A stretch of DNA of 32,937 nt from Frankia alni. GTDB taxonomy: Bacteria; Actinomycetota; Actinomycetes; Frankiales; Frankiaceae. Of the stretch, positions 1-32,937 are shown piece by piece (the first letter of the stretch is position 1; each line of letters opens with the position of its first letter). Where the stretch lies: assembly GCA_026225295.1 (NCBI GenBank), contig JAMFSN010000116.1, positions 1-32,937 of the forward strand, in the 5' to 3' direction. The notes under the pieces were generated by a model. The model did not search any database, was not told the origin of the DNA, and saw only the letters and a list, made by a program, of their open reading frames with translations. A program made the position numbers and the translations under genes.

Positions 1-20
1 CATCTGAGCTAGCCTCCCGC

Positions 21-57
21 CGGCCCGCCAGTCGTCCAACAGACGATTGGCGGGCCG
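21..57. terminator. Terminator-like hairpin at the left edge
   Basis: Two 15-base arms, CGGCCCGCCAGTCGT (21-35) and ACGATTGGCGGGCCG (43-57), pair with a single G-T wobble around a 7-base loop. No T-run follows on either strand, which is common for actinobacterial terminators. It may end a transcript coming from left of the window; a protein-binding palindrome cannot be excluded. Confidence 0.5.
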
Positions 58-280
58 ACCAGAATGCGAGCACCGCTCGATCCTCGGATCGGATCGGATC
101 GGCGCAATAGTCCGCGCACAGCGGAACCCGTCAACCTCTTTGAGACAGGTCGTGGGACTGTAGGCGCAACGGTGTACCCGCTCTCCTCGTGGCCGAACAG
201 GACGGCCTGGTCGTCGGCACTCTCGTCGCCGGCTGGGATGGATCGGGTGGGCAGCTCTTCCGACTCGCGTACAGACGGGA

Positions 281-604
281 GACGCCCTGGCGGCGGCGGT
301 TGCGTTCGCCCAGGCCAACCTCGCCGACGTCCGGTTGGACGTGGACGCGATGGCCGTCCGGGCCCACATGAGCCGGCGGACGTTCGACCGACGCTTTCGC
401 GCTCACGTCGGCAGCTCGCCCTTGCAGTGGCTGCTCGCCCAGCGGGTGCAGCGGGCCCGACAACTCCTGGAGTCGAGCGATCTCGGCATCGAAGCGGTCG
501 CCGGGCTGGTCGGGTTCTCCGACGGCGTGGCGCTCCGGCCGCACTTCCGGCGGCTGGTCGGGGTGCCCCCGCAGGCCTACCGGGCCGCGTTCGCGGCTCG
601 GTGA
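281..604 (+). pseudogene. 5'-truncated GlxA/AraC-family transcriptional regulator (HTH domain only)
   Basis: The reading frame encodes a clean C-terminal AraC-type double helix-turn-helix: MSRRTFDRRFRAHVGSSP, then LQWLLAQRVQRARQLLE, then VGFSDGVALRPHFRRLVGV and PQAYR. This pattern is typical of GlxA-like regulators, which have an N-terminal DJ-1/PfpI-like domain of about 180 residues. Family resemblance starts at about base 281 (GDALAAAVAFAQANL); upstream of it no frame gives a DJ-1-like domain. The only near start is a TTG at 335 without a clear ribosome site. I read it as the remnant of a regulator that lost its sensor domain. A free-standing small DNA-binding protein of about 89 residues is less likely but possible. 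Confidence 0.6.
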
Positions 605-618
605 CCCACCCCCTTCCA

Positions 619-637
619 CCAGCCGGTGAACCGCTGG
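619..637. terminator. Weak hairpin between convergent genes
   Basis: CCAGC-C-GGT and ACCGCTGG pair with one bulged C, in the 45-base gap between the AraC remnant and the convergent TerC gene. The loop would be very small, so part of the stem must open. It may serve as a bidirectional terminator; the evidence is only the inverted repeat and its position. Confidence 0.25.
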
Positions 638-649
638 ACCGCGCGGCCG

Positions 650-1690
650 TCAGCGGGCGGGTGGCCCGACCGTGACCGCCTCGGAGTTCTCGGGCGTCGT
701 CCCATTTCCGGCCGACTCCGGCCCGTCGTCGAGGGGGTCGGCTGGTCCGTCGACCGCCCCGACGGCCGGGTCACTGTCCTTGGCCGGCGGCTCGGTGAGC
801 AGGGACGCAACCACCGCGACGGTCAGGGCGACCGCGATGACGCCCAGGGAGATCCCGATCGGAATGTGGATCACGTCGCTCAGCACCATCTTGGCGCCGA
901 CGAACCCGAGGATCACCGCCAGGCCCCGGCCCAGGTGGTGGAAGCGTTCGAGCATGCCCGAGAGCAGGAAGTACAGCGACCGCAGACCGAGGATCGCCAG
1001 GGCATTGCTCGCGTAGACCAGGAAGGTGGTGTCGGTGACCGACAGGACGGCCGGCACGGAGTCGACCGCGAACAACAGGTCGGCCGTTTCCACCGCGACC
1101 AGGACCACCAGCAGCGGGGTACCGATCAGCTTTCCGGCCCGCCGCAGGACGAACCGTCGGCCCTGATAGTCGTCGGTGATCGGCATGAGCCGGCGAAGGG
1201 CCCGGACGGCGATGTTGCGCCCCGGATCCGTGTCGGGCTCCGACTCCTTGACCATTTTCACGGCCGTGTAGATCAGGAACGCGCCGAACAGGTAAATGAC
1301 AAAGTGCAGGCTGGACAGCAGCGCGACGCCGGCGGCGATGAAGATGAAGCGGAGTACCAGAGCGCCGAGCACCCCGTAGAACAGCACCCGGTGCTGGTAG
1401 GCCCGGGGCACCTTGAAGTATCCGAAGATCAGGGCGAAGACGAACAGGTTGTCGACCGACAGACTCTTCTCGAGCAGGTAGGCGGCCGTGTACTCGGCGG
1501 CCGGGCCGGCGCCCAGCCAGGCCCAGACGACGCCGGCGAAGCCCAGCCCGATGCTGACCCAGCCGACGCTCCACCAGGCGGCTTCGCGCAGCCCGATGAC
1601 GTGGGCCCTTCGGTGGGCGACGAGGTCGACGGTCAGGAGAACGAGCACTCCGGCCAGGAAGCCGAGCCAGGCCCAGATCGGGATGTCCAT
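650..1690 (-). CDS. TerC/Alx-family integral membrane metal transporter
   Basis: A 346-residue polytopic membrane protein of the TerC family (YkoY, Alx, MeeF), whose studied members export manganese or supply it to exported metalloenzymes; older literature links the family to tellurite resistance. Both family signatures are present: SLSVDNLFVF (about 76-85) and ETADLLFAVDSVPA (201-214), whose acidic residues (D80, E201, D204, D210) sit in membrane segments and are thought to handle the metal. About seven to nine hydrophobic helices are visible, then a hydrophilic C-terminal tail from about 305. The ATG at 1690 follows an AAGGGA ribosome site. It is transcribed alone, divergently from the CdaR-type regulator. 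The substrate here is inferred from family only. Confidence 0.9.
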   Translation of the reverse strand: MDIPIWAWLGFLAGVLVLLTVDLVAHRRAHVIGLREAAWWSVGWVSIGLGFAGVVWAWLGAGPAAEYTAAYLLEKSLSVDNLFVFALIFGYFKVPRAYQHRVLFYGVLGALVLRFIFIAAGVALLSSLHFVIYLFGAFLIYTAVKMVKESEPDTDPGRNIAVRALRRLMPITDDYQGRRFVLRRAGKLIGTPLLVVLVAVETADLLFAVDSVPAVLSVTDTTFLVYASNALAILGLRSLYFLLSGMLERFHHLGRGLAVILGFVGAKMVLSDVIHIPIGISLGVIAVALTVAVVASLLTEPPAKDSDPAVGAVDGPADPLDDGPESAGNGTTPENSEAVTVGPPAR

Positions 1691-1883
1691 CGAGAAGGTC
1701 CCTTCCCGTGTGGTGACGGCGCCGCCGGCCGGACGGCCGAGCGGGTCGGCAACCCGTCCCCCGACGCGACCGGGCTCCGTTGCCAGCAGCGGCGCCGGGC
1801 GGCTCGGGTTGCTGAGTTCCAGCCTGCCGTCGTCAGCTCGGCAGGGGGATCACGTTTTCGGCTACGTTCAGGGGTATGAATCT

Positions 1884-1896
1884 GCCGAGACTCGGC
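1884..1896. promoter_or_regulatory. Palindrome in the TerC/CdaR divergent intergenic region
   Basis: GCCGAGACTCGGC is a perfect 13-base palindrome about an A, located between the TerC start (1690) and the regulator start (1931). Its position suits an operator for either gene. No binding protein can be named from sequence. Confidence 0.3.
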
Positions 1897-1930
1897 AACG
1901 ATCGGTCCGTGTTGAGGGGAGGGCGGGGCG

Positions 1931-3196
1931 GTGACGATCGAGCCGGAAGCCGATCAGCTGCCCGGCACGAGCCTGACCCGTCTGCCCCGGGCGGCGGTCC
2001 TGGCGGCCGGGGATGCCCGGCTGCGGGCCAGCCTGCTCGGCGACTACCTCGATGTCCTCGCGGACGCGGCCGGCGGCGGGCGCCGGCTACGGTCGGCCGA
2101 GCTGGAACGCTTCCGGTCGCTCGGGCGGGCGGCGGCGGAGGCCGGCGCGTCGCTGCGGGCCCTGGTTGATCTGTACCTGTCGGCGACCTGGCGGGCCTGG
2201 CCGTCTCTGCCGGCGGTCCAGGGCGCGGGCGACACCCGCGCTCTGCGGACGGTCGGAACGGCGGTGCTGCGGGCCAGCGACGATGTGGTCGCGGCGCTGT
2301 GCGAGGGGTACGAGTCGGCGCGGGCGGCCCGGGCCCGGTCCGAGGAGGCGGCCCGCCGCGAACTGGTCGATGACCTGCTGACCGGAACGTCCGACGTCGC
2401 TTCGCTGATCGATCGGGCCGCGGGGTTCGGCCTGCGGCTGGAAGCGCCCCACATCGTGCTGGTCGGGCGGGCCTCGCGACGGTTCGTGGACGGGCGGGCG
2501 GTGACCCCGCAGGTCGAAGCCGCGTTGCGGGCCAGTCGGCCGGGGCCGGCCGACCTGCTGGTCGCGACGAAGGACGGGCTGCTGGTCTGCGTGGTGCCGG
2601 CCGGGTCGGCGCCGCTCCCCGAGCCCCCGTTCGGGCCCGCCCGGCCCTTCGGCCCGGTTCCGACCGAGCCGGGGCCCGGCGCCCGGCCGGTGGCCGTGGT
2701 GGTCGACCGGCTGGGTCGCGAGGCCGATCTGGAGTGGCGGCTCGGGGTGAGCCGGGCCCGGCGGGGGGCCGCCGGGGTCCGGGCCGGGTTCGAGGAGGCG
2801 CGCTCAGCCATCGACGTGGCCGCCCGGCTCGGCCGGCCCGACCCGGTCGCCCGGGCCGAGAGCCTGCTCATCTACCAGGTCCTGCTGCGCGACCGACCGG
2901 CGCTCGAGGAACTGGTCGCGACCGTGCTGGCCGGCCTGCTCGGGGCGCGCGGGGGAGCGGAGCCGCTGCTGGAGACGTTGCGCGCGTACCTCGACGCCGG
3001 CGCGGTGACGCTCGCCGCCGCCCGGGGTCTGCACCTGTCGCCGCGGGCGGTCACCTACCGGCTGGCCCGCATCGCCGAACTGACCGGCTACGACCCGACC
3101 GATCCCGACGACCGCTACATCCTGCAGACCGCGGCGGTCGGCGCCCGGCTGATCTCCTGGCCGGCCCGTCCGGTCGGAGGGGGCCGTCAGGCCTGA
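1931..3196 (+). CDS. CdaR/PucR-family transcriptional regulator
   Basis: A 421-residue protein ending in the PucR-type helix-turn-helix: LLETLRAYLDAGAVTLAAA, LHLSPRAVTYRLARI, AELTG and a final stretch with DDRYILQTA (about 345-405). Before it lies a GGDEF-like CdaR middle domain (about 150-330, with LGVSRARRG and FEEARSAIDVA). The N-terminal 130 residues are alpha-helical and resemble the RsbRD-like sensor region often found in such actinobacterial proteins. The GTG at 1931 has a strong GGGGAGGG ribosome site just upstream. Regulators of this group usually control nearby catabolic or transport genes; the target could be the divergent TerC gene or the convergent amidase-like gene, but nothing proves it. 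Its stop overlaps the convergent gene's stop by 10 bases. Confidence 0.85.
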   Translation: MTIEPEADQLPGTSLTRLPRAAVLAAGDARLRASLLGDYLDVLADAAGGGRRLRSAELERFRSLGRAAAEAGASLRALVDLYLSATWRAWPSLPAVQGAGDTRALRTVGTAVLRASDDVVAALCEGYESARAARARSEEAARRELVDDLLTGTSDVASLIDRAAGFGLRLEAPHIVLVGRASRRFVDGRAVTPQVEAALRASRPGPADLLVATKDGLLVCVVPAGSAPLPEPPFGPARPFGPVPTEPGPGARPVAVVVDRLGREADLEWRLGVSRARRGAAGVRAGFEEARSAIDVAARLGRPDPVARAESLLIYQVLLRDRPALEELVATVLAGLLGARGGAEPLLETLRAYLDAGAVTLAAARGLHLSPRAVTYRLARIAELTGYDPTDPDDRYILQTAAVGARLISWPARPVGGGRQA

Positions 3197-4215
3197 GCGG
3201 TGGGCAGGGGCAGCGCCCGCCGCCGGGTGGAGGGGTCGCTGACGCCCAGGTCGTGGAGGTCGTGGACGTGGGTTTCCCAGGAGTCGTAGCTGCGCAGGTA
3301 GTACGTGCCGGTGTCGTGGTCGCGGGCGACCTGCCACTGCGTGTAGTCGCCCGAGGCGGCCACCTGCCGGGGGACGTGCACCAGGTCGAGCGCGTGGAAG
3401 ACCTGGTTCACGGCCGCGCGGGGGGTGCTGGCCCCGGCGGAGACGGCCGCCAGCATCGTCGCCCGGATGTACCGGGACGGCGGCGTCACATCGCCCGGTA
3501 GACCGAGCAGCCCGCTGCCGTTCCCCGTCGGGTCGACCTGTATGCCCATCAGGTTGACCGGTTTCGCGTTGACGGTGGTCAGCGCGAGGTAGTTACGGAG
3601 GTTGGTGGTGTGCCACTCGAAGGTCGGCGAGTTCGTGAGGACCCCGATCGGGTTGTCGTGGATGACCGGGGTGCCGTTCAGGAACTCGATGACCAGGTCG
3701 CCGCCGAGGGCGTCGTGGACGGCCAGGTGCAGCGGGAAGCACCGGTCGGCGAGCTGGGCGATGTCATCGGGCATCACCCGGTCCGCCGGCCAGAGCCGCC
3801 GGATCGGGGCGTTCCACATCCGCACGCCCGCGAACGCGTCCCGGACCTCGGCCACCGTCGCGCAGGTGCCAAGGATCCAGGCCCCGACGTTGGCCAGGTC
3901 GAGGGCTGGTCGGGGCCCCGGGCCGGGCGCGGTGGTCGGCAGATCGGTCTCGGGCAACCACAGGGTGGCGATCGAGAGTCCGGCGTCGTTCAAGCCGTCG
4001 CAGGCGACCCAGTCGAACCCGAACGCGTCGAGCGCGACGTAGCCCCGGGTACTGGTCCACCGCAGCGGGTCCGCACCGGTGCCGGTGGCCGTGGCCGACC
4101 ACTCCTGGCCCACCGGGACGACCTGGAGCCTCGATCCCAGTTCCTGGACGAAGTCCATCGTCCGGCCGGAAACGTGCCGGCCCGGCAGCCGGGCCAACCG
4201 TAGGTCGGTGCACAT
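3187..4215 (-). CDS. Choloylglycine hydrolase-family linear amide C-N hydrolase
   Basis: A 342-residue Ntn-fold hydrolase of the family containing bile salt hydrolase, penicillin V acylase and acylhomoserine-lactone acylases. Cys2 directly follows the initiator Met and becomes the N-terminal nucleophile after Met removal. R18 and D21 (GRTMDF) occupy the same numbers as in classic bile salt hydrolases; DGLNDAGL (73-80), N195 in LTNSP and R248 in PPSRYIRA supply the other expected catalytic residues. There is no signal peptide, so it probably acts in the cytoplasm. A GGAGGG ribosome site precedes the ATG. The substrate cannot be read from sequence: any linear amide such as a conjugated bile acid, penicillin V or N-acyl amino acid would fit. 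Confidence 0.88.
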   Translation of the reverse strand: MCTDLRLARLPGRHVSGRTMDFVQELGSRLQVVPVGQEWSATATGTGADPLRWTSTRGYVALDAFGFDWVACDGLNDAGLSIATLWLPETDLPTTAPGPGPRPALDLANVGAWILGTCATVAEVRDAFAGVRMWNAPIRRLWPADRVMPDDIAQLADRCFPLHLAVHDALGGDLVIEFLNGTPVIHDNPIGVLTNSPTFEWHTTNLRNYLALTTVNAKPVNLMGIQVDPTGNGSGLLGLPGDVTPPSRYIRATMLAAVSAGASTPRAAVNQVFHALDLVHVPRQVAASGDYTQWQVARDHDTGTYYLRSYDSWETHVHDLHDLGVSDPSTRRRALPLPTAQA

Positions 4216-4253
4216 GGTTCGCCCTCCCGAGCTGCGGCGTGGCTGGACCGTTC

Positions 4254-4274
4254 GGCCGGCGGGGTCCGCCGGCC
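4254..4274. terminator. Perfect GC hairpin between the SnoaL and hydrolase genes
   Basis: GGCCGGCGG (4254-4262) and CCGCCGGCC (4266-4274) pair perfectly around a 3-base loop. It lies between the stop of the SnoaL-like gene (4366) and the start of the next leftward gene (4215). It most likely ends the SDR-SnoaL transcript; no T-run follows. Confidence 0.45.
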
Positions 4275-4365
4275 GTCCGGCCGTCTGTCACCCAGCGTCA
4301 CCCCACGGACGGGTTCGGGCAAGCTCAGGCCGGCGGGCGGGGGAGCGCCGATGCTGCGCCGCGGA

Positions 4366-4773
4366 TCAGTCCTCGATGAGGTTGTCGAGCTTTTCCGGCG
4401 CGAAGGAGTAGTGGCAGCGCCACTCCACGATCTTTCCCTCCGCGTCGACCCGGATGGAATCCGCGCCCGTCCTGATCTGGCCGTCGGTGAAACGACAGGT
4501 GTAGACGAAGACCACCGTCTGGGTGCTGACAAAGGACGCGTCGATCGAGTAGCGGATACCCGGGACCCGTCGCATCGAGTCGTCGAGGTAGGCGCGGAAC
4601 GCGTCGAATCCCTCAATGGTCACTTTCGCGGGATCGCCGGTCAGGCGGGGCACGAAAGGTGAACTGAACACCACGTCGTCGGCGATGGGTTCCATCACCA
4701 GGTCAACGTCGTAACCGTTGAATCCGTCTTCCCAGTGCCGGGCCAGGGCGGTCACTACGGCGTCATCAAGCAT
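4366..4773 (-). CDS. SnoaL-like / NTF2-fold protein
   Basis: A 135-residue single-domain protein of the NTF2-like superfamily. The order fits: a helical start (LARHWEDGFNGYDVDLVMEP), DDVVFSSP, then the curved sheet with FVSTQTVVFVYTCRF, TDGQIRTGADSIRVD and EGKIVEWRCHYS. Members include polyketide cyclases, ketosteroid isomerases, epoxide hydrolases and many binding proteins of unknown role, so the reaction is open. A GAGGGA ribosome site lies about 8 bases before the ATG. It is 70 bases downstream of the SDR gene on the same strand and probably shares its promoter, which suggests a joint role on a small organic substrate. Confidence 0.8.
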   Translation of the reverse strand: MLDDAVVTALARHWEDGFNGYDVDLVMEPIADDVVFSSPFVPRLTGDPAKVTIEGFDAFRAYLDDSMRRVPGIRYSIDASFVSTQTVVFVYTCRFTDGQIRTGADSIRVDAEGKIVEWRCHYSFAPEKLDNLIED

Positions 4774-4843
4774 AATTCCATCCCTCTACAACGGCTCCGT
4801 GGTAGGAACGCGGCGGAGTGGTGCTCCGTGTACGCGAAGACAC

Positions 4844-5596
4844 TCAGCCGCCCGCGGTCCAGCCGCCGTCCACGACGAGGTAGGACCCGGTCATGTAGGA
4901 GGCGTCCTCGGAAGCCAGGAAGGCCGCGACCGACGCGACCTCGTCCGGACGGCCGGGCCGGTCGAGGGCTGATTTCGAGCTCGCTCGCCGGACCGCCTCG
5001 GGGAACTGCTTCTCGCCCATGAGCGTCATGCCGGTCGGGTAGATGAAGCCCGGGCAGATGGCGTTGATCCGGATGTTGCTCGCGCCCCACTCGCGGGCCG
5101 CCGTCCGGGTCATCGACAGGATGCCCGCCTTGGACGCGCCGTAGGCCACGGTGTGCGGGGAGGAGACCAGTCCACCGACCGACGACCAGTTGATGATCGA
5201 CCCGCCGCCGCTCGCCACCATGGCCGGGATCGCGTACTTCATGCCCAGGAAGACGCTTTTGAGGTTGATCGCCATTAGCTGGTCGTACTCGCCCTCGTCC
5301 ACATCGGGGATGGCCGCCTGGGCGATCCCCGCGACCCCCACGACGTTGCACAGAACATCCAGCCGCCCGTGCTGCTCGGTGGCCTTCCGGACGAGGGCCT
5401 CGACGTCGGCCGCCCGCGTGACGTCGGCGTGCGCCGCGACGATGCCGGGGCCGGCCGCGGCGGTGCCCTCCTCGTCACCGCTCAGGTCGGCGGCGATGAC
5501 GGTGGCACCCTCGCTGGCCAGTCGCAACGCGGTGGAGCGCCCCTGGCCGACCCCGGCCCCGGTGACGATCGCGACCTTCCCGTCGAAGCGAGCCAT
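4844..5596 (-). CDS. Short-chain dehydrogenase/reductase (SDR)
   Basis: A 250-residue classical SDR. The Rossmann signature TGAGVGQG (12-19) binds NAD(P); N111, S138/S139, Y152 and K156 (YGASK) form the catalytic set, and the family's NNAG motif appears as CNVVG (83-87). PGFIYPTGMT and YLVVDGGWTAGG mark the usual C-terminal half. D37, near the end of the second strand, favours NAD over NADP. I chose the ATG at 5596, giving MARFDGKVAIVTG, because GAGGGAG lies 6 bases upstream; the frame stays open 23 codons further but that stretch looks like leader. It heads a two-gene unit with the SnoaL-like gene. The substrate is an alcohol or ketone not defined by sequence. Confidence 0.9.
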   Translation of the reverse strand: MARFDGKVAIVTGAGVGQGRSTALRLASEGATVIAADLSGDEEGTAAAGPGIVAAHADVTRAADVEALVRKATEQHGRLDVLCNVVGVAGIAQAAIPDVDEGEYDQLMAINLKSVFLGMKYAIPAMVASGGGSIINWSSVGGLVSSPHTVAYGASKAGILSMTRTAAREWGASNIRINAICPGFIYPTGMTLMGEKQFPEAVRRASSKSALDRPGRPDEVASVAAFLASEDASYMTGSYLVVDGGWTAGG

Positions 5597-5661
5597 GATC
5601 TCCCTCACCCGTTGCCGCCGGTCCGCGCGGATATCGTCCGCCGGGGACACCGCCCGTCCGG

Positions 5662-5690
5662 ACACTATGGGGGTGAACGCTCACCCGCAA
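5662..5690 (-). promoter_or_regulatory. Promoter with operator palindrome for the SDR-SnoaL unit
   Basis: Read leftward, -35 TTGCGG (5690-5685) and -10 TAGTGT (5667-5662) are separated by exactly 17 bases. The spacer and -35 edge contain GGGTGA-N4-TCACCC (5671-5686), a perfect 6-base inverted repeat. A repressor bound there would block RNA polymerase, so the SDR unit is likely inducible. A TetR-type protein is a reasonable guess. The leader to the ATG would be about 60 bases. Confidence 0.55.
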
Positions 5691-5811
5691 GACTGTCCCG
5701 GTCCCACGCCGCCGGGGCACCTCAGACTCCACAGACTCGGCTGGGCCGTCGTGGCCTGGACGGCCGCAACGAGCTCGACCGCCTGCTCCTTGCCACCTGT
5801 GTGCCACTTGC

Positions 5812-5839
5812 GTAGCGCCCCCGTCCCCGGCGGGGCTAC
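5812..5839 (+). promoter_or_regulatory. Hairpin in the leader of the methyltransferase gene
   Basis: GTAGC-G-CCCC (5812-5821) pairs with GGGGCTAC (5832-5839), one base bulged. It ends 9 bases before the GTG start and contains the only G-rich stretch that could act as ribosome site. It might dampen translation or end upstream transcription. Evidence is the base pairing alone. Confidence 0.3.
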
Positions 5840-5848
5840 GGTCGCCCG

Positions 5849-6700
5849 GTGGATCTGCCTTATTTCGAGCACATAGTCGGCGACCGGCGGCACGGAAATA
5901 CGGCGGCTGACACTTTTTCGCGGTATGTCCACTGGGGCGTGTGGCCGCGGCTTCGGGGCGCCCGCACCCGGCAGGCCGATTTCGTCGCAGCAATGGAGCG
6001 CCTCGACGACATCGTCACCACCGGGGCCGGGCTGGCCGACGGTATGACCGTTCTGGACGTGGGCTGCGGATTGGGCGGAACCCTCAGTCGTGTTTCCGAG
6101 CAGCTCCCCGAGACGCGCCTGGTCGGAGTCAACGTCGACCACCGCCAGCTCGCGAACGCGGTCAAGAGCCGCGCCGATTTCGTCTGCGCGGACGGCTGCG
6201 CATTGCCGGTGCGCTCCGCGTCATTCGACGCGGTCCTGGCCGTCGAGTGCATTTTCCACTTCCCGTCCCGCCAGGATTTCCTGGCTGAGGCGGCCCGCGT
6301 CCTGAAGCCGGGCGGCCGGCTCTCCCTGTCGGATTTTGTCCCGGAGCCCATCGACGGGCAGGAGAATCCGGTCGGACAATGGTGCGCCCAGCAGATCGGG
6401 AAGGAATACGGATCCACGGGGGCCTGGCCGGACGGCGACTACGAGGCGATGGCCCGCCGGGCCGGGCTGGTCGTCGAAAAGAACGAAGACCTGACCGTCC
6501 GGACACTGCCCACCTACGTCTACCTGGTCCGTGAGGCGGTCCGGAACGCCGCGGCCGGGCGGGACCACTTCCGGATCTCCTCGACGCTGTTGCTGGGTGC
6601 CCTGTCGGCACTACGGGCCTCGCGGTACCGGGCGGTGGTGTTCCTCAAACCGGCGGTCGCGGACGCGGCGGCCACTCCCGGGCCGAGCCTCGTCCAGTAA
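5849..6700 (+). CDS. Class I SAM-dependent methyltransferase
   Basis: A 283-residue methyltransferase. Motif I VLDVGCGLGGTL (68-79) binds S-adenosylmethionine, VGVNVD (92-97) ends with the acidic residue that holds the ribose, CADGCALPV (113-121) and FDAVLAVECIFHF (126-138) are motifs II and III, and LKPGGRLSLSDF (152-163) is the post-motif strand. The set resembles the UbiE/sterol/glycine-sarcosine group acting on small molecules rather than nucleic acid. The GTG at 5849 has only a weak ribosome site, and a hairpin covers it. It stands alone, divergent from the SDR unit. The methyl acceptor is unknown. Confidence 0.82.
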   Translation: MDLPYFEHIVGDRRHGNTAADTFSRYVHWGVWPRLRGARTRQADFVAAMERLDDIVTTGAGLADGMTVLDVGCGLGGTLSRVSEQLPETRLVGVNVDHRQLANAVKSRADFVCADGCALPVRSASFDAVLAVECIFHFPSRQDFLAEAARVLKPGGRLSLSDFVPEPIDGQENPVGQWCAQQIGKEYGSTGAWPDGDYEAMARRAGLVVEKNEDLTVRTLPTYVYLVREAVRNAAAGRDHFRISSTLLLGALSALRASRYRAVVFLKPAVADAAATPGPSLVQ

Positions 6701-6770
6701 CGCGGCGTCGAATCGGGCTGGCCCCTCCATCCGGGGGAGGAGATCGGATACAGCCTGGCCGGGACGCCGG

Positions 6771-7304
6771 TCAGGCGCCCGGGGCCAGCGCCGAGATGTA
6801 GGTGCCGGGATGGGTGGCCTCGTCCTGCTTGACGATGGGACCACCTGTCCACGGGACCGTCCGCGAGGTGCGCTGGTCGGGGGGAATCACGACGACCGTT
6901 GTCGGGGTGAAGACCAGGTTGTCGGCGCTGTCGCCCGGCAGGTAGGTCAACCTCGCGTGCGCGGCCGCGCCCGGGGCCAGGACGATCGTGGTCGGGGGCA
7001 CGAGCGGCGACCGGACCAGGTCCCAGGTCGTTCCGGTCGCGGACCGCAGTTGGGTACCGGGATACCCGTACACGCTGCATGAGGTCGACGAGTGGTTCGT
7101 GAAGGTCAGGGCGACCGGGCGCTGGGAGGTACCGCTGGGCACCGGGCCGGGCAGGGCGACGGTGAGATCCGCCGTCGTGCAGCGCGGGATCGCCGAACCG
7201 GTCGGCCCACCCGATGAGGACGAACCACAGGACGCCAATATCACGATCGCCGGCAACGTCAGGGCCCCGCCCCGGACGGCCTTCAGAGCTGACTGTCGAC
7301 GCAC
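6771..7304 (-). CDS. DUF4232-type lipoprotein
   Basis: A 177-residue secreted protein. The N-terminus MRRQSALKAVRGG, hydrophobic stretch and lipobox ILASC (Cys26) predict a lipoprotein on the outer face of the membrane. A serine/glycine linker follows, then a beta-rich domain with PRCTTADLTVAL, RPVALTFTNHSSTSCSVYGYPG and a late proline-rich segment, typical of the actinobacterial DUF4232 family. The two cysteines in that domain (in RCTTAD and TSCSVYG) could form the family's disulfide. No enzymatic residues are evident; the function of the family is not established. It is transcribed alone. Confidence 0.8.
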   Translation of the reverse strand: MRRQSALKAVRGGALTLPAIVILASCGSSSSGGPTGSAIPRCTTADLTVALPGPVPSGTSQRPVALTFTNHSSTSCSVYGYPGTQLRSATGTTWDLVRSPLVPPTTIVLAPGAAAHARLTYLPGDSADNLVFTPTTVVVIPPDQRTSRTVPWTGGPIVKQDEATHPGTYISALAPGA

Positions 7305-7413
7305 GCACTCTCCACCAGGCCAGTCCGCCCGCCCAGGCGGAAGATCACTATGTGGGAGGTTTATACCGCAGGCGCGGATCAGAACGTCCAGTTCGCGGGG
7401 CGCCCGCCTCCGC

Positions 7414-7447
7414 CCCGGTCAGCCGGCGGGTCCCGGTCAGCCGGCGG
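7414..7447. repeat. Two-copy tandem repeat across the EEP gene stop
   Basis: CCCGGTCAGCCGGCGG occurs at 7414-7429 and again at 7432-7447, giving an 18-base period. The second copy contains the stop codon of the leftward hydrolase gene (7437-7439), so a second in-phase stop lies just beyond. It looks like a replication-slippage duplication. Confidence 0.7.
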
Positions 7448-8333
7448 CCGGCGGCAACGGAATCCGAGCGGTCAGTGCCATGTGATCCGACAGGTACAGC
7501 CGGCGCCCGTCGGGCCGTGCCCATGGCTCATCGAACAGCACCGCGCTGTCGATGGCCGGGGAGCCGACGGCCGGCGCCGGGACCGCCGTACCGGGGGACA
7601 CCAGGATGTAGTCGATCCGGTGGGGCGGTGATCCCGGCGGCAGGAAACGCTGATGGAAGGTCACCGGGTCGGTGGCGGCAAAGGGGTCGAGCCAGGCGCC
7701 CCCGTCCGTGATCAGCGGGTAGAGCGGCCCGTCGCTGGCGATGTTGAAGTCGCCGCTCACCACCACCAGCCGTGGGGCGGCCGCCCGGGCCCGCTCCCGG
7801 ACCGCATGGACGACGCGCACCTGGGCGCGCTGCAGACCGTGGTAGCGGTTCTGCGCGGACCAGTCGCCGTCCCGGTTGGCGGTCAGGTGGGTGTTGACGA
7901 CCACCGCCCCGGCTTCCGGCAGCTCGACGGTCAGGACGCCCCGCAGACGGCTGTTGAGCGTGCCCCGGGCCCGGAACCGCAGGCTTCCCGCCGTTGGCCG
8001 GATCCCGCGGAAGGACTGATACGACACGGCGCCGATCGGCCGGCGCGAGAAGGTCACGAGGCCGCCGGCCGGTCGCCCCCCGACGGCGCGCTTCCAGGCC
8101 ACAAAGGGGAACGACGGAAGCCGGCCCCGGATCGCCTTCAGCGTGCGGGGCTCCAGGACCTCCTGAAAATTCACCACGTCGAGATCGGACCGCTCGATAT
8201 GGTCACCGAAGTGACCCGCCCGTTCGGCCAACGGAGCCAGTTTCGCCGGCAGCCCGCACACGTTGAGCGACATCAGGTGCAGCGTCGCCGGATCTCGGGC
8301 CGCACCGTCGGGGTCCCGACCGCCGGGGGTCAT
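7437..8333 (-). CDS. Endonuclease/exonuclease/phosphatase (EEP) family hydrolase
   Basis: A 298-residue metal-dependent phosphodiesterase of the DNase I / sphingomyelinase fold. All the usual motifs appear in order: SLNVCGLP (22-29, metal/active-site Asn24), FQE (56-58, metal-binding Glu58), VNTHLTA (His), VVVSGDFNIAS (Asp and Asn), HRIDYILVS and LSDHMALTA (catalytic His near the C-terminus). No signal peptide is seen. The wording around THLTANRDGDWSAQNR and RIDYI is closest to sphingomyelinase-like or general phosphodiester members rather than exonuclease III. It starts with ATG at 8333, overlapping by 3 bases the stop of a possible 31-codon ORF. The substrate is not determined. Confidence 0.82.
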   Translation of the reverse strand: MTPGGRDPDGAARDPATLHLMSLNVCGLPAKLAPLAERAGHFGDHIERSDLDVVNFQEVLEPRTLKAIRGRLPSFPFVAWKRAVGGRPAGGLVTFSRRPIGAVSYQSFRGIRPTAGSLRFRARGTLNSRLRGVLTVELPEAGAVVVNTHLTANRDGDWSAQNRYHGLQRAQVRVVHAVRERARAAAPRLVVVSGDFNIASDGPLYPLITDGGAWLDPFAATDPVTFHQRFLPPGSPPHRIDYILVSPGTAVPAPAVGSPAIDSAVLFDEPWARPDGRRLYLSDHMALTARIPLPPAAG

Positions 8334-8425
8334 CCGGCCAGGGTCCGGCGGACCAGGGCTCGTCGGCGTCCGTCGTCCTTCAGCCGGGCCTCGAGCTCGA
8401 CGAACGCCCGGTGATATCCGTTCAC
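8330..8425 (-). CDS. Possible 31-residue peptide translationally coupled to the EEP gene
   Basis: A GTG at 8425 opens a 31-codon frame whose TGA overlaps the ATG of the EEP hydrolase in an ATGA arrangement, the classic coupling overlap. The peptide (VNGYHRAFVELEARLKDD, then an Arg-rich end RRRALVRRTLAG) is helical and basic. No good ribosome site precedes the GTG. It could be a small leader or coupling peptide, or the tail of a lost gene. I recognise no family. Confidence 0.35.
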   Translation of the reverse strand: MNGYHRAFVELEARLKDDGRRRALVRRTLAG

Positions 8426-8539
8426 GCAGCCGAGTAGAACACAGCCCGGCCCGGGGCCGCCCGGATCGGGCGGCGCCTAGGCTCGGCCGGGTGGGATGCG
8501 CGACAGCCAGGACGTTGACCGGGCGCGGGCGCCGCTGAC

Positions 8540-9358
8540 GTGCCCGAGCTGCCCGAGGTGGAGTCCGCCCGGACCGTGATCGAACGGGCCGCGTTGGACC
8601 GCACGATCATCGACGTGGACGACTCCGATTCCTACGAATGCCGGCCCCACCCGCCCGGCGCGATCCGGGCCGCCCTGGTCGGTCGCCGGCTGACGGTCGC
8701 CCATCGACGCGGCAAGAGCATGTGGTGCGACACCTCCGCCCTGGCACCGTCCGGCGAGCCGGGTCCGGCGCTGGGCATCCACCTCGGCATGTCCGGCAAG
8801 ATCGTCATCGCCAACCCGGACGGCGAGGAGATCGACGGCGGCGACTACTGGGAGCGGGGCCGGCCCCGCGGCGACTACCGCTACTCCCGCTTCGCCCTGA
8901 GCTTCGACGACGGGGGCGCGTTGATGCTCGTCGATCCGCGCCGGCTCGGCCGGGTCCGACTGGATCCGCCCGTCGAAGCGTTGGGGCCCGACGCGCTCAC
9001 CATCACGCCGGGCGGCTTCCGGGCCGTCATGGCCCGGGGCACGATCCCGGTCAAGGCCCGCCTGCTCGACCAGGACAAGATCGCCGGGGTCGGCAATCTG
9101 CTGGCCGACCAGGCCCTGTGGCTGGCCAAGGTGAGTCCGTCCCGACCGGTCGGTGAGCTTTCCCCAGCGGAGATCAACCGGCTGCACCGGGCGTTGCGCC
9201 GGACCCTCGGGGCGGCGGTGGCGGGCGGCGGGGTCCACACCCTGTCGATCATCCCGTTCCGGAAGGCGGGCGCCCGCTGCCCGCGCGACGACGCCGAGAT
9301 GCGGCGGGGCACGGTGGGCGGCCGCACGACGTGGTGGTGTGCGCGTGAGCAGGCCTGA
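8540..9358 (+). CDS. Fpg/Nei-family DNA glycosylase with degenerate zinc finger
   Basis: A 272-residue base-excision repair enzyme. It begins MPELPEVE, so Pro2 (the Schiff-base nucleophile once Met is removed), Glu3 and Glu6 are in place; Lys59 in HRRGKSMW is the conserved Lys; LGMSGKI and DPRRLGR follow; the H2TH motif is DQDKIAGVGNLLADQALW with the DNA-contacting Asn. The C-terminal finger is altered: Cys247 and Cys267 remain, but the positions of the second and fourth ligands carry Asp250 and Glu270, while Arg262 of the hairpin tip is kept. It may be a zincless-finger variant or use Asp/Glu as ligands. Start is GTG at 8540. The following GNAT gene overlaps its end by 14 bases. Confidence 0.88.
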   Translation: MPELPEVESARTVIERAALDRTIIDVDDSDSYECRPHPPGAIRAALVGRRLTVAHRRGKSMWCDTSALAPSGEPGPALGIHLGMSGKIVIANPDGEEIDGGDYWERGRPRGDYRYSRFALSFDDGGALMLVDPRRLGRVRLDPPVEALGPDALTITPGGFRAVMARGTIPVKARLLDQDKIAGVGNLLADQALWLAKVSPSRPVGELSPAEINRLHRALRRTLGAAVAGGGVHTLSIIPFRKAGARCPRDDAEMRRGTVGGRTTWWCAREQA

Positions 9359-9983
9359 CGCAAGGGCCGGCTCCGGCGCCGGTTCCGATGAGCTGGCGGT
9401 CCGGGTCCGCCGCGTCGAGCCCGGGGACGCGCAGCGGCTCCGGACCCTGCGGCTGGCCGCGCTGACCGACGCCCCCGGGTCGTTCTGGCAGACGGTCGCG
9501 GGGGAAAGGGCCCGCCCCTTCGCGGACTGGCAGGCGCGGGCCGGGCGGCATGCGGCCGGCGATGCTCACACGACCCTGTTGCTGGAACGTTCTGGCTGGC
9601 CCGAGCGGTCCGGTGAGCTGGTCGGGATGACCGACGTCCATCAGCCCTCGTCAGCCCCCGAATTCCGGGAGCTGGCCGCGATGTGGGTCGCGCCGGACGC
9701 CCGCGGTTCGGGCGCCGCCGACGCGCTGCTCGACGCGGCGGTCGGGTGGTCCCGGTCGGTGGGCGCGATCGGCGTCCGGTTGTGGGTCGTACCGGGCAAC
9801 GCCGCCGCCGTGCGCCTGTATCAGCGCCACGGTTTCACGGTGATCGGGGAACCGGAAGGCGACTACGACGACCCGCTCGGCAAGGTCTACATCCCGATGC
9901 TGCTGGCCCTCGACCACGAGGAAGCCGCCTCGCCAACGTTCCTGGAGCGGGCCCGGGCGGCCTGGACCGACGACTCGGCCTGA
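9345..9983 (+). CDS. GNAT-family N-acetyltransferase
   Basis: A 212-residue acetyltransferase. LAVRVRRVEPGDAQRLRTLRLAAL starts the fold; ELAAMWVAPDARGSGAADALLDAAVGW contains the acetyl-CoA pyrophosphate loop (ARGSGAA in place of RGxGxG/A); GVRLWVVPGNAAAVRLYQRHGF is the standard C-terminal signature. I chose the GTG at 9345 because it overlaps the glycosylase stop (9356-9358) and gives a fold-length protein; the frame is open further upstream only inside the glycosylase gene. The overlap implies translational coupling with the DNA glycosylase. The acceptor is not known, and a repair link is speculation. Confidence 0.85.
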   Translation: MSRPDARAGSGAGSDELAVRVRRVEPGDAQRLRTLRLAALTDAPGSFWQTVAGERARPFADWQARAGRHAAGDAHTTLLLERSGWPERSGELVGMTDVHQPSSAPEFRELAAMWVAPDARGSGAADALLDAAVGWSRSVGAIGVRLWVVPGNAAAVRLYQRHGFTVIGEPEGDYDDPLGKVYIPMLLALDHEEAASPTFLERARAAWTDDSA

Positions 9984-10100
9984 CCGCTCCAGCGGCGTCG
10001 CTAATCCACCGGCCATTCTGTTCTCTGCCCCCCACTGATCGCCCCGAAGGCGAGTACGGCAGTCTCAGCGTCGAGAGACGTCGCCGGGGGGACGGTAGGA

Positions 10101-11039
10101 ATGGTGGCTCGTGAAGGGGAAGACTCGGCGTCGTGGCGCCGGGTCGGAGAAATGGCCGCGCTCGCCGCGGTCCCGGTGCCGGTGCTGGCCGCGCTCCTGT
10201 TTTATTTCGGATTCGTGCGTTCCCAGGTCATCTGCGGGTATTTCGGTATTGAGGTCAGTCTGCTGGGATTCTCGGCGACCGACTTTGATATACGCAGCGC
10301 CCGGGTGGTTTCGGATCCGCTCACCACCCTCGGAATGTCGGTCCTCCTCGGGATCGCGGTCCATCTGGCCGTGACCTGGGCATTGAGACGGCAGCCGCCG
10401 TCGGGTCGGCTGTGCCGAGCGGCCGCTCCGGTGGCACTCGGGCTCGGGGCTTTGTTGTTGCTGGGCGCTTTGGACGGGCTGGGTCGGCTGCCGGGCGGCC
10501 CTGCGGTCGTTTTCGTGTCGTCAATGAACGCGGCGCTCATGCTGGGCGCGGGCGCCGTTCTGCTGGAATACGCCGTCTACCTGGCCGAGCAGCGGCGCCT
10601 GCGTGGTTGGCGGCAGCGCCGCCGTAGCCGGCGCCGACGCGATCCGGCCCCGCCGCCATTGATGAGCAGCGCGCTGACCGCGGGACGTCGACTGGTGGTC
10701 GTCGGGCTCCTGCTCAGCGCGTTGTTCTGGGGATTCACCGTCAAGGCGGCCCAGCAGGGGGCGGCCGTCACCAACAGCATCGCCCGGTCGGTCGCCAGTC
10801 AGCCGGAAGCCATCGTCTACACCCGTCGACGACTGCAGATCAGCGGTTTCGGGGTGGCGGTGGTACCGCTACCGGGCGGCGCGGATGACTGGCACTACCG
10901 GTACACCGGCCTGCATGTCCTGTTTTACAGCGGCAAGCGCTGGTTCCTCCTGCCTACGGAATGGCGCCGCGACAATGGCGCCCCCGTGGTCATTCTGAAC
11001 GATGACCCGACAACGCTGCGCGTGGATATGCGTCCGTAG
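10101..11039 (+). CDS. Hypothetical membrane protein with five predicted helices and an exported C-terminal domain
   Basis: I do not recognise a family in this 312-residue protein. Hydrophobic segments lie at about 18-38, 75-94, 105-124, 132-157 and 195-215. A strongly basic cytoplasmic loop (about 163-180, rich in Arg) sits before the last helix, and the remaining 100 residues are soluble and probably outside. That tail contains the aromatic stretches DDWHYRYTGLHVLFYSG and KRWFLLPTEWRRD and ends with NDDPTTLRVDMRP. A purine-rich ribosome site precedes the ATG at 10101. It is followed by a convergent lipoprotein gene and appears to be transcribed alone. Conserved aromatic content in the tail could mean ligand binding, but that is unsupported. 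Confidence 0.7.
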   Translation: MVAREGEDSASWRRVGEMAALAAVPVPVLAALLFYFGFVRSQVICGYFGIEVSLLGFSATDFDIRSARVVSDPLTTLGMSVLLGIAVHLAVTWALRRQPPSGRLCRAAAPVALGLGALLLLGALDGLGRLPGGPAVVFVSSMNAALMLGAGAVLLEYAVYLAEQRRLRGWRQRRRSRRRRDPAPPPLMSSALTAGRRLVVVGLLLSALFWGFTVKAAQQGAAVTNSIARSVASQPEAIVYTRRRLQISGFGVAVVPLPGGADDWHYRYTGLHVLFYSGKRWFLLPTEWRRDNGAPVVILNDDPTTLRVDMRP

Positions 11040-11062
11040 GGACCCTGGGCCGTAGAGATCCG

Positions 11063-11557
11063 CTACGGCGTCGGCGTCAGCGTTGGCGACGGCCACGGCG
11101 GCGCGGGGTTGGTGGTGGGCGTTGTCGGAGTAGGCGGCGTTGGCGAGGCCGGGGGCACGGTCGCCGGCGCTGTCGGCACCGGTGGCTCGCCTCCCGGTGC
11201 CCCGCCTACCGCTGGAACTGCTGTGGGCGCCCGCGGGGCGAAGACCGAGCCCGGAGGCGGCGTCCCGGACCCGCCCGGAGCGATCTGTGTATCTACGGCG
11301 GCCGGGTCGGCCGTAACCGGTCCGTCAGTTCGGCCGGGAAGCATCGGAATTCCCGGATCACCCCCCGGTGCGGCCGTTTGCGCGATCTGAGGCTGGCCTC
11401 CGGCCGCATTCGCTGTCCGGGCAACCGAGATGGTCCGACCGGCCTGACCTGCATTTGACGCCTTTTGGCCACCCGCGCAGGAAGTTGCCAGGCCGCAAAC
11501 GGCAATGGCTCCGACCAGCAACAGCAACCGTGGCGTGACGATTTCCCCCGTAGTCAC
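11063..11557 (-). CDS. Proline/glycine/threonine-rich lipoprotein, unknown function
   Basis: A 164-residue protein of low complexity. The hydrophobic start LLLLVGAIAVCG and lipobox LATSC (Cys27) predict a membrane-anchored lipoprotein. The mature part is almost entirely Gly/Pro/Ala/Thr, ending in a PTPPTPTTPTT-like tail, consistent with a cell-wall-spanning disordered segment and no catalytic domain. The start is uncertain: GTG at 11557 has no ribosome site, whereas a TTG 33 bases downstream has GGGGGAA upstream and would still leave a full signal peptide. It is convergent with the preceding membrane protein gene, leaving only 23 bases between stops. Confidence 0.6.
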   Translation of the reverse strand: MTTGEIVTPRLLLLVGAIAVCGLATSCAGGQKASNAGQAGRTISVARTANAAGGQPQIAQTAAPGGDPGIPMLPGRTDGPVTADPAAVDTQIAPGGSGTPPPGSVFAPRAPTAVPAVGGAPGGEPPVPTAPATVPPASPTPPTPTTPTTNPAPPWPSPTLTPTP

Positions 11558-11621
11558 GTTGTCATAGTCGCCTATCGATAACCGCGCCGTTGCAGCGGGT
11601 CACCGGATCGCCGCCCGAGGG

Positions 11622-12371
11622 TCAGGCCGGGGCCGGGAGGGCCTCCGTGAACAGGGCGGTGATGCGCTGCCAGTGCTGTTCGGACGCGGCCTCGTCGTAG
11701 GTCGGGTTGTCCGGTACCGCGAAGCCGTGCCCGGCCCCCGGATAGAGCTCGAGCTGGTAGGCGGCACCGGCCGCGTCCAGCGCGGCGGCGAGCAGCTTCT
11801 GGTTCTCCGGGGTGCAGTGCGGGTCGTTGTCGGCGACGCCGAAGTACAGCCGCGCGCGGATGTTCCGGGCCTGCCGGTGCGGGCTGGCCGGATCGTCGGT
11901 CGCGATCCCGCCGCCGTGGATGGACGCGGCGGCGGCGATCCGGTCCGGATGGGCGCCGGCGAGGGTGAAGGACATCAGCCCGCCCCGGCAGTAGCCGACG
12001 GACCCGACCCGCTCGGCGTCCACGCCGGGCTGGTCGGCCAGCGCGTCCAACAGCGCCGCGACATCGCTCATAACCGCGGCTGGCGGGGCGAGGGCGTTGA
12101 CGGCGCCCAGCCGGGCCCGCTCGTCCGGGTCGGTGAAGACCGTCGCCAGGTTGAACGGTTCAAATACCCCCGACCGGTAGAACACGTTCGGCATCGCGAC
12201 GAGGAAGCTCGAGGTCGCCAGCCGGGCGGCCATGTCGTGCATGAGCGGGCGTACACCACCGGCGTCCGGAAAGAAGATCACGGCCCGGGCCGGCGGCACC
12301 GGTCCCGCCGAGTGCAGGTGGACCTCCATCGTCCCGTCGTCGGTCCGTACGTCCAACCGGGTTACCGGCAC
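11622..12371 (-). CDS. Dienelactone hydrolase-family protein
   Basis: A 249-residue alpha/beta hydrolase of the dienelactone hydrolase family. The nucleophile elbow is GYCRGG with Cys128 rather than Ser, as in true dienelactone hydrolases; Asp181 (FGVADND) and His215 (GAGHGF) complete the triad. An early PDAGGVRPLMHDMAARLA segment and NVFYRSG are family-typical. It opens lactone or ester bonds; chlorocatechol-pathway activity is possible, but no aromatic-degradation genes lie nearby, so the substrate is open. The start is GTG at 12371 with GGAGG about 10 bases upstream. No signal peptide is present. Confidence 0.88.
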   Translation of the reverse strand: MPVTRLDVRTDDGTMEVHLHSAGPVPPARAVIFFPDAGGVRPLMHDMAARLATSSFLVAMPNVFYRSGVFEPFNLATVFTDPDERARLGAVNALAPPAAVMSDVAALLDALADQPGVDAERVGSVGYCRGGLMSFTLAGAHPDRIAAAASIHGGGIATDDPASPHRQARNIRARLYFGVADNDPHCTPENQKLLAAALDAAGAAYQLELYPGAGHGFAVPDNPTYDEAASEQHWQRITALFTEALPAPA

Positions 12372-12419
12372 GAAGCCGCCTCCTCCACCTTCCCGCCCGA
12401 GGTTCCTGCGGGCAACCTC

Positions 12420-13514
12420 TCACAACCGGGCCCGGGCCTTGCGGCGGGTCAGGGGCGGGCGGTGGAAGGGGGCCGCGCGGTCGGCGGACCAGGGGGCGGT
12501 CGGCGCGGCGCACAGCGAGGCGAACTGGAGCAGAACGGTGTCGTAGTTGACCCGCCAGCCGGCGAAATCCCGCCAGGCCTGGTCCCGGTCGTCGCGGAGC
12601 CGAGCCCCGGCCGCGGCCAACCGGTCGCACATCTGCTCGAATTCGTCCCGCCGCACGGCGATCGGATCGGCGGGGTCCGGGTCCGGGTCGTACGGCATGG
12701 CGAAAAAGTCGGCGATCCGGCGCAGCGACAGGTAGCCGGCCCGGATGCACAGCTCCGCCTCGGGCTGGCGCGGCAGGTCGAGCGTGGAGGAGGTGATCGA
12801 GGCGGCGTCGAGCACCGCGCCAGCCGCGGTCACCCACGACCGGTCCGGCTGCGGAGAGCGGAAGAACACCAGGCTGGACGCGGAGGTGTGGGTCTCCTCG
12901 ATGTCGCTGAACCACCGGGCCCACTCCGGCCACAGTTGATCGAGGGTCTCGAGGCCGCCGATGAGGGCCAGCCGTTCCAGCAGCTCCGTACCGCTGGGCG
13001 GCGAACCGGCCTGGGTCTCCAGCGTCGTCACCATGATCTCCCGGCGGGAGTACGACGCGTAGATGGCCGGCAGATAGGAGATCAGCAGCGCGAGCAGACC
13101 CAGTCCGAGAGCGGCCTCGATGAAGGCGCTGGCCGTGGTGGGCAGGTCCCGGGGCGGCAGGAAACCGAGGGTGAGCAGCGACGATCCACTCTCGATGAAC
13201 GCCTTGCGCCAGGGCTGGATGCCGAGCGACCAGTCGATGAGGGTGAAGCCGCCCATCACCAGCGTCAGCCAGGCCACCGGCAGGGCCAGGAGTCCGAACG
13301 GCCCGTACAGGGCCATGATCCGATCGCGACCGCGGTAGTCCCCTGACCGCCGGGTGACCAGCTCGAAGACGAGCCGCAGACCCTGGAAGACCCACCGGGT
13401 GATGAGGATGGGGATGGCCCGGGGGACCGCCAGCGTCTGGACCGCCGACAGCACCGTCGCGATGACGACGGCGGCCCCGACGAGGCCGGCGAGGACCTCC
13501 GCGACGGTCGTCAT
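12420..13514 (-). CDS. Membrane protein with a K+-channel-like pore loop
   Basis: A 364-residue protein. Hydrophobic helices lie near 5-28, 68-92 and 130-152; between the last two, residues 105-118 read KAFIESGSSLLTLGF, closely matching the pore helix and selectivity filter of two-helix potassium channels (SSxxTxGF, here S111, S112, T115, G117). The C-terminal 200 residues are soluble and helical, with no recognisable RCK or nucleotide-binding signature. It could be a ligand-gated or orphan cation channel; the single TLGF filter differs from the canonical TVGYG, so selectivity is uncertain. The ATG at 13514 has a GGAGG ribosome site adjoining a large hairpin. It lies downstream of the DUF1269 gene on the same strand. 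Confidence 0.65.
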   Translation of the reverse strand: MTTVAEVLAGLVGAAVVIATVLSAVQTLAVPRAIPILITRWVFQGLRLVFELVTRRSGDYRGRDRIMALYGPFGLLALPVAWLTLVMGGFTLIDWSLGIQPWRKAFIESGSSLLTLGFLPPRDLPTTASAFIEAALGLGLLALLISYLPAIYASYSRREIMVTTLETQAGSPPSGTELLERLALIGGLETLDQLWPEWARWFSDIEETHTSASSLVFFRSPQPDRSWVTAAGAVLDAASITSSTLDLPRQPEAELCIRAGYLSLRRIADFFAMPYDPDPDPADPIAVRRDEFEQMCDRLAAAGARLRDDRDQAWRDFAGWRVNYDTVLLQFASLCAAPTAPWSADRAAPFHRPPLTRRKARARL

Positions 13515-13523
13515 GGGCCGCCT

Positions 13524-13559
13524 CCGTTCCCCATCCGGACGGGCCCGGATACGGAACGG
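13524..13559 (-). promoter_or_regulatory. Large hairpin next to the channel-gene ribosome site
   Basis: CCGTTCC (13524-13530) with GGAACGG (13553-13559), and ATCCGG (13533-13538) with CCGGAT (13545-13550), form a 13-pair stem with a 2x2 internal loop and a 6-base loop. On the transcribed strand the stem ends directly at the GGAGG ribosome site of the channel-like gene. It may be a terminator after the DUF1269 gene or a translational control element. Confidence 0.45.
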
Positions 13560-13600
13560 TGTCTACCGGATGCCCGCGCCGACTTTCGCTCGGGGGCCGG

Positions 13601-14110
13601 TCAGGCCATCTGGTTGGCGGCCTGGCTGACCTGGCGGTCGAGTTCCCGGGCGTCGACGTCGAGCTGGCGCTCGACCCGGCGGTCGGCCTTGAGCTCCGCC
13701 TTGCGCATGGTCGATTCGATCGTCGACTCGCCGACCACGACCAACGCCGCGTCGCCGGCGTCGATCGTCTCGCCCAACTCCTTGAGGTCCGAGCGGGACA
13801 TGCCCCGCCACACGTGGCCGGCCACCCCGCCCGCGACGCCGCCGACGGCGGCCGCGCCGAGGATCGCCGGCGGGAACAGCAGCCCGACCACGGCCCCGGC
13901 GGCGATCCCGCCCCAGGTGCCGTGGCGGGTGGCGGTTTCGCCCTTGTGCACGTGGACCTTGCCCTCGAGGTCCTTGCTGACCACCGCCGCGTCGTAGCTG
14001 CCGACCATCCCCCCGTCGTGCAGATCCTTGACCAGCGAATAGTCCGCCTCCGCGGCGGCGGGGCTGTCGTAGGCGCCGAGGAACAGGAAGACGCTGTCGG
14101 TCTGAGCCAT
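13601..14110 (-). CDS. DUF1269-type stress-associated protein
   Basis: A 169-residue protein of the DUF1269 / general-stress family. The ferredoxin-like N-terminal part (FLFLGAYDSPAAAEADYSLVKDLHDGG, then YDAAVVSKDLEGKVHVHKGE) is followed by a glycine-rich hydrophobic hairpin (GTWGGIAAGAVVGLLFPP onward, about 64-100) that probably inserts in or lies on the membrane, then DLKELGETIDAGDAALVVVGE and a charged helix. Members are often induced by stress in actinobacteria, but no biochemical role is established. A strong GGAGG lies before the ATG at 14110. It is downstream of the GH5 gene but separated from it by a hairpin. Confidence 0.8.
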   Translation of the reverse strand: MAQTDSVFLFLGAYDSPAAAEADYSLVKDLHDGGMVGSYDAAVVSKDLEGKVHVHKGETATRHGTWGGIAAGAVVGLLFPPAILGAAAVGGVAGGVAGHVWRGMSRSDLKELGETIDAGDAALVVVGESTIESTMRKAELKADRRVERQLDVDARELDRQVSQAANQMA

Positions 14111-14139
14111 GGGAGAACCTCCGGGGAGATCGGGACGCG

Positions 14140-14164
14140 CCGTGGGCCACCGGTGTGGCCACGG
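14140..14164 (-). terminator. Terminator-like hairpin after the GH5 gene
   Basis: CCGTGG-G-CCAC (14140-14150) pairs with GTGGCCACGG (14155-14164), one base bulged, around the tetraloop CGGT. It lies 53 bases past the GH5 stop, on the way to the DUF1269 start. No T-run follows. Confidence 0.5.
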
Positions 14165-14216
14165 TCAGCGTTCCCGCGCCGCCGCCGGCCACGTCCTCCC
14201 ATCCGGGTGACCCGCG

Positions 14217-15476
14217 CTACCCGGCCTGGGCGATCAGGTGGGCGCGCAGCCCGGCGCCCATCGCGGTCGGGGTTCCCTGGTAGTCGGAGACCAGCCCCGG
14301 GAAGCTGCAGTCGTAGGTGTTCCAGGCCCACGCGAGGTAGCTGTCGTGGTGGGCGTCGAGCCAGCCCATCACCTGGTTGATGTAGGTCGCCGCACAGTCG
14401 TTCTCACCGATCTCACCAGCGACGATGGGGACGGCCGCCGCGACCGGCCCGACCTGGCTGTCCAGGCACGAGGTCGTGTTGCAGCCGCTGAAGTTGTAGC
14501 TGTGGATCGAGGCGACCAGGTTGCCGGTCGGGTCGGTGGGCCGGTTGGCGAGCCAACCGGTCACGTCCCCGCCCCAGTTGAGCCCGCCGGCCAGCACGAC
14601 GTTCTTCGCGCCCGTCGCGCGGACCGCGTTGACCAGCGACTGCATGCCGGCGGTCGGGTAGCCGGTTCCACACTCCCCGCCGTCCCGCCAGCAGGTCCAG
14701 GTGATGTCGTGCGGCTCGTTGTAGAGGTCGAACAGCACCCCGGTGTCGCCGGCGTAGGCGGTGGCCACCGAGGTCCAGAAGGCGGGGGAGTGGTCGGCGT
14801 CGGCCATGTCCTGCTGGCCGGTCGCCTGCGCGGTGCCCGCCGCGTTCCAGTGCAGGTCGAGCACGACGGCCAGGCCGTGAGCCCGCAGCACCTTCACATA
14901 AGCGGCGATCGCCTGGCGGTACGTGGCGCCCGAATAGGCGGCCGGGGCGCCGTTGATCCCCAGCCAGCAGTCCTCGTTGAGGGGGACCCGGACGGTGTTG
15001 ATCTTCCAGGCGGCCATGGCCGTGACCGACGCGTCGTCGCTGGGTCCGTCGAAGATGCCCCAGTTCTGGATGCAGGCGTACTCGGTGCCGGCCCGGTCGA
15101 CGCCCAGCAGGCGGACCGCCCGCCCGGAGCCGTTCAGGATCGCGGTTCCCGACACGCGCAGTCCGCTCATGGCGCCCGTCGCCGGGGGCGCCGTGGTGGG
15201 CGCGGCCGGTGTCGTCGGGGCGCTGGTCGGGGTGACGGTCGGCTTCACGGTCGGCCCGGCGGTGGGTGACGCGGGCTGGGTGGTCGGCGCTTTCGTCGGG
15301 CTGGTCACCCCGGCCGAGGGGGAGACCGTGGCGGTGGAGCCGCCCGTCCCGCCACCGCCCCCACCGGGCAGGCCGGCCGGTCCGCAGCCGGCGATTACGG
15401 CGACGGCGACCGCCGCCAGCGCCGAGCCGCGGGCCGCCCGTTTCAGGGGTCGCCGGGTTCCGTGGTCCAGGATCAA
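14217..15476 (-). CDS. Secreted GH5-family glycoside hydrolase (endoglucanase-like lipoprotein)
   Basis: A 419-residue protein. A basic N-terminus (RRPLKRAARG), a hydrophobic stretch and lipobox VIAGC (Cys31) indicate a surface lipoprotein; a Pro/Thr linker runs to about 110. The catalytic part has SGLRVSGTAILNGSGRAVRLLGV, INTVRVPLNEDCW, VVLDLHWN, the acid/base Glu254 in FDLYNEP, SIHSYNF, and the nucleophile Glu355 in VAGEIGE, the full GH5 pattern. It likely cuts beta-1,4-glucans or mannans of plant material. The start is inferred as TTG at 15476 with GGAG 8 bases upstream; the frame stays open further but then runs antisense to the GNAT gene. It is monocistronic and divergent from that GNAT gene. 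Confidence 0.85.
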   Translation of the reverse strand: MILDHGTRRPLKRAARGSALAAVAVAVIAGCGPAGLPGGGGGGTGGSTATVSPSAGVTSPTKAPTTQPASPTAGPTVKPTVTPTSAPTTPAAPTTAPPATGAMSGLRVSGTAILNGSGRAVRLLGVDRAGTEYACIQNWGIFDGPSDDASVTAMAAWKINTVRVPLNEDCWLGINGAPAAYSGATYRQAIAAYVKVLRAHGLAVVLDLHWNAAGTAQATGQQDMADADHSPAFWTSVATAYAGDTGVLFDLYNEPHDITWTCWRDGGECGTGYPTAGMQSLVNAVRATGAKNVVLAGGLNWGGDVTGWLANRPTDPTGNLVASIHSYNFSGCNTTSCLDSQVGPVAAAVPIVAGEIGENDCAATYINQVMGWLDAHHDSYLAWAWNTYDCSFPGLVSDYQGTPTAMGAGLRAHLIAQAG

Positions 15477-15611
15477 AGCAAGCTCCGTCCGAATCGGGTC
15501 CCCCTCTCTCCAGAGACGTCGTTCGGGGCGGCCGGATCGTTGCCTGTTTCGGGGAATTTGCCCGTTAAGTGGGGGTGGGCCGGCTCGGCTCCGATGAGTT
15601 CCCACCGACCG

Positions 15612-15639
15612 GGTCCGGCCGGGCGAGGGTGGCCGGACC
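15612..15639. promoter_or_regulatory. Inverted repeat between divergent GH5 and GNAT genes
   Basis: GGTCCGGCC (15612-15620) and GGCCGGACC (15631-15639) are perfect complements with a 10-base spacer, centred midway in the 217-base divergent region. The position suits an operator for either gene or a transcript hairpin. Confidence 0.35.
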
Positions 15640-15693
15640 GTCGCCGCGGCCGGCCGGCCGAATAGCCGACGGCGGATCGGGAACGGGTCCGCT

Positions 15694-16407
15694 ATGACGC
15701 CGCCGCTGTCGTTCGCCGCGAAACCGACCCTGACCGGACAGCGGGTCATCCTGCGCGCGGTCACCGTCGACGATGCGACCGGGCTGGCCGGGTTGATTCG
15801 CGACCCGGAGGTCCGCCGGCTGACCGGTACCCACCTGGCGGTCGGGCCGGCGGCCATCGACGGCGCCCGCGAGTGGTACGGCTCGCGGGACGGGCAGCAC
15901 GACCGGCTGGACCTGGCCATCGTGGACCCCTCGACCGACCGGTACGTCGGCGAGGTGGTTCTTAAGGGTCTCGACGCCGACAACGGGTCCTGCGAATTCC
16001 GGATCGCGCTCGGCCCGGCGGCCGTCGGTCGCGGCTACGGCACAGACGCGACCCGGCTGATCCTGGCCCACGCCTTCGAGACGGTGGGCGTCCACCGGAT
16101 CGGCCTGGAGGTCTACGCGTTCAATCCGCGCGCCCGGCGGGTGTATGAGAAGGTCGGATTCGTCCGCGAAGGGACCCGGCGCGACGCGCTGCGGTGGGAC
16201 GGCGGCTGGGTGGACGCCGACATCATGGCCGTCCTGGCCGATGAGTGGGCCGGGCACCGGGGCCGGCCCGCGCTCGCCCCCGTCCCGGCCACCTGGCCAC
16301 CTGGCCACCTCGGCTATCTCCGGCCGGCTGGCCCGGCGGCACGCCCAACGGACCCTGATCCTGGCCGGCTTCGCCGTCAGCACAGTCGGGCCAGTCACTC
16401 GGCCTGA
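15694..16407 (+). CDS. RimJ/RimL-type GNAT acetyltransferase
   Basis: A 237-residue acetyltransferase. TLTGQRVILRAVTVDDATGLAGLI and DPEVRRLTG start the fold; YVGEVVLKGLDADNGSCEFRIAL is the central sheet; VGRGYGTDATRLILAHAFE holds the acetyl-CoA loop (GRGYGT); GLEVYAFNPRARRVYEKVGFVREGTRRDAL is the standard ending, all in the RimJ/RimL style that acetylates ribosomal protein N-termini or small amines. The final 55 residues (from about 180) are Pro/Arg-rich and lie outside the fold; they may be a non-conserved extension. Start is ATG at 15694. It converges with the MFS gene. Confidence 0.85.
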   Translation: MTPPLSFAAKPTLTGQRVILRAVTVDDATGLAGLIRDPEVRRLTGTHLAVGPAAIDGAREWYGSRDGQHDRLDLAIVDPSTDRYVGEVVLKGLDADNGSCEFRIALGPAAVGRGYGTDATRLILAHAFETVGVHRIGLEVYAFNPRARRVYEKVGFVREGTRRDALRWDGGWVDADIMAVLADEWAGHRGRPALAPVPATWPPGHLGYLRPAGPAARPTDPDPGRLRRQHSRASHSA

Positions 16408-16432
16408 CCGGCTTGACCCGGCCGGCCGTGCG

Positions 16433-18034
16433 TCAGATCCCGGCCAGATGCGCCGATTCCGCGACCGGGCCGCCCGTCAGTGCGGAGTCCGGATCGGGTG
16501 CGATCTGGGCCCGGCGCGGGATCATGGTCGCCGCGACCAGGGTGCCCAGCAGCACGGAGACCAGTCCGACCAGCGCCACGATGTGCATCCCGGCCACGAA
16601 TGCGTCGTTCGAGGCCCTGGTCAGGAACGCGCCGGGGGTGCCGCCGACCTGGTGGGCGAGGGTGGCCGCCCCCCCGATCTGGTCGTGGGCGGCCTGCCTG
16701 GCGTCGGCCGGCAGTCCGGCCACCGCCGGCTGGTTCAGGGCGGTGCCCATCCGTGAGTGGTAGGCGCCGGTCGCGAGCGACCCGAGGATGGCCACCCCGA
16801 ACGCACCGCCCAGGAACTGCACCGTGGAGCGCAGCCCGCTGCCCGAACCGGTCTGGTCGGGCGGCAGCGAGGACATGATCGCGTTCGACGCGGGCGCGAT
16901 GGTGAGGCCGATCCCGGCCCCGATGAAGGCGAACGACAGGCCGATCAGCAGGTAGCCGGAGCTCGCGGTGACCGGCAGGAGCAGCGCGACCCCGGTGGCC
17001 AGCAGGGTGAGTCCGGCGACCATGCTCACCCGCAGACCGAACCGGGCCGCCACCCGGGCCGAGATCGGGCCGGCGGCGGCCAGGCAGATGGCCAGCGGCG
17101 TGAACCGCACGCCGACGCCCAGCGCGTCGTTGCCCTGGACGAACTGCAGGTCCTGGGTCAGGACGTACATCACGCCGAACAGCGCGAAGAAGACCAGGGC
17201 GACCGCCCCGCTGCCGGCGCTGAAGACCGGGTTCCGGAAGAAACTCACGTCCACCAGCGGATCGGTGACCCGGCGCTCGACGGCGACAAACAGCGCCATC
17301 ATCACCACGCCTCCGACCAGCGGACCCAGCGCGAGGGGGTTGCCCCAGCCGCGGACCGGCGCCTCGATCACGCCGTAGACGAGCGCCGTGAGACCGACCG
17401 AGGACAGGAGCACGCCGAGCGTGTCGATCCGGCGCGGGGTGTCCGACCGGCTCTCCCGCATGACCAGCGGCGCGGCGATCAGGGCCAGGATGACCACCGG
17501 CACGTTGATCAGGAAGACCGAACCCCACCAGAAGTGCCGGAGCAGCACTCCGCCGACCAGCGGTCCCACCGCGAGACCGACCCCGCTCACGCCCGACCAG
17601 ACGCCGATCGCCCGGGCCCGCTCGCCCGGCTGGGTGAACGTGGAGGTGATCAGCGACAGGGTGGCGGGCATCAGGAACGCCGCCCCCAGGCCCATCACCG
17701 ACCGGGCCGCGATCAACGCCACGGACGACGTGACGAGTGCGCTGACCAGCGACGACACACCGAACACAGCCATGCCGAAGATGAAGGTGCGGAGCCGGCC
17801 GATCCGGTCGCCGACCGCTCCGCCGAGCAGGAGGAACACCGCGTTGGCCAGCGTGTAGCCGTCGGCGATCCACTGGAGGCCGCTGCTGCTGGGATGCAGG
17901 GCGGTCACCAGCGTCGGCAGGGCGACGTTGAGGACGGTGTTGTCCAAGCCTATGATCACGACCGCGACGCTCAGGACGGCCAGGGCCCACCAGCGACGCG
18001 GGTTGACGGCCGGCTCGGTCATCGGAAGGTCCAT
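16433..18034 (-). CDS. DHA2-type MFS drug-efflux transporter (EmrB/QacA family)
   Basis: A 533-residue transporter with about 14 membrane helices. LDNTVLNVALPTL (helix 1 motif of DHA2 proteins), the loop GDRIGRLRTFIFG (motif A), ARSVMGLGAAFLMPATLSLI and GVGLAVGPLVGGVLL (motif C, the antiporter signature) identify a proton-drug antiporter of the 14-helix EmrB/QacA group. I chose ATG at 18034, with GGGGAG 6 bases upstream, over a TTG one codon earlier. It is divergent from a TetR repressor, with two operator copies between them, so induction by an efflux substrate is very likely. The drug range is unknown. Confidence 0.92.
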   Translation of the reverse strand: MDLPMTEPAVNPRRWWALAVLSVAVVIIGLDNTVLNVALPTLVTALHPSSSGLQWIADGYTLANAVFLLLGGAVGDRIGRLRTFIFGMAVFGVSSLVSALVTSSVALIAARSVMGLGAAFLMPATLSLITSTFTQPGERARAIGVWSGVSGVGLAVGPLVGGVLLRHFWWGSVFLINVPVVILALIAAPLVMRESRSDTPRRIDTLGVLLSSVGLTALVYGVIEAPVRGWGNPLALGPLVGGVVMMALFVAVERRVTDPLVDVSFFRNPVFSAGSGAVALVFFALFGVMYVLTQDLQFVQGNDALGVGVRFTPLAICLAAAGPISARVAARFGLRVSMVAGLTLLATGVALLLPVTASSGYLLIGLSFAFIGAGIGLTIAPASNAIMSSLPPDQTGSGSGLRSTVQFLGGAFGVAILGSLATGAYHSRMGTALNQPAVAGLPADARQAAHDQIGGAATLAHQVGGTPGAFLTRASNDAFVAGMHIVALVGLVSVLLGTLVAATMIPRRAQIAPDPDSALTGGPVAESAHLAGI

Positions 18035-18118
18035 CAACGGCTCCCCTGGCGCGGCCGGAACGAGCGTTCGGCGATCGGTGCGGACCGCATCGCGTCGCCG
18101 TCGATCTTTGCGTCATCA

Positions 18119-18158
18119 AGATACGGGACAGTGTCTTACCAGATACGTTACCGTATCT
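18119..18158. promoter_or_regulatory. Tandem TetR operators between efflux pump and repressor
   Basis: Two 18-base sites share the pattern AGATAC-N6-GTRTCT: site 1 at 18119-18136 (right arm GTGTCT, one change from perfect) and site 2 at 18141-18158 (right arm GTATCT, perfect; arms extend to AGATACG / CGTATCT). Their centres are 22 bases apart, about two helical turns, so dimers would sit on the same DNA face. Site 2 ends 3 bases before the TetR ATG at 18162, predicting autoregulation as well as pump repression. Confidence 0.8.
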
Positions 18159-18161
18159 TTG

Positions 18162-18791
18162 ATGGCTCGCAGCATGTCGAACCGCACGCCCCCGGCGCCC
18201 GGGTCCACCCAGCGCCGGCACGGGGACGCGCTCGACGAGGCCATCCGCCAGGCGACGCTGCGGGTGCTGGCCAACACCGGCTACGCGCGCATGACCATGG
18301 ACGAGGTCGCGCACGAGGCCCGGACCAGCAAGCCGGTCCTCTACCGGCGGTGGCCGGGCAAGCGCGAGTTGGTCGTCGACACCATCGTCACGGTCACCGC
18401 CCGCAGCCTCGGCGATCCGCCCGACACGGGCACCATCCGCGGCGATCTGATCGGGCTGCTGCTCCAGCTCGGCGCGCTCCTGGCGACCCAGCCGTGGGAG
18501 CTGTCGATCCGGCTGATCGCCGAACTCAACGCGGAGCCGGAACTGCGCGACCGGCTGTGGGCCGACAGCTGGGGAAAACGCGGCCTGGTGGCCCGGATCC
18601 TGCTGGGCCGGGCGGTGGCCCGGGGCGAGGTCCGACCGGAGGCCACCGAGGACCTCTTCACCAACCTCGGATCGTCCTACCTGCTGGCCTGTTTCATCTT
18701 CGAAGGTCGGGCCCTGGCCCGACCCGAGATCGAGCAACTCGTCGACGAAATCTGGTTGCCGGCCCTGCGCCCGCGACCGCCCGCCGGGTGA
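18162..18791 (+). CDS. TetR-family repressor of the adjacent efflux pump
   Basis: A 209-residue TetR regulator. The N-terminal helix-turn-helix reads DEAIRQATLRVLANTGYARMTMDEVAHEARTSKPVLYRRWPGKRELV (about 23-70), followed by a helical ligand-binding and dimer domain with the TetR C-terminal pattern ELRDRLW, GEVRPEATEDLFTNLGSSYLL and EIEQLVDEIW. I start it at ATG 18162; ATG 18174 is an alternative that would lie further from the operator. It is divergent from the MFS gene and its start sits against the second operator. It probably binds an efflux substrate and is released from DNA. Confidence 0.9.
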   Translation: MARSMSNRTPPAPGSTQRRHGDALDEAIRQATLRVLANTGYARMTMDEVAHEARTSKPVLYRRWPGKRELVVDTIVTVTARSLGDPPDTGTIRGDLIGLLLQLGALLATQPWELSIRLIAELNAEPELRDRLWADSWGKRGLVARILLGRAVARGEVRPEATEDLFTNLGSSYLLACFIFEGRALARPEIEQLVDEIWLPALRPRPPAG

Positions 18792-18816
18792 CGCCGCCGG
18801 GCCCGGGTTACGACGC

Positions 18817-19704
18817 TCAGGCGCGGGTCGCGGTGAGCAACGTGCTGTGCGACGGTCGGCTCGCCGGGCGCCCGTAGTCGCGGGCGAGGTCGGCCAGGGG
18901 ATGGCCGAGTGGTCGCCAGCCGGCGGCCGCCAGCCAGTCGGCCGGGTCGCCGTCGAGGCCGCCCCGCCACAGAGCTTCAACGCCGACCGGGCGGGAGTCG
19001 GCCGTCGCCGGGGCGATACCGGCGGGCCGCCGACCGGGGCGCCCACCTTCGAGGGCCAGTCGCGACCCCGGACCCGACCGGTTCGTCACCTGGGACAGCA
19101 ACTGCTCGGCGGCCGGGCCGTCCAGGTAGACCAGGACGCCTTCGGCCAGCCAGGCGGTCGGCGCGGCCGGCTGGAAACCGGCGTCCATCAGCCCGGCCGA
19201 CCACTCCCCGGCCAGGTCGGCCGGTACCGGGTGCCGGTCGCAGGTCGGGTGCTGGCCGCCGCCGGTCAGGACGTTCTGCTTGTAGGCCAGCACCGGTGGG
19301 AGATCCACTTCGTAGACCCGGGTGCCGGGCGGCCAGGCCAGCCGGTAGGCCCGGCTGTCGAGCCCGGCGCCGAGCAGCACGATCTGGCGGACACCGTCCC
19401 GGGCCGCCGCGAGCAGGAAGTCGTCGTAGAACCGGGTCCGGACGATGACGTGAAAGGCCAGCGCGAGCTGCCGTCCGGTTCGTTCGCCGGGCGGCCGATC
19501 GGCGGCCCCGTTTCCGGCTCCGGCCGCGGCCCCGGCGACGAGGCGGGCCGCGAGCGGGTCCTCGAACAGGCGGTCCGGCCGGACCGATTCATGGGCCCGC
19601 ACCCGGGCGGCGGACACCGCGGTCTGCCCGACCGGCGGCAGCACCGGGCCGTCGGGCGACGGTCCGGGCGACTCGTCGCCCCGCGTCGGGCCGAGCAGTG
19701 ACAT
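18817..19704 (-). CDS. TIGR00027/LCM-type SAM-dependent methyltransferase
   Basis: A 295-residue methyltransferase related to leucine carboxyl methyltransferases and the actinobacterial TIGR00027 group. Signatures are SAARVRAHESVRPDRLFEDPLAARL near the start, RTRFYDDFLLAA, VLLGAGLDSRAYRL (the modified motif I), YEVDLPPVLAYK (acidic ligand for SAM) and WLAEGVLVYL. Group members methylate carboxyl or hydroxyl groups of small molecules, some in polyketide pathways; the acceptor here is unknown. ATG at 19704. It is divergent from a MarR regulator, with a shared inverted repeat between, which suggests MarR control. Confidence 0.88.
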   Translation of the reverse strand: MSLLGPTRGDESPGPSPDGPVLPPVGQTAVSAARVRAHESVRPDRLFEDPLAARLVAGAAAGAGNGAADRPPGERTGRQLALAFHVIVRTRFYDDFLLAAARDGVRQIVLLGAGLDSRAYRLAWPPGTRVYEVDLPPVLAYKQNVLTGGGQHPTCDRHPVPADLAGEWSAGLMDAGFQPAAPTAWLAEGVLVYLDGPAAEQLLSQVTNRSGPGSRLALEGGRPGRRPAGIAPATADSRPVGVEALWRGGLDGDPADWLAAAGWRPLGHPLADLARDYGRPASRPSHSTLLTATRA

Positions 19705-19731
19705 GGCGCCTCCAGCCGGTGGATCCTCTTA

Positions 19732-19763
19732 TACATCGCCGACGATACATCTCTGGCGATGTA
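19732..19763. promoter_or_regulatory. Operator overlapping the MarR start codon
   Basis: TACATCGCC (19732-19740) and GGCGATGTA (19755-19763) are perfect 9-base inverted arms; a third ATACATC copy lies between them (19745-19751). The right arm includes the MarR ATG (19759-19761). A dimer bound here would cover both divergent promoters and the MarR start, giving autoregulation and control of the methyltransferase gene. Confidence 0.65.
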
Positions 19764-20202
19764 CCTTGGTGAGGTGGTCGTCGACGGGGTTGAGCTGCAC
19801 CGCCTGGCCCGCCGGCTGACCGACCTGGCCCGCGCCGCGACCACGGCCGGTCCCTGGACGGGTCTCACCGCCGGGCAACTGGCCGTGTTGGAGGACCTGC
19901 TGCACCACCCGGGATCGGTCGGGCAGGACATCGCCGCGCGCACCGGGTTCGTCCAGAGCCACGTCTCGGCGTCCGTCACCCGGTTGCGTGACCGCGGGCT
20001 CGTCACGACCAGCCCGGACCCGGACGACCGGCGCCGCACGACGGTGACTCTCACCGGACCGGCCCGGCGCGCGATTCTGGCCCGGGCCGCGCGGCCGGTG
20101 ATCGAGGTGCTGGCCGGCCAGCTGCCCGAGCCGGATCAGGCATCCCGGGCGCTCGAGCTGCTGGAAGAGCTCAACGCGCTGCTCATCCCGGAACGGGACT
20201 GA
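19759..20202 (+). CDS. MarR-family transcriptional regulator
   Basis: A 147-residue winged-helix regulator. LHRLARRLTDLARA is the dimerisation helix; LTAGQLAVLEDLLHHPGSVGQDIAART and VQSHVSASVTRLRDRGLVTTSPDPDDRRRTTVTLT give the HTH and the wing with the MarR signature DxDDRR. The C-terminal helices carry LEQ-like repeats (LELLEELNALL). ATG at 19759 has no ribosome site, and the operator overlaps it, so the mRNA may be leaderless; a GTG 15 bases downstream is an alternative start. It is divergent from the TIGR00027-type methyltransferase gene, its likely target. Confidence 0.85.
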   Translation: MYLGEVVVDGVELHRLARRLTDLARAATTAGPWTGLTAGQLAVLEDLLHHPGSVGQDIAARTGFVQSHVSASVTRLRDRGLVTTSPDPDDRRRTTVTLTGPARRAILARAARPVIEVLAGQLPEPDQASRALELLEELNALLIPERD

Positions 20203-20472
20203 GTTCCGGCGGTGGTTGGTGTTTAGGCGGCGCCTGGTTCCGGCTACCTCGCGAAGGTGGAGAAAGGCTGACGGCGGGTGCTGCCTGCCTCCCCGGCGCA
20301 CGCCGGATCGTCGGGCACTCCGGCCCGGCCGCGAGCGGTAGTCCATACGCCAGAGGGACCGTCGCACGCGTCAGCACGCGCCGATCGACTCGGTGCCCGT
20401 GTGGTCCGCGCCGGTCGGCTGCGGGTCTTCTACCTGGACTTTGTGGTTCGTGTCGGGCTGGCATTTATTGGC
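20203..20472. other. Non-coding stretch before the DUF222 gene
   Basis: About 300 bases lie between the MarR stop and the DUF222 start. Open frames here are short and have no family resemblance or clear ribosome site. The last part is somewhat AT-richer and holds the promoter listed separately. I see nothing else. Confidence 0.5.
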
Positions 20473-20501
20473 GCGACAGGTGTGATCGTCGGGCGTATGA
20501 T
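20473..20501 (+). promoter_or_regulatory. Leaderless-type promoter of the DUF222 gene
   Basis: A -10 TATGAT (20496-20501, five of six to consensus) and a -35 GCGACA (20473-20478, four of six) are 17 bases apart. The ATG is 7 bases past the -10, so transcription should begin at the A of the start codon. The absence of a ribosome site before this gene agrees. Confidence 0.6.
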
Positions 20502-20507
20502 TCGAAC

Positions 20508-21938
20508 ATGTGTTCGTTTGAAGCGGTCGCCGATGGTGATCCGCACCGTCCGGAACTTCTGCGGGCTTTGGATGCCATGCATGCGCAGGTGGCGGCGCAT
20601 CGGGATGCGGCGACGTTCGGGATGACTGATGAGCAGGTGCTGGAGGCGGTTGAGTCGCGGGAGGCGTTGGTTCGGAGTCTGGCGGTGTTCGATCTGGTGT
20701 TGGTGCGGGAGGTGGACGGCCGGGATGTGGCCGGTCGGGACGGGGCGGCCGGTACGGCGATGCTGCTGCGGGACCGGCTGCTGATTCGTCCGGGTGAGGT
20801 TCATGCCCGGGTCCGGTTGGCGGCGGCGTTGGATGGTCAGTACCCCGCGACCCGGCCGGCGCTGTCGGAAGCGCTGATCTCCGCCGATCATGCTGGGGTG
20901 GTGGTGTCGGTGGTCCGGCGGATCCCCGGCCATGTCGCCACGGTCGAGCTGCGCGACCGGGTCGAAACACTGCTGCTGGACCTGGCCCGCACCCTGGATC
21001 CCGGCGAACTGCAAAAAGCCGGCCGGGCGTTGCTGCTGATGCTGGACCCGGACGGCGGGGACGACGACGCCGCCAAACGGGGCCGGCGGACCCTGTCGAT
21101 GTATGAACGCGACGATGGCCTGACCGCGCTGCACGCCGTTCTGGACCCCGAAGGCGCCGCCGTCGTGTCCGCCGCGTTGAACCCCCTGGCCGCACCGCAA
21201 CCGATGGTGGATGGGGAGCGGGATCCGCGGTCGGCGGGCCGGCGGCGGTGTGACGCGTTGATCGAGGTGTGTCGCAAGGTCCTCAACGACGGGGGTCTGC
21301 CGACCACGGGTGGGGAACGGCCGCAGGTGTCGGTGCTGGTGCCGTTCTCCACCCTCACCGGCGTCCTGGCCGAAACGTCGGGACCGTTCGGGTTCCGCGG
21401 ACGCTGCCGGCCCAGCGGGCCCGACGGTGGGGCCGATACCGGGGGGTCGGGTCGGGTCACGATGGCCGAGGGGGGACCGGCCTACACCGTGCACGGCGGG
21501 ACCCCGTTGCCGAAGGGCGTGGTCGATCGGATCGTCTGCGACGCTTCCGTCCGCCGGATCGTGTTCGGACCTCGCAGTGAACTCCTCGACGTCGGCCGGG
21601 AAGCCCGGACCGTGACCGGACCGATCCGCGCCGCCGTCATCGCGCGGGACCAGCTGTGCACGTTCCCGTCGTGTGACCGGCCGGCTAGCTGGACCGAAGC
21701 CCACCACATGGTGCACTGGAATGACGGCGGTCCCACCGCCGCCGCCAACCTGGCCCTCGCCTGCAGTGTTCATCATGATGTTGCCCACTACAGCGGGTGG
21801 GATCTACGCCTGGGACCCGACGGCCGGATCCAATGGCGGCCCCCCAGCGCCATCGACCCCGACCAGACCTGGCGGGCCAACCACCTGCGCGCCGCCCGCG
21901 ACCCCTACACCCTGCAACCCAACAACCCCGACCCCTAA
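20508..21938 (+). CDS. DUF222 (13E12 repeat-type) HNH endonuclease domain protein
   Basis: A 476-residue protein typical of actinobacteria. The long helical DUF222 region (about 30-330) contains LVRSLAVFDLVLVREVDGRD, ARVRLAAALDG, ALISADHAGVVV, LDPEGAAVVSAALNPLA and RRCDALIEVCR. A C-terminal HNH nuclease motif (about 384-425) has Cys pairs CTFPSC and ACSVHH around EAHHMVHWNDGG, the ββα-metal core. A low-complexity acidic/glycine stretch lies near 310. Genomes often carry many copies; function is unproven, though nuclease activity in mobility or DNA processing has been suggested. It seems monocistronic. Confidence 0.88.
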   Translation: MCSFEAVADGDPHRPELLRALDAMHAQVAAHRDAATFGMTDEQVLEAVESREALVRSLAVFDLVLVREVDGRDVAGRDGAAGTAMLLRDRLLIRPGEVHARVRLAAALDGQYPATRPALSEALISADHAGVVVSVVRRIPGHVATVELRDRVETLLLDLARTLDPGELQKAGRALLLMLDPDGGDDDAAKRGRRTLSMYERDDGLTALHAVLDPEGAAVVSAALNPLAAPQPMVDGERDPRSAGRRRCDALIEVCRKVLNDGGLPTTGGERPQVSVLVPFSTLTGVLAETSGPFGFRGRCRPSGPDGGADTGGSGRVTMAEGGPAYTVHGGTPLPKGVVDRIVCDASVRRIVFGPRSELLDVGREARTVTGPIRAAVIARDQLCTFPSCDRPASWTEAHHMVHWNDGGPTAAANLALACSVHHDVAHYSGWDLRLGPDGRIQWRPPSAIDPDQTWRANHLRAARDPYTLQPNNPDP

Positions 21939-22103
21939 AACCGGGTCATGTCGAGTCGTATGCACTCTTCCGGATGCTGGTCGTCGTGGAGGGTCGCGCC
22001 GTCGCGCGAGAACGTAGCGCGAGACCGGTGGTGCGGGTGATGAGCATGGCCACGGCCATGAATCTGAGGGCGTCGGTAACGGCCGCGACCGGAAATTCGT
22101 TGT
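21939..22103. other. Non-coding stretch after the DUF222 gene
   Basis: No supported gene. A small hairpin (TCGCGC and GCGCGA around 9 bases, near 21990-22015) is the only structure. Leftward frames here are open but have no recognisable family. This may be decayed sequence continuous with the neighbouring DUF72 remnant. Confidence 0.4.
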
Positions 22104-22361
22104 TCACCGCTCGTCCGGACCGGTCCCCGCCCCGCTCATCACGCAGTACGCCGCCCGGTGACGGGTCAACTGCTCGAGCCGCGTCGGTCCCCGCGACGCT
22201 TTGATCGACAGGGCGAACCCGGGCGGCAGCCGCCGGCGCCACGAGCGGAAGGAACTGTCGGGCGGCCAGCGGTAGAAACTGGCGTTCAGTTCGACCGTCT
22301 CGAACCCGCGGGCGTGGAGGCCGAGCCGGTCGCGGGGCGTTCCCGGACCCGCGGCCGGCAA
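22104..22361 (-). pseudogene. DUF72 protein fragment
   Basis: The leftward frame encodes LHARGFETVELNASFYRWPPD, SFRSWRRRLPPGFALSIKASR and GPTRLEQL, which is the well-conserved N-terminal barrel segment of DUF72 proteins (usual length about 240-300 residues; function unknown). The normal start (a GTSGWxYxxW stretch) and everything after the first third are missing; an unrelated tail leads to a stop. It cannot make the barrel. Together with its neighbours it marks a zone of gene decay. Confidence 0.65.
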
Positions 22362-22392
22362 CCGCCCGGGCGACCCCGGGACCGCGGAATCG

Positions 22393-22398
22393 TAGGAT
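22393..22398 (+). promoter_or_regulatory. Leaderless-type -10 element of the lipoprotein gene
   Basis: TAGGAT ends 8 bases before the ATG at 22406, so transcription should start at or next to the start codon. A GCGACC stands 17 bases upstream of it, close to the -35 (GCGACA) of the DUF222 gene. Confidence 0.45.
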
Positions 22399-22405
22399 CA
22401 TCAGC

Positions 22406-22855
22406 ATGAGGATCCCCGGCCCGGTCTCCGCCGTGCAGATCGTCGTGAACCGCGTCGACGCGCTGCCCCGCCGACGGGCCGGGTCGCGGCGGGTCGCGGC
22501 GGTCGGGGTGGTGGCCCTCGGTCTCGGCCTGGCCGCGACCGGCTGCTCCTCGTCCGGCAGCTCCGGCTCCGCGACCAGCGAGGTCCGGATCACCGGCTGT
22601 ACGCGCGATGCCGGCAATCACCGGGCAGTGGCGACCGGCCAGGTGCACAACGGGACCTCGAAGCGGTCCAACTACGTGATCCAGTTGCAGGTCAAGGCGA
22701 ACGACAGCAAGATCGAAAGCGGCTTCGCATCGGTCCTGCGGGTCGACTCCGGGGCCCGCAAGTCGTTCACCATCCGCGCGGTGGGCGCCGATGTGCCGTC
22801 CGGTACGACGCTGAGCTGCACGGCTTCCCACGTCGGGCGGACCGTCTCGCCCTGA
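22406..22855 (+). CDS. Small FxLYD-like lipoprotein
   Basis: A 149-residue secreted protein. A long N-region with positive charges (PRRRAGSRRVAAVG), a hydrophobic stretch and lipobox LAATGC (Cys47) give a lipoprotein signal, followed by a serine/glycine linker. The mature domain of about 90 residues (VRITGCTRDAGNHRAVATGQVHNGTSKRSNYVIQLQVK and VDSGARKSFTI) looks like an FxLYD-type immunoglobulin-like fold, with two cysteines that could bridge. It was probably exported to the cell surface; role unknown. A 10-base duplication (GGGTCGCGGC twice near 22485-22504) lies within the signal peptide. It sits between two pseudogenes but is itself intact. Confidence 0.68.
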   Translation: MRIPGPVSAVQIVVNRVDALPRRRAGSRRVAAVGVVALGLGLAATGCSSSGSSGSATSEVRITGCTRDAGNHRAVATGQVHNGTSKRSNYVIQLQVKANDSKIESGFASVLRVDSGARKSFTIRAVGADVPSGTTLSCTASHVGRTVSP

Positions 22856-22895
22856 CCGCACCGCACCCAGCCCCGGGCCCAGCGGGACGTCGGGC

Positions 22896-23265
22896 TCAGC
22901 CCGGCCCGGACGGGGCGGTCAGCCAGTGGGTGATCTGCGCCTCGGTGGCGGAGCTCGTCCGGCGCACCGGAGGTGGCGATCGAGGCGCGGGCCACCGCGG
23001 CGAGTTCCCCGTCACTCAGTCCCAGCTGCTCGGCCATCGCCGGGACGACCGACAGCATGACGTTCGAGGTCGGGCAGATGTCCAGGCCGGTTCCGGCCTC
23101 GACGATGGCGGCCAGCAGCGCCGGGTCGTCCAGCACGCGGATTCCGTGCTGGATCCGGTCGGCCCCCTCTACCTCCAACGCGCCCCGGACGCTGTCGGCA
23201 CCGGCCAGCTCGTCGGCGTGCGGGACGCTGAGCAGCCTCGCCTCGCGGGCGATGGTGATCGCTCA
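22896..23265 (-). pseudogene. Adenosine deaminase remnant lacking its active-site segment
   Basis: The frame encodes AREARLLSVPHADELAG, ADSVRGALEVEGADRIQHG, IRVLDDPALLAAI and DICPTSNVMLSVVPAM, all close to the adenosine deaminase barrel (family motifs HAGE, RIGHG and CPTSN). The text then jumps directly to LSDGELAAVARASIA, skipping roughly 35 residues that should contain the catalytic, metal-binding TDDP region. A frameshift near the end moves to a second frame with AQITHWLTAPSGPG and a stop. The first half (HxH metal site) is also missing. The intact enzyme would convert adenosine to inosine; this copy cannot. It ends against the RsbW-like gene. Confidence 0.8.
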
Positions 23266-23652
23266 GGGATCGACGTCGAACCACACGGTCTTGCCGAGCG
23301 CGCGGGGAATGACCCCCCAGGCGGCCGAGAGCGCGTCGATGATGGGCAGGCCCCGCCCGCTCAGCGCGTCGGCCAACCCGTCCCCCCACCGGGGCGGCCG
23401 CGGATCCTGATCACTCACGGACACCCGGACCTGGCCGGCCGCGCTGGCCACCTCGACGACCACATCGCTGCGGGCGTGGACGACGGCGTTGGTGACCAGC
23501 TCGTTGGCCAGCAGCAGCGCGGTGTCGAGCGGGTCGTCCGCGACCCCGGCCGCCCGCAACAGGCACGTCAGGACCCGCCGGGACGTCCCCGGAGCCGTCG
23601 TGACCGGTGGGAGCCGCACCCAGGCGTGCACATCGGCGCTCGGACCGGTCAT
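23263..23652 (-). CDS. RsbW/SpoIIAB-like histidine kinase-type ATP-binding protein
   Basis: A 129-residue anti-sigma-type ATPase (GHKL fold, HATPase_c_2). The N-box is LLLANELVTNAVVHA with Glu51 and Asn55; Asp81 is in the G1 position (VSDQDPRPP) and the G2 loop is SGRGLPIIDAL (98-108). Such proteins phosphorylate an anti-sigma-factor antagonist or hold a sigma factor; no partner gene is next to it. I chose ATG at 23652, with a strong GGAGGT ribosome site, so the longer open frame upstream is not translated. It is intact although both neighbours are pseudogenes. It could work with the SpoIIE-type phosphatase further right, but this is inference. Confidence 0.85.
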   Translation of the reverse strand: MTGPSADVHAWVRLPPVTTAPGTSRRVLTCLLRAAGVADDPLDTALLLANELVTNAVVHARSDVVVEVASAAGQVRVSVSDQDPRPPRWGDGLADALSGRGLPIIDALSAAWGVIPRALGKTVWFDVDP

Positions 23653-23770
23653 TTGCCTACCTCCTACAGTTGCCCTGCCCCGAGCCTTGCCCGGTATGTC
23701 GACCGGCAATCGGCCGGCGCCGGTCCGGTGATCGCAGCCGGCCGGTGCGGAGCCGGGTCGGCCCGTCCGT

Positions 23771-24610
23771 TCAGCACCCCCTCGCCGAGCGGTCGGGAGT
23801 CCCGTCTGCCGGCCAGCCGGCCAGCCGGCCGGGGTCCGGCCGTCGCCCGAGGTTCTGATCGCTGACCGGCACTGAGTGGACGCCGAGCCGAACTGCCCCA
23901 AGCACACGATCTTCGGCCCGGGTGGCGAGGGCTTCCTCGTGACCGATGACCCGGGCGGCGATATTGGTTGTCCACAACCAGGTCAGGAAGACAATGACGC
24001 CACCCATCGCGCCGTAGGTCTTGTTGTCTGAGTCGAAATTCGCGACGTAGAACGCGAACCCCACCGAGGCGGCCAGAAAGAGGAAGACACCGAGCCCGCC
24101 ACCCGGGGCCGACCAGCGAAGTCCCGGTTGCTTTGTATTCGGGGCGGAGTAGTACCGCGGCGCCAGCCTGGTGATGACCACCGGCATGATCAATGGCCAT
24201 TTCGCGATGTCCCAGGCCGGCCCGGCCGTCGAACCGAGCCCGAGCAGGTCACCGGCCTGCCGGGCCGGTCCACCGGTGAAGACGACGACGATTGCGCAGG
24301 CCACGGTCCCGATGACCAGCCGACCACAGCGCGCCGGCCGGGCCGGCGATGAAGAGAATCCGGACGTCGAGCGTTCCTTCTGGACCTTCTTTGCGGATCC
24401 CGGCGCGACCTGCCCGAGGTTGTTCACCAGGTTGTGCACGGTGCCGGAACCCAGCAGTCCGAGGATCGAGACCAGGGCCAGCAGCGCCGGAAAAAGCGAG
24501 AGAATCGCGTAATTAGGTGAGGGCGGCGGCCAGGTCGCCCAGGTTGTCGGCCTGATGAGCCTTCACGGTCCGGGTGAGCACCCCCCGCCACGACCGACCC
24601 GGCCGCTTCG
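23771..24610 (-). pseudogene. YihY/virulence factor BrkB-family membrane protein, frameshifted and internally deleted
   Basis: The N-terminal part SWRGVLTRTVKAHQADNLGDLAAALT is in one frame and ends at a TAA; the continuation YAILSLFPALLALVSILGLLG is in the next frame. Normal family text is LAALTYYA, so one extra base near 24512 breaks the gene. Later a stretch of about 45 residues is lost between NLGQVAPGSAKK and VVFTGGPARQAGDLLGLGS, and LVSLMLAILYW is degraded to a garbled segment before YYSAPNTKQPG. The final helices (GGGLGVFLFLAASVGFAFYV and TYGAMGGVIVFLTWLW) are readable. The family is a polytopic membrane protein, possibly a transporter. Confidence 0.8.
23808..23831. repeat. 8-base tandem repeat in the BrkB remnant
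   Basis: GCCGGCCA occurs twice and GCCGGCCG once in direct succession. It lies in the poorly conserved tail of the broken gene and looks like slippage in unselected sequence. Confidence 0.6.
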
Positions 24611-24838
24611 TCGGCCCGGGACGTGCCTTCGGTGGATTCCCGGGGCTCGGGCGGATCCACGTTCCGGGTCCCGGGCTCGCGCGATCGGAACATTGGGCTG
24701 CCTCCCGGCTCGGCGCGATCCGTGGGCGGCGATGAGGTCGGCCGCGCGGGCGCGTCGTACCTTCGCGGGCGCATCCGCGCCGCGCAGACTGCACGGAGCG
24801 TCGGCCCCGGCCGACGCCGCGACCGGAAGGATCAGGCG

Positions 24839-25312
24839 ATGCCGAAGACGACACCCTGGCTGTGGTTCGACACGCAGGCTGAGGAAGCCGCCGAGTTCTA
24901 TGTCTCGATCTTCCCGAACTCGAAGATCACCGATACGACCCGGTACGGGTCCGGCGGGCCCCGGCCGGCCGGCTCCGCGATGACCGTGAGTTTCTCCCTC
25001 GACGGACAGGACTACGTCGGGCTCAACGGCGGCCCCGAGTTCACCTTCTCCGAGGCGATCTCGTTCCAGATCGCCTGCCAGGACCAGGCCGAGGTGGATG
25101 CCTTCTGGGCGGCGCTGTCGGCCGGGGGCGAGGAGGGCCCGTGCGGGTGGCTCAAGGACCGCTACGGGGTGTCCTGGCAGGTCGTCCCGGTGGCGCTGGG
25201 TGAACTGCTCGGGGATCCTGATCCGGGTCGCGCCCAGCGGGCCACCCAGGCGATGATGCAGATGACGAAGATCGACCTCGCCGCGCTGCGCCGGGCCGCC
25301 GACGAGAGCTGA
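24839..25312 (+). CDS. VOC-superfamily (PhnB/3-dmu-9_3-mt type) protein
   Basis: A 157-residue protein of the vicinal oxygen chelate superfamily, PhnB-like branch. It starts MPKTTPWLWFDTQAEEAAEFYVSIFPNSKI and continues TRYG, GSAMTVSFSLDGQDYVGLNGGPEFTF, FQIACQDQAEVDAFW and CGWLKDRYGVSWQVVP, then the helix RATQAMMQMTKIDLAALRRA, all typical of this branch. Metal-binding residues of glyoxalase I are not conserved in this group, so the activity is unknown. The ATG at 24839 has GGAAGG 8 bases upstream. It stands alone, rightward, after the decay zone. Confidence 0.85.
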   Translation: MPKTTPWLWFDTQAEEAAEFYVSIFPNSKITDTTRYGSGGPRPAGSAMTVSFSLDGQDYVGLNGGPEFTFSEAISFQIACQDQAEVDAFWAALSAGGEEGPCGWLKDRYGVSWQVVPVALGELLGDPDPGRAQRATQAMMQMTKIDLAALRRAADES

Positions 25313-25642
25313 CCGGCTCACCGGCGGCGGCCCGGGCCCCGCGCGGCGGGTCCGAGGGTGGTGCGATGGTTGCTGGGAAGTACCCCGCACGGCCGTTCGG
25401 GGTACTTCACACCGCCCCGCCGTCATCGCCCGCGGGCCACGGTGGACGATAGAAGGGCGGTGGAAGATTGGACCGACCGATGATCGGGCGACGCGAGTGG
25501 AGAAAGCCGGGTGTGACGATCGCACCGGCAGGTGCGGAAGGCGGTTGACCGCCCTGCGACCCGCTTCGCGGAGCCATGCAACCCCTCAGCCCGGCGTCTT
25601 CACGTAGCGTGGGTGCCCTAGAGAAGGAGTGACCTTCCGCAC
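25313..25642. other. Intergenic stretch before the sigma factor
   Basis: About 330 bases with no supported gene. It contains a strong hairpin (25377-25408) and the leader of the sigma factor, with AGAAGGAG about 13 bases before the ATG. No other open frame shows family resemblance. Confidence 0.55.
25377..25408. terminator. 11-pair perfect hairpin after the VOC gene
   Basis: GAAGTACCCCG (25377-25387) and CGGGGTACTTC (25398-25408) pair without mismatch around a 10-base loop that itself contains the palindrome ACGGCCGT. It lies 65 bases after the VOC stop and 235 before the sigma-factor start. There is no T-run; it is probably a terminator but could be a protein-binding site. Confidence 0.6.
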
Positions 25643-26869
25643 ATGACACCCGCGGTGAAACCGACCGACACCCACGACGTGGCGGTCACCGGTGTACCAG
25701 CCCGAGCGGCACGACCCGGCTCCGTCCGGGCCGTCGATGCCGCCAGCTCCGGCCGGGCGGACGATTCCCCGCCCGCGGTCGCGGACGCGGAGCCGACCGC
25801 CGACCTCCTGGTGGCCGAGCTCGGTGAGCCCGGCCCCCCGGGGGCGCCCGGTGACGATCCGGAGGCGGTCGAGGACGCGGACGCGCTCGACCCCGCCGAC
25901 GAGGACGTCGAGCCGGCCCCCGTGGCCGGCCGCCGGGCCAAGGGCGACGAGCCCGCGCCCATGTCCGACCCGGTCCGGATGTACCTCAAGGCGATCGGCA
26001 AGGTTTCGCTGCTGACCGCCGAGGGCGAGGTCGATCTCGCCCGCCGGATCGAGGCCGGGGTCTTCGCCGCCCACAAGCTGGCCACCGAGGGCGCGAAGAT
26101 GACGGCCCGGCAGCGGACCGATCTCAAGGCCGTCGAGCGGGACGGCGAGATCGCGCAGCGCGGGCTGGTCGAGGCCAACCTGCGGCTCGTGGTCTCGATC
26201 GCCAAGCGGCACGTGGGTCGGGGGATGCCGTTCCTGGACATCATCCAGGAGGGCAACCTGGGGTTGATCCGGGCGGTCGAGAAGTTCGACTACGCCAAGG
26301 GCTACAAGTTCTCGACCTACGCGACGTGGTGGATCCGGCAGGCGATCTCCCGGGCCCTGGCTGACCAGGCCCGCACGATCCGGATTCCGGTCCACCTGGT
26401 CGAGGTGATCAACCGGCTGGTCCGCGTGCAGCGGCAGCTGGTCGCCGACCTGGGCCGGGAGCCCACGCCGGAGGAGATCGCGGTCCAGATGGACCTCAGC
26501 CCGGAACGGGTCGGGGAGATCCTCAAGATCTCGCGGGACCCGGTGTCGCTGGACACCCCGATCGGCGAGGACACGGGGGCCCGGTTCGGCGACCTGATCG
26601 AGGATTCGGACGCGGTCATTCCCCTCGAGGCGGCCACTGTCGTGCTGCTCCAGGAGCAGCTCGACGCGGTGCTGTGCACGTTGTCCGCCCGGGAGCGTCA
26701 TGTCGTGCGGCTGCGCTACGGCCTGGCCGACGGCCGGCCGCGCACGCTCGAGGAGGTCGGCCGGGAGTTCGGGGTCACCCGTGAACGCATCCGCCAGATC
26801 GAGTCGAAGACCCTCGCGAAACTGCGTCACCCGGCCCGCTCGGAGAAGCTGCGCGACTACCTGGAATAG
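25643..26869 (+). CDS. RNA polymerase sigma factor, sigma-70 family group 1/2 (HrdB/SigA-like)
   Basis: A 408-residue sigma factor. The first 106 residues are acidic and Pro/Ala-rich, with little predicted structure. From 107, [32 protein letters not shown] is region 1.2; [19 protein letters not shown] and [20 protein letters not shown] are regions 2.2-2.4; regions 3.0/3.1 follow ([20 protein letters not shown]); region 4 ends [21 protein letters not shown]. The -10- and -35-reading residues are as in primary factors, so it recognises housekeeping-like promoters. Against HrdB it has changes such as [28 protein letters not shown], and could be a HrdB paralog instead of the only primary factor. 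The ribosome site lies 13 bases before ATG, longer than usual; ATG at 25961 would give a factor without the acidic leader. Confidence 0.9.
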
Positions 26870-26880
26870 CCGGGTCGGTC

Positions 26881-26920
26881 GGCGGCCGATCCCGGTTCTC
26901 GACGGGACCGGGCGGCCGCC
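26881..26920 (+). terminator. Two-step hairpin terminator after the sigma factor
   Basis: CCCGGTTC (26891-26898) pairs with GGACCGGG (26905-26912), one G-T pair, around TCGACG; outside, GGCGGCC (26881-26887) pairs with GGCCGCC (26914-26920). The structure begins 12 bases past the stop codon. No T-run follows, as is usual here. Confidence 0.6.
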
Positions 26921-27039
26921 GCGTTCCCGGGCTGGGACGCCTCCGGCGGCAGTACGGTCCCGTTTGGCCTTCTTGCGGCCTGGACACTAGCCTTCTGGGG
27001 GCCCGCGAAGGTCGGTGGGCCGGAGGGATTGGGCGACAG

Positions 27040-28932
27040 GTGGCGCGGGATCATCCGGACCGGGCGGGTCCGCGGCCGACCTGGCCGCCGTCCGTCGGCG
27101 CCGGCCCGCCGATCAGCCCGGTGCTCGCCGCCCGCTGGTTCCAGGCCCTCTACGAGACGCCCCTGTTGTTCTCCGGGATCCTGGACCGCGCCGGCCGCGT
27201 CCTGGACGCGAACTACCTGTCCATCGAGGGGTGCGGGCTCGACCGCGACGCGGTGCTGGGCCGCCCGTTCTGGGAGGGCGGCTGGTGGTCGCCCGACCCG
27301 GTGCTCAGCGATCAGGTCCGCCGGTGGTGCGAACGGGCGCTGCTGACCGGTCAGCCGTTCCGGACCCGCGGCCGGTACTTCCTCGGGGACGGCACGCCCC
27401 GGATGGTCGACCTCGCCCTGTCGCCGGTGTGGGAGGACGATGGCGGCGTCACCCACCTGATCGCGACCGGCTCCGACGTGACCGACACGGTGGCCGCGCA
27501 GCAGGAGCGCGAGGACCGGATGGTCGTCGAGGCCGACGAACTGCGCGGGATGGCCGAGGACCGCCGACGCGAGCTGCTGATCGTGCAGGAAGCCGAACGG
27601 CTGGCCGACACCCGCCTGCAACGGCTGGTGGGCGTGGCGCTCGACCTGGTCGGGGTCGAGACCGTGGAGGACCTGACCGACATCATCGTCAACCGCGGGC
27701 TGCCGGTGCTGGGTGCGGACGGGGGCGCCGTCCGGTTCATCGATGCCGACGGCGTGATGCAACTGGCGGCCAGCCGCGGGCTGAAAGACGACGTCCAGGT
27801 CACCTTCGGGGCTGTGACCGGCGACAGCCCGATGCCCACCGGCCATGTGGCCCGGACCGGCCAGCGACTGGTCCTGCCGACCCGCGCGGCGGGCCTGGAG
27901 TTCACCCCCTTGATGGCGGGGGTGTACGAGGCCACCGACCGGGGCGCCTGGGTCTTCGAACCGCTCAAGCTAGGGAGCCGCGTGCTGGGCTGTCTCGCGG
28001 TGTCCTGGGTGCGGGAGCGGGAGTTCAGCCCGGACGAACTCGGCCTGATCGAGGCGTTCGCCGCCCAGTGCGCCCAGGTACTCGAGCGGGTCCGGATCAC
28101 CCAGGCCCAGCGGGTCACGGCCGCGCAGATCCAACGGCTAGCGGTGGCCCTGCAGCGCAGCCTGCTGACCACGCCACCGACCCCGGTCGCCCTCGACATC
28201 GCGGTCCGCTACCTGCCGGCCGCGCAGGAGGCCCAGATCGGCGGTGACTGGTACGACGGGTTCGACACCACCGAGGGCACGACGCTGATCTCGGTCGGCG
28301 ACGTCAGCGGGCACGACGGGGATGCCGCCGCCGGGATGGCTCAGCTGCGCAACCTGCTGCGGGGGCTGGCCGTCCACGGCAGCGACGGTCCGGCCGTGCT
28401 GCTGACCCGGCTCGACCAGGCGATCGAACGGCTCGGGCTGGACACGTTGGCGACCGCCCTGCTGGCCCGGGTCGAGATCGCCCCCGACGACCGCCCGGCC
28501 GGGGACAGCCGATCCGGGGCCCGGCGGTTGCGGTGGTCGAGCGCGGGGCACCTGCCGCCCCTGCTGCGGCTACCCGACGGTGAGGTCCGGGTCCTGGCCC
28601 ACGACGCGGACCTGCTGCTCGGGCTGGACAGTCGGACCCCGCGGGCCGAGCACGTCACTGACCTGCCGGCCGGCTGCACCCTCCTGCTCTACACCGACGG
28701 GCTGGTCGAACGGCGCGGCGAGCACATCGACGACGGCGTGCGCCGGTTGGCCCGGGCCCTCGGGTCGGCCCGATCGGCGAGCTCCGACGAGGTGTGCGAC
28801 CACCTGTTGGCCGCGATGCTCACCGACGCCCCCGAGGACGACGTCGCGCTGCTCGTCCTGCGCCTCCGGGAGATGGGCCCCCGGGCGACCCCGGCCCCGG
28901 GGCCGGGAAATCCCGGGATGCCGATCAGCTGA
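27040..28932 (+). CDS. PAS-GAF-SpoIIE (PP2C-type) serine/threonine phosphatase
   Basis: A 630-residue signalling phosphatase. A PAS domain (about 30-150, FSGILDRAGRVLDANYLSIEGCGLDRDAVLG and SPVWEDDGGVTHLIATGSDVTD) is followed by a short charged helix (about 150-190), a GAF domain (about 195-355), and the SpoIIE/PP2C domain (about 385-605) with GGDWYDGF, VGDVSGHDGDAAAGMAQLRNLL, SSAGHLPPLL, LLLYTDGLVERRGE and PEDDVALLVLR. Metal-binding Asp residues in GGDWYD, GDVSGHD, YTDG and EDD are all present, so it should be an active Mn/Mg phosphatase that removes phosphate from an anti-anti-sigma protein. GTG at 27040 has GGAGGG 12 bases upstream. It is 60 bases upstream of the TIR-STAND gene, same strand. 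Confidence 0.88.
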   Translation: MARDHPDRAGPRPTWPPSVGAGPPISPVLAARWFQALYETPLLFSGILDRAGRVLDANYLSIEGCGLDRDAVLGRPFWEGGWWSPDPVLSDQVRRWCERALLTGQPFRTRGRYFLGDGTPRMVDLALSPVWEDDGGVTHLIATGSDVTDTVAAQQEREDRMVVEADELRGMAEDRRRELLIVQEAERLADTRLQRLVGVALDLVGVETVEDLTDIIVNRGLPVLGADGGAVRFIDADGVMQLAASRGLKDDVQVTFGAVTGDSPMPTGHVARTGQRLVLPTRAAGLEFTPLMAGVYEATDRGAWVFEPLKLGSRVLGCLAVSWVREREFSPDELGLIEAFAAQCAQVLERVRITQAQRVTAAQIQRLAVALQRSLLTTPPTPVALDIAVRYLPAAQEAQIGGDWYDGFDTTEGTTLISVGDVSGHDGDAAAGMAQLRNLLRGLAVHGSDGPAVLLTRLDQAIERLGLDTLATALLARVEIAPDDRPAGDSRSGARRLRWSSAGHLPPLLRLPDGEVRVLAHDADLLLGLDSRTPRAEHVTDLPAGCTLLLYTDGLVERRGEHIDDGVRRLARALGSARSASSDEVCDHLLAAMLTDAPEDDVALLVLRLREMGPRATPAPGPGNPGMPIS

Positions 28933-28945
28933 GCCGGTAGGTCGC

Positions 28946-28951
28946 TAAGAT
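28946..28951 (+). promoter_or_regulatory. Possible -10 element before the TIR-STAND gene
   Basis: TAAGAT fits the -10 pattern TANNNT and lies about 40 bases before the GTG start, in the short AT-richer gap between the phosphatase and the TIR-STAND gene. No convincing -35 is paired with it. If real, the giant gene has its own promoter. Confidence 0.3.
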
Positions 28952-28992
28952 CACGTTTATCCCAGATCGTGCCGGTGGCCGGTTGGAGCGTG

Positions 28993-31900
28993 GTGGCCCG
29001 GATCTTCGTCAGCCACGCCACCGCCGACCTGTCGATCGCGGTGGGGGTGCGCGACTGGCTGCAGGACGACCGCCACCAGGTGTTCCTCGATCGCGACCTG
29101 CGGGAGGGGGTCCAGGCCGGCGAGGTCTGGAAACGGCGCCTCTACCGCGAACTGCGGCGCGCCGACGCCGTGGTCTGCATTGTCACCGGCGCCTACACCC
29201 GTTCGGAATGGTGCTGCGCGGAGGTCGGGATCGCCGACGCGGTCGGCAGCCGTCTCATACCGTTGCGGGCCGAGCCGGGGGCCGCCTCCAAGCTGCTGGA
29301 GGACCGCCAGTACGTCGAGTGGGGCGCGAACGGCGCCTGGCGGGACCAGATCGCCGCGAGCCTGCGCGGCATCGACGCGGCCGGCGGTCTGGGCTGGGAC
29401 GATGCCGCGCCGCCGTTTCCCGGCCTGCGCCCGTTCGAGGTCGGCATGGCCCGGGTCTTCCGGGGCCGGGCCGACGAGACCCGGCGGTTGGCCGGCCGCC
29501 TGCGGACCCTCGGCGAATCGGCCGATGCCGGGCTGCTGCTGGTCGTCGGACCGTCCGGCTGCGGGAAGTCCTCCCTCGTGCGGGCCGGGCTGGTCGCCCG
29601 GATGGCCGGGGAGCCCGGCTGGGACGTCGCCTATCCGTTCCCGCCCGGGGTCGAGCCGACCGGCGCCCTGGCCCGGGCGCTGACCGTGACCGCCAACCGG
29701 GCCAACCAGGCCGACCAGGGCGCGACGGTCGAACAGACCCGGGCCCGGCTGGCCCGTCCCGACGGGTTGAGTCGGGTGGCCGAGGAGTTACTGGTGGCCG
29801 GCCCCGGGCCGGCCCGCGACCGCCTGCTCATCGTGCTCGATCAGGGTGAGGAACTTCTGACCCGGTCGAACGAGACCGACCGGGCCCGGTTCGCGGCCCT
29901 GCTGCGGGTCGCGCTGCGCGGCCCGGTCCGGGTCGTGGTGACGCTGCGGTCGGAATTCGTCGACGCGTTCGTCGCGCTGCCGGAGCTCGCCGACCTGACC
30001 GTCGAGACGTTCCCGCTCCGGCCGCTCGGACACGACATGCTGCGGATCGTCATCGAGGAGCCGGCCCGGCTGGCCGGCCTCACGACCGACCGGGAGCTGG
30101 TCGAGCAGATGGTCGCCGACACCGACCGGGGTGAGGCATTACCGCTGCTCGCCTTCACCCTGCAGGAGCTGACCGAGGGGTTGTCGCGGGGCGCGGCGCT
30201 CTCGGCGGCCCGTTACCAGCAGATCGGTGGGGTACGCGGCGCGCTCGCCCGGCGGGCCGGCGCCGCCCTCGCCGACGCGGTGGCCGCGAGCGGCCTGTCC
30301 GCCGACCGGATCCTGGTCTACCTGAGCCGGCTGGTGGCCACCGTCGACGAGACCGGTCAGCCCACCGGTCGGCGGTTGGAGACCGACGGCCTGGATCCGG
30401 GACTCGCCACGGCCGTCGCCATCTTCGTGAATGAGCGGCTGCTGATCAGCGCCCGCGACGAGGAGCAGGGCGGAACGGTCGGCGTGGCCCACGAGGCGTT
30501 GTTCACGGCCTGGCGGCCGCTGCGGGACACGATCGAGCAGCGGGCCGACGCGCTCCGGATGGGCCGGTCGCTCGACCAGGCCGCCGGGGAATGGGATCAG
30601 GCCGGCCGGCCCGCCGACCACCTGTGGGACCGCAGCCGGGCCATCGAAGCCGGGCGGGTCCTGCGGGCCGACGACCTCGAGGTCGTTCCGGCCGACTTCC
30701 TGGCCGCCGGCCGGCAGCGGGGCGACCGGCGGCGGATCCGGGCGATCGGGGTCCTGTCGGCGTTCCTGGCCGTCATCACGCTCGGTGGCCTCGGGGCGGC
30801 CGGTCAGTGGCGGTCGGCGGCCGCCCAGCGGGGGGTGGCCCGCTCGGAGCGGCAGTTGGCGGTCAGCCGGCAACTGGTCGGCGAGGCCCTGGCCCTGCGG
30901 GACAGCCAGCCCCGCACCGCGCTGACCCTGGCCGTCGAGGCCTACGACCTGGCCCCCTGGCTCGAGGAGGCGCGGGGCAGCCTGCTCGGCATCCAGGCCA
31001 CCTACTACGGCGCGACGATGCTGGCCGGTCGGGGGGCCGTGCACGCGGTCGCCTACCGGCCGGACGGGCAGCTGGCCGCGACCGCCCAGCACGACCGCGC
31101 GGTGTGCCTGTGGACCACGCCCGTCCGCCGGCTGGTCACCTGCCTGCCGACCGCGGCGGCCGCCTACGGGGTGGCGTTCAGTCCGGACGGCGCGACGCTG
31201 GCCGCCGCCGGGGCGGACGGAACGGTCACCCTGTGGCGGGCCGCCGACCGGCGTCGGCTGGCGGTCGTCCGGGTCGGGACCGCGCCGGTGAACGCCCTGG
31301 CCTTCAGCCCCGACGGCCGGACGTTCGCCACGGCCGGCGAGGACGGCGCCGCGACGCTGTGGAGCGCCACCGACCGCCGCCGGGTCGGCACCGTCGTCGC
31401 CGGGTCGGGGCCGCTGGTAGCGCTCGCGTTCAGTCCCGACGGGTCGGAGTTGGCCGCGGCTGACAGCTCGGGGGTGCGGGTGTGGCCCACGGCCGCGGTC
31501 GGGGCGCCCGGGGGCCCGCCGCCCGGGGTCGAGATCTTCGAGGGTTTCGCCCGGGCGGTCGCGTTCAGCCCGGACGGCCGCCGGCTGGCCGTCGGCGGGG
31601 CCAGCGGCGGCGTCACGATCCTCGACGCCCGCAGCCACGCCCAGCTGGCCACCGTCACCGAGCACACCGGTCGGGTGACCGCCCTGGCCTGGAGCCCGGA
31701 CAGCCGGTCGCTGGCCAGTGGCGGCGTGGACGCGAGCGTCCGGTTGTGGGATGCCGGCTCCCGGATCGAGCCGCTGGTCCAGATGTCCGCGCTGACCGGC
31801 CCGACGCTGTCGGTGCTCGGCCTCGCGTTCAGTCCGGACGGGCGCACCCTGCTGAGCGCCGACGGGGACGGCGTGCTGGGCAGCTGGAACGTCGGCGACC

Positions 31901-32937
31901 ATCCGGACGACGGGCTGCCCGAGGTGCGGGGGGCCGCGGTGTTCAGCGCCGGCGGAATCCTGGCCACGGCCGGGCGGGACCACCAGCCGGTCCTGTGGCG
32001 CATCCCGGGACGCCCGTCGGCGGCCCCATCCTCGGCGCCCGGACCGTCGGCGCCCGAGTTCGCGGCCCGGCTCTCCGGGCTGCCGCGCCCGGCCGGGCCG
32101 CCCCCCGCCGCGCCTTTCGGGATGGCCTTCAACGCCGCCGGCACGATGCTCGCCGCGCCGGCCACCGACAACCGGGCGGCCGTCTGGTCGCTGACCGATC
32201 CGACCCGACCCCGGAGGCTGCGGGGCGCCCGGTCGCGGCCGGTGCGGGCCGTGGCGTTCCAGGGGGACCTGGTCGCGGCGGCCAGTGACCGGCCGACCGG
32301 GGACGTCGACCTGTGGAACCCGGCTCCGGCGACGGTGACCGCCCACCTGGCGCCGATCCATTTCGGCGCGGCCGTGAACGCGGTGGCGGTCACCGGCCGG
32401 CCGGGCGCCCCGAGCGTCATCACCGGCGGCGACGAGGGTCTGATCGCCTCGTCCGACCGGTCGGGGCGACCGGCCCAGGTCTTCTACGCGGACCGGGTGG
32501 TCGCCGCGGTCGAGGCGATGACCGTAAACCACGCCGGCACGATGTTGGTGACCGGCAGCGACGACGGCACCGTCCAGCTCTGGGACGTAGCCACCCGCAA
32601 GCCGCTCGCCGCGTTGGCCGTCGGCGGCCGGCCGGTCGTCGCGGTGTCCCTGAGCGCCGATGACCGGCTGCTCGCCGCGGCCGACACCGATGGAGTGATC
32701 AGCATCTGGAACGTCGGGGACCATTCGTTGTTCGCCGCGCCGCTCGCCCGGCCGGGCACCACCGCGGTCGCCTTCGCCCCCTCGGGTCGGACGTTCGCGA
32801 CGTCCGACCAGGCCGGGACGCCGGTGTTGTGGGACACCGACCCCGGCCGGGTCCGGGCCCGGCTGTGCGGCACCGGCCAGCGGCCCCGGCTGACCGCCGC
32901 GGAGTGGGCGGCCCGGGTCCCGGACCAGCCGTTCCAC
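28993..32937 (+). CDS. TIR - nSTAND1 NTPase - transmembrane - WD40 repeat protein (STAND immune-sensor architecture), 3' end cut by the window
   Basis: At least 1315 residues, no stop to the window edge. Residues 1-110 are a TIR domain: ARIFVSHATADLS, then DRDLREG, DAVVCIVTGAYTRS and SEWCCAEVG, where Glu77 is the candidate NADase glutamate. FPGLRPFEV (142-150) starts an nSTAND1-type NTPase: Walker A GPSGCGKSS (186-194, Lys192), Walker B LLIVLDQGEELL (Asp283), sensor-like Arg319 in VVVTLRSEF. A winged helix region follows (LPLLAFTLQELTE), then one membrane helix (about 584-605), then WD40 repeats from about 678, many with FSPDGR and a closing LW or VW. The last visible residues LTAAEWAARVPDQPF resemble the usual C-terminal motif, so only a few codons are missing. 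GTG at 28993 has GGAG four bases upstream; GTG 28990 is an alternative. In STAND proteins WD40 repeats are thought to sense a trigger and the NTPase to oligomerise; TIR would then deplete NAD+ and stop growth. Confidence 0.88.
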   Translation, partial: MARIFVSHATADLSIAVGVRDWLQDDRHQVFLDRDLREGVQAGEVWKRRLYRELRRADAVVCIVTGAYTRSEWCCAEVGIADAVGSRLIPLRAEPGAASKLLEDRQYVEWGANGAWRDQIAASLRGIDAAGGLGWDDAAPPFPGLRPFEVGMARVFRGRADETRRLAGRLRTLGESADAGLLLVVGPSGCGKSSLVRAGLVARMAGEPGWDVAYPFPPGVEPTGALARALTVTANRANQADQGATVEQTRARLARPDGLSRVAEELLVAGPGPARDRLLIVLDQGEELLTRSNETDRARFAALLRVALRGPVRVVVTLRSEFVDAFVALPELADLTVETFPLRPLGHDMLRIVIEEPARLAGLTTDRELVEQMVADTDRGEALPLLAFTLQELTEGLSRGAALSAARYQQIGGVRGALARRAGAALADAVAASGLSADRILVYLSRLVATVDETGQPTGRRLETDGLDPGLATAVAIFVNERLLISARDEEQGGTVGVAHEALFTAWRPLRDTIEQRADALRMGRSLDQAAGEWDQAGRPADHLWDRSRAIEAGRVLRADDLEVVPADFLAAGRQRGDRRRIRAIGVLSAFLAVITLGGLGAAGQWRSAAAQRGVARSERQLAVSRQLVGEALALRDSQPRTALTLAVEAYDLAPWLEEARGSLLGIQATYYGATMLAGRGAVHAVAYRPDGQLAATAQHDRAVCLWTTPVRRLVTCLPTAAAAYGVAFSPDGATLAAAGADGTVTLWRAADRRRLAVVRVGTAPVNALAFSPDGRTFATAGEDGAATLWSATDRRRVGTVVAGSGPLVALAFSPDGSELAAADSSGVRVWPTAAVGAPGGPPPGVEIFEGFARAVAFSPDGRRLAVGGASGGVTILDARSHAQLATVTEHTGRVTALAWSPDSRSLASGGVDASVRLWDAGSRIEPLVQMSALTGPTLSVLGLAFSPDGRTLLSADGDGVLGSWNVGDHPDDGLPEVRGAAVFSAGGILATAGRDHQPVLWRIPGRPSAAPSSAPGPSAPEFAARLSGLPRPAGPPPAAPFGMAFNAAGTMLAAPATDNRAAVWSLTDPTRPRRLRGARSRPVRAVAFQGDLVAAASDRPTGDVDLWNPAPATVTAHLAPIHFGAAVNAVAVTGRPGAPSVITGGDEGLIASSDRSGRPAQVFYADRVVAAVEAMTVNHAGTMLVTGSDDGTVQLWDVATRKPLAALAVGGRPVVAVSLSADDRLLAAADTDGVISIWNVGDHSLFAAPLARPGTTAVAFAPSGRTFATSDQAGTPVLWDTDPGRVRARLCGTGQRPRLTAAEWAARVPDQPFH

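What the first reader, a model, noticed from the sequence alone, without database searches (positions are those of the whole stretch)
28993..32937. TIR-nSTAND1-membrane helix-WD40 giant protein, a likely NAD-depleting immune sensor
TIR domain (Glu77 in SEWCCAE), a STAND NTPase with intact Walker A and B, one membrane helix and a long WD40 array occur in one frame. TIR and STAND proteins are known bacterial antiphage defence components; a TIR effector with WD40 sensing and a membrane anchor in a single chain is a combination I cannot tie to a characterised system. A membrane tether would let it sense injury at the envelope. Whether it is a defence system and what it senses are inference.
Basis: partly seen in the sequence, partly recalled or inferred. 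Interest (0 to 1): 0.8.

Follow-up and report, generated by a model that had tools for sequence, protein, structure and literature searches.

The report
Transmembrane TIR receptor with sugar-binding partner
A large Frankiaceae protein that looks like an animal or plant immune receptor appears to span the cell membrane, and it is inherited together with an exported sugar-binding-type protein that probably acts as its outside sensor, which would make it a bacterial receptor that turns an outside signal into NAD breakdown inside the cell.

Summary
The ORF (GTG 28993) ends at 32961, 24 nt past the window: TIR (Pfam E 3e-17, Glu77 invariant in 13 homologs), nSTAND1 NTPase (3e-83), one membrane helix, tandem WD40 propellers. 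It overlaps the stop codon by GTGA and encodes a lipobox-bearing extracellular solute-binding protein (SBP; maltose/trehalose type) without permeases. In this SBP clade, all 10 permease-less members with enough flank lie beside an nSTAND1-TM-WD40 gene (Frankiaceae x6, Streptosporangiales x4; three gene orders); members in ABC operons never do. The 10 SBPs form one clade and so do their partners' post-membrane WD40 parts, with matching subclades. The cytosolic NTPase parts do not (AU p 2e-35), and the N-terminal effector differs (TIR or others). So WD40 plus SBP is an inherited unit and the effector is swapped at the membrane. In all 44 membrane-helix proteins the charges predict N-inside/C-outside; 41 end in a Cys pair. 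Best reading: a transmembrane STAND receptor whose SBP-assisted ectodomain controls a cytosolic TIR NADase. Immunity versus nutrient or damage sensing is open; no defence island was seen. New variant of a known kind; no activity was tested.

The parts
28993..32937 (+). TIR-nSTAND1-TM-WD40 gene (GTG 28993; 28969 possible); continues to stop TGA at contig position 32959-32961, 24 nt beyond the window. Its partner gene, a 436-aa solute-binding lipoprotein (SBP_bac_1, lipobox LAAC, no permease nearby), lies wholly outside the window at contig 32958-34271 and overlaps the STAND stop by GTGA
   Evidence: homologs start at MAR[VI]F; SBP gene:
29002..29349 (+). TIR_2 domain
   Evidence: Pfam E 3.4e-17; whole-genome match 29002-29349; profile matches AbTIR NAD+ hydrolase chains 7uxr, 7uwg, 8g83
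29221..29223 (+). codon of predicted catalytic Glu77 (SEWCCAE)
   Evidence: invariant in 13 homologs with S71, W73, C74
29413..30615 (+). nSTAND1 NTPase domain
   Evidence: Pfam E 3.4e-83; coordinates; AF2 pLDDT 80.7 and Foldseek best hit plant NLR RPP1, also Apaf-1 and Avs4
29548..29574 (+). Walker A GPSGCGKSS
   Evidence: sequence; invariant core residues
29827..29859 (+). Walker B LIVLDQGEELL
   Evidence: sequence; D283, Q284, E286, E287 invariant
30736..30807 (+). single predicted transmembrane helix, Arg-rich on the N side (inside)
31015..32835 (+). WD40 array, modelled as propeller blades; predicted extracytoplasmic
   Evidence: Pfam WD40; AF2 pLDDT 77; Foldseek best hits are WD40 propellers including the two-propeller Apaf-1 and AIP1
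32866..32868 (+). first Cys codon of the conserved C-terminal Cys pair (Cys1300; partner Cys1328 lies past the window end)

Best explanation
The gene and the gene behind it make a two-protein transmembrane receptor. The exported, membrane-anchored maltose/trehalose-type solute-binding protein, freed from its ABC transporter, binds an extracellular ligand (probably an alpha-glucoside-like sugar, or a self or foreign envelope glycan) and docks on the WD40 propellers outside the membrane. The signal crosses the single helix, switches the cytosolic nSTAND1 NTPase to an oligomer, and clusters the TIR domains so that they cleave NAD+ (growth arrest or death if sustained, a nucleotide signal if mild). 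Shown by sequence: domains, motifs, SBP linkage, co-phylogeny, effector swapping. Predicted: topology and terminal disulfide. Inferred: ligand, physical contact, NADase output, biological purpose.
For: (1) Pairing: of SBPs in this clade, all 10 without permeases and with enough flank sit beside an nSTAND1-TM-WD40 gene (window, L072, L079, L105, L106, L107, L137, L228, L235, L236); those in ABC operons have two permeases and none beside an nSTAND1 gene. Four of six Frankiaceae pairs overlap by 4 nt. Gene order varies (SBP after, convergent, or before), so the adjacency has survived rearrangement. (2) Co-phylogeny: the 10 SBPs are one clade (95/83) and the 10 post-TM parts are one clade (100/99) with the same four subgroups; the nSTAND1 parts are not (AU p 2e-35 for all ten, 4e-5 for the six TIR ones), and holding the window's ectodomain with the g5 proteins that are its NTPase sisters is rejected (p 4e-95). 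The exchange boundary lies near the TM. (3) Topology: N-side basic residues exceed C-side in 44/44; terminal Cys pair in 41/44, two of the exceptions being contig-truncated. (4) Export: lipobox or Tat-like signals on the SBPs. (5) Catalytic motifs invariant; SBP closest to solved MalE3 and trehalose/maltose-binding protein 1eu8. (6) Precedent: the periplasmic binding protein GlnH acts through the transmembrane protein GlnX on the cytosolic kinase PknG (PMC9769921, PMC6069109).
Against: No structure or assay of a contact; the AF2 models are of moderate confidence and of separate halves, and the complex could not be modelled. The SBP clade has a single origin, so the 10 loci are not 10 independent events. 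The hydropathy and positive-inside arguments are predictions; shared ancestry could explain the Cys pair. Most nSTAND1-TM-WD40 paralogs have no SBP neighbour, so the SBP is not required by the architecture. The TIR might be a scaffold or make a signal rather than deplete NAD+.
Confidence: 0.6

Rival explanations
1. Classical cytosolic antiphage STAND (Avs/NLR-like): the WD40 array is cytosolic, binds a phage protein, and the helix merely anchors the protein; the SBP gene is a bystander.
For: TIR-STAND chains and Avs proteins are known defence components; Foldseek relates the NTPase to RPP1, Apaf-1, Avs4 and EfAvs5; the genome is rich in TIR and nSTAND1 genes.
Against: Charge bias 44/44, terminal Cys pair 41/44; strict SBP linkage and co-phylogeny of SBP with the post-TM part only; no defence genes found nearby.
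Confidence: 0.15
2. Physiological sugar or envelope-state sensor, not immunity: the SBP-WD40-STAND unit reports an alpha-glucoside and the TIR makes a nucleotide signal that tunes growth or development.
For: The SBP belongs to the maltose/trehalose-binding family; non-linked relatives sit with permeases and sugar hydrolases; GlnH-GlnX-PknG is a metabolic precedent (PMC9769921); the non-SBP orthologs are kept in all sampled g5 genomes, mostly at a fixed locus.
Against: The SBP-linked form is patchy (6/35 family genomes, 4/347 in the other order) and effectors are swapped, which is more like conflict systems.
Confidence: 0.3
3. The SBP serves an orphan ABC transporter encoded elsewhere, and its position behind STAND genes is hitch-hiking.
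For: SBPs of shared ABC systems can be encoded apart from permeases (general knowledge).
Against: Linkage kept across two orders and three gene orders, translational overlap, and matching subclades with the WD40 part.
Confidence: 0.07

Closest known systems
nSTAND1-clade STAND NTPases with swappable effectors (nSTAND1 named in Kaur et al. 2021, PMC8195603)
   Same: nSTAND1 domain with intact Walker motifs between an N-terminal effector and C-terminal repeats
   Different: Here the sensor part lies behind a membrane helix, is predicted outside, and is tied to a dedicated exported SBP; neither feature was found in the passages read nor in the searches of the held library
Plant TIR-NLR RPP1 / Apaf-1 / bacterial Avs
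   Same: TIR (RPP1) or WD40 double propeller (Apaf-1) joined to a STAND ATPase; predicted fold matches
   Different: Those sensors are cytosolic and need no SBP; this one has a membrane helix between NTPase and propellers
GlnH-GlnX-PknG (PMC9769921, PMC6069109)
   Same: Solute-binding protein informs a transmembrane protein that controls a cytosolic enzyme in Actinobacteria
   Different: Output there is a Ser/Thr kinase; no STAND, TIR or WD40 ectodomain
Maltose/trehalose SBPs (MalE3 6dtq, TMBP 1eu8, LpqY)
   Same: Same SBP family; W283 and G325-G326-W327 invariant in the aligned set
   Different: No permeases; linked to a STAND gene
Thoeris ThsB and other TIR defence NADases
   Same: TIR_2-type domain with the W-C-x-x-E motif
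   Different: PADLOC matches are weak (E 4e-6 at best) and no ThsA-like partner gene was seen nearby

Membership tests
nSTAND1 STAND NTPases | Pfam nSTAND1 match above cut-off with intact Walker A and B | tested here: met
   280.8 bits vs cut-off 27.1; motifs invariant in 13 homologs
TIR domain | TIR_2 match above cut-off | tested here: met
   63.5 bits vs 28; profile match to AbTIR chains
TIR NADases | conserved catalytic Glu | tested here: met
   E77 invariant in 13 homologs
TIR NADases | NAD+ cleavage | not testable with these tools
   needs an enzyme assay
Avs / cytosolic antiphage STANDs | recognised by PADLOC defence models as such | tested here: not met
   only weak ThsB TIR, P-loop fragments and a HEAT-ARM model covering the WD40 part
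Avs / cytosolic antiphage STANDs | cytosolic sensor domain | tested here: inconclusive
   predicted C-out instead: 44/44 positive-inside, Cys pair 41/44; this is a prediction, not a measurement
Thoeris | ThsA partner gene beside the TIR gene | tested here: not met
   neighbours are a SpoIIE phosphatase and an SBP
ABC transporter SBP (CUT1-type) | SBP_bac_1 domain and export signal | tested here: met
   E 3.8e-39; lipobox LAAC
ABC transporter SBP (CUT1-type) | two permease genes in the operon | tested here: not met
   none within the loci of the 10 linked SBPs
SBP-coupled transmembrane signalling (GlnH-GlnX-like) | SBP physically contacts the membrane receptor | not testable with these tools
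   only linkage and co-phylogeny

The most novel reading that the evidence does not exclude
A transmembrane bacterial NLR: an extracellular double WD40 propeller plus an exported solute-binding co-receptor senses a ligand outside the cell and fires a cytosolic TIR (or swapped) effector through a STAND oligomer, an arrangement comparable in logic (not descent) to Toll-like receptors with their ligand-presenting co-receptors. It would be one case of a wider class of nSTAND1-TM-WD40 receptors with exported partners.
Probability: 0.45. Interest if true: 0.88.

Novelty: new variant of a known kind. Interest (0 to 1): 0.72.

Why it matters
The characterised bacterial STAND defence proteins that I know of sense intracellular ligands. 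If this pair works as proposed, actinobacteria carry membrane receptors in which a borrowed nutrient-binding protein and a WD40 ectodomain read the outside and a swappable cytosolic effector (here a TIR NADase) answers. That gives a concrete ligand class, a clear topology test and a two-gene cassette for experiments, and it would explain why nSTAND1-WD40 proteins so often carry a membrane helix and a C-terminal Cys pair.

Tried and rejected
A first genome-contig scan with the whole protein found nothing because its patterns fell in variable stretches; the SBP alignment worked. A 60-genome search with the full protein failed on the server. A direct PDB sequence search with the single TIR gave no hit; the 13-sequence profile did. 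A guess that the N-terminus of L137 and L228 is a class III cyclase (by eye) was not confirmed by Pfam and is left as a lead. The idea that every nSTAND1-TM-WD40 gene has an exported neighbour was rejected: besides the SBP loci only L074, L078 and L247 show a lipoprotein gene next door. A defence-island reading of the window was rejected for lack of defence genes. Plasmid records hold no close SBP relative (best 33% identity).
Full report
WHAT IS THERE. The ORF at 28993 (or 28969) to 32961 is complete; the window cut it 24 nt short. From GTG 28969 it has 1330 codons. Pfam finds TIR_2 (12-126), nSTAND1 (149-549) and WD40 repeats; hydropathy finds one strong membrane segment, 590-613. In an alignment of the cytosolic part of 13 homologs the TIR residues S71, W73, C74, E77 and both Walker motifs are invariant (numbering from 28993). 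A profile from that alignment matches the solved AbTIR NAD+ hydrolase chains. AF2 of TIR-nSTAND1 (pLDDT 80.7, pTM 0.62) is nearest to the plant TIR-NLR RPP1 and also to Apaf-1, Avs4 and EfAvs5; AF2 of the post-membrane part (pLDDT 77.1, pTM 0.65) is a short helical bundle followed by WD40 propeller blades, nearest to highly repetitive WD40 propellers and the two-propeller Apaf-1. Both models are moderate and their TM-scores to targets are low over the full length, so they support folds, not domain arrangement.

THE NEIGHBOUR. The next gene begins inside the stop codon (..CCCGTGACG..; GTG at contig position 32958) and encodes a 436-residue lipoprotein of the SBP_bac_1 family. Its closest solved relatives are MalE3 (6dtq, E 1e-50) and the trehalose/maltose-binding protein 1eu8 (E 3e-47). 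No permease follows; the next genes are a small opposite-strand ORF and an MFS transporter.

THE LINKAGE. In 35 genomes of the same family, matches to this SBP split into six at 46-56% identity and the rest at 34% or less. All six sit directly downstream, on the same strand, of a TIR-nSTAND1-TM-WD40 gene (window; Frankia sp. CIT1 = L072; Parafrankia colletiae = L079; Pseudofrankia sp. BMG5.36 = L105; Frankia sp. R82 = L106; Frankia sp. AiPa1 = L107), four with a 4-nt overlap. Two of the less similar SBPs were inspected and sit in ordinary ABC operons (L108, L110). Outside the family, the nearest SBPs (39-48%) sit with two permeases, often with a sugar hydrolase. The permease-less exceptions with enough flanking DNA are again beside nSTAND1-TM-WD40 genes: L137 Actinomadura rubrisoli and L228 (convergent), L235 and L236 (SBP upstream, 3-6 nt gap). 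Loci cut by a contig end (L119/L231, L151, L200) and the distant ones L181 and L185 could not be judged. So the pair occurs in three gene orders and with at least three kinds of N-terminus: TIR in Frankiaceae and two kinds without a Pfam assignment.

CO-PHYLOGENY. The 10 linked SBPs are one clade (95/83; 96% of bootstrap trees). The 10 post-TM parts are one clade (100/99) with the same subgroups {L235,L236}, {L137,L228}, {window,L072}, {L079,L105,L106,L107}. The nSTAND1 parts are scattered: the window's is sister to the Frankia g5 proteins that lack the SBP, L072's pairs with another CIT1 paralog, and the non-TIR ones lie in the other half of the tree. Holding the ten together is rejected (p 2e-35), likewise the six TIR ones (p 4e-5), and holding the window's post-TM part with its g5 sisters is rejected (p 4e-95). 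The AU p-values assume the model and pre-named groups. The plain reading is that the ectodomain and the SBP travel together while the cytosolic half is exchanged, with the joint near the membrane helix.

TOPOLOGY. Among 48 nSTAND1 ORFs, 44 have a strong helix between NTPase and WD40; in all 44 the N side carries more Arg/Lys (mean 6.3 vs 2.8), and 41 of 44 end in a Cys pair about 15-32 residues apart. Two of the three exceptions are truncated by contig ends, and the two complete ORFs lacking a strong helix and charge bias (L245, L248) lack the pair (L247, just under the hydropathy cut-off, has both bias and pair). This predicts TIR-NTPase inside and WD40 outside with a terminal disulfide. It is a prediction from sequence and the homologs share ancestry.

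FUNCTION. The anatomy fits a receptor: exported binding protein, extracytoplasmic propellers, one helix, a STAND switch, a TIR effector. A solute-binding protein acting through a membrane protein on a cytosolic enzyme has a characterised precedent in Actinobacteria, GlnH-GlnX-PknG (PMC9769921, PMC6069109). Residues that line the sugar pocket of 1eu8, as I remember that structure, correspond to positions invariant in the SBP set (W283, G325-W327), so the pocket is probably working. Whether the trigger is a nutrient, a damaged envelope, a competitor or a phage cannot be told. The patchy spread of the SBP-linked form and effector swapping lean to conflict; the sugar-type SBP and the mostly fixed locus of g5 orthologs lean to physiology. 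No known defence gene was seen around the window gene.

NOVELTY. nSTAND1 proteins with varied effectors are known (PMC8195603). In the passages read of PMC7159879, PMC8195603 and PMC10907252, and in searches of the held library for STAND with solute-binding protein, or TIR with WD40 and Frankia, I found no description of an SBP-linked or outward-facing nSTAND1-WD40 receptor. The library lacks most subscription papers, so absence there is weak evidence. I file it as a new variant of a known kind.

Noticed in passing
G000 whole genome; L070:9645-13601 and 13798-18594: The genome has 14 TIR_2 and 11 nSTAND1 matches; one contig carries a TIR-nSTAND1-TM-WD40 paralog convergent with a 1598-aa TIR-containing protein.
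   Followed up: partly
L064-L069 (genus g5): Orthologs of the TIR-nSTAND1 half with a shorter (~1000 aa) chain; in most of these Frankia genomes they lie at one syntenic locus beside a GNAT acetyltransferase gene, without the SBP.
   Followed up: yes
L074:10864-11466, L078:5663-6382, L247:5869-6588: Other nSTAND1-TM-WD40 genes have small lipoprotein genes of unknown family directly next to them (15-nt gap or overlap), perhaps further exported partners.
   Followed up: partly
L258, L259, L261: nSTAND1-TM-WD40 genes lie next to genes that look like Ser/Thr protein kinases (by sequence start, not tested).
   Followed up: no
L083:8892-14160: A TIR-nSTAND1-WD40 gene is followed after 16 nt by a patatin-like phospholipase gene (DGGGVRG motif, by eye), a likely second effector.
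   Followed up: no
L137:1788-6077 and L228:9532-13680: SBP-linked nSTAND1-TM-WD40 proteins whose N-terminus looks by eye like a class III nucleotide cyclase, though Pfam gives no match.
   Followed up: partly
window 25643-28932: A sigma-70 factor gene (regions 1.2-4) is followed by a PAS-GAF-SpoIIE phosphatase gene, just upstream of the TIR gene; a possible sigma regulator pair.
   Followed up: partly
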